From contig JACRKF010000052.1 in NCBI GenBank assembly GCA_016219865.1, positions 1 to 34,203 on the forward strand: 34,203 bases of DNA. The letters are read 5' to 3'. The DNA comes from Candidatus Woesearchaeota archaeon (GTDB lineage Archaea > Nanobdellota > Nanobdellia > Woesearchaeales > DSVV01). This document shows positions 1-34,203 of this stretch, one piece after another; within the stretch, counting starts at the first letter, position 1; the number at the start of each line of letters is the position of its first letter. The translations under genes and the position numbers were made by a program. Below the pieces are notes generated by a model. The model was not told the origin of the DNA. It did not search any database and saw only the letters and a program-made list of their open reading frames with translations.

Positions 1-1
1 C

Positions 2-121
2 AGTTTTTCAGAGGACAAAAAGAGAACAGGATGGAGATTTGCTCAAAAAAAAGAAGAAAGAATAGAAACAGCTTATGGACTTACAACAGCATGGCACAAT
101 TTATTTTGGTTAGGCTCATAG
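2..121 (+). pseudogene. C-terminal fragment of an unrecognised (transposase-like?) protein
   Basis: An open frame enters from the left edge and stops with TAG at 119-121. It encodes about 39 residues that end in the segment TAYGLTTAWHNLFWLGS. The same fragment is encoded in reverse at the right edge. The stop lies 17 bases before the inner repeat border, as expected for a transposase gene that nearly fills its element. I do not recognise the family, and a transposase is inferred only from the repeat context. The gene is cut by the window edge, so it may be intact outside. Confidence 0.5.
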
Positions 122-138
122 TTTACTGTCCCACAGCC
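13..138 (+). mobile_element. Left copy of a 126-bp terminal inverted repeat, probable insertion-sequence end
   Basis: Bases 13-138 are an exact reverse complement of 34078-34203. Identity stops abruptly at 138/139, giving an inner border that reads GGCTGTGGGACAGTAAAC from the window interior outward. Such a sharp border with an open reading frame running off the window is what one end of an insertion sequence would look like. The other end of the element lies outside the window, so the family cannot be named. Confidence 0.7.
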
Positions 139-183
139 GTCAATTTCGATATCTTAATAAATTCCAATATTATTAGAAATAAG

Positions 184-825
184 ATGTTAAGCAAATCACA
201 GCTCGCAATTCAATTATCAAGATTATTGCTTTTTGAAAACCCAAAAATAGACAAAGAGCAATATCCAACTGATTCTGAGATTGCAGCAGATCTATTATGG
301 CATGCATATATGCTTGGTGATATTGAAGATAAAACAATTGCTGACCTTGGTTGCGGCACAGGTGTTCTTGGAATTGGCGCATTATTGCTTGATGCAAGGA
401 ATTTAATTTTTGTTGATTCTGATCAATTAGCGCTGGAAAAATTAGAAGAGAATCTAGCAGCAATAAACGTCGCAAAAAAGAAATATAAAATAATTCATAA
501 AGATATTAACTATCTTCTTAAAAAAGATTTCACAGGAAATCTAATTGCGCAAGTTATAATTCAGAACCCGCCATTTGGAACAAAAATAGAGAATGCTGAC
601 AAATTCTTTCTGCAAAAAGCATTTGCAATTGCTCCAATTATTTATTCATTTCATAAATCATCAACAAAGAGATTCATAGAAACAATTGCAAAAAATCATA
701 ATTATACAATAACGCATGAATTCAAATATCAATTCCCATTAAAACAAACAATGAAGATACACAAAAGCAAGATAAAGCGTATTGAAGTAAGCTGCTTTAG
801 GATGGAAAAAATACTTTCTAGTTAA
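184..825 (+). CDS. METTL5-like N6-adenine RNA methyltransferase
   Basis: Class I SAM-dependent methyltransferase of 213 residues, matching the usual size of the archaeal/eukaryotic METTL5 (COG2263) family that makes N6-methyladenosine in small-subunit rRNA. Visible motifs are the SAM-binding DLGCGTGVLGIGAL (about residues 54-67), VDSD after the next strand, and the catalytic NPPFG near residue 129, the signature of N6-adenine methylases. The frame stays open upstream into the terminal repeat, but the conserved protein begins at the ATG at 184 (MLSKSQLAIQLSRL). The nearby insertion-sequence border at 138 means its original promoter may be replaced. rRNA as substrate is inferred from the family. 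Confidence 0.88.
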   Translation: MLSKSQLAIQLSRLLLFENPKIDKEQYPTDSEIAADLLWHAYMLGDIEDKTIADLGCGTGVLGIGALLLDARNLIFVDSDQLALEKLEENLAAINVAKKKYKIIHKDINYLLKKDFTGNLIAQVIIQNPPFGTKIENADKFFLQKAFAIAPIIYSFHKSSTKRFIETIAKNHNYTITHEFKYQFPLKQTMKIHKSKIKRIEVSCFRMEKILSS

Positions 826-828
826 TCA

Positions 829-1275
829 CTAGTTTTGTTCCTGTTTGACTTTCCCAAGCACTTGTATCTCAAATGTGATTGTATGTCCAGCTAATGGATG
901 GTTCATATCAAGTGTAACAGTTTCATTATCAAACTGCGTAATAACTGCTTGAAACTGAAATCCTTGTTGTGTTTTTACAGAAATAACTTTTCCTTCTGCT
1001 ACTTCAATCTCTGCTGGCAAAGCATTTCTAGGAATAACTTGTTTTAATTCTTCATTGCGATATCCAAAAGCATTGTCTGGGGCAATTTGAAAAGCTCTTC
1101 GTTCACCAACATTCATTCCTTCAACTGCAACATCAATGCCTGAAAGAACTTGTTTGCTGCCTACAGTAAATTCAATCGGCTTATCTTTTGGCGTATAATC
1201 AAAAATAGTCCCATCTTCTTTTTTTGCGACATACAGAATCCTTATCCTGTCGCCTTTTAATACAGTATCTGCCAT
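829..1275 (-). CDS. slyD: FKBP-type peptidyl-prolyl cis-trans isomerase, SlyD-like
   Basis: Cytoplasmic prolyl isomerase and chaperone of 148 residues. The N-terminal half carries the FKBP fold with an inserted flap (GDRIRILYVAKKEDGTIFDY, then VLSGIDVAVEGMNVGE and the AFGYRNEEL segment). The C-terminal LDMNHPLAGHTITFEIQV is the near-invariant closing strand of SlyD/archaeal FKBPs. A TATA box (CTTTATAAAAC) is centred about 25 bases upstream of the ATG, so the mRNA should be leaderless. It stands alone, convergent with the methylase with a 3-base gap. Unlike bacterial SlyD it lacks a His/Cys-rich metal-binding tail. Confidence 0.93.
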   Translation of the reverse strand: MADTVLKGDRIRILYVAKKEDGTIFDYTPKDKPIEFTVGSKQVLSGIDVAVEGMNVGERRAFQIAPDNAFGYRNEELKQVIPRNALPAEIEVAEGKVISVKTQQGFQFQAVITQFDNETVTLDMNHPLAGHTITFEIQVLGKVKQEQN

Positions 1276-1314
1276 TGTTTTGAGGAAGTTGTTTGTTTTA
1301 TAAAGTTTATTATT

Positions 1315-1710
1315 TCATTCAATAATTATCTTTTTTAGTTCTTGGATATTTTCAAAATCTTTATCTCTTGTTACAAGAGTCATATTATGTGAAATGATGA
1401 TGCTTGCTATCAATAAATCAGAAAGTGAAAAGTTAATCCCTTTTGATCCGTATTTATATTTAAGTTCAGCTAAAACTGCTGCAGTTTCAGGTGTTGATTG
1501 TAAGATTTGAAAATCTCTTATAAATTCAATTGATCTTCTTATATTTTTATGGCTTCTTTCTTTAATTCCAAACAAAAACTCAAATTCAGTGATAAATGTT
1601 ATCTTTGCAGGATTTGGATTAAGCATCGATAATATCTTCAATTTTTCAATAGTACTCATTTTCTTTTTCTGAAGGTCAATTATTATTGAAGTATCAAGAA
1701 CATAACTCAT
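1315..1710 (-). CDS. vapC: VapC-type PIN-domain ribonuclease toxin
   Basis: PIN-domain protein of 131 residues. It starts MSYVLDTSIIIDLQ with the first acidic residue (D6), has ITEFEFLFGI in the middle, LSDLLIASIII with the third conserved acid, and VTRDKDFENI near the end. These match the four-acid Mg-dependent RNase site of VapC toxins, which usually cut tRNA or rRNA. It follows a ribbon-helix-helix gene and overlaps it by 4 bases (ATGA), typical translational coupling of antitoxin and toxin. The cellular target cannot be read from the sequence. Confidence 0.88.
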   Translation of the reverse strand: MSYVLDTSIIIDLQKKKMSTIEKLKILSMLNPNPAKITFITEFEFLFGIKERSHKNIRRSIEFIRDFQILQSTPETAAVLAELKYKYGSKGINFSLSDLLIASIIISHNMTLVTRDKDFENIQELKKIIIE

Positions 1711-1949
1711 ACCCTAAACCCGTATTCTTTTCTTATTCTTTTTGTTATTTTTTCTATTTCATCGGCTTCTTTATCTGAAATAATCTTTTCAGCGTTTAAT
1801 ATTTTATTCCAAAACTTTGTTGACCTATGCTCATAATTCTCGATCATATCTCGTAATAAACGCGCCATCGTTACTCTATTTTTAACAGAGAGATTTCTAA
1901 ATCTAATCCATGTTTCATTATCAATGTTTTTTATTGTTTTTACAACCAT
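1707..1949 (-). CDS. vapB: VapB-type antitoxin with ribbon-helix-helix N-terminus
   Basis: Protein of 80 residues upstream of and overlapping the VapC gene. The N-terminus MVVKTIKNIDNETWIRFRN followed by a helix pair fits a ribbon-helix-helix DNA-binding domain. The charged helical C-terminus is the usual toxin-neutralising part. A TATA box (AGTTTATATAG) sits about 26 bases upstream of the ATG, giving a leaderless transcript, and a 17-bp near-palindrome lies between TATA and start, as expected for autoregulation. The assignment rests on size, N-terminal pattern and coupling to the toxin gene. Confidence 0.75.
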   Translation of the reverse strand: MVVKTIKNIDNETWIRFRNLSVKNRVTMARLLRDMIENYEHRSTKFWNKILNAEKIISDKEADEIEKITKRIRKEYGFRV

Positions 1950-1952
1950 GAT

Positions 1953-1969
1953 AGTATTACTGTTATACT
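1953..1969. promoter_or_regulatory. Candidate VapBC operator
   Basis: The 17-bp AGTATTACTGTTATACT is a near-perfect palindrome (only the centre and one symmetric pair differ) placed between the TATA box and the leaderless start of the antitoxin gene. Binding here would block transcription initiation, the standard autoregulation of VapB/VapBC complexes. Confidence 0.55.
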
Positions 1970-2040
1970 TCTATATAAACTTTTTTGTTTTGCTTTGCAA
2001 ATCCAAAATCAATATAAACTACTGTAATTCTTATCATGCA

Positions 2041-2700
2041 ATGTCATTCATTTCAGAATTACTATCATCAGCAGGAATTTGGGTAACAAAGATAATCTCA
2101 TCTTTAGGTTATGCTGGCATTTTTATTCTGATGATTTTCGAAAGCATGGTTGTGCCAATTCCATCAGAATTAGTGCTGCCTTTTGCAGGTTTTTTAGCTG
2201 CAACTGGTGAGTTCAATATTTTTCTAGTAATTTTAGTAGCATCTTTCGGAAGTTTGCTTGGCTCATTAATCTCTTATTACATTGGGTTGTATGGCGGCAA
2301 TAAACTGATTGTCAAGTACGGCAAATATTTTTTTGTTGATCTTGCAGACTTGCAAAAAACAGAAAAATGGTTTGCAGAAAAAGGAGAGAAAACAGTTTTT
2401 ATTAGCAGATTTATCCCAGTTGTGCGGCATTTGATCTCAATTCCTGCTGGCATTGGAAAGATGAATCTAAAAAAGTTTTGCATCTATACAATAGCAGGCG
2501 CTGCGCTTTGGAATGCTTTTCTAATCTATCTAGGATATCTTCTCGGCCAACGCTGGAATGAAGTCAAACATTATTCAGAATATTTCACAATTCCTGTCAT
2601 TATTCTTCTTATAGTAGGCGGAAGCTATTATATTTATCATCATATCAGAAACAAGCAGAAAAATAAAAAAGCAGAAGAAGAGTTGCTGAAAGATAAATAA
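2041..2700 (+). CDS. DedA/SNARE-associated family membrane protein
   Basis: Polytopic membrane protein of 219 residues. Family hallmarks are FESMVVPIPSELVLPFAGF near the N-terminus, GSLISYYIGLYGGNKL in the middle and the SRFIPVVRHLISIPAGIGKM loop containing the conserved R-x3-P-x2-R arginines. The DedA family includes lipid scramblases and putative proton-driven transporters that support membrane homeostasis. The ATG at 2041 has a TATA box (CAATATAAAC) about 28 bases upstream. Upstream in-frame codons overlap the antisense VapB start and are not needed. The C-terminus is a short Lys/Glu-rich cytoplasmic tail. The transported substrate is unknown. Confidence 0.9.
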   Translation: MSFISELLSSAGIWVTKIISSLGYAGIFILMIFESMVVPIPSELVLPFAGFLAATGEFNIFLVILVASFGSLLGSLISYYIGLYGGNKLIVKYGKYFFVDLADLQKTEKWFAEKGEKTVFISRFIPVVRHLISIPAGIGKMNLKKFCIYTIAGAALWNAFLIYLGYLLGQRWNEVKHYSEYFTIPVIILLIVGGSYYIYHHIRNKQKNKKAEEELLKDK

Positions 2701-2737
2701 TAATACTAATAATTATCATTTTGTTCTTGATTATCTT

Positions 2738-3055
2738 TTATTTATATCCAATCCTATTCAGCTGTCCACAATCTTTGCAGCTATATACAATTACTTTCCC
2801 TGTACTTCTCACTCGCGCATTTTCTCCAGCAACAAGATAATGCAAACATTTTTTGCAATATTGTCTTTTTAATGCAGATGGAATTTTAACTTTATATTTC
2901 ATCGCTAGCTTTCTAACTAAATACATATATCTATTCGCAAGCTCTTTTTCATTGTCATGAAATTGAATATCTGCCTGCTTAAATAATTCATGAATTCTTT
3001 CCAAAGCAATTTCTTTATATTCATCTTTCACAGAATATTTTTGTTTTGAGCGCAT
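2738..3055 (-). CDS. rnp4: RNase P protein subunit Rnp4 (Rpp21/Rpr2 family)
   Basis: Protein of 105 residues. The helical segment ANRYMYLVRKLAMKYKVKIP is diagnostic for the Rpp21/Rpr2 subunit of archaeal RNase P, which matures tRNA 5' ends with the catalytic RNA. Two cysteine pairs (CKKC and CKDC) separated by VAGENARVR form the zinc ribbon. I place the start at the ATG at 3055 because a TATA box (TTATAAA) is centred 26-27 bases upstream, giving a leaderless transcript. An in-frame TTG seven codons earlier lies upstream of that start site. It sits next to two tRNA genes, fitting its role. Confidence 0.92.
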   Translation of the reverse strand: MRSKQKYSVKDEYKEIALERIHELFKQADIQFHDNEKELANRYMYLVRKLAMKYKVKIPSALKRQYCKKCLHYLVAGENARVRSTGKVIVYSCKDCGQLNRIGYK

Positions 3056-3240
3056 TTTAGTGGATAAGAACAACAACCTTTATAATCATTTCTCTTTTTC
3101 TCTTCTTTAAGTGACAAAATGAGCTTAGCAACTACGATTCAAAACAAAAATAGAAAGATATTTGAGATCCAGAATATTAAAGTCAATCAATCAAGGAAGT
3201 TCAGGTTAGAATCCTTGCAAAGCATTTTTTTAGAAAAAAA

Positions 3241-3329
3241 TGCGGCCGCCGGGATTCGAACCCGAACTACCGCCTTTTTGTGCCAAAAAGGCGTGGCAAG
3301 GCGGAATACTACCATTATACTACAGCCGC
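3241..3329 (-). tRNA. tRNA-Gly(GCC) with an 18-nt intron
   Basis: The 71-nt mature molecule folds fully. The acceptor stem pairs GCGGCTG with CGGCCGC. The D arm is GTAT-AATGGTA-GTAT, the anticodon stem is CCGCC/GGCGG with loop TTGCCA+A, and the T arm is TCGGG-TTCGAAT-CCCGG, followed by discriminator A73. The anticodon is GCC. An 18-nt insertion at 3276-3293 separates A37 from A38, the canonical archaeal intron site. No CCA is encoded. The intron and the 3' anticodon strand can form an alternative 9-bp hairpin (CGCCTTTTT with AAAAAGGCG), stronger than the anticodon stem itself. Confidence 0.93.
3276..3293 (-). other. Intron of tRNA-Gly at position 37/38
   Basis: The 18-nt CGCCTTTTTGGCACAAAA must be removed to leave a normal seven-base anticodon loop. 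TGCC of the exon can pair with GGCA of the intron, giving the short central helix of a bulge-helix-bulge for the archaeal splicing endonuclease. One-base sliding of the borders is possible because A occurs on both sides. Confidence 0.8.
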
Positions 3330-3414
3330 ATGTTAAATATTATTATTGTTCAACAAAAATTATCTTTTGCTTCAGTTCTTCGATGAGGTTGGAACTGTTT
3401 ATTGAAAAAATAAA

Positions 3415-3535
3415 TGGGCCCAACCGGGATCGAACCGGTGACCTACGCCTTTCTGAGCACAGCGAAAGAAAGGCATAAGTCACCTATTCGATGCTGGCTT
3501 GTAAGGGCGTCATTCTACCGCTGAACTATAGGCCC
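3415..3535 (-). tRNA. tRNA-Val(TAC) with a 49-nt intron
   Basis: The mature 72-nt tRNA folds. The acceptor stem pairs GGGCCTA with TGGGCCC. The D arm is GTTC-AGCGGTA-GAAT, the anticodon stem is ACGCC/GGCGT around CTTACA+A, the variable loop is AGGTC and the T arm is ACCGG-TTCGATC-CCGGT, with discriminator A73. The anticodon is TAC. A 49-nt insertion at 3451-3499 follows A37. No CCA is encoded. It lies 85 bases upstream of tRNA-Gly on the same strand, so the two may be co-transcribed. Confidence 0.93.
3451..3499 (-). other. Intron of tRNA-Val at position 37/38
   Basis: This 49-nt insertion interrupts the anticodon loop after A37. Its 5' part AGCCAGC can pair with GCTGTGCT near its 3' end (one bulged T) to make an intron stem. 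It also contains TATGCCTTTCT, which is complementary over 11 bases to the intron 3' end plus the 3' strand of the anticodon stem (AGAAAGGCGTA), a competing fold like the one in the neighbouring tRNA-Gly. Confidence 0.8.
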
Positions 3536-3551
3536 GTATGATAAAATAGAA

Positions 3552-3654
3552 GTAGTTTACCTTGTATTTTTAAATTTTCTCCTTAGTATTTTTCGAATTC
3601 GCGTTGCTCATTCAGAAAAATACAAATTTAGGTATTCGGAATAAGGTAAACTAC
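3552..3654. repeat. 103-bp nested inverted-repeat element
   Basis: Outer arms GTAGTTTACCTT (3552-3563) and AAGGTAAACTAC (3643-3654) are perfect 12-bp inverted repeats. Inside them AGTATTTTTCGAAT (3585-3598) faces ATTCAGAAAAATAC (3610-3623). The inner pair recurs upstream of SRP54 at 14467-14496. No gene is present. The arrangement resembles a small non-autonomous mobile element or its remnant, but no convincing target duplication is seen. Confidence 0.55.
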
Positions 3655-3696
3655 GAGAAGCTTAGTAATTACTATTACTGCCTATGCATCTATATT

Positions 3697-3749
3697 CTCT
3701 GCCCGAATTACCTAATTGGGAGAATTTTGCTATCTAGCAAGATTTTCTC
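3697..3749 (+). repeat. Dispersed hairpin repeat, copy 1 (overlaps aminotransferase 3' end)
   Basis: This copy reads CTGCCCGAATTACCTAATTG then GAGAATTTTGC and an imperfect complementary arm. It matches the family seen at 5007-5072 and, in reverse, at 22651-22698. The last codons of the aminotransferase gene lie within it. Confidence 0.5.
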
Positions 3750-4944
3750 TGCAAAACTTCTCAATTCTATCCATTCCTTGCTCAATCTGCTCCATTGATG
3801 TTGCATAACTTAATCGGATATAATTATCATCACCGAATGCAATTCCTGGGACAACTGCAACTGTTTCTTTCTCTAATAATAACTCAGAAAGTTTTATTCC
3901 ATTCAAATGTTTATCATTTAATTTACAGTTGCTGATCTTAGGAAATGCATAAAATGCTCCTGATGGCATAGTACACTCGATATTCTCAGATTCTTGCAAT
4001 CTTTTTACCATAAGATCTCTTCTTTTTTTGAATTCTTTATTCATATTATTCACAAATACTGCAGATTTATCTTTCATTGTAAGCGCAGCAACAGCTCCAT
4101 GCTGCGCAAATGTTGTAGGGTTGCTGGTCATATGGCTTTGTAAAGCATCCATAGCATTTATTATTCTTTTTTCTGCAGCGCAATAACCAAGTCTCCAACC
4201 AGTCATTGCATATGTTTTAGAAAAGGAATTCATTGTAATTGTCAGTTTTTTTATTTCTTCTCCAAGTGAAGCAATACTTCTAAATTTATGTTCATCATCA
4301 TTATCATAGATAAAATGTTCATACACTTCATCTGATAAGATTAATACATTTTTTTCAATTGCAATATCAGCTAATTTTTTTAATTCTTTTCTTGTAATTA
4401 CTGCTCCAGTTGGATTGCTTGGTGAGTTTAAAACAATCATTTTTGTTTTAGCTGTTAATTTTTCAGCAATTAAATCTGCAGAAAACTTTAATTCAGGAAG
4501 GTGCGCTAATACAACTTTTCCCTGGCTAAGTTTAATCTGTTCTTCATAACTTACCCAATAAGGCGCAGGCAGAATTACTTCATCTCCTTCATTAATAGTT
4601 GCTAAGAATATATTTGTCAACGAATGTTTTCCACCGCAAGAAACAATAATTTCATCTGAAGAATAATCTATATTATTTTCTTCTTTTAATTTTTTGCAAA
4701 TCGCTTGTTTTAATTCAGGAATTCCAGAATTATTTGTATATTTAGTTAAACCTTTATCTAATGCAAGCTTTGCAGCATCTTTAATATGTTCTGGCGTGTC
4801 AAAATCAGGTTCTCCAGCAGTAAATGAAATGACAGGCAAACCTTGTTTCTTTAAATTAGCTGCTTTTGCAGACAATGATAATGTCAAGCTTGGAGAAATC
4901 TGTGAAGCTCTCTGAGAAACATTTGATTTTTGATAATCTTGCAT
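3730..4944 (-). CDS. Class I pyridoxal-phosphate aminotransferase (aspartate aminotransferase family)
   Basis: Fold-type I aminotransferase of 404 residues, full length for the aspartate aminotransferase Ib group. Motifs in order are FTAGEPDFDTPEHI (substrate-binding end), the TKYTNNSGIPELKQAI segment, NSPSNPTGAV with the PLP-contacting Asn, LSDEVYEHF, and SFSKTYAMTGWRLGY with the PLP Schiff-base lysine. YIRLSYA near the end holds the carboxylate-binding arginine. It probably exchanges amino groups between aspartate or other amino acids and 2-oxoglutarate, though exact specificity cannot be read from the motifs. The C-terminal codons lie inside a dispersed repeat, which may have altered the last residues. 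Confidence 0.9.
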   Translation of the reverse strand: MQDYQKSNVSQRASQISPSLTLSLSAKAANLKKQGLPVISFTAGEPDFDTPEHIKDAAKLALDKGLTKYTNNSGIPELKQAICKKLKEENNIDYSSDEIIVSCGGKHSLTNIFLATINEGDEVILPAPYWVSYEEQIKLSQGKVVLAHLPELKFSADLIAEKLTAKTKMIVLNSPSNPTGAVITRKELKKLADIAIEKNVLILSDEVYEHFIYDNDDEHKFRSIASLGEEIKKLTITMNSFSKTYAMTGWRLGYCAAEKRIINAMDALQSHMTSNPTTFAQHGAVAALTMKDKSAVFVNNMNKEFKKRRDLMVKRLQESENIECTMPSGAFYAFPKISNCKLNDKHLNGIKLSELLLEKETVAVVPGIAFGDDNYIRLSYATSMEQIEQGMDRIEKFCRENLAR

Positions 4945-5006
4945 TTCATTATTGATTATTAATTGTATTAATAAATATTTTGTTTCTGCAATTTCAAGAC
5001 CAAATC

Positions 5007-5072
5007 TTCTCTGTCCGAATTGCCTAAATCAAGAGAATTTTGCAAAAATAGCTATTTTTGCAAAATTCTCTT
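5007..5072. repeat. Dispersed hairpin repeat, copy 2, with a perfect 42-bp palindrome
   Basis: Bases 5031-5072 form a perfect palindrome of 21-bp arms with no spacer (arm begins AAGAGAATTTTGCAAAAATA). It is preceded by CTGTCCGAATTGCCTAAATC. It lies between the divergent aminotransferase and proteasome genes, immediately upstream of the latter's TATA box (about 5078-5086). A cruciform or a very stable RNA hairpin could form. Confidence 0.65.
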
Positions 5073-5206
5073 TAGAAATATTTATATACTACCTCATTCT
5101 TTCAGAAAATAAGGTGAAATAGTTAATTTCTATTAATATCTCAACAATATATAATAAAAATAAGATAATATCAAATGAATGGAAAGGTGTGAAAGGTGTT
5201 ATTGAT

Positions 5207-5863
5207 ATGGGTAATATAAGCGAAAATCAAAGTGATGTTATGAAGACAGGCACAACAACTGTTGCATTAGTATGTAAAGATGGTTTAGTGCTAGCTGCAG
5301 ATATGCGTGCTACTGCTGGCAGTTTAATTGTTAATAAAAAGACTGACAAAATTATTCCAATTGCAGATAATATGGTTGTGACAATGGCAGGAACAGTATC
5401 AGATGCGCAATTAATGGCAAGATTAATTAAAGCAGAAATCTCATTAAAAAAAATACGTTCAGGATTTGAACCAAATGTAAAAGAATCTGCAAATTTGCTT
5501 GCAGGATTAGTTTACGGAAATATTCGCAGGATGTCAATGATTCCAGGAATTAGTCATTTTATACTTGGTGGAAAAGATTCAACTGGATGTTATGTTTATG
5601 ATATTTTTCCTGATGGTTCATTAACATTAGTTGATGATTATGTTAGTTCAGGTTCAGGAAGTGTATTTGCTTATGGTGTTTTGGAAAATGGATATGACAC
5701 AAACTTATCAGTAGATGAAGGTGTTAATTTGGTAGTAAAAGCAATTAATGCAGCATTACAACGTGATACTTATTCAGGAAACGGGATTAATGTTGTAACA
5801 ATAACAAAAAAAGGTGTTAAAAGAGTTATCGAAAAAGTATTGAATACGCAATTAACTGTATGA
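5207..5863 (+). CDS. psmB: 20S proteasome beta subunit
   Basis: N-terminal nucleophile hydrolase of 218 residues forming the catalytic inner rings of the 20S proteasome. A 15-residue propeptide ends MKTG, followed by TTTVAL, so Thr16 becomes the mature Thr1 nucleophile after self-cleavage. In mature numbering D17, K33 and G47 are all present, and SSGSGSVFAYGVLE and QRDTYSGNG follow as in active subunits. I prefer the ATG at 5207, preceded at good distance by AAAGGTG, over an upstream in-frame GTG at 5189 that has no spaced ribosome binding site. A TATA box near 5082 implies a leader of about 100 bases. The alpha subunit is not in the window. Confidence 0.95.
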   Translation: MGNISENQSDVMKTGTTTVALVCKDGLVLAADMRATAGSLIVNKKTDKIIPIADNMVVTMAGTVSDAQLMARLIKAEISLKKIRSGFEPNVKESANLLAGLVYGNIRRMSMIPGISHFILGGKDSTGCYVYDIFPDGSLTLVDDYVSSGSGSVFAYGVLENGYDTNLSVDEGVNLVVKAINAALQRDTYSGNGINVVTITKKGVKRVIEKVLNTQLTV

Positions 5864-6004
5864 TTAACTAACTGTATGATTCTTTGAATTAAATTTAGAG
5901 AATCATTTATTTCTATAACAGCAGAAGATAATATAAAACAATATAAGACAAAGAAAATCAGAATATGAATTTCAAAGTATAAGTTTAAATGGTGAGAAAT
6001 AAAT

Positions 6005-7912
6005 ATGGCTACACTCAATAAGATAAGCAAGGAAATTTTAAAGTTTTTACCAGAAGATAAAATCAGCGAGATTGCATTTGAAGCAGCTAATATTGTTCTT
6101 TATACAAAAGATAAAGATTTCTTTTTTGATAATGGGGATTCCATAAAACCAATTGTTGATAGCCTCAAAAAAAGAATTGAACTTCGTCCAGATCCAGATA
6201 TAACAATACCAAAAGAAAAAGCAGAAGAAATTATCAGAAAGATAATTCCTGAAGAAGCTGGAATCTCTGAAATAATTTTTGACACTCGTCGTTCAAGAGT
6301 TATTATTGAAACAGATAAACCAGGCGTTGCAATTGGAAAACAAGGGTCTTTATTGCGAGATATCAAAACACAAACATTGTGGGTTCCTTTAATCAGAAGA
6401 GCTCCTCCGATGAAATCAAAACTGATTACTAATATTAGAAACGTTCTCTATGAAAATAGTGAATATAGACGTAAATTCTTGGATAAAACTGGACATCGTA
6501 TCTATGATGGTTGGATTCGGGAAAAGAAACATGAATGGGTAAGATTAACTTATTTAGGTTCAGGAAGACATGTTGGTAAATCTTGCATTTTTTTACAAAC
6601 ACCTGAATCAAGGATTTTACTTGATGTAGGAGTAGATGTTTCAACAAATGATGAAAACGCATATCCTTATTTAGATGCGCCTGAGTTTAAAATCGATGAA
6701 TTAGATGCAGTTATCATTAGTCATAGTCACTTAGACCATTGTGGTTTTGTTCCTTATTTATTCAAATATGGTTATCGCGGACCTGTTTATTGCACAGCGC
6801 CAACAAGAGATACAATGGCTTTGTTAGTATTGGATTATATTAAAATTATGAAGAATGATAATAGAGAACCTATTTTTGATGTTGAAGATGTTAAACAGAT
6901 GGTTATGCATACAATTTGCTTAGATTATGAAGAAGTAAGTGATATTACGCCAGACGTAAGAATCACATTATACAATGCTGGGCACGTTCTTGGAAGCAGC
7001 ATGGTGCATTTGCACGTTGGCAATGGTTTGCATAATATATTATATACAGGTGATATGAAATTTGCAAGAACGCAATTACTTGAACCGTCTGTTACAGAAT
7101 TTCCAAGACTTGAAACATTAATGATTGAAGCAACTTATGGCGGGAAGACAAACATTGTCCCATCAAGAAAAGAATGTGAAATGCAATTTGCTGAATTCAT
7201 AAAAAGTGTTGTAGAAAGAAAAGGAAAGATTCTAATTCCTGTATTAGGTGTCGGAAGAGCGCAGGAAGTTATGATGATTGTTAGTGAATTGATTAAAGCA
7301 AAATACATGCCAGAAATTCCTATATTTATTGAGGGTATGATATGGGATGTTACTGCAATCCATTCAGCATATCCTGAATTTTTAAATTCAGATATCAGAA
7401 AATTAATCTTTCATAAAAATGAAAATCCATTTTTGTCACCTTTATTCAGAAGAGTAGCTTCAGCAAAAGAGAGAAAAGAAGTGCTTGAAGATACAGGTTC
7501 TTGCATTGTTATGGCAACTTCCGGTATGTTAATGGGAGGTCCTTCTGTGCAATATCTAAAAGAATTTGCAGATTCTCCAAGAAATATGCTTTTGTTTGTT
7601 TCATACCAAGCAGAAAATACTCTTGGCAGAAGAATTCAACGAGGAGATAGAGAAGTAACATTCCCAACAGGTTCAAATAAAGTTGAAACTGTTGCATTAA
7701 AACTTGAGATACAAACTCTTGAAGGATTTACAGGACATTCAGATAGAAGGCAATTGATGAACTTCATCTATAAATGCACGCCAAAACCAAAAAAAGTAAT
7801 CATCAATCATGGAGAAGCATCACGATGTTTAGACTTTGCATCATCAATCTACAAGATGTACGGTATCGAGACAACTGCTCCAAAGAATCTGGAAGCTGTT
7901 AGGTTGAAGTGA
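6005..7912 (+). CDS. fttA: FttA/aCPSF1 transcription termination factor, KH + metallo-beta-lactamase + beta-CASP ribonuclease
   Basis: Protein of 635 residues, full length for archaeal CPSF1/FttA, the endoribonuclease that cleaves nascent transcripts and terminates transcription at U-rich sites. An N-terminal KH region (about 1-150) contains the GKQG loop. The metallo-beta-lactamase core has the zinc motif HSHLDHCG near residues 239-246 and GHVLGSSMVHL further on. The beta-CASP part has FIEGMIWDVTAIHSAYPEFL, ATSGMLMGG, SYQAENTLGRRIQRG, GFTGHSDRRQL and the final zinc histidine in INHGEA. All catalytic motifs are intact. The ATG at 6005 follows AATGGTGAG, a ribosome binding site at normal spacing. 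It is co-directional with the proteasome gene. Confidence 0.96.
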   Translation: MATLNKISKEILKFLPEDKISEIAFEAANIVLYTKDKDFFFDNGDSIKPIVDSLKKRIELRPDPDITIPKEKAEEIIRKIIPEEAGISEIIFDTRRSRVIIETDKPGVAIGKQGSLLRDIKTQTLWVPLIRRAPPMKSKLITNIRNVLYENSEYRRKFLDKTGHRIYDGWIREKKHEWVRLTYLGSGRHVGKSCIFLQTPESRILLDVGVDVSTNDENAYPYLDAPEFKIDELDAVIISHSHLDHCGFVPYLFKYGYRGPVYCTAPTRDTMALLVLDYIKIMKNDNREPIFDVEDVKQMVMHTICLDYEEVSDITPDVRITLYNAGHVLGSSMVHLHVGNGLHNILYTGDMKFARTQLLEPSVTEFPRLETLMIEATYGGKTNIVPSRKECEMQFAEFIKSVVERKGKILIPVLGVGRAQEVMMIVSELIKAKYMPEIPIFIEGMIWDVTAIHSAYPEFLNSDIRKLIFHKNENPFLSPLFRRVASAKERKEVLEDTGSCIVMATSGMLMGGPSVQYLKEFADSPRNMLLFVSYQAENTLGRRIQRGDREVTFPTGSNKVETVALKLEIQTLEGFTGHSDRRQLMNFIYKCTPKPKKVIINHGEASRCLDFASSIYKMYGIETTAPKNLEAVRLK

Positions 7913-7935
7913 GTTATGGTTGAGAAAGTGGTTAA

Positions 7936-8163
7936 TTATTGACTGTTATAAAACAGAGATTTTACTTCGCAATTACCCCAGAATCGTGATTTATTGAGGA
8001 CGTAAATACAACAACCTGGGTTATTTGGATTTTCATTGCTTATCTTTATCGGTTTTTCATTAAGAATATCATGAGATAATTCTTTCCATAATTCATTTTC
8101 TTCAGTAAATAGTTTTAATAATTCTTCTTGCTTTATCCAATTGATAAAGGTCAAATACAACAA
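7936..8163 (-). CDS. Possible small hypothetical protein
   Basis: An open frame of up to 75 codons begins at a TTG inside the end of the broken phosphoesterase gene and has no ATG. Its residue composition (IKQEELLKLFTEENELWKEL, later CCIYVLNKSRFWGN) looks protein-like, and no gene lies opposite it for most of its length. There is no clear promoter or ribosome binding site. It could be the remnant of a lost gene's C-terminus. No family is recognised. Confidence 0.25.
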   Translation of the reverse strand: MLYLTFINWIKQEELLKLFTEENELWKELSHDILNEKPIKISNENPNNPGCCIYVLNKSRFWGNCEVKSLFYNSQ

Positions 8164-8586
8164 TTGCTAAATCGCTTCCAATATTATGATTCCCAGAAGA
8201 GAATGAAACGCTGTTATTGATTCTTTCCTTGAAATCTCCAGAAACTTGGACAGTTTCATGAATATGACCGTGAAATGTAAGATAAGGTTGGTATTGTTCT
8301 ACAAATAATCGCACTGCAAAACTACCAGCATGATTTCTATTAAGAAGCATATCTAAATGAGTATGAGTGGGAGGTGTATGGATAACATAGACTGTTTTAT
8401 TTGCATTTGTTTGATACAATGGTGAAGATAAATCTCTCTGGATTGAAACACAAAATCTTTAGGCGTTATATCTCCACCAATAATCAAACTATCCATATTA
8501 TTCTTGATGCAATAATCAATTAATTTGTTATATTGCACACTATTTCCATGTACATCTGATGTATAGGCAACAAGATGCTGTTTCAT
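8102..8586 (-). pseudogene. Metallophosphoesterase, broken by frameshift and internal deletion
   Basis: The N-terminal part (from ATG at 8586) has YTSDVHGN and IIGGDITPKDF, the first two metal-binding motifs of calcineurin-like phosphoesterases. A second frame, entered around 8420-8440, has VYVIHTPPTHTHLDML and LTFHGHIHETVQVSGDF, the last motifs of the same family. Between them the family normally has about 80-100 residues including a GN(D/H) motif. That part is absent here, so both a deletion and a frame change have occurred. Without the central metal ligand the product should be inactive. The C-terminal end looks natural. Confidence 0.8.
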
Positions 8587-8630
8587 GAGTTAAGGAAATG
8601 GCTGATTGTTTATATAGTTAATTATCTCAG

Positions 8631-9605
8631 TCATCCCCACTTCGCAAATATCTCATCATATGTCTTGATCAATTGTTCATAGCAGTAATCAACGATATCT
8701 TTATATAATAAATTCTCACTTTCTGTTAATTTTGCTTTGTGACCTTTTGATAATACAGCATAATACTTCATTTTGTCTTTATTCTTAATAATTAATGGAG
8801 GATAATTATTGCGAAGCAATATAAGATTGATCAATACTCTTCCTGTTCTCCCATTGCCATCATAAAAAGGATGGATTCTTTCAAATTTCTCATGGAATAA
8901 TGCTGATAGCGCTAACGGATGCAATTGTCGTTTGTTTTCAGCATACCATCTCATAAGAATTTCCATATCTGCTTGTATATATTTTGCATCTGTTGTATCA
9001 AAGGAAGCTCCAAAGACACGCACATTATGCTGGCGAAAACTACCTACTCGCTGATCTATGTTTTTCAAAAGCATTGCATGGATCTTAATGATTAATGCTG
9101 CTGTTATCTCAGGCTTTTCTTTGAGAATAAAATCAAAAGCATCTCGTTCGTTGATATGGTCATAGACTTCCTTGAGATCTTTGCCTTCAGGTGTTTTGTT
9201 CTCATTTAACAGAAAATTTGTTTCTTCTAAGGTGATGGTATTGCCTTCTATAGCATTAGTATTATAAACATAGGTTGTTTTAAAATCTTTAAACATATCT
9301 TGAAGGATCTTTTGGTCAAGATCATTCTGTTTTTTAATAAACTCTTCTCTTATTTCTTCTAGTTTCTGCTGTTGCGCATCTGAAAGGAATAAATCCTTCT
9401 TTTGCTGTGATTGTTTCATCATTTTTTTTATCTCCTTGATCTTATGCAATGGTATCTTCTTAATTTCCTTCAGTAGCTGTTTGTTTGTCAGCTTTTTCTT
9501 GCCAAGGTATGCAATAGTTTTCGTTCTAACTTTATCTTTATCACGCACTGAAATCCTCAAATAATAGTAACTATTGTTGCCAATAAGCTTCTTTTCAACA
9601 AACAT
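8631..9605 (-). CDS. Fic-domain AMP-transferase with its own inhibitory motif
   Basis: Fic protein of 324 residues. The catalytic motif HPFYDGNGRTGR (about residues 241-252) is intact, with the His, acidic residue and both arginines. Upstream, TNAIEGNTIT matches the (S/T)xxxE(G/N) inhibitory helix of class II Fic proteins, which blocks ATP until relieved. Such proteins AMPylate (or otherwise modify) other proteins. The first 40 residues (MFVEKKLIGNNSYYYLRISV) form a small beta segment, followed by a Lys-rich coiled region. A TATA box at 9628-9635 sits 26 bases upstream of the ATG, so the mRNA is leaderless, and two identical 12-bp repeats flank that box. The target protein is unknown. Confidence 0.92.
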   Translation of the reverse strand: MFVEKKLIGNNSYYYLRISVRDKDKVRTKTIAYLGKKKLTNKQLLKEIKKIPLHKIKEIKKMMKQSQQKKDLFLSDAQQQKLEEIREEFIKKQNDLDQKILQDMFKDFKTTYVYNTNAIEGNTITLEETNFLLNENKTPEGKDLKEVYDHINERDAFDFILKEKPEITAALIIKIHAMLLKNIDQRVGSFRQHNVRVFGASFDTTDAKYIQADMEILMRWYAENKRQLHPLALSALFHEKFERIHPFYDGNGRTGRVLINLILLRNNYPPLIIKNKDKMKYYAVLSKGHKAKLTESENLLYKDIVDYCYEQLIKTYDEIFAKWG

Positions 9606-9613
9606 TGATGCTA

Positions 9614-9656
9614 TTAGGGGTTACACATATATAAATGTTTTGTTTTAGGGGTTACA
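9614..9656. promoter_or_regulatory. Fic promoter with flanking direct repeats
   Basis: TTAGGGGTTACA occurs at 9614-9625 and 9645-9656, start-to-start 31 bp (about three helical turns), on either side of the TATA box at 9628-9635. A dimeric regulator could bind both copies on one DNA face and mask the promoter. Confidence 0.55.
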
Positions 9657-9790
9657 TTTAACTGGAATGGTTATTGTGTATTTCATAAACGAATGTATTG
9701 AATCAGGAAATAATTGATATAATGCTGGACATAAATAAATCATACAATATTCAAATAATTTTATAAATCCCAACTCCTTAAAGCAATCAA

Positions 9791-10444
9791 ATGCCAAATC
9801 CAACCAAACAAATAATTCAAAGAACAATCAACAATCTGCTTCAGAAAGACATTTCTATCCAGAAAGATCTGCAGCGTAATATCATCAACACAAGAGCATT
9901 AGCAAGCTATTTCATCAAGAATTATGCATTGCAGACATCTCTTGACGCAGTAATCAGCGCAATTCGAAGATTTCAGGCAGATGAAACTTTTAAAGAGAGC
10001 AAAGAATTGCAGAATGTATTCAAAGATATGATTATTCTCACAAAGAATAATATGGTGAGCATCAAACTCAAGGATAATGCATTTGGTGATATTGCAAAAG
10101 ACTTTGTTAAGGAGCAGAAACTCAAAAAGAATCTACGATTGATAAAAACAAAAGAATACATCAGAGTTCTTGTCAGTCAAAAAGATTTTGAGAGTAAAGT
10201 AAGTGTATTCCAAAAAGATGACATTCTTGAGATGAAACAGAATTTGTGCGAGATACGTTTAGTCTTAAGCAAAGATTACAATAATACTAAGGGGATTCTT
10301 GCAAAAATCACAGCAGAACTGGCATTGTATAATGTTAATATTTATGATACAATTCTTTGTATGCCTGAAATATTATTTTATGTTGATGAAAAAGATTTAA
10401 TTGCTGCGCAGAAAGGGATTATGGAACTGCAAAATTCTGTGTAA
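9791..10444 (+). CDS. ACT-domain regulatory-like protein
   Basis: Protein of 217 residues. The N-terminal half is helical (NINTRALASYFIKNYAL-like wing, then DAVISAIRRFQ), suggesting a helix-turn-helix. The C-terminal segment ITAELALYNVNIYDTILC is typical of an ACT fold, a ligand-sensing domain. Similar HTH-plus-ACT proteins of unknown role occur in archaea. A TATA box (TTTTATAAATC) is about 27 bases upstream of the ATG, so it is leaderless. The HD phosphohydrolase gene follows 35 bases later with its own TATA-like TTTAAATA. Ligand and target cannot be inferred. Confidence 0.6.
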   Translation: MPNPTKQIIQRTINNLLQKDISIQKDLQRNIINTRALASYFIKNYALQTSLDAVISAIRRFQADETFKESKELQNVFKDMIILTKNNMVSIKLKDNAFGDIAKDFVKEQKLKKNLRLIKTKEYIRVLVSQKDFESKVSVFQKDDILEMKQNLCEIRLVLSKDYNNTKGILAKITAELALYNVNIYDTILCMPEILFYVDEKDLIAAQKGIMELQNSV

Positions 10445-10479
10445 TAATCTTTAAATAGAAGAAAGCAATACCTGTTTTT

Positions 10480-12051
10480 ATGTTCACACCAAGAAAAAAA
10501 GGAAATGAGATAAATGATGGCATATTAAGAAATTTCAATTATCCTCCCTATCTTCTTGATCTGCTTGACTCAGCTGAGCTTCAGCGAGCACATTATGTTC
10601 GACAAAATGGATTTACAAGTATTTCTTATCCTAATCTTACTCATACGAGGAAAGTGCATCTCATTGGCACTGCGCGAAATGCTATTTTAATGTGGGGAAA
10701 CGCAAGAGCAAACACAAACTTTTATGATAAAGATATTAATTATGAATCAGTTATTTCCTCCGCAGCTTTGCTTCATGATATTGGGCATGCACCTTTCTCT
10801 CATGGATTAGAAGTACTCATTAGTGCGTTTTCAGGCAAAACTCATGAACAAGTTGCTGCTGAGATTGTAACTGGTGAGTTTTCATTATTAGAATTTTATA
10901 AAACTATTCCTGAAGGAATTATCTCAGCAGGCCAAAAAAGAATAATGATTGATTTATTGAGTGGTATTCCTTCAATCCCTGAAATATTAAGACAATATTG
11001 CATCCCTCCAGAAACTGTTGCGCAAATTATTCATAAAAAAAGGTTTGAATTGCTGCAAAAAGAAGGAAAAGGAAATGATTGCATAAGTAAAAATGCTTTT
11101 CTTAGAGAATTTATTGATGGTGATGTTATAGATGCTGACAAATTGGAGTACCTCATAAGAGATCCTAGAAATGCTGGAATTACTGAAACAAGATTTGATC
11201 CTGAATCTCTTATTGCATCCCTTGGTATTGTAGAATATGATGATAAGTATCATCTTGGTATTTCTGAGCAAGGGCTTGATCTTGTAAATCAATTATTAAC
11301 AACGCGCGCTTTTATGTATACAACAGTTTATACACATAAAACTGTCCTAAAGATTGAAGCAATGATATATGAATCTTACAAGAGATTCTTAAAATCATTA
11401 GGAAGAGAAAAGATGCAAGAATATGGGGAGTGTTTACACCTTCTTGATGATACTCAATTCGAAGCTTTTATGGGAACTAATAGCAAAGATGATATTGCGA
11501 TGAAATTACTGCTTCTTGCAAAATATGATCGAAGAAATAAATACAACATTGCTTATGGTATAAAAGGATATGAGATTACATTTAGAGAAGAAGAGAATAA
11601 TATAAAAAGAAAGATATTAGAGAAATTGTTTGCTGCTAATGGAGACACAGCAAAAGATCTTATTTCAAAAAGTATTTCTGGTGAACTCATTTTTTTAGAT
11701 GATTTCATAAGAAAAAGGATATTGGAAATGGTTAATACAAAAAATAAAGAGAAAATCGAAGATTATGAGATAATAGTTTATTTTCCTCATCCACGAAAAA
11801 TGGTTCCAAATATGCAACAATTGTATGAAAAGTTTAATCTTTATGTATTTGAAAAAAATGATCCTAAAAAAGTATATCACTCATCTAATGCTATCAAAGA
11901 TCACACTTTTTTTGATGAAAGGCTAGAAAAAGTATTTCAGTCGTTTTGTAGAGCACAAACATCATATAATTTTATAGTCTTAACTCCTGAGAAACATGTT
12001 CAGAGAGTAAAAAAAGCAACTGAAGAATATATCAAAGAATTATTGAAATAA
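10480..12051 (+). CDS. HD-superfamily phosphohydrolase (dNTPase-like, COG1078 type)
   Basis: Protein of 523 residues. The first metal histidine lies in LTHTRKVHLIGTARNAILM, the HD doublet in AALLHDIGHAPFSHGLE, and a later conserved Asp in DGDVIDADKLEYLIRDPRNA, the pattern of dGTPase/SAMHD1-like HD proteins. Members hydrolyse nucleoside triphosphates or related phosphate esters. The long C-terminal part (about 330-523) is helical with IVYFPHPRKMVPN. It is probably leaderless, with TTTAAATA about 27 bases before the ATG. A nucleoside phosphorylase gene follows 30 bases downstream, suggesting a nucleotide-salvage or nucleotide-control unit. The exact substrate is unknown. Confidence 0.85.
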   Translation: MFTPRKKGNEINDGILRNFNYPPYLLDLLDSAELQRAHYVRQNGFTSISYPNLTHTRKVHLIGTARNAILMWGNARANTNFYDKDINYESVISSAALLHDIGHAPFSHGLEVLISAFSGKTHEQVAAEIVTGEFSLLEFYKTIPEGIISAGQKRIMIDLLSGIPSIPEILRQYCIPPETVAQIIHKKRFELLQKEGKGNDCISKNAFLREFIDGDVIDADKLEYLIRDPRNAGITETRFDPESLIASLGIVEYDDKYHLGISEQGLDLVNQLLTTRAFMYTTVYTHKTVLKIEAMIYESYKRFLKSLGREKMQEYGECLHLLDDTQFEAFMGTNSKDDIAMKLLLLAKYDRRNKYNIAYGIKGYEITFREEENNIKRKILEKLFAANGDTAKDLISKSISGELIFLDDFIRKRILEMVNTKNKEKIEDYEIIVYFPHPRKMVPNMQQLYEKFNLYVFEKNDPKKVYHSSNAIKDHTFFDERLEKVFQSFCRAQTSYNFIVLTPEKHVQRVKKATEEYIKELLK

Positions 12052-12081
12052 TAATTGAAAGAATGGTTAAAAGGTGAGAAT

Positions 12082-13002
12082 ATGGGTGTTAAAGAATCTG
12101 AATTAATCATAATTGGTAATAAAATTTATCACTTGGGATTAAGTCAAGAGCAATTGGCAAAGAATATCTTTGTTGTTGGAGATCCTGCAAGAGCTGATAT
12201 TGTAGCAAGCAAATTTGATACAATTGATCATAAAGTAGAACATAGAGAGTTTATCACAAGAACAGGGACATATAAACAAATGCCTGTGAGTGTTATAGCA
12301 ACAGGTATTGGCACAGATAATAATGAAATTACACTTGTTGAAATGTTTGGATTAAACGAATTTAACTTTAGTTCACGTGAAAGAAAAGAAAATGCAGAAC
12401 CTTTAACAATCATTAGATTAGGTACATCTGGTGGCCCACAAAGAAATATTTTTGTTGGAACACTTGCAATTGCTTCTTATGCTTTAGGTTTAGATAATAC
12501 TGGAATGTTTTATGAATATCCAGCAGCAGATAGCACTGTCTTAACTATTGAAAGAGAAGCATACAGAATAATTACTGATGCAACACCTGATACAGCTCGA
12601 TTTAAAGGAAAAATCATTCCTTATGCTTCAAAAGCTTCTTCTGAAGTTGTTGATGCTTTAGTAAAATCTGCTGAAAGAGATTATGTTGTGGGAATCACTG
12701 CATCTGCTTCTGGATTTTTTGGACCTCAAGGAAGAGAAATACCTGGACTGCCAATAACTATTCCAAGACTGCAAGAACATTTGGCAACCCTTTTAGTAGA
12801 CAATAATCGTGTTGTTAATTTTGAAATGGAATCAAGTTTATTATTTCATTTAGCTGGTTTAATGGGTTATAGAGCTGGAACAATTTGTCCAATTATTGCA
12901 AATAGGCAGACAGGAGAATTCCTGGCAGATTATTCTGGAGCAGTTGAAAGATGTATTAAAGTTGGATTAGATGCAATGCTTGATTTATACAACAAAAGAT
13001 AA
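12082..13002 (+). CDS. Nucleoside phosphorylase, uridine phosphorylase family
   Basis: Enzyme of 306 residues of the PNP/UDP family, splitting nucleosides with phosphate to give a base and ribose-1-phosphate. Motifs are FVVGDPARADIV (phosphate binding), VIATGIGTDNNEI, IIRLGTSGG, and NFEMESSLLFHLAGL with the ribose-binding Met-Glu. They fit COG2820 uridine phosphorylase-like proteins. The ATG at 12082 is chosen because AAGGTGAG lies just upstream at normal spacing; a start at 12055 lacks this. The gap after the HD phosphohydrolase is only 30 bases, so the two are probably an operon. Base preference cannot be settled by eye. Confidence 0.9.
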   Translation: MGVKESELIIIGNKIYHLGLSQEQLAKNIFVVGDPARADIVASKFDTIDHKVEHREFITRTGTYKQMPVSVIATGIGTDNNEITLVEMFGLNEFNFSSRERKENAEPLTIIRLGTSGGPQRNIFVGTLAIASYALGLDNTGMFYEYPAADSTVLTIEREAYRIITDATPDTARFKGKIIPYASKASSEVVDALVKSAERDYVVGITASASGFFGPQGREIPGLPITIPRLQEHLATLLVDNNRVVNFEMESSLLFHLAGLMGYRAGTICPIIANRQTGEFLADYSGAVERCIKVGLDAMLDLYNKR

Positions 13003-13033
13003 AAAATCAAGAAAATAATGAAAATCAACAACT

Positions 13034-13915
13034 CTAATTAAAAAATTTCAACAATGATCTTTTATCATGGTAGTTAGCAGCACTTCCTCTATTTGCAACA
13101 TAATCTGCTTTTTTATCTCTTATTTGTAATTCTATCACAACTGGATTATTTAATCCAGGGAACGAATAAACAACATTTAGATGTTCAGCTTCATAGCCAT
13201 TATTTTTTGGTTTTCCACCAGCAAATCGTCCATTCTTTCTATAGCTCTTTCCATCAATGACCTGAAAATTATTCTCAACAAACGGAATAACTGTATCATA
13301 AATATAATTCCAATCTCTAGAATCATCAACAATTATTCTTACACCATAAGCATCTTGAATGAAAACAGTTTTTTGATTATTTTCTTTATCATTATGGAAT
13401 CGTATTTGTTTTCCTTCAACTGTTTCCACTCTTTTTTCAGTTTCAGGAGATAGTGTCTCATAACTTAAAATTTTAGTAGCTAATCTTTCAATTGATTTTC
13501 TTCTTTGAGAAATTGCAGTAACTTTACTCTGTAGATTCATCGCTCGATAAACTATTTCATTATGCTCTTGGTCTGTTACTTGTTTATTGTAGCAATCTTT
13601 CATAAATTGATCTACAAGTAGTTGAGTAAAATGATCAAGCGTTCCGTCGCAAGCTTCAAGAATCAATTGTGCTTTTCTTCTATGAACTTGTTCTTCATAA
13701 GGGAGATGCAGCACAGATGCTGCTACTGCCATCCCTATGTTTTGAACTAATCCATCTTCTTGTTGACTTATTCTAGAAAAATCAACTACTGCTAATGAAC
13801 TCCATGTAATATATTCAGATCGTAATTGAACTCCTTCTCGTTCAACTACACTGCACAAACTTTGCCTTCTACACCCAGAAATATTACTTTCATTATATTC
13901 TTGCATTACCATCAA
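13034..13915 (-). CDS. RelA/SpoT-like alarmone synthetase domain protein
   Basis: Protein of 293 residues. Residues about 135-290 match the RelA/SpoT nucleotidyltransferase domain. R138, K140 and K148 have the R-x-K-x7-K spacing of the ATP-binding loop. D188 in IQDAYGVRIIVDD aligns with the Mg-binding Asp, Y241 in KNNGYEAEHLNVVY with the GTP-stacking Tyr, and E262 in VIELQIRDKK with the catalytic Glu. GSAANYHDK follows as in RelA's AAH-x-YK. No HD hydrolase, TGS or ACT part is present. Residues 1-130 are helical and unrecognised. Such domains make (p)ppGpp or act as toxic synthetases or tRNA-modifying toxins. No obvious antitoxin gene adjoins it. Start could also be the third ATG codon. Confidence 0.8.
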   Translation of the reverse strand: MMVMQEYNESNISGCRRQSLCSVVEREGVQLRSEYITWSSLAVVDFSRISQQEDGLVQNIGMAVAASVLHLPYEEQVHRRKAQLILEACDGTLDHFTQLLVDQFMKDCYNKQVTDQEHNEIVYRAMNLQSKVTAISQRRKSIERLATKILSYETLSPETEKRVETVEGKQIRFHNDKENNQKTVFIQDAYGVRIIVDDSRDWNYIYDTVIPFVENNFQVIDGKSYRKNGRFAGGKPKNNGYEAEHLNVVYSFPGLNNPVVIELQIRDKKADYVANRGSAANYHDKRSLLKFFN

Positions 13916-13957
13916 CCCACAAACAAATTTTTATTTCAACCCAATTTATGTAAACTG

Positions 13958-13993
13958 TCAAGAACCACTGATCAATAGATAAGTGGTTCTTGA
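13958..13993. repeat. 12-bp inverted repeat upstream of the RelA/SpoT-like gene
   Basis: TCAAGAACCACT (13958-13969) faces AGTGGTTCTTGA (13982-13993) across a 12-base spacer. It lies 43 bases before the start of the synthetase gene. It could be a protein-binding site or the hairpin of an RNA read from the region upstream. Confidence 0.55.
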
Positions 13994-14149
13994 ATTGTAT
14001 AAAAATAAATCTATAGTAACTTAAGTGATATATAAATAATGTGACAATTATTAATTTCTTATTGTTGTTATGACATGTATTATATATTTTTGACACATAA
14101 TTTTTAATTTTCTATTTAGTTATTCTTGTTTTATTATTATTTAATCTTA
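13994..14149. other. AT-rich gene-free stretch
   Basis: This part of the 617-base gap between the synthetase gene and SRP54 is very AT-rich with long T runs. I see no coding sequence, tRNA or clear repeat in it. Confidence 0.5.
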
Positions 14150-14158
14150 TCATTAACA

Positions 14159-14269
14159 TCGTAATAAGTTAGTGGTTAGTAGTGGTTAGTAGTAAGTAGT
14201 TAGTGGTAAGCTGCAAATTTGCTGCAATACTGCAAACCACTAACTACCAACTACAGACTTATTACGTGC
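14159..14269. mobile_element. MITE-like palindromic element, copy A
   Basis: An approximately 105-bp imperfect palindrome (core 14161-14265) begins GTAATAAGTTAGTGGTTAGT and ends as the near-complement of that. It is about 85-90 percent identical to the reverse complement of 31846-31941. It is bracketed by the direct repeat TCATTAACA at 14150-14158 and 14270-14278, a likely target duplication. Compared with the other copy it has a small internal duplication in the TTAGTAG-rich left arm. It has no coding capacity, so mobility would need an enzyme supplied elsewhere. Confidence 0.75.
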
Positions 14270-14342
14270 TCATTAACAAAAACTTACCCTACCAGTATAC
14301 AAAAACGTAACATTTATATACTAGTTGCATCTATATAATTAG

Positions 14343-14430
14343 ATAAGGGATGCAAGTGGCTTTTTACTCTCATCCTTATTCTCATACCCAACCCCCATAA
14401 CGAGTAAAAGGCCACCAAACCTTTTTTATT
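14343..14430 (+). ncRNA. Candidate structured RNA upstream of SRP54
   Basis: A TATA box (CATTTATATAC, 14313-14320) predicts transcription from about 14343. The transcript would contain a perfect 14-bp stem (with one G-U), GTGGCTTTTTACTC with GAGTAAAAGGCCAC, closing a 32-nt pyrimidine-rich loop, then CAAAC and a run of six T. A second option pairs ATAAGGGATG at the 5' end with CATCCTTAT in the loop (one bulge), giving a pseudoknot or a switch. The segment also contains a 16-codon ORF starting ATGCAAGTGGC, so an attenuator-like leader is an alternative reading. It does not resemble SRP RNA or RNase P RNA. Confidence 0.55.
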
Positions 14431-14466
14431 ATTCTTTTTTGAATCTTTACATAAATATAATTTTAA

Positions 14467-14496
14467 TATTTTTCTGAATTTTATTCAGAAAAATAC
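14467..14496. repeat. Short hairpin repeat, second copy
   Basis: TATTTTTCTGAAT and ATTCAGAAAAATA face each other across three bases just upstream of the SRP54 TATA box. The same arms occur at 3585-3623. It may terminate the upstream RNA or be part of a dispersed palindromic repeat family. Confidence 0.5.
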
Positions 14497-14532
14497 TAAA
14501 CATATATAAATAAATCTTATTCTTCATAATGC

Positions 14533-15885
14533 ATGGTGCTTGAAAAACTCAGTAATTCATTAAAAGAAACATTAACAAAGATAACAAATGCATTATTTGT
14601 TGATGAAAAACTAATCAATGAATTAGTAAAAGATATTCAGCGTTCTTTATTGCAATCTGATGTTAATGTGCAACTAGTTTTCGAATTATCAAAAAAGATA
14701 AAAGAACGTGCATTAAAAGAAGATTCACCTAAAGGATTAACAAAAAAAGAGTATCTTATAAATATTGTATACGAAGAACTCACAGCATTTCTAGGTGGAG
14801 AAAATACTCGAATAGAAATAACAAACAAACCATTCAAAGTTATGTTAGTTGGTTTATTTGGTAATGGTAAAACAACAACAGCTGGAAAACTTGCTAAATT
14901 CTTTCAGAAAAGAGGAAATAAAGTAGCAGTTATTCAGACAGATACATGGCGTCCTGCTGCATATGAACAATTGCAGCAATTAGCAAAACAACTGCAGGTT
15001 GACTTCTATGGAATTAAAGCAGAAAAAGATGCTTCAAAGATTTACAGTACTTATCAAAAAGAACTCAATAAATATGATATTGTAATTATCGATACTGCTG
15101 GCAGAGATGCATTAAATGATGATTTAATCAAAGAACTACAAAATCTTAATTCAATTGTTCAGCCGGATGAAGCATTGCTTGTCATGGCTGCTGATATTGG
15201 ACAAGCTGCGCAAAAGCAAGCAGAAGCATTTAGTAAATCATGCAAGATAACTGGTGTAATTATCACAAAATTAGATGGTACTGCAAAAGGTGGTGGAGCA
15301 TTATCTGCTTGTTCTGCAACAAAAACATTTGTTAAATTAATAGGGGTTGGAGAGAAAGTTGATGATCTCGAGGAGTTTAAACCAAAGAATTTTGTAGGAA
15401 GATTGCTTGGCATGGGTGATTTAGAAGCATTATTAGCAAAAGCAAAAGAAGCAATCTCAGAAGAAGATGCAGAGGATTTAGGAGAAAAGTTTTTGTCAGG
15501 CAAATTCAATCTTTTAGATTTATATTCACAGATGGAAGCTATGAACAAAATGGGACCATTAGGCAAAGTTCTAGAGATGGTGCCAGGATTTGGGCAATTA
15601 AAGCTTCCAAAAGAAATGATTGATGTGCAGCAAGGAAAGCTCAAAAAATGGAAATTTATCATTGATTCTTGCACACAGCAAGAGCTAGAAGATCCTGATT
15701 TAATTGATGCGCAACGAATTGCAAGGATTGCAAAAGGCTCTGGAAGCAATGAAACAGAAGTGCGAGAATTACTTAAACAATACAGGCAAAGCAAGAAAAT
15801 GATGAAGATGTTCAAAGGCACAAACCCAAAAAACATGGAAAAAATGATGGGTAAATTGAAAGGTATGTCTGGTATGGGGATGTGA
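14533..15885 (+). CDS. srp54: Signal recognition particle GTPase SRP54
   Basis: SRP54/Ffh of 450 residues, which binds SRP RNA and signal sequences and docks with FtsY for co-translational membrane targeting. An N-terminal four-helix bundle (1-95) is followed by the G domain: P-loop GLFGNGKTT near residue 107, DTWRPAA, DTAGR near 189, TKLDGTAKGG near 247. The Met-rich M domain spans about 300-450 and ends MMGKLKGMSGMGM. The P-loop has FGN where most homologues have QGS, though GKTT is intact. A TATA box (ACATATATAAAT) about 26 bases upstream implies a leaderless mRNA. SRP RNA was not found in the window. Confidence 0.96.
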   Translation: MVLEKLSNSLKETLTKITNALFVDEKLINELVKDIQRSLLQSDVNVQLVFELSKKIKERALKEDSPKGLTKKEYLINIVYEELTAFLGGENTRIEITNKPFKVMLVGLFGNGKTTTAGKLAKFFQKRGNKVAVIQTDTWRPAAYEQLQQLAKQLQVDFYGIKAEKDASKIYSTYQKELNKYDIVIIDTAGRDALNDDLIKELQNLNSIVQPDEALLVMAADIGQAAQKQAEAFSKSCKITGVIITKLDGTAKGGGALSACSATKTFVKLIGVGEKVDDLEEFKPKNFVGRLLGMGDLEALLAKAKEAISEEDAEDLGEKFLSGKFNLLDLYSQMEAMNKMGPLGKVLEMVPGFGQLKLPKEMIDVQQGKLKKWKFIIDSCTQQELEDPDLIDAQRIARIAKGSGSNETEVRELLKQYRQSKKMMKMFKGTNPKNMEKMMGKLKGMSGMGM

Positions 15886-15964
15886 ATTTAGATTGTTACG
15901 ATTAATAATTATGACTTTACTCCACTTATCTGATAAACTGTTGCAGTTGGTTCTTCATAAAAAA

Positions 15965-16296
15965 ATGCTCGTAAGAAACGTAAAACTGTGTTATTTGGTC
16001 TTGGAAAATGCTTATCTAAATGATATGACTTAGCGCATCAATTGGCAATATTAACAGATGATCTGAGAAAAAAAGATACTATTCAAGCTATTGAAGTTAT
16101 TGGTGTATCTTGGTGGATTTGCGTAGCTATGACTAATGATCATTTAGAAAGAAATGGCTATAAAACAAAAATCAACTATAATTGTACTGATTTGATTTAT
16201 GATAATGATTCATTATCAAGAATAAAAAGAGTTTCTATAAATGGTGGAACAATTCCACCTCTTAATCCAGCTGTCTTATCAAAATATTCAAGATAA
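15965..16296 (+). pseudogene. Decayed hypothetical gene after SRP54
   Basis: The clearest open frame (16042-16296, TTG start) encodes about 84 residues including DDLRKKDTIQAIEVIGVSWW and a C-terminus ISINGG-like RVSINGGTIPPLNP. Further in-frame codons upstream (YDLAHQ) reach a stop at 16021. The preceding stretch reads RKKRKTVLFGLGKCLSK in another frame, which continues naturally into the second part. This suggests a small gene broken by a frameshift. No promoter, ribosome binding site or family is recognised. Confidence 0.35.
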
Positions 16297-16866
16297 TTAT
16301 ATCCCTTTTTTCTTCTTCATAAATGCAACTAATTCTTGAGAAATCATTATTGTCCCATTTTCAACAACATATCTATAAGGCAATTCTATTGATAATCCAT
16401 TTTTCACTGGAATTTCTATTTCATCCTGAAATTCAAGCTTTTCAAAAGCAGCGCCATCAAGAATCTTCTTAGTTACATACACAGCAGTATCAGTTGACAT
16501 CTGTTTATCACCTAAAGAGCGTTTTTCACATTGTAATTTGTCGCTGAGTTTTGCTTTTGTTCTTTTTCGTGGCGGATAATCTCCAAGAATGCCTCCAAAA
16601 ATGAAACTGTCAAAATTATTTTTATCTGCAGAAGACAATATTTTATCTGCTAACGGATCAAGAATACACACTCTTTTTGGTTGTAATTCAGTTACAGATT
16701 TAGATTCAACTTTACCATAAGGAAATAATTGTTGTTTTGCTTTTTCGCCATTGATATTAGTAAATAAAATATTCTTTTTGCCAATTATCTCAGAGATATG
16801 TTTATATTCCAAAAAGCACCATTTGTATAAGCGATTGCCATCTAAATGTTCGATTATATAGAGCAT
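16297..16866 (-). CDS. SFM1-type SPOUT methyltransferase (PF04252 family)
   Basis: Protein of 189 residues matching the archaeal/eukaryotic family related to yeast SFM1. Diagnostic segments are IIEHLDGNRLYKWCFLEYKH at the N-terminus, ILFTNI, CILDPLADKIL, and the knot region FIFGGILGDYPPRKRTKAKL, which should bind SAM. Yeast SFM1 methylates an arginine of ribosomal protein S3, while archaeal members have been described as RNA methyltransferases, so the substrate here is open. Length is normal. It faces the decayed ORF downstream tail to tail, with stop codons adjacent, and stands alone otherwise. Confidence 0.85.
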   Translation of the reverse strand: MLYIIEHLDGNRLYKWCFLEYKHISEIIGKKNILFTNINGEKAKQQLFPYGKVESKSVTELQPKRVCILDPLADKILSSADKNNFDSFIFGGILGDYPPRKRTKAKLSDKLQCEKRSLGDKQMSTDTAVYVTKKILDGAAFEKLEFQDEIEIPVKNGLSIELPYRYVVENGTIMISQELVAFMKKKKGI

Positions 16867-16974
16867 TTAATGTTGAGTTATTTGGAGTTATTTATGGGTT
16901 TTGGTTTATTAAATCGTAAACTACTTAAATAAGCACTTACTTTTTATTAAAAATCTATATTTAAGGTGATAATT

Positions 16975-17214
16975 ATGAGTAAGAAAAAACGAGAAAAACT
17001 AAAAGCTCAAAAGAAAATGAATCCTAAAAAGGAAAAATATATGAAATTTCATAAGGAAAAATCTGGTGTATTAGACATAAGCTTCCCGGATCTTGATGGA
17101 GATGCTAAAAAAGAAATTCGCGCAGACGAAGAAAGAGTAGCTACAACTTTGCGATATGCATTAGCAAATGCGCGCAGAGAAGAAAAGATGCGTGAAGATA
17201 GAAAGCCGCATTGA
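16975..17214 (+). CDS. Small basic hypothetical protein
   Basis: Protein of 79 residues with a very Lys-rich N-terminus (MSKKKREKLKAQKKMNPKKE) and a charged helical C-terminus ending MREDRKPH. Such composition suggests nucleic acid or ribosome binding, but no domain is recognised. The start at 16975 is supported by AAGGTGAT at normal distance. A start three codons earlier would fall between the binding site and this ATG. It is a single gene between the SPOUT methyltransferase (divergent) and a toxin remnant. Confidence 0.65.
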   Translation: MSKKKREKLKAQKKMNPKKEKYMKFHKEKSGVLDISFPDLDGDAKKEIRADEERVATTLRYALANARREEKMREDRKPH

Positions 17215-17249
17215 TTATTCTATTTTTATTTTTTTCAATTACTTCTTTA

Positions 17250-17374
17250 TTAATATGTTTCAACTGCTAAATTATCAATTTTTTCAAAATGCTTGATGTT
17301 TCTAGTAAGAATAGGTTCATTGTTTTTTAAAGCTATTCCATCAATAATTTTGATTTAGAGATTCTTCTAACTCT
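17250..17374 (-). pseudogene. C-terminal remnant of a VapC-type PIN toxin
   Basis: On the minus strand, codons ending at a TAA at 17250-17252 encode IIDGIALKNNEPILTRN followed by IKHFEKIDNLAVETY. This closely follows the C-terminal pattern of VapC toxins (Asp of the third acid, TRN, KHF, Y at the end). There is no start codon, the N-terminal half with the first acids is missing, and no antitoxin is adjacent. It is therefore a decay product of a lost toxin-antitoxin locus. Confidence 0.75.
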
Positions 17375-17389
17375 CTTTATAATCAGCTT

Positions 17390-18139
17390 TTATTCTTCAG
17401 AAATTTTCCACATAATCTCAAAATAGGATTTAAAACTTTGCGCAAGCTCTTTGTTTCTGACGACAAATGCAATCGGAGTATCAAGAATCATTACCAATAG
17501 AATAGCATCATTGAAAATATCAATCCAATTTGGACTTATGAGGTTGTTTGGCAGATATTTGACGTTTGTCAATTTCATTTTCTTTCTGATTGCTCCAAAC
17601 TCACGAGCATTTGCATTGTAGATAATATTCATTGAAACATTTCGTTTTATTCTTCTCTTGTGAAAATCAAGAAACCATCCTTCCCATTTTTGATTGGCAA
17701 CTTTAGGAGCGCCAAGAACTAACAATTTTTCACCTGATTTCAATGTTTGTATCAGTTCTTCACGAATTGCTTTTATTCCATGCAAGCCTTCATAGATCTC
17801 TGCAACTTTCTTCTGAGAAGCTGAAGCTCGCTGCAGGAGTAATTGCGGCAGAATTTTGGTAATTGCTTCTTTTGTGCTGCCTAAGTCTTCTTCTTGCTTT
17901 TTGATATATCCTAAGAGCATCTGCGGGTCATTTGCAGTGTAATATCTTGCGCCATTTTTGATAATGTAGCCTGCTAGTCCTTTATCTATCAACTTATCAA
18001 GAATATCATACATTTTTGACTTTGATACCTTGCTTACCGAACCAATTGGGCCAATTGTTGTTTCTCCTAATTTATTTAAAGCTAAATATATCTTAATCTC
18101 TCCTCGTGTTAAACCTAATTTTTCGAGTATTTCTTCCAT
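17390..18139 (-). CDS. TrmB-family transcriptional regulator
   Basis: Protein of 249 residues. The N-terminal winged helix-turn-helix (LTRGEIKIYLALNKLGETTI, then VSKVSKSKMYDILDKL and a wing ending ARYY) is characteristic of TrmB/PadR-like archaeal regulators. A coiled linker follows (residues 85-115), then an effector-type domain (GLHGIKAIREELIQTLKSGE, about 118 onward). TrmB proteins act as repressors or activators that respond to sugars or other small molecules. It is divergent from the cysteine desulfurase gene, and the 131-base gap contains a CTAG-centred palindrome, so both promoters are likely targets. The effector is unknown. Confidence 0.85.
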   Translation of the reverse strand: MEEILEKLGLTRGEIKIYLALNKLGETTIGPIGSVSKVSKSKMYDILDKLIDKGLAGYIIKNGARYYTANDPQMLLGYIKKQEEDLGSTKEAITKILPQLLLQRASASQKKVAEIYEGLHGIKAIREELIQTLKSGEKLLVLGAPKVANQKWEGWFLDFHKRRIKRNVSMNIIYNANAREFGAIRKKMKLTNVKYLPNNLISPNWIDIFNDAILLVMILDTPIAFVVRNKELAQSFKSYFEIMWKISEE

Positions 18140-18184
18140 TATTTATATTATTTATTATCTTCTATATTAATCTTTCCAAAGTAA

Positions 18185-18243
18185 CCCACTAGTAGGGGGA
18201 CTAGATTGATATATTCTTACATTAATAGTTACTACTGACTAGA
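18185..18243. promoter_or_regulatory. Divergent promoter region with candidate TrmB operator
   Basis: CCCACTAGTAGGG (18185-18197) is a near-perfect palindrome. GACTAGA occurs at 18199-18205 and again at 18237-18243. The desulfurase TATA box (TGATATATTC, 18208-18216) lies between the two GACTAGA copies and predicts transcription from about 18238-18242. The leader then has AGACG/CGTCT arms and a GGAGG ribosome binding site before the ATG at 18271. Confidence 0.5.
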
Positions 18244-18270
18244 CGTTCCTAATCGTCTTGGAGGATTACT

Positions 18271-19620
18271 ATGGAAGTATACAACTTATTTCCTGAAAGA
18301 GCATTGAGTTATGTTGTAGAGTTGCAAAACGGAAAAAGAGTGCGTTATGTGAACTTAGATAATGCAGCTACAACAATCCCATTTTCTTCTGCGCTTGAGA
18401 GGATTGCTTCTGAAGTTAGTTCCTATGGAAGTGTTCATCGAGGCGCAGGTCAGAAATCAAAGGTAACTACAGATAATTATGAAGCTGCGCGAAAAACAAT
18501 TGCTGATTTTGTAGGAGCTTCTTCAGAAAACTATGTCATTTTTACGAAAAATACAACTGAATCAGTTAACCTTGCTGCAACACTCTGGAAAGAATTTAAC
18601 GGCAAAGTATTAGTCTCAGATATTGAACATTCCTCAAACTTATTGCCATGGCTGCAGCAAGAAGGCAGAGAAAACCTTTTGCAGTACAAAACAACTGCAG
18701 ATGGCAGAATAGATCTTGCAGAGATTGAAAAAATCTTACAAGCTAATGATGATATTAAATTATTAGCAATCACAGGAAGTTCAAATATAACTGGATACAA
18801 ACCAGATATTCATGCAATTGCAGAGCTTTGTCATAGATATAAAGCTAAAATCTTTGTTGATGCATGCCAATTATTGCAGCATAAGCAGCTTGATATCTTA
18901 TCTGATATAGATCCACGGCATATTGATTTTGTTGCATTCTCTGGGCATAAGATGTATGCGCCTTTTGGAATAGGTGTTTTAGTTGGACCAAAAGAGTTTT
19001 TCGATGCTTCTGAGCCATACCAAATAGGAGGAGGAAATCTTCCGTATATTAGGAGAGATTTAGAAGTTTTACGATATAGTACTGTGCAAACATTTGACCC
19101 AGGAACACCAAATGCATTTGGCGTAATTGCGCTTGCAGAATCAATCCAAAAATTACAAGAATTGGGCGTTGAAAGAATTGCAAAATATGAGCATAGTTTA
19201 GTTGAGAGAGCTTTTGATGGATTGCAATCAATTGATGGTGTTAGATTATACGTGCAAAGAGATGCTCTTGGCGTTGTTATCCCTTTTGAGATTGATGGAT
19301 TTCATGCAAAATTAACTGCTGAGATCTTGGCGCAAGAATATGGCATAGGAACAAGAGCTGGAAGTTTTTGCACGTATGAATTAGTACGAAAATTAAAAGG
19401 AACAACAGTTAAAGAAGATAGAATTATTGCTGAAGAAGTGAAACAAGGAATTACAAAGAATATTCCAGCTGTTGTTAGAGCTAGTTTTGGATTATCTAAT
19501 ACTCTTGAAGATGTTGAACGACTTGTTGGAGCTGTTGCTGAGATTACACAAAATGGCGCTTCTTTTTATGAAATAAGATACAAGGAGGACGATACTAATG
19601 AAAGCTACACTTTGCGATAA
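18271..19620 (+). CDS. Cysteine desulfurase-like class V aminotransferase
   Basis: PLP enzyme of 449 residues, longer than typical SufS (about 405). Motifs are YVNLDNAATT near the N-terminus, TKNTTESVNLAA, VSDIEHSSNLLPW, and VAFSGHKMYAPFGIGVLVG with the PLP lysine. RAGSFCTYELV holds the cysteine that would carry the persulfide. It should remove sulfur from cysteine for Fe-S cluster or tRNA thiolation, although no Fe-S scaffold gene is near. A strong GGAGG ribosome binding site precedes the ATG, unlike the leaderless genes around. Its last 23 bases overlap the next gene. Transfer from bacteria is possible. Confidence 0.88.
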   Translation: MEVYNLFPERALSYVVELQNGKRVRYVNLDNAATTIPFSSALERIASEVSSYGSVHRGAGQKSKVTTDNYEAARKTIADFVGASSENYVIFTKNTTESVNLAATLWKEFNGKVLVSDIEHSSNLLPWLQQEGRENLLQYKTTADGRIDLAEIEKILQANDDIKLLAITGSSNITGYKPDIHAIAELCHRYKAKIFVDACQLLQHKQLDILSDIDPRHIDFVAFSGHKMYAPFGIGVLVGPKEFFDASEPYQIGGGNLPYIRRDLEVLRYSTVQTFDPGTPNAFGVIALAESIQKLQELGVERIAKYEHSLVERAFDGLQSIDGVRLYVQRDALGVVIPFEIDGFHAKLTAEILAQEYGIGTRAGSFCTYELVRKLKGTTVKEDRIIAEEVKQGITKNIPAVVRASFGLSNTLEDVERLVGAVAEITQNGASFYEIRYKEDDTNESYTLR

Positions 19621-20344
19621 AATTAAATATACTAGAGAAATAGATGGTACTATGGCTACAAAAGCTTCAGAGTTGAATTACGACAGATATCCTAACAATA
19701 AATATGATTATGAGATTAAGATGGTAATACCAGGTCATAACAATCTTCATAAGATAATAGAAACTGTTGTAAAAAGAGATTATTCTAAAATGAAATCAAT
19801 TCATATCTTAGAATTAGGTGTAGGTACTGGATTAACAGCTTCAAAAATTCTAAGACATTGTCCTTCTGCTCAATATATAGGTATTGACTTTTCTGAACAA
19901 ATGTTGAAAGGAGCTCGGAAAAGGCTAAAAAAATATAATTCTGAACTGATACTTGGAGATTATGCTCAAGTAAATTTTTCTAAGAATAATAATCTTGTTG
20001 TTTCAGTTATAGGAATCCATCATCAAAAAACAAATCAAGACAAAAAAAATCTGTTTCAGAAGATATATAATTCATTGACAAGCGATGGAGCTTTTTTATT
20101 TGGTGATCTTGTTACTTATAGAGATAAAGAAGAAGCCGCATTAAATGATGCTTTGCATTTTCATCATCTTGTTGAGAATACAAAAGATGAACAATCACTA
20201 AAAGAATGGGCGCATCATCACAAATTTCAGAACAAATTAGCAGCGCTTGAAAATCAGATTGATTGGCTTAAAGAAGTAGGTTTTAGAAAAGTTATTATGC
20301 TTTATAGAAAATATAACACTGCATTGATTTATGCAAGAAAATAG
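19598..20344 (+). CDS. Class I SAM-dependent methyltransferase
   Basis: Protein of 248 residues with the SAM motif HILELGVGTGLTASKIL (about 70-86), acidic YIGIDFSEQMLKGARKRL after strand 2, and SVIGIHHQ at motif IV. The C-terminal half is rich in His and Lys (FHHLVENTKDEQSLKEWAHH). The start at 19598 is set by AGGAGG eight bases upstream, inside the end of the desulfurase gene, so the two are translationally coupled by a 23-base overlap. Acceptor substrate is unknown. Coupling to a sulfur-handling enzyme and a TrmB regulator suggests a shared small-molecule pathway, but this is inference. Confidence 0.82.
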   Translation: MKATLCDKIKYTREIDGTMATKASELNYDRYPNNKYDYEIKMVIPGHNNLHKIIETVVKRDYSKMKSIHILELGVGTGLTASKILRHCPSAQYIGIDFSEQMLKGARKRLKKYNSELILGDYAQVNFSKNNNLVVSVIGIHHQKTNQDKKNLFQKIYNSLTSDGAFLFGDLVTYRDKEEAALNDALHFHHLVENTKDEQSLKEWAHHHKFQNKLAALENQIDWLKEVGFRKVIMLYRKYNTALIYARK

Positions 20345-20381
20345 GTAGAGAAATACTAAGAATAATAGTTCATCAAATAAT

Positions 20382-20555
20382 TTACTCCAACATATATTCT
20401 TCTAATTCTAATCTATTCAACTTTCCTTTACTCAAGAGTTCTTTTAAATCTCTTTTCTTATTTCTTTGATTGCTTGTCTTAAGTTCTTGCAAGATTACTT
20501 GTTCTTCATCTTGCGTTTCCATATCATTCATTATTTCATCGTATATATTCTTCAT
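20382..20555 (-). CDS. Small acidic/charged hypothetical protein
   Basis: Open frame of 57 codons from an ATG at 20555. The product (MKNIYDEIMNDMETQDEEQV at the start, LNRLELEEYMLE at the end) is charged, helical and low in Cys, Trp and aromatic residues. A TATA-like ACTATATAAATAAG lies 35-42 bases upstream, which would give a leader of roughly 10-15 bases without a clear ribosome binding site. No family is recognised. It could be a small antitoxin-like or regulatory protein, or chance. Confidence 0.4.
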   Translation of the reverse strand: MKNIYDEIMNDMETQDEEQVILQELKTSNQRNKKRDLKELLSKGKLNRLELEEYMLE

Positions 20556-20632
20556 GTAAATCACTATTGGTTAGTAGTTTATTTCTTATTTATATAGTTT
20601 TCGTTCTTACAACTACTTTTTAGTAATTACTA

Positions 20633-20740
20633 CCGAAAGATTTATATATTAGTGATACCTACTAGCTAGTAAGAAAGCGAGTTATGTGGGGGTTTATGGG
20701 TATCCTTCATAGGATAACTATAACATTAATCTCATTTGTA
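20633..20740 (+). ncRNA. Promoter-driven transcript, structured RNA or tiny membrane protein
   Basis: CCGAAAGATTTATATATTAG is a strong archaeal BRE/TATA (20633-20652) predicting a start near 20671. A perfect palindrome TACTAGCTAGTA (20660-20671) sits at the start site. The RNA has a 6-bp hairpin TATCCT-TCAT-AGGATA and a G-rich segment GTTATGTGGGGGTTTATGGG. The ATG at 20684 opens a 50-codon frame ending at 20836 with a hydrophobic stretch (ITITLISFVYIIITSF), so a tiny membrane protein is possible instead. No gene on either strand otherwise occupies 20565-20740. Confidence 0.45.
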
Positions 20741-20889
20741 TATATCATAATCACCTCTTTTTCCCGCGCAGGTACCAGCAATGGTATCTGCAAGGGTTTT
20801 ATATTTAAGAAAATTTTGCAAAGAATTATATCATAATCACCTCTTTTTCCCGCGCAGGTACCAGTAATGGTATCTGCAAGGGTTTTATA
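20741..20889. repeat. Tandem 63-bp repeat carrying a stable hairpin
   Basis: Units at 20741-20803 and 20827-20889 differ at one base and are separated by 23 bases. Each contains CCC-GCAG-TACCA-loop-TGGTA-CTGC-GGG arms (a hairpin of about 34 nt with loop GCAA or GTAA) followed on the plus strand by TTTTATA. TATA-like TATATCA lies at the left edge of each unit, about 26 bases before the hairpin. The array is directly downstream of the S3Ae gene, on whose strand it would lie in the 3' region. Confidence 0.7.
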
Positions 20890-20936
20890 ATAATTTCTAG
20901 AATTAAAACAAAATACAAATAATCAATAAAATAATC

Positions 20937-21590
20937 TTACTGCTGTGCTTCTACAGCTTCTTGAGTCTGAGCTGGTGATTCTGTTTCAGGTAGAACTAAT
21001 TCAGCAGCTTTCTCAGATTCTTCTAATCCAAGATATTTTATCTCAAACAATCTTAAAGGATAGATTTTAGTAATATTTCCTCTTATTGTAGACTGCAGTT
21101 TTAAAGTCATGGCATCTTTGAATATTGTTTCAATATCGCTTTTTTTAAGGTATGCTGCTAATGCTTGGTAGCATACTTTTCTAACAAGCTTTAATATTGA
21201 GCTTTTTGTGTTTGTTTTTGTAATCATTAACGGTTTTACTCTCAATGTTACATTATCTTTATTCATCAATAAGAATGAATCATCTAATCTATCTTTTCCT
21301 CTCCTTACGTGACGTTTTATTGCAGAAGGTGAGATTATTACTGCTGCAGGATCTGCATATAATTTATTGTCTTTAAATTCTTGTATCTTAAATTTGATTG
21401 TAATATGTTGTTTTTTTATATCTCCTGTTAAATTCATAAGATTTACTCCAATATATCTTCCAAACAAATCTTGTGGTTGATATGCTAAGGATTCTCCTAA
21501 TAACATTTCATTGAAGCTTTTTCTGCTATAAATCTGATACCATGTTTTTTTTGTCCATGTTTGCGTACTATCTTTTTTTTCTTTTGCCAT
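20937..21590 (-). CDS. rps3ae: Ribosomal protein S3Ae (eS1)
   Basis: Small-subunit ribosomal protein of 217 residues, normal for archaeal S3Ae/eS1. KKTWYQIYSRKSFNEMLLGE, GRYIGVNLMNLTGDIKKQH and KRHVRRGKDRLDD are family-typical segments. The last 20 residues (AQTQEAVEAQQ) form a low-complexity tail. It is divergent from the S19e gene. A TATA box (CTTTATAAAAGAG) near 21670 predicts a leader of about 55 bases, in which CAAACTTTT (21607-21615) and AAAAGTTTG (21618-21626) form a hairpin 17-36 bases before the ATG. The hairpin may influence translation. Confidence 0.93.
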   Translation of the reverse strand: MAKEKKDSTQTWTKKTWYQIYSRKSFNEMLLGESLAYQPQDLFGRYIGVNLMNLTGDIKKQHITIKFKIQEFKDNKLYADPAAVIISPSAIKRHVRRGKDRLDDSFLLMNKDNVTLRVKPLMITKTNTKSSILKLVRKVCYQALAAYLKKSDIETIFKDAMTLKLQSTIRGNITKIYPLRLFEIKYLGLEESEKAAELVLPETESPAQTQEAVEAQQ

Positions 21591-21901
21591 AATGAATCGA
21601 CTCCGACAAACTTTTTCAAAAGTTTGATCAAAAATAAACTAATATATCTTACAGATTTTACTCTCTTTTATAAAGATTTTGTTTTTCAATCAGAAAACTC
21701 AAAATAACAATCTATAAATACAACCTCCTAACTCTCATTAATTTATATCGAGAGAAATATTTGATTTGATTTTTTTGATTATACTCAAAATTACAAATGA
21801 AACAATTATTTCCAAAAGCTTTATAAATAAAACATTTTTTGTGATTATAAAGATAAGTTTTATACTTATTGAGATAAAATTGAATATCTGGAAGGATAAC
21901 T
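21591..21901. promoter_or_regulatory. Divergent promoter region of S3Ae and S19e
   Basis: Gene-free. On the minus side it holds the S3Ae TATA box near 21670 and the CAAACTTTT/AAAAGTTTG hairpin at 21607-21626. On the plus side CTTTATAAATAAAAC (near 21821) and GATTATAAAG (near 21843) are candidate TATA boxes for S19e, whose ATG is preceded by GGAAGGATAACT. I see nothing else in it. Confidence 0.5.
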
Positions 21902-22471
21902 ATGAGTAAAATATTTGACGCGCAAACAAAAGAGTTATTAGATTTAGTAAGTGCAGAGTTAAAAAAGAAAAGAGAATTTTCTCCACCTGCATGGGCAACA
22001 TACGTTAAAACAGGCGTAAACAAAGAACGACCTCCTGTATCGCGAGATTGGTGGTACGTTCGAACAGCATCTGTACTGCGAAAGGTAGCAATTCTTGGTC
22101 CTATTGGTGTTAACAAATTACGAGTAAAGTATGGCGGAAAGAAACGCAGAGGACATCAACCATCTGAATTCAGATTAGCTTCAGGTAATATTCTTAGAAA
22201 AATATTGCAGCAATTAGAAAAAGCCGGTTATATTAAACAAGTTCAGATTGGAGTTCATAAAGGAAGAAAATTAACTCCACAAGGAGAATCATTTTTAGAC
22301 AAATTAGCATCAACAATATCAAAGAACACTAAAAAGCCAGTTAAAGAGTCATCTGATGCAATTGTACAAGAAGAAACTGCTGGTGATGATGCTAAAAAGC
22401 AGAAGAAACCACGAAAAAAGAAAGTTGAACAAAAAGCTGAAGAGAAAACTGAAGAAGTAAAAACAAATTAG
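21902..22471 (+). CDS. rps19e: Ribosomal protein S19e with a charged C-terminal extension
   Basis: Protein of 189 residues. The core (1-145) is classic S19e: PPAWATYVKTGVNKERPP, RDWWYVRTASVLRKVAILGP, YGGKKRRGHQPSEF and QLEKAGYIKQ. Archaeal S19e usually ends near residue 150. Here a 40-residue Lys/Glu-rich tail (KKQKKPRKKKVEQKAEEKTE) follows. It lies seven bases before the L39e gene and starts a ribosomal operon. In many archaea a PDCD5-like gene sits between S19e and L39e, but not here. The ATG is preceded by GGAAGGATAACT. Confidence 0.94.
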   Translation: MSKIFDAQTKELLDLVSAELKKKREFSPPAWATYVKTGVNKERPPVSRDWWYVRTASVLRKVAILGPIGVNKLRVKYGGKKRRGHQPSEFRLASGNILRKILQQLEKAGYIKQVQIGVHKGRKLTPQGESFLDKLASTISKNTKKPVKESSDAIVQEETAGDDAKKQKKPRKKKVEQKAEEKTEEVKTN

Positions 22472-22478
22472 TGATACA

Positions 22479-22652
22479 ATGGCACGATACAAACATTTAA
22501 ACAAAAAGAAACGTCTTATCAAATTAGGTCGTCAAACTCGATGGGCTCCATTTTGGACAGTTCCTAAAATATATGGCAAGGGCAGAAGAGTTCATCCAGG
22601 AAGACATACAGCAATAAAACGAAGCTGGAAGAGAACAAAGACAAAAGCTTAA
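22479..22652 (+). CDS. rpl39e: Ribosomal protein L39e
   Basis: Tiny basic protein of 57 residues starting MARYKHLNKKKRLIKLGRQT and continuing RWAPFWTVPKIYGKGRRVHP. The pattern of Lys/Arg-rich N-terminus, Gln-Thr-Arg-x-x-Pro-x-Trp and terminal KRSWKRTKT fits L39e, which lines the exit tunnel of the large subunit. It starts seven bases after the S19e stop. It is a few residues longer than usual (about 51). A hairpin repeat begins directly at its stop codon and may end the transcript or separate it from L31e. Confidence 0.9.
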   Translation: MARYKHLNKKKRLIKLGRQTRWAPFWTVPKIYGKGRRVHPGRHTAIKRSWKRTKTKA

Positions 22653-22698
22653 GAGAATTTTGCTTTGCAAAATTCTCAAGCAAGGTAATCCGGACAAA
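22651..22698 (-). repeat. Dispersed hairpin repeat, copy 3
   Basis: GAGAATTTTGC and GCAAAATTCTC face each other across three T bases, followed by CAAGCAAGGTAATCCGGAC, the reverse of the CTGTCCGAATTGCCT flank seen at 5007. It starts at the L39e stop codon and separates L39e from L31e. Confidence 0.6.
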
Positions 22699-22743
22699 CG
22701 GTATTTTGGTATACAATTGCAATAAATGGAGTGTAGTTTTATT

Positions 22744-23256
22744 ATGGCAGATACAGCAACTAAAGTTGAACGAACATATAATGTACCATTGCGTGTTGAA
22801 TGGTTAAAGGCTCCTAGATATAGACGAGCAAAAAAAGCATTGATTGGATTACGCCAATTTATTGCAAAACACATGAAGTCAGATGATGTTTCTATAGGTC
22901 AATATGCAAATGAAGCAATTTGGGCAAACGGAATTCAATGTCCTCCGCATCATTTGAAAGTTTCTGTTTTAAAACAAGCAGATGGCAAAGTGTATGTTGA
23001 ACTATTTGGCAAGCCAATTGTGACAGAAAAGAAAGAAGACAAGAAGAAATCTTTAGCTGAGAAATTAGGTATGAAGAAAAAGAATGGTAAAGATGATGTA
23101 AAAGATGCTGAAGTTGTTTCTGAAATAAAAAATGAAGAGAAAGAAGCAGTTGAAGTAAAAGCAGAAGAGAAAACAGAAACAACTGAAGAAGAAGCTAAAC
23201 CTAAGAAAGCAAAAAAAGCTAAGGAAGAAATTGTTGAAGCTGAAGTGAAGGAGTAG
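22744..23256 (+). CDS. rpl31e: Ribosomal protein L31e with a long charged tail
   Basis: Protein of 170 residues. The first 90 are L31e: VERTYNVPLRVEWLKAPRYR, RAKKALIGLRQFIAKHMKSD, NEAIWANGIQCPPHHLKVSV. The remainder is an 80-residue Lys/Glu tail of alternating KKE and EEK blocks, roughly doubling the usual length of about 90. The start at 22744 follows a GGAG site. In many archaea the initiation factor aIF6 gene follows L31e. Here an unrelated leaderless gene does. S19e in the same operon has a similar tail. Confidence 0.93.
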   Translation: MADTATKVERTYNVPLRVEWLKAPRYRRAKKALIGLRQFIAKHMKSDDVSIGQYANEAIWANGIQCPPHHLKVSVLKQADGKVYVELFGKPIVTEKKEDKKKSLAEKLGMKKKNGKDDVKDAEVVSEIKNEEKEAVEVKAEEKTETTEEEAKPKKAKKAKEEIVEAEVKE

Positions 23257-23317
23257 AGTTGTTTTTTTCTTAATTATTTTGGTCAATATTTATAAATCAT
23301 AGTTCATCTCTAGGGAT

Positions 23318-23764
23318 ATGCAACAAAAATATTTCAGATCTATGTCTTATACAGAATATCACGTTCATCGAATTAATGAACATCTAAAGAAAGCAACAGA
23401 GTTCTCTGATGGAAAACCTGGTAGTTATCTGTTAAGTGTCCTTAAGTCTTGGGTTGATAAAGGCACTAGTAATTCTATAGGTCAAGTTACTTCAGGACCA
23501 CAAGATCTTATCATTATGGTTGAAAGTTCTGATTCTGAAGAATTTAGACTAAAAAATTATAGTGATGTCTTTATTAGTGAAAGCCATAAAGCTGCTTATG
23601 CAAGTGGAAACGTTGAAGATGAGCCAATGATTCCTTTTCGTTTTATTAATCTTGTAGATATTCCTTTTACTAGGATTAATCTAATTTATGATCCTCGTTC
23701 ATTAATTAAGAAAACTCCTACTCTTGATATCCAAGAGATGTTAAAGTCAGGGAGATATTTTTGA
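23318..23764 (+). CDS. Hypothetical protein, leaderless
   Basis: Protein of 148 residues starting MQQKYFRSMSYTEYHVHRIN. A TATA box (TATTTATAAATC) is centred 26 bases before the ATG, good evidence that the gene is expressed. The sequence has a helical N-terminus and a mixed alpha/beta middle (QDLIIMVESSDSEEFRLKNY) with FRFINLVDIPFTRINLIYDP. No signal peptide or membrane segment is seen, and no family is recognised. It occupies the place where aIF6 is often found in archaea but shows no similarity to it. Confidence 0.6.
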   Translation: MQQKYFRSMSYTEYHVHRINEHLKKATEFSDGKPGSYLLSVLKSWVDKGTSNSIGQVTSGPQDLIIMVESSDSEEFRLKNYSDVFISESHKAAYASGNVEDEPMIPFRFINLVDIPFTRINLIYDPRSLIKKTPTLDIQEMLKSGRYF

Positions 23765-23769
23765 GTTTA

Positions 23770-24228
23770 TCAATTCTTTTTCACAATATCTCTTATCTTC
23801 TTAATCTGTTCATCAGTAATTGTATCCAAAATTTGTTTAACCTTCAGAACAATCTCTGAAAGTTGTTTATGATCAAATTTAACAGGTATGTTCTTAAGAT
23901 AGTATTGATTATCTATCTTTAATTGCTTATCCTCATTTAATATTCTTGAAAAGTTAAAATCAATTATTTTCTCTTTTTCAAGCAATTCAATAACTTCTAT
24001 TGTACATGAATGAATTTCTGATTTTATTCCTATTTTCATCAGGAGAGAATATGCTGCAAGATATTCTGTGTAATATTTCTGTGTTGCTAACCACATGTTT
24101 GAGCCAGAATCTTTGATAAGATTAGTAATTCGCAATGTTTCCTCTGAGTTTTTAAAATATTCTTCTGCGAGATTATCGTTTGGTTCAATTAATTTCATTC
24201 CTTGTTTTTTACACCAGTTTAAGCTCAT
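23770..24228 (-). CDS. HEPN-domain protein paired with a nucleotidyltransferase
   Basis: All-helical protein of 152 residues. The segment WLATQKYYTEYLAAYSLLMK followed by IGIKSEIHSCTIEVIELL is typical of HEPN domains, which often act as RNases in toxin-antitoxin and defence systems. A clear R-x4-6-H catalytic motif is not evident, so activity is uncertain. The gene overlaps the upstream nucleotidyltransferase gene by 20 bases, the arrangement of HEPN/MNT modules in which the MNT protein modifies and silences the HEPN toxin. Confidence 0.75.
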   Translation of the reverse strand: MSLNWCKKQGMKLIEPNDNLAEEYFKNSEETLRITNLIKDSGSNMWLATQKYYTEYLAAYSLLMKIGIKSEIHSCTIEVIELLEKEKIIDFNFSRILNEDKQLKIDNQYYLKNIPVKFDHKQLSEIVLKVKQILDTITDEQIKKIRDIVKKN

Positions 24229-24781
24229 CTTTATACAACACCTCTATAAAATAATCATGCTCGTTAAACATAATATGTTTCTTTTTCAACTCTTTTATAA
24301 AACTGCTTGTTATACTCTTTTCATTGCTTTGGATTACATGTATCTTTACAGCATATGTTTGCATGAACTCATCAATGGTTGTTCTTATTCTTTTATCATT
24401 TGAAACAATAAATATATCTATATCATTAAAATCTTTTGAGTCAATAGCTGAACCAAAAATCAAAACTTTGTTATTCTGCAGGTGTTTTGCAATGCATTCA
24501 AAAAATCTCTTAAAAAGAGCTGTTTTTCTTAAAAATAAAAGAAGACGTTCTTTTTCACAAAGAGAAAGATATTCTTTTAATAATGGATTTGTTTGGTTAA
24601 GGTTGTAGAATCTAAACCGTTCTCTTTTCTCAACGAGAAGAACTTTCTCATCTACTAATTCTTGCAGATGCACCTTTATTGTTTGATGCGGTTTTTTAAA
24701 ATAATTTTCAAATTCATTTAAACTGATCTTTCTATCCAAATCTGGAAGATACATTCCCATATAAGTATATTTATTTACCAT
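24209..24781 (-). CDS. HTH-plus-nucleotidyltransferase (MNT-type) protein
   Basis: Protein of 190 residues. Residues 10-60 form a winged helix (ISLNEFENYFKKPHQTIKVH then a LVDEKVLLVEKRERFRFYNL wing). The C-terminal half has LIFGSAIDSKDFNDIDIFIV, the GS-x-D-x-D motif of minimal nucleotidyltransferases. Thus it joins DNA binding to the antitoxin-type enzyme. The start at 24781 is chosen because a TATA box (CATTTATATATG) is centred 26 bases upstream, giving a leaderless mRNA. An earlier in-frame TTG lies upstream of the promoter. An inverted repeat at the start site fits self-repression. Confidence 0.8.
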   Translation of the reverse strand: MVNKYTYMGMYLPDLDRKISLNEFENYFKKPHQTIKVHLQELVDEKVLLVEKRERFRFYNLNQTNPLLKEYLSLCEKERLLLFLRKTALFKRFFECIAKHLQNNKVLIFGSAIDSKDFNDIDIFIVSNDKRIRTTIDEFMQTYAVKIHVIQSNEKSITSSFIKELKKKHIMFNEHDYFIEVLYKDELKLV

Positions 24782-24783
24782 AA

Positions 24784-24799
24784 GGTAAGATAATTTACC
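24784..24799. promoter_or_regulatory. Candidate operator of the MNT/HEPN module
   Basis: GGTAAGATAATTTACC has 5-bp inverted arms (GGTAA and TTACC) and lies between the TATA box and the leaderless ATG at 24781. The gene product carries a winged helix and is the natural candidate to bind it. Confidence 0.5.
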
Positions 24800-25048
24800 T
24801 GCATATATAAATGTTACGTTTTTTCTCAATAAAACATTTATTTTTGATTCTAAAGTTTATGTTAAATCCATACTCGCAATTAGAAACTTGCTTAGAAAAA
24901 TCATTAATTTAAGAGATAATATTTACAGTAATTTCTTTGAGCTTTAGAGTATTCATAAATGATTATTGAACTAGTTATTAGAATTAATACAAAGATTATT
25001 ATTAATATTAACCATCTTTTTTGCAAAAAATCACCAATTAGCTTAACT

Positions 25049-25267
25049 CTACTGCTTTACAGCAATTTTGATGTCTTCTTCGTTTACTGTTTTTCTGCCA
25101 GCATGACGAGATACTTTTGCTGCTTGCACTGCAATGTTCTCTGTTATTTCTTGAATAACATCTGCAAATGCATCTGTTGCATCAGCACTTACTCTTTTAG
25201 CTCCAGCTCTCATAAGAATTCTTGCAACTGGCGCTCGTGGAATAATGCTAATCTTTCTTGTAACCAT
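25049..25267 (-). CDS. Archaeal histone
   Basis: Histone-fold protein of 72 residues. It starts MVTRKISIIPRAPVARILMR and has AGAKRVSADATDAFADVIQE, then AAKVSRHAGRKTVNEEDIKI, the three-helix pattern of archaeal HMf-like histones. RKTV before the last helix is the conserved DNA-contacting loop. There is no tail. It wraps DNA as dimers and larger stacks. A GAGGAG ribosome binding site precedes the ATG, and an 11-bp inverted repeat flanks its TATA box. It is monocistronic. The stretch 24830-25048 downstream shows nothing recognisable. Confidence 0.96.
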   Translation of the reverse strand: MVTRKISIIPRAPVARILMRAGAKRVSADATDAFADVIQEITENIAVQAAKVSRHAGRKTVNEEDIKIAVKQ

Positions 25268-25295
25268 AAAAAACTCCTCAATAAAAAAGAAAATA

Positions 25296-25334
25296 GGTAT
25301 TATATTCTGTTTATACCCCTTAAAATATAATACC
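25296..25334. promoter_or_regulatory. Histone promoter with inverted repeat around the TATA box
   Basis: GGTATTATATT (25296-25306) and AATATAATACC (25324-25334) are perfect 11-bp inverted repeats. On the minus strand the 17-base space between them holds the BRE/TATA AAGGGGTATAAAC, with the TATA centred near 25313. Transcription should start near 25287. A protein bound to both arms would cover the promoter. Confidence 0.6.
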
Positions 25335-25457
25335 CCAATAGTCTTTATGCTAATTTATTTTTATACATATACTTCTATTTAAATATATTGTTTTTGATTG
25401 ATTACACTACTTTGAAGTAATATTTTACTGAAATAATCTTGCAAAGTTCTCTTTATC

Positions 25458-25667
25458 TTATTTCCAAAAAATCATCTTTAAATCGTGTTCAAATTCTTCT
25501 GTATCATAATTTACATGTATTTTATATTTTTTTAATAGTTGAGAGAATTCCCAATGGGATACATTTGCAAATTCAGATGCTTCTCCTATAGAATAAACTT
25601 CTTTTTTATACATCTCTAATGCTTTTCTAATTCTCCATTGATGTATTGACTCAGATAACAATCTCAA
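25458..25667 (-). CDS. UPF0175-family small HTH protein (antitoxin-like)
   Basis: Protein of 69 residues. YKKEVYSIGEASEFANVSHW followed by EFSQLLKKYKIHVNYDTEEF matches the UPF0175 family, short helix-turn-helix proteins often encoded next to PIN-domain toxins. Here the partner gene is missing. Instead the frame starts with TTG inside the stop of the phosphoglycerate mutase gene (TTGA overlap), which would tie its translation to glycolytic expression. A start further in is possible, since the family often begins near the YKK helix. DNA binding is inferred from the family. Confidence 0.75.
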   Translation of the reverse strand: MRLLSESIHQWRIRKALEMYKKEVYSIGEASEFANVSHWEFSQLLKKYKIHVNYDTEEFEHDLKMIFWK

Positions 25668-26881
25668 TCCCCATACAACTGCGTCTTACCAAGCAGATTC
25701 ATTATCTCAGGCATTACATTTAATCCGACTATATGACTTAAGCCGCCATTTGCGCATGCTCGTTCTCCAAATTTAATTACACCATCAACTCTTACACCTT
25801 CACCACTCATTACAATTGGCACAGGATCAGCTGAATGCGCTTTTAATGCACATGGAGAAGAATGATCTGCAGTTACAACAATTAGCGCATCATCTAAATT
25901 AGAAATAGTTTTTATTGCCTTGTCTATTTTTTCAATAAACTTTTTCTTTTCTGTAAAATTCCCATCTTCGCCGCAGCTATCTGTTGCTTTAATATGAACA
26001 AATACAAAATCATAACGTTTTAACGCTGTTTTTGCTGCTGTAAATTTTGCTTCAAGATCTGTCTGCAATGTTCCTGTTGCTCCTTTTATATCAATTATAT
26101 CCATTCCTAGAGCTTTTGCAATGCCTTTATACAAAGGAGCGCCTGCAATGCAGCATGCTGATAATTTATATTTATCAAAAAAAGATTGCACTTCTTCAAC
26201 ATAGCCGGCGCCTCGAAGAAGAAGATAATTAGCTTCAGACAATTTCTTTTTTGAACGTTCCTTATTTAATGGATTTTGTTTAAGTTTGATATGCGCAAAT
26301 TCAATAAATCTATTTAACACATCTGCTGTAAACTGAGCTTCTTTTGAATTATCAAGCGGCATTACTTTCTTTACTTTTGTATTAACTTCATGTGGATCAG
26401 CATCAGATACTTTATAGCTTAAATTATAGCCTGACATGACAATTGCAGCTCTATGCATTACTCCAGCTTTAACAGCAAATCTGACGCCATTAATCAATGC
26501 GCCATTTAATTCTTTTATGAATGGTTCACATGATTCAATTCTTCCTGCTCTTCTATCAAGAATTGTCAAATCACTTTTAACTGTAGCGAGATTGCAGCGA
26601 AATGCAATATCGCCTTTGTTCATTTTCATGCCTAAGCCAAGCGCTTCATACATACCTCTGCCTTTATAGTGAATTTTTGTGTCATATCCAAATAACGAGA
26701 GATGAGAAACATCACTCCCTGGCCTTATACCATGGTCAATAGTATGTAATAATCCATTAATTCCATTTTTTGCTAATTTATCAAGGTTAGGTGTTTTTGC
26801 AGCTTCTAATGGCGTTAAATTTTTCAATTGTTTTATTGGTCTATCTCCTAAGCCATCGCATACTACAAAAATTACCTTCAT
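25664..26881 (-). CDS. apgM: Cofactor-independent phosphoglycerate mutase, archaeal type
   Basis: Enzyme of 405 residues interconverting 3- and 2-phosphoglycerate in glycolysis and gluconeogenesis. Motifs of the alkaline-phosphatase fold are VIFVVCDGLGDRP (first metal site), DHGIRPGSDVSHLSLFGYDT with the catalytic serine, GRGMYEALGLGMKM, KATDSCGEDGN and VVTADHSSPCALKAHSADPV with the other metal ligands. Length is full. The ATG follows GGAGGAG at good spacing, and a TATA box (CATTTATATC) near 26935 gives a short leader. It lies 1.4 kb from enolase, the next enzyme in the pathway, on the same strand. Confidence 0.95.
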   Translation of the reverse strand: MKVIFVVCDGLGDRPIKQLKNLTPLEAAKTPNLDKLAKNGINGLLHTIDHGIRPGSDVSHLSLFGYDTKIHYKGRGMYEALGLGMKMNKGDIAFRCNLATVKSDLTILDRRAGRIESCEPFIKELNGALINGVRFAVKAGVMHRAAIVMSGYNLSYKVSDADPHEVNTKVKKVMPLDNSKEAQFTADVLNRFIEFAHIKLKQNPLNKERSKKKLSEANYLLLRGAGYVEEVQSFFDKYKLSACCIAGAPLYKGIAKALGMDIIDIKGATGTLQTDLEAKFTAAKTALKRYDFVFVHIKATDSCGEDGNFTEKKKFIEKIDKAIKTISNLDDALIVVTADHSSPCALKAHSADPVPIVMSGEGVRVDGVIKFGERACANGGLSHIVGLNVMPEIMNLLGKTQLYGD

Positions 26882-26944
26882 AAAAAACTCCTCCTTTTAG
26901 TCGTCGTTTTTTATTTTTCTAAATAAACATAGATATAAATGTTT

Positions 26945-26987
26945 CGGATTTAACAAAACTTTATAAATAATAAAAATAATAAATCCG
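26945..26987. promoter_or_regulatory. Promoter of the DUF5684 gene with flanking inverted repeat
   Basis: CGGATTTA (26945-26952) and TAAATCCG (26980-26987) are inverted copies on either side of the TATA box CTTTATAAATAAT (about 26959-26970). The layout parallels the histone promoter, with different arm sequences. The phosphoglycerate mutase promoter is back to back on the left. Confidence 0.45.
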
Positions 26988-27024
26988 TTTATATTATAAA
27001 TTATTAAAAAAGGAGGTTAAAAAA

Positions 27025-27432
27025 ATGGCAGTAGGTACATCAATTTTAGTTAATGAAGGATTAATGGGAATGTTAGCTGGCGCTTTAGTTGCAGTATTAA
27101 TTATTGGTGTAATTTTTTATGTGTTTTTTGCGCTTGCATTGATGGCTATAGCTAAGAAAACAAAAACAGAGAATGCTTGGCTTGCATGGATACCAATTGC
27201 AAACATCTATTTGATGACTCAAGTTGCAAAAGTTTCAGGTTGGTATACAACAGGATTGTTGTTAGTATTTGTTCCAATCATTGGAAGTATTGCAATAGCT
27301 GCATTATTTTGCTATTTGTGGTGGAAAATTGCAGAAGCTAGAAACAGACCAGGATGGTGGGGAATACTTATTGGATTAGTCCCTATTGTTAACCTTGTTA
27401 TGATTGGAATGTTAGCTTGGAGTGATAATTAA
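27025..27432 (+). CDS. Small membrane protein with DUF5684-like domain
   Basis: Protein of 135 residues with about four membrane segments: GMLAGALVAVLIIGVIFYVF (15-40), ANIYLMTQVA region, LLLVFVPIIGSIAIAALFCY (75-95) and WGILIGLVPIVNLVMIGMLA. TENAWLAWIPIANIYLM and the repeated second-half GWWGILIGLVPIVN fit DUF5684, whose role is unknown. The ATG follows AAAGGAGG, one of the strongest ribosome binding sites in the window, and the promoter is flanked by an inverted repeat. It lies divergent from phosphoglycerate mutase. Confidence 0.75.
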   Translation: MAVGTSILVNEGLMGMLAGALVAVLIIGVIFYVFFALALMAIAKKTKTENAWLAWIPIANIYLMTQVAKVSGWYTTGLLLVFVPIIGSIAIAALFCYLWWKIAEARNRPGWWGILIGLVPIVNLVMIGMLAWSDN

Positions 27433-27452
27433 GTTTCTTTCTTTTTATTTTT

Positions 27453-28319
27453 TTATTCTTCTTTCTTATTCTTCAAATTTTTTACTTTCAGATTCTTATT
27501 ATAATATGCATTGAATAAAAACAATTGCAAATATATTCCAATAATAATACTCAATAAAAACAAAATAAAAAGAATTGGCATTAATATAATATCTAAGTTA
27601 GGAAAAAAGTCGCTAACTGCTGAAATTATCTGAATAGGAACTTGCACAACTAAACTAATTCCAAACATGATTGCCCATGTAATAACAACATGCCCTGTAT
27701 CTTGTTTTAAATAATCATATGATTGTTTCATAATCTCAATAGCTGATTGAGATTTATCTGTTGTGATAATTGGCGCAACAAATAAGAAAGCAAAAACCAT
27801 GAATATAACTGCTGCTAAAACAAATAATATAAACAAAATCAAAAGAATGCCGCCAATAATAAGTCCAGCAGTTTTTGAGATTAAAAAGAAAAGCAATGCT
27901 ATTATTCCAAGTACAAGAAAAGGAACCAATATTATTAACATCCTTAATATAATGATTTTTAGATAAATCCACAAATATTTTTTAACTGATTGCCATAGAT
28001 CGCTATTTGAAACAGTTTTATTATTTACAACTCCTTTCAATAAACCAAGGCACATTGTTGTAATAATAGCTAATCCAAATAAGAAAACAATAATATCTGC
28101 AATAAAGAATATGATTCCAAGAAAAATTATTTGGAGCATATTAGCTTCAAATGAAAAACCAGATGAAAGGTAAATAAAATACTCTGCTATAACTATTGAT
28201 ACTATTATGATCATAAAAACTAACCCATATAATAATGGCAAGAAAAGAATAGGATTTTGTTTAAGATCAGCATAACTTTTTTTTAATAATTCACCATATT
28301 GTACTTTTGCTGTTTCCAT
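27453..28319 (-). CDS. Multi-pass membrane protein of unknown function
   Basis: Protein of 288 residues with about six membrane segments (for example ILFLPLLYGLVFMIIIVSIV, IIFFIADIIVFLFGLAIITT, LIIGGILLILFILFVLAAVI). The N-terminal YGELLKKSYADLKQNPILFL and central SIEIMK-like AIEIMKQSYDYLKQD are reminiscent of archaeal DUF4013/YciC-like membrane proteins, but the family is not certain. It overlaps the enolase gene by 29 bases. Its GGAGG ribosome binding site is made from the conserved KGGF codons of enolase, so translation is coupled. Role unknown. Confidence 0.7.
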   Translation of the reverse strand: METAKVQYGELLKKSYADLKQNPILFLPLLYGLVFMIIIVSIVIAEYFIYLSSGFSFEANMLQIIFLGIIFFIADIIVFLFGLAIITTMCLGLLKGVVNNKTVSNSDLWQSVKKYLWIYLKIIILRMLIILVPFLVLGIIALLFFLISKTAGLIIGGILLILFILFVLAAVIFMVFAFLFVAPIITTDKSQSAIEIMKQSYDYLKQDTGHVVITWAIMFGISLVVQVPIQIISAVSDFFPNLDIILMPILFILFLLSIIIGIYLQLFLFNAYYNKNLKVKNLKNKKEE

Positions 28320-29583
28320 ATGAAAAACCTCCTTTAATCTCTAACAATCTGTTATACTTTGCCATTCTTTCTCCTCTGCAAGGAGCTCCTGCTTTTATTT
28401 GGCCGCAATTCAATGCAACTGCTAAATCTGCAATAAAACTATCGTTGGTTTCTCCACTCCTATGGCTGACCATGATATTCCATCCTGCTTTCTTTGCTAA
28501 AGCTGCAGATTGTAAAGCTTCTGTAATTGTGCCAATTTGATTGACTTTTAATAGCAAAGCATTGCATAACTTTCTTTCAATTGCCATTTGTATTCTTATT
28601 GGATTTGTAACCAGCAGGTCATCTCCGACTATTTGTATTTTCTTTTTCTTAGCAAGTGTTGCTGTTATTTCTTTGAATCCTAAAAAATCATCTTCTGCAA
28701 AAGGATCTTCGATAGAAATAACTGGATAATGTTCAACAATCTGTTCGTAAACATGCAATAGCTTTTCTCTGTTTATTTTATAACCTTCAAATAAATAATA
28801 TCCTTTGTGATAAAATTCTGATGCTGCACAGTCTAAAGCTAGTTTTATTTGTTTACTATAACCAAGATCATCAATTGTGTGTTGAATCAAATCTAATGCT
28901 TCTTCTGTTGACTTTATATTTGGCGCAAATCCGCCTTCATCGCCAATATTTGCAGATATTTTACCATATTTCTTGACAATTACTTCTTTGAGATGATGGT
29001 ATGTTTCAGCTCCAATTCTTAAGGATTCTGCATAAGTTTTTGCTTTTGGCACAATCATAAATTCTTGGATTGCAAGTTTATTTTCCGCATGTCTGCCGCC
29101 ATTGATGATGTTCATATAAGGAGTTGGCAATACTCTTTTTTTCGATTTATCCTTAATTAATGATTTCAATGACGCATACAATGGTTTATTTTGCGCAATC
29201 GCTAAGGTTCTTGCAAATGCCATGCTTACAGCTAACAATGCATTTGCGCCAAGCTGTGATTTATTTGCTGTGCCATCAAGTTCAATAAGAAATTGATCCA
29301 ATCCTTGTTGTGAGAATGAATTATTCTTAATATTCTTTGCAATTATTGTATTGATATTATTTACAGCTGTTAATACGCCTTTGCCGTTATAATATTTAGG
29401 ATTATTATCTCTTAATTCAACTGCTTCATGTTTTCCAGTAGATGCTCCACTTGGAACAGACGCAGAAGCAGTGTAAAGTTGCTTGTTATTTTTATTATTT
29501 TTTAGCGTAAGAACTGCTTCTACAGTAGGATTTCCGCGTGAGTCTAATATCTGTCTTGCAATTACATCTTTAATGATTGGCAT
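28291..29583 (-). CDS. eno: Enolase
   Basis: Phosphopyruvate hydratase of 430 residues converting 2-phosphoglycerate to phosphoenolpyruvate. Visible are ARQILDSRGNPTVEA at the N-terminus, SVPSGASTGKHEAVELRD, NGGRHAENKLAIQEFMIVP, the metal ligands in SIEDPFAEDDF and VGDDLLVTN, the catalytic lysine in LLKVNQIGT, SHRSGETND, and the C-terminal ERMAKYNRLLEIKGGFSYG. All catalytic residues appear intact. A TATA box (ATGTTTATATG) centred about 26 bases before the ATG implies a leaderless mRNA. The membrane-protein gene downstream overlaps its last codons. Confidence 0.97.
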   Translation of the reverse strand: MPIIKDVIARQILDSRGNPTVEAVLTLKNNKNNKQLYTASASVPSGASTGKHEAVELRDNNPKYYNGKGVLTAVNNINTIIAKNIKNNSFSQQGLDQFLIELDGTANKSQLGANALLAVSMAFARTLAIAQNKPLYASLKSLIKDKSKKRVLPTPYMNIINGGRHAENKLAIQEFMIVPKAKTYAESLRIGAETYHHLKEVIVKKYGKISANIGDEGGFAPNIKSTEEALDLIQHTIDDLGYSKQIKLALDCAASEFYHKGYYLFEGYKINREKLLHVYEQIVEHYPVISIEDPFAEDDFLGFKEITATLAKKKKIQIVGDDLLVTNPIRIQMAIERKLCNALLLKVNQIGTITEALQSAALAKKAGWNIMVSHRSGETNDSFIADLAVALNCGQIKAGAPCRGERMAKYNRLLEIKGGFSYGNSKSTIW

Positions 29584-29752
29584 ATACGACCAATTAAAAT
29601 AATAAACATATAAACATTAGTGACTACTAAGAAATGAGACTTATAACTTCTCAGCAATTTTCCGTATTTTTTGTTAATCCCTTTTTTAACCATGTTCTAC
29701 AATACTAATCTTGTCAACTCGTTATAAAATTGAGTATTTGCATTCATATTCA

Positions 29753-29878
29753 ATGGCATACGACATTCCCCCACCATTGCAGCACAAAGAAAAGATCATC
29801 TTTGGCTTGACCTTTTCGCAGTTAGCGTATGCTTTCTATTTTTATTCTCTCTATACTTATTCAAAGAAAAGCATTTGA
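29753..29878 (+). CDS. Short leaderless ORF, PrgI-like N-terminus, probably truncated
   Basis: A 41-codon frame starting MAYDIPPPLQHKEKIIFGLT and ending in YTYSKKSI. The pattern of a short P-rich strand, KEKIIFGLTFSQL and a hydrophobic aromatic stretch (AYAFYFYSLY) resembles the N-terminus of small PrgI-like membrane proteins of type IV secretion/conjugation loci. A TATA box (TTATAAA, 29722-29728) lies 28 bases upstream of the ATG, so it looks transcribed. Relatives would have a second membrane segment. Here a stop follows the first, so it may be a truncated remnant. The rest of 29584-29981 holds only promoters. Confidence 0.45.
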   Translation: MAYDIPPPLQHKEKIIFGLTFSQLAYAFYFYSLYTYSKKSI

Positions 29879-29981
29879 ATTCATCATTGGAAATATAGTT
29901 CTCAACATTAATGAGTAATAATAACAAATTTGCTCAATGGGAATGCGAACATTTATATAGCAGTTAAGCATTCTAATCTAA

Positions 29982-31268
29982 ATGATATCCAAAGACAAAC
30001 TAAAGCAAACTCTAATTGAACAAAGAGAAGCCATCTTACAAAAACCTTTAGGGATTGAAAGAACTATTTTAAAGCTCATAGAGAAGAAATCAAAATTACC
30101 TCACGTCGTTGTCTTAACAGGCTTAAGACGTAGTGGAAAATCCACTCTTCTCAGGCAATTAATGAAAAAACAATATGATGATAAAGATTTTTACTATGTT
30201 AGTTTTGAGGATGAGAGGCTATTTAACTTCAAAGCAGAGGATTTTAACATAATATACGAAACGTTAGTAGAATTATTTGGTGAACAAAAAACTTTCTTTA
30301 TAGATGAAATCCAGAATATAACAAACTTTGAAAGCTTTGTGAGAAGATTTTATGATATGGAATTCAAATTTTTTATAACTGGTTCTAGCGCTAAACTCTT
30401 GAGTAAAGAGATAGGAACAAAACTTACCGGCAGGCATGTTGATGTGATAGTAAAGCCTTTCTCATTTGAAGAGTTTTTAGTCTTCAAAAATTTTAAGCTG
30501 GATAAACAGACCATTTTCAAAACAAATACTCGCGTAGAATTAAAAAAACACTTTGCTAATTATTTAATCAGTGGTGGAATGCCTGAATATGTTCAATATG
30601 AGGATTCAGAAATCCTAACAAGGGTATATGAAGATATTGTCATTAAAGATATAGTCGCAAGATATAGAGTTGATAATGTTAAAGAACTCAAAGAACTTTA
30701 CCAATATTTAATAACAACCGTTTCTCAAAGATTCAGCTATAATTCTCTTAGAAAGTTTATAAGAATAAACAGCGCTAATACTATTAAAAAGTATATTGAT
30801 TATCTTGAAGAGACTTATTTCATCAGCCAAATAAATAAATTTGATTATAGTCTAAAGAAACAGATTATAAACGACAAAAAAATCTATGTGGTCGATAATG
30901 GTTTTATTCCTAGAATTTCGTTAAAATTTACAAAAGATGATGGTTGGCTGCTTGAAAATGCCGTGTTTATAGAATTAAAAAATTATGGGGATGTTTTCTA
31001 TTATTCTGAAAAGTTTGAATGTGATTTTATCGTAGCTGAGAATAAGAAAGTTAAAGAAGCAGTTCAAGTATGCTGGAATCTAACTCAAACAAATAAAGAA
31101 AGAGAGCTTAATGGGTTACTTGAAGCTATGAATCAGTTCAAACTTAAAAGTGGTTTGATTCTGACTCATGATCAGGAAGAAGAGATAGATGTTGATACAA
31201 AGAAAATCATTGTTAAACCAGTTTGGAAGTGGTTGCTGGAATCAACCAAGCCTAAATCAATTGAATAA
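29982..31268 (+). CDS. AAA-type ATPase with DUF4143 C-terminal domain
   Basis: Protein of 428 residues. The AAA_14 part has Walker A LTGLRRSGKSTLLRQL (about 45-60), Walker B TFFIDEIQNI near 105, and sensor FFITGSSAKLLS followed by LTGRHVDVIVKPFSFEEF. The DUF4143 part begins around residue 200 (RVYEDIVIKDIVARYRVDNV) and ends with the nuclease-like ECDFIVA core. This common prokaryotic family is of unresolved function, often found in accessory regions. A TATA box (CATTTATATAG) is centred 26 bases before the ATG, giving a leaderless transcript. No partner gene adjoins it. Confidence 0.92.
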   Translation: MISKDKLKQTLIEQREAILQKPLGIERTILKLIEKKSKLPHVVVLTGLRRSGKSTLLRQLMKKQYDDKDFYYVSFEDERLFNFKAEDFNIIYETLVELFGEQKTFFIDEIQNITNFESFVRRFYDMEFKFFITGSSAKLLSKEIGTKLTGRHVDVIVKPFSFEEFLVFKNFKLDKQTIFKTNTRVELKKHFANYLISGGMPEYVQYEDSEILTRVYEDIVIKDIVARYRVDNVKELKELYQYLITTVSQRFSYNSLRKFIRINSANTIKKYIDYLEETYFISQINKFDYSLKKQIINDKKIYVVDNGFIPRISLKFTKDDGWLLENAVFIELKNYGDVFYYSEKFECDFIVAENKKVKEAVQVCWNLTQTNKERELNGLLEAMNQFKLKSGLILTHDQEEEIDVDTKKIIVKPVWKWLLESTKPKSIE

Positions 31269-31282
31269 ATAATAACATTTTC

Positions 31283-31798
31283 TCACGAATTCCGTTTATG
31301 ATTCCTTATCATAAATGGAGAAATAATAAATAGAACAATAATAAAACTAAGAGACACTAAACAAAAGATGCAATACGTCTTTAAAATATATGCTTCTACA
31401 TAAGTTAAATAAATTGAAAAAGCAAATGAAACAATTGCAAGAAAAAACAAAATGTGATATGCTGTTTTTGTTGTTATTGGTTCATCAATAAGTCTGCCTA
31501 TTTTTGTAAAGTCATAGTTTTTTAGCAGTAGAACTGCTATTGTTAGAAATAATAAATAAGTTAATCCTCCAAATATTGCCACAGGAATGCCAAACAATTC
31601 TGAATAAACGCTTTTGTTGACAATATCGCAATCAAAATGTTCGCCGAAAATACAGAGTTTTGATGCAGATGGCTTAAAATGGAGATAAGTTAAATATGAT
31701 GATAAAAGAATGCCTAAGATTGAGATAACTATTATTATAATTAAGAAGATTTTATTGCTTTGTTCAAATACTTGCAATGGGTTTTGATCTTTTTCCAT
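31283..31798 (-). CDS. Vitamin K epoxide reductase (VKOR) family, disulfide-forming membrane protein
   Basis: Membrane protein of 171 residues. The loop after the first membrane segment holds the cysteine pair of KLCIFGEHFDCDIVNKS, and the active-site CIFC lies in KTYCIFCLVSLSFII in the last segment. NKSVYSELFGIPVAIFGGL is the family's conserved Ser/Pro region. VKOR proteins reoxidise thiol-disulfide carriers using quinone and so drive disulfide formation outside the membrane. No fused thioredoxin domain is present. A TATA box (CATTTATAATTTG) about 29 bases upstream supports the ATG at 31798. An earlier in-frame start lies inside a mobile element. The neighbouring gene encodes a Cys-rich secreted protein. 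Confidence 0.92.
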   Translation of the reverse strand: MEKDQNPLQVFEQSNKIFLIIIIVISILGILLSSYLTYLHFKPSASKLCIFGEHFDCDIVNKSVYSELFGIPVAIFGGLTYLLFLTIAVLLLKNYDFTKIGRLIDEPITTKTAYHILFFLAIVSFAFSIYLTYVEAYILKTYCIFCLVSLSFIIVLFIISPFMIRNHKRNS

Positions 31799-31845
31799 TA
31801 TAATCCAAATAAAAAAGAAACAAATTATAAATGTTGTGGAACTAT

Positions 31846-31941
31846 GTACGTAATAAGTCTGTAGTTGGCAGTTAGTGGTTTGCAGTATTGCAGCAAATTT
31901 GCAACTTACCACTTACTACTAACCACTAACTTATTATGTAC
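31846..31941. mobile_element. MITE-like palindromic element, copy B
   Basis: A 96-bp imperfect palindrome with outer arms GTACGTAATAAGT and ACTTATTATGTAC. Its reverse complement matches 14161-14265. It is bracketed by the direct repeat GAACTAT at 31839-31845 and 31944-31950, a likely target duplication. The right repeat contains the stop codon of the Cys-rich gene. Without the insertion the Cys-rich gene would end about 45 bases before the VKOR start. Confidence 0.75.
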
Positions 31942-31946
31942 TTGAA

Positions 31947-34025
31947 CTATCTGCCTAAAGCTGTTGGTCCTGGCGTATCAACAATTTTTATCCAGCCTGC
32001 GCTTTTGCATACATATTTTGTTGTTAGATCTTTTTTCTGCTCTTTATTTAATGAAGCTGCATTACATATAATCTCTTTTTTATTATAACATAAAACCCAT
32101 TCTGACTTTTCTTTGTTCTCAATTATCTCAAAGTTATTCTTTGAAACACACTTATTAGTATCAGCAGATGTTTGTGTTGTTGTTTTTGTCCAACCATCTT
32201 TTGTGCAAGTAGAATCATCTTTGGTTGTTCCCTTAAAATCTAGATTTGGACTAATCACAGCGCCATTCATGCAAGATAACCATGTGTCTTTGTTGTTATA
32301 ATTGGCGCAAATATTTTGTTTGTCATATAACATCTTTTTGTAGCTTGTTGTTTTATATCCTGAAGTAATCAATCCATCATTATTTGCATCACATTCTGAC
32401 CAAATATACATATTTCCACCAGATGCAATAGTTGTTTTTGTGCAAAGCGCTGTAACTCCTGATGTAATTGGAGCAAGATAGCCTATATTTTTTTGATTAC
32501 ATTCAGTATATTGTCCAGCATTGTAGCAAATAGTTGTTGTTTTTTTGTCATTATTAAGAATAATAAAACCATTCTTTTTTCCTTTGCAAGGAGCATAATC
32601 CCCTTTTGTCCAGCCATTTTGCGCGCATGTGTAATAATCTTTGCCAACAATAACTTTATCCTTTAATTTTTTAGTTACACCATTTGTTTGTTTAGGAAAG
32701 TCATTATTTGGATCACAAATAAACCATGATTCATATTTATCAAACGGAGCACACAATAAGTGCTGAGCATATTCCTGCGGTTTTAGAATATAACTTGGTG
32801 ATGTAAAGAAAAGTTCTGTTGGAAGATTTCCTTTATAGTTATCCCAAAGGAATATATCTTTTTTTGTTTCTGCAAGAATACCAAGTGGCGCTTTGATTCC
32901 GCTTTTAGTATTAGGATGCATACTGCCGTCATTTTTTGCATCACATTCAATAAATGAACCAAATGCTGAATAAGCGCTGCCTGTATTAACATAAGTTGGC
33001 ATACAGGCAAAATCTGTATATTTATAGAAAAAATGATCATTGGCATGCGCAATTGTGTAAAATGAATTAGTATAAGGTGTATAATCTTGTTTAATTTTTG
33101 ACCAGTCTTTATCATTAGCATTTATTTTATTATCTAGTTTTGCGCCACAAACTATATGACTAGCAAGAGATGCTTTATTGCAGATGAAATCTATTTTAGG
33201 AACAGTTGAAGTAATTAATGAATAAACTGACCCTATATTAAACGGCATATCATCTAAATTCATAGAAACAATTTTGCCATTTATATTGCATAACAATGGA
33301 TCTTCATTTTTCAATACAAGTTCATAAAATTCAGTAGATCCTGAATTAGATAATTCAACAGATTCATATTTAAATAATCCTTTCGCCCAACCTAAAGCCA
33401 GCTCTTCGACAATATATCCTGCTTTATTCTTATATTCACTGAAACTATCACTGCCACCATGATATTTTGTTTTAATTAAGTCATAATAATCAAAATTCAT
33501 TTTAATCTTAATATCATTGTTCTTGTTCCCACTTAAATCTATATCTTCTTGCTGCAACAATTCAATTTTCAAGCATGATTTTTGCGCTGATGCTTTGCAA
33601 GGCGCATTTGAGCAGCTTATGATTGCAGAAGTAAGATAATTTTTGTTTGTTTCACCAGCTACTTCACAAATTTTTGGATTTAACTTTGTTAATCCTGCTA
33701 ATGAAACTTCCTTGCCTGTAGAATCAATAATTTTTAGATTATTTTTTTGATCCATTGTAAGTTTAAATATATATCCAAATGGACTAGGACTAGTAAGTGA
33801 TTCTTTTAGCGTACCTTCTTCATTAGTTATATAGAAATATTGATCTGCTGATTTTATTTGATTTAATGATATTACATTACCTGTTGTTGATGTTAATGAA
33901 CTTTGGTTGTTTAATGACAGAATTAAAAAAACAAATCCAATAACAAACAAAAATCCAACAATTATTACAGCTCTATTTTTTTTCATAAATAAAGAATTAT
34001 TTACATCAACGCCTTTTTTTACCAT
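31947..34025 (-). CDS. Large membrane-anchored Cys-rich repeat protein
   Basis: Protein of 692 residues. A signal anchor (about 19-38, AVIIVGFLFVIGFVFLILSL) follows a Lys-rich N-terminus, so the rest faces outward. The exterior has 24 cysteines, all after the anchor. Four modules follow C-x(8-18)-[FW]-x2-C with D/N-rich tails (FACMPT with IECDAK; LLCAPF with FICDPN; ALCTKT with SECDAN; NICANY with LSCMNG). A second tandem unit, C-x3-GWTK ... CYN-x5-7-CN, occurs twice (YTCAQNGWTK and STCTKDGWTK) and begins a third time at the end. The start at 34025 follows GGTGAT; the ATG at 33986 is the alternative. No family is recognised. A surface or cell-contact role is inferred. Confidence 0.75.
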   Translation of the reverse strand: MVKKGVDVNNSLFMKKNRAVIIVGFLFVIGFVFLILSLNNQSSLTSTTGNVISLNQIKSADQYFYITNEEGTLKESLTSPSPFGYIFKLTMDQKNNLKIIDSTGKEVSLAGLTKLNPKICEVAGETNKNYLTSAIISCSNAPCKASAQKSCLKIELLQQEDIDLSGNKNNDIKIKMNFDYYDLIKTKYHGGSDSFSEYKNKAGYIVEELALGWAKGLFKYESVELSNSGSTEFYELVLKNEDPLLCNINGKIVSMNLDDMPFNIGSVYSLITSTVPKIDFICNKASLASHIVCGAKLDNKINANDKDWSKIKQDYTPYTNSFYTIAHANDHFFYKYTDFACMPTYVNTGSAYSAFGSFIECDAKNDGSMHPNTKSGIKAPLGILAETKKDIFLWDNYKGNLPTELFFTSPSYILKPQEYAQHLLCAPFDKYESWFICDPNNDFPKQTNGVTKKLKDKVIVGKDYYTCAQNGWTKGDYAPCKGKKNGFIILNNDKKTTTICYNAGQYTECNQKNIGYLAPITSGVTALCTKTTIASGGNMYIWSECDANNDGLITSGYKTTSYKKMLYDKQNICANYNNKDTWLSCMNGAVISPNLDFKGTTKDDSTCTKDGWTKTTTQTSADTNKCVSKNNFEIIENKEKSEWVLCYNKKEIICNAASLNKEQKKDLTTKYVCKSAGWIKIVDTPGPTALGR

Positions 34026-34077
34026 GAAATCACCGTATCTTTTAATGATTATTATCTTTACCTCCAATAATAATCTG

Positions 34078-34203
34078 GGCTGTGGGACAGTAAACTATGA
34101 GCCTAACCAAAATAAATTGTGCCATGCTGTTGTAAGTCCATAAGCTGTTTCTATTCTTTCTTCTTTTTTTTGAGCAAATCTCCATCCTGTTCTCTTTTTG
34201 TCC
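34078..34203 (-). mobile_element. Right copy of the 126-bp terminal inverted repeat, probable insertion-sequence end
   Basis: Exact reverse complement of bases 13-138. The inner border reads GGCTGTGGGACAGTAAAC starting at 34078, 53 bases upstream of the Cys-rich gene start, so the element may have displaced that gene's promoter. Confidence 0.7.
34095..34203 (-). pseudogene. C-terminal fragment of an unrecognised (transposase-like?) protein, right copy
   Basis: The reverse-strand frame enters from the right edge (DKKRTGWRFAQKKEERIE...) and stops at 34095-34097, identical to the fragment at the left edge. It is cut by the window, so its full length is unknown. Confidence 0.5.

Follow-up and report, generated by a model that had tools for sequence, protein, structure and literature searches.

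The window, a stretch of 34,203 nucleotides from a Woesearchaeales (DPANN) archaeon with a tiny genome, encodes a short protein of the RelA/SpoT-homologue (RSH) superfamily whose only recognised domain is the synthetase (SYNTH) domain. The protein is the product of a real gene of this known superfamily, and chance is excluded as the source of its membership through the SYNTH domain. It is best explained, with somewhat better than even confidence, as a monofunctional enzyme, in function a divergent small alarmone synthetase (SAS), in a cell that also has a complete bifunctional Rel, with GDP/GTP as the predicted acceptor and (p)ppGpp as the product. The gene and its parts lie as follows.

13034 to 13915, minus strand: SYNTH-only short RSH gene, 293 aa long with TTG 13915 as start codon and 292 aa with ATG 13912
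13526 to 13915, minus strand: N-terminal part, residues 1-130, helical and fast-evolving, without a Pfam or NCBIfam match
13037 to 13525, minus strand: SYNTH domain, residues 131-293, marked out by PF04607, a 36-sequence alignment, a dN/dS of 0.21 and Foldseek matches to RelQ, RelP and Rel
13472 to 13504, minus strand: R138-x-K140-x7-K148, the phosphate-binding motif for ATP (the pyrophosphate donor), invariant or nearly so
13355 to 13471, minus strand: 39 residues between K148 and D188, an insertion found within the family only in the window's genus
13352 to 13354, minus strand: D188, the catalytic Mg-binding aspartate, invariant in the 36 sequences and in all five family members
13181 to 13195, minus strand: Y241-x3-H245, the acceptor-loop tyrosine and histidine (NGYEAEH), invariant in both alignments
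13118 to 13132, minus strand: E262-x-Q264-x-R266, the catalytic and adenine-recognition strand motif, which only the window's genus has retained, the two other genera having lost it
14028 to 14046, minus strand: TATA-like box GTCACATTATTTATATA upstream of the RSH gene, kept in the sister species

Residue numbers count from TTG 13915 and are one lower when taken from ATG 13912; ATG 13906 is a further alternative start. The stretch GGGTTGATGGTAATGCAA is kept in the sister species. The RelA/SpoT synthetase domain that a sequence-only reading had assigned to this frame, with a profile search as the proposed check, is recovered by PF04607 (RelA_SpoT), which matches residues 178-283 at E=2.2e-11 and 44.5 bits, the gathering cutoff being 27. 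The orthologue of the sister species matches the same profile independently (E=3.9e-10). In agreement with that reading, Pfam finds no HD, TGS or ACT domain in the protein, which lacks the HD-SYNTH-TGS-ACT architecture of long RSHs and has the SYNTH-only architecture of an SAS. The window is archaeal because FttA, a proteasome subunit and SRP54 are encoded on it, and the DPANN-like host that had been suspected belongs to the Woesearchaeales, with ‘Candidatus Woesearchaeota archaeon RIFCSPHIGHO2_02_FULL_32_12’ as congener. The TATA-like box presumably acts as the promoter of the RSH gene. Two inverted repeats, at 13957-13992 and 14184-14259, also lie upstream of the gene, and the sister species has neither; the first (z=-3.6) would sit in the RSH 5′ leader.

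Residues R138, K140, K148, D188, Y241, H245 and E262, earlier aligned with the nucleotide-handling residues of RelA/SpoT synthetases, are each found exactly at the position given for them. The 36-sequence SYNTH alignment shows no variation at K140, K148, D188, Y241 and H245 and at least 90% conservation at R138, R193, K237, E262, Q264 and R266. The catalytic set of R-x-K-x7-K, D, Y-x3-H and E-x-Q-x-R is complete in the window's genus, and the donor set corresponds to residues R64, K66, K74, D90, R95, E145 and Q147 of the FaRel2 donor site (PMC11782079). The spacing from K148 to D188 is about 27 residues longer than in the Rel of the same cell. The acceptor loop is devoid of the usual KDY, reading NGRFAGGKPKNNGY where RFKDYIxxPKxNGY is expected, and its tyrosine is common to tRNA-modifying toxSASs (FaRel2 Y128), so that specificity for GTP stands as a prediction.

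A structure prediction from two sequences reaches a pLDDT of 40.6, and the model built from the 36-sequence alignment reaches 71.6 with a pTM of 0.66, most core elements lying at 80-94. Compared with the PDB by Foldseek, the model matches RelQ (5ded, pppGpp-bound), RelP (6ewz) and RelSeq/Rel (1vj7) with probability 1.00 and E of about 3e-6 to 1e-4, followed by CapRel at 2e-3, a bacterial exported synthetase at 8e-3 and FaRel2 at 2e-2. Because the alignment behind the model contained other RSHs, the agreement in fold does not count as evidence separate from the sequence similarity; the best PDB sequence match, likewise to RelQ, is weak (E=0.07). The refuting outcome named in the sequence-only reading, D188 and E262 lying outside one active site, did not arise from these matches, and a shared site for the two residues stands as a prediction. 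The window RSH shares with RelQ/RelP (SAS1/SAS2; B. subtilis YjbM/YwaC, S. aureus RelP) the SYNTH-only architecture, the donor- and acceptor-site residues and the top rank in both comparisons, but it is only about 17% identical to them over the structural alignment, has an N-terminal extension, lacks KDY, carries the extra K148-D188 residues (relative to Rel) and lies outside their clade. In a tree of 125 columns, from which RelV and other SAS subgroups were left out, it falls neither inside the Rel clade nor with RelP/RelQ; together with its orthologue it groups with other C-terminal-SYNTH archaeal proteins (89/87), a placement to be read with caution, as the branches are long. Long Rel proteins, including the cell's own, are homologous to the window RSH in the SYNTH domain and share its catalytic residues, and they differ in having HD, TGS and ACT domains. 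The divRel proteins, unplaced SYNTH-only sequences that include one from Methanosarcina acetivorans (Atkinson et al. 2011; PMC3153485), by description likewise comprise archaeal SYNTH-only RSHs outside the named clades, whereas a full-length Rel coexists with the RSH in the window's genome.

The first 130 or so residues, described from sequence as helical and unrecognised, have no Pfam family above cutoff and no NCBIfam match, and helices are indeed predicted there, with a pLDDT of about 76-95 at residues 71-110. The Foldseek alignments span about 220 columns and thus extend past the 163-residue SYNTH half, and some of the N-terminal part may be related to SASs. The RSH is 60% identical to its sister-species orthologue overall and 45% identical in the N-terminal part, whereas the neighbouring SRP54 and FttA are 94-95% identical. 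In the same comparison the two halves of the gene differ in dN/dS, the SYNTH half standing at 0.21 and the N-terminal half at 0.58, against 0.04 in SRP54 and FttA. Purifying selection acts on the gene, and the contrast with its neighbours in dN/dS and identity therefore marks it as maintained yet fast-evolving, above all at the N-terminus.

A canonical Rel of about 645 aa with HD-SYNTH-TGS-ACT architecture is encoded in the same genome (L037:16003-17940, contig C27), its domains recognised as HD_4 (E=7e-49), SYNTH (E=2e-41), TGS and ACT. Genes for ribosomal S24e, PTH2, a TsaD/Kae1-family protein and triosephosphate isomerase lie near it. This Rel is archaeal because the contig carries S24e and PTH2, and a bacterial Rel contaminating the bin is ruled out by these genes and by synteny in the congener. 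A recent origin of the window RSH as a copy of the cell's Rel is likewise ruled out, as the family profile gives this Rel a score of 2.4 bits and the RSH lies outside the Rel clade. A cell with an SAS needs an enzyme that hydrolyses (p)ppGpp (PMC3153485), and the HD_4 domain of this Rel is a predicted hydrolase. Of 145 relatives, 63 have PF04607, as do 44 of the 100 of high quality, and most of these proteins are full-length Rel; this is in line with the RelA/SpoT frequency of 41.7% reported for Woesearchaeota, where a bacterial origin was predicted (PMC8407392). An archaeal alarmone enzyme as such is therefore not new. The survey of Atkinson et al. (2011) had recorded a handful of archaeal SAS/SAH and no archaeal long RSH (PMC3153485), and (p)ppGpp was undetected in both archaeal models assayed, Haloferax volcanii and Sulfolobus acidocaldarius (PMC8646023).

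From the domain, the residues, the selection, the synteny and the Rel observed here, we infer catalysis, acceptor and N-terminal role as follows. ATP would be bound by R138, K140, K148, R193, E262 and Q264, with Mg on D188, and its β,γ-pyrophosphate would be transferred to an acceptor held against Y241, at its 3′-OH. Most likely this acceptor is GDP/GTP and the predicted product (p)ppGpp, which the HD domain of the cell's Rel could remove, so that a dedicated antitoxin would be unneeded. The fast-evolving, lineage-specific N-terminal part probably regulates when the enzyme is active, and such rapid change is also compatible with a virus sensor. The sequence-only reading had left the choice between an alarmone enzyme and a toxin lacking an antitoxin. 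The balance leans towards a synthetase rather than the toxin of a toxin-antitoxin pair because of the Rel hydrolase, a locus fixed through speciation, the lack of an antitoxin-like partner and a model nearest RelQ/RelP; an archaeal alarmone enzyme is in itself unsurprising, given the spread of such genes in Woesearchaeota and the cell's own Rel.

The main rival, possible although unlikely, is a tRNA- or ATP-targeting toxSAS-like effector, in which a trigger sensed by the N-terminal part would lead to pyrophosphorylation of the tRNA CCA end (as in FaRel2 and CapRel) or to a drain of ATP into (p)ppApp and so to cell arrest, defence against viruses being one example. Since no antitoxin gene is adjacent, the enzyme would then be inhibited in cis. 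The known toxSAS toxins (FaRel2, CapRel, FaRel, Tas1) are also SYNTH-only and use the same donor-site and catalytic residues, the SYNTH domain of the window protein lies C-terminally behind an unrecognised region, the relaxed dN/dS of its N-terminal part relative to SRP54 and FttA fits a sensor under changing pressure, and the gene is patchy within the archaeal family. Against this, the locus is chromosomal and stable, fixed among core genes and not on a mobile or viral element; CapRel and FaRel2 rank structurally behind RelQ/RelP; no YXXY motif, as in pZFD antitoxins, is seen on inspection; and, as the sequence-only reading had supposed, no antitoxin-like neighbour is common to both congeners, where no small partner gene is conserved beside the RSH. 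PADLOC gives no match for the window protein, and for its phage-defence candidate PDC-S33 even the sister protein reaches only E=0.007; PDC-S33, also a SYNTH-only archaeal RSH, forms a separate clade with its SYNTH domain nearer the N-terminus.

The reading frame 13893-14096 (minus strand), considered as a small antitoxin, was judged spurious, since it overlaps the RSH start and has no sister-species counterpart. A mobile or viral origin of the RSH was likewise rejected: two scans of the viral_contigs set yield no relatives, and phage and plasmid matches are weak (a Nitrososphaera provirus protein and a Bacteroidota Rel). The former is a Rel_Spo-like protein of the thaumarchaeal provirus Pro-Nvie1 (L121:2779-3411), where its gene is flanked by those for portal and protease/capsid; its similarity to the window RSH is weak.

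The favoured synthetase belongs to a small family that evolves fast. In the final profile search of 338 order genomes, members occur in five genomes of three genera within one archaeal family, and other weak matches lie mostly in frames of long-Rel size; a profile search of 378 class genomes gives no further members. A restriction to one genus was overturned by homologues found with an ACT-like neighbour as anchor. These lie convergent with the ACT-like gene in two genera other than the window's (348 aa in G007, 366 aa in G005 and 396 aa in G008), and two homologues left out of profile building score 80-89 bits with the family profile. The neighbours on this side of the window RSH are the following.

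9791 to 10444, plus strand: 217-aa protein whose C-terminus is weakly ACT-like; its gene and the RSH gene are convergent neighbours, an arrangement conserved in three genera
10480 to 13002, plus strand: an HD-domain gene and a PNP_UDP phosphorylase gene, which separate the ACT-like gene from the RSH gene only in the window's genome

In the congener, the RSH gene lies between a response-regulator-like gene, which adjoins SRP54, and an ACT-like protein of the 217-aa type. The remaining flanks differ between genera (SRP54 and FttA in the window's genus; on inspection, apparent uL1 and uL10 in G005 and uL1 in G008), so the RSH/ACT-like pair survives rearrangement. In G004 and G006 the ACT-like protein is present and an adjacent RSH is absent. 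The response-regulator-like gene (L058:8791-9486, minus strand; REC E=0.002, below cutoff) is divergent from the sister RSH gene and is missing at that place in the window. A Fic-domain protein with an unrecognised N-terminal part, at 8631-9605 on the minus strand of the window, has a diverged homologue (34% over 109 aa) elsewhere in the sister's locus.

All five family members agree at R138, K140, D188, Y241 and H245. In G005, G007 and G008 the E-x-Q-x-R strand reads D/N/S-V-H-L-H/Q, K148 is replaced by N in G008, and the PF04607 scores of all three fall below cutoff. Catalytically, the canonical branch of the family is thus the window's genus, with donor-site chemistry altered elsewhere, and as E262, Q264 and R266 are lost in three of the five members, the family may be drifting from catalysis. 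These same changes favour a family turning into regulatory pseudo-synthetases, whose SYNTH fold would be kept for binding a nucleotide or a partner while catalysis would be secondary or lost; both members from the window's genus retain all catalytic residues under purifying selection, and we consider this reading rather improbable. Equally doubtful is a family-specific split stringent-response module, in which the RSH would act as an alarmone (or tRNA) pyrophosphotransferase, the convergent ACT-like protein would sense amino acids separately, and new donor or acceptor specificity would arise where E-x-Q-x-R is replaced. As far as checked, the RSH family, its ACT-like neighbour and the active-site series are new. 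Intact and altered active sites at one locus offer a natural series on substrate change or loss of activity in RSHs. An exported synthetase acting on a host or neighbouring cell, like bacterial EAS and Tas1/Apk1, is highly improbable: ectosymbiotic life is frequent among DPANN archaea and bacterial EAS have a C-terminal synthetase, as here, behind N-terminal export domains (PMC12691689), but the protein has no hydrophobic leader (maximum 19-residue hydropathy 1.1), Pfam finds no known export domain, and the bacterial EAS 8vx3 is a weak Foldseek match.

Diverse second RSHs occur in Woesearchaeales besides full-length Rel, and since RSH genes are widespread in the order, it is suited to direct tests of archaeal alarmone signalling, for which the window RSH provides a compact, catalytic-looking test case. 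PADLOC assigns PDC-S33, a RelA/SpoT-type phage-defence candidate, to a Woesearchaeales protein (L043 in G026, E=4e-117), to which L044-L048 are close relatives by tree. A RelP/RelQ-type SAS (L052:4772-5521, G058 contig C70; E=3e-36 to B. subtilis YwaC) lies in a Woesearchaeales bin with 6% contamination. Stand-alone proteins weakly similar to the SpoT-type HD_4 hydrolase are encoded in the window's genome (L113:8623-9849, G000 contig C19) and in G001 (L058:3479-4705). They adjoin a fast-evolving, unrecognised protein of 442-697 aa (L113:7275-8603, L058:1300-3393) with an infB-like gene in the vicinity. In G004, G005 and G007, infB has related HD proteins (604-624 aa) nearby, and the C-terminal-SYNTH RSHs L041 and L050 are also encoded near infB.

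Between the RSH gene and SRP54, the window carries a promoter-like motif, CAGTATACAAAAACGTAACATTTATATACTAG, at 14293-14324. An order-wide form, CAGTATACNAAAACGTAACATTTATATACTAG, occurs within 2 mismatches in 89 of 338 order genomes, and the reversed control in 0 among the genomes listed. What lies downstream of the motif varies between ftsZ, a pilin-like gene, an unannotated small protein and, as in the window, a hairpin with a C-rich loop and a T-run. The hairpin follows the motif at about a dozen loci (window 14293-14427, plus strand; L128, L129, L114, L130-L132, L135, L138, L151, L152 and L155); its loop, ACCCCC, precedes the T-run, compensatory two-sided changes affect 8 of 11 pairs in an alignment of 11 hairpins, and the window copy folds with z=-5.9. 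Rfam gives only weak, chance-like matches in the RSH-SRP54 intergenic region and no family for the hairpin, which is probably an unnamed Woesearchaeales non-coding RNA missing from Rfam. Transcription of the motif-hairpin unit points away from the RSH gene, and the unit is separate from the RSH finding. Elsewhere the motif lies upstream of ftsZ-like genes (L133, L136, L139, L148, L159-L165), of type IV pilin-like genes (L157, L158, L166) and of a conserved 131-141-aa protein of unrecognised family (L134, L140, L142-L144, L146, L147), a distribution that suggests a regulon. Two tRNA genes on the minus strand of the window, at 3241-3329 and 3415-3535, are detected by Rfam and neither by ARAGORN; their spans of 89 and 121 bp suggest introns. 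The SRP54 frame of G002 (L097:8218-11376) is 1052 aa long with SRP54 matches in two separated pieces, and possibly carries an intein.
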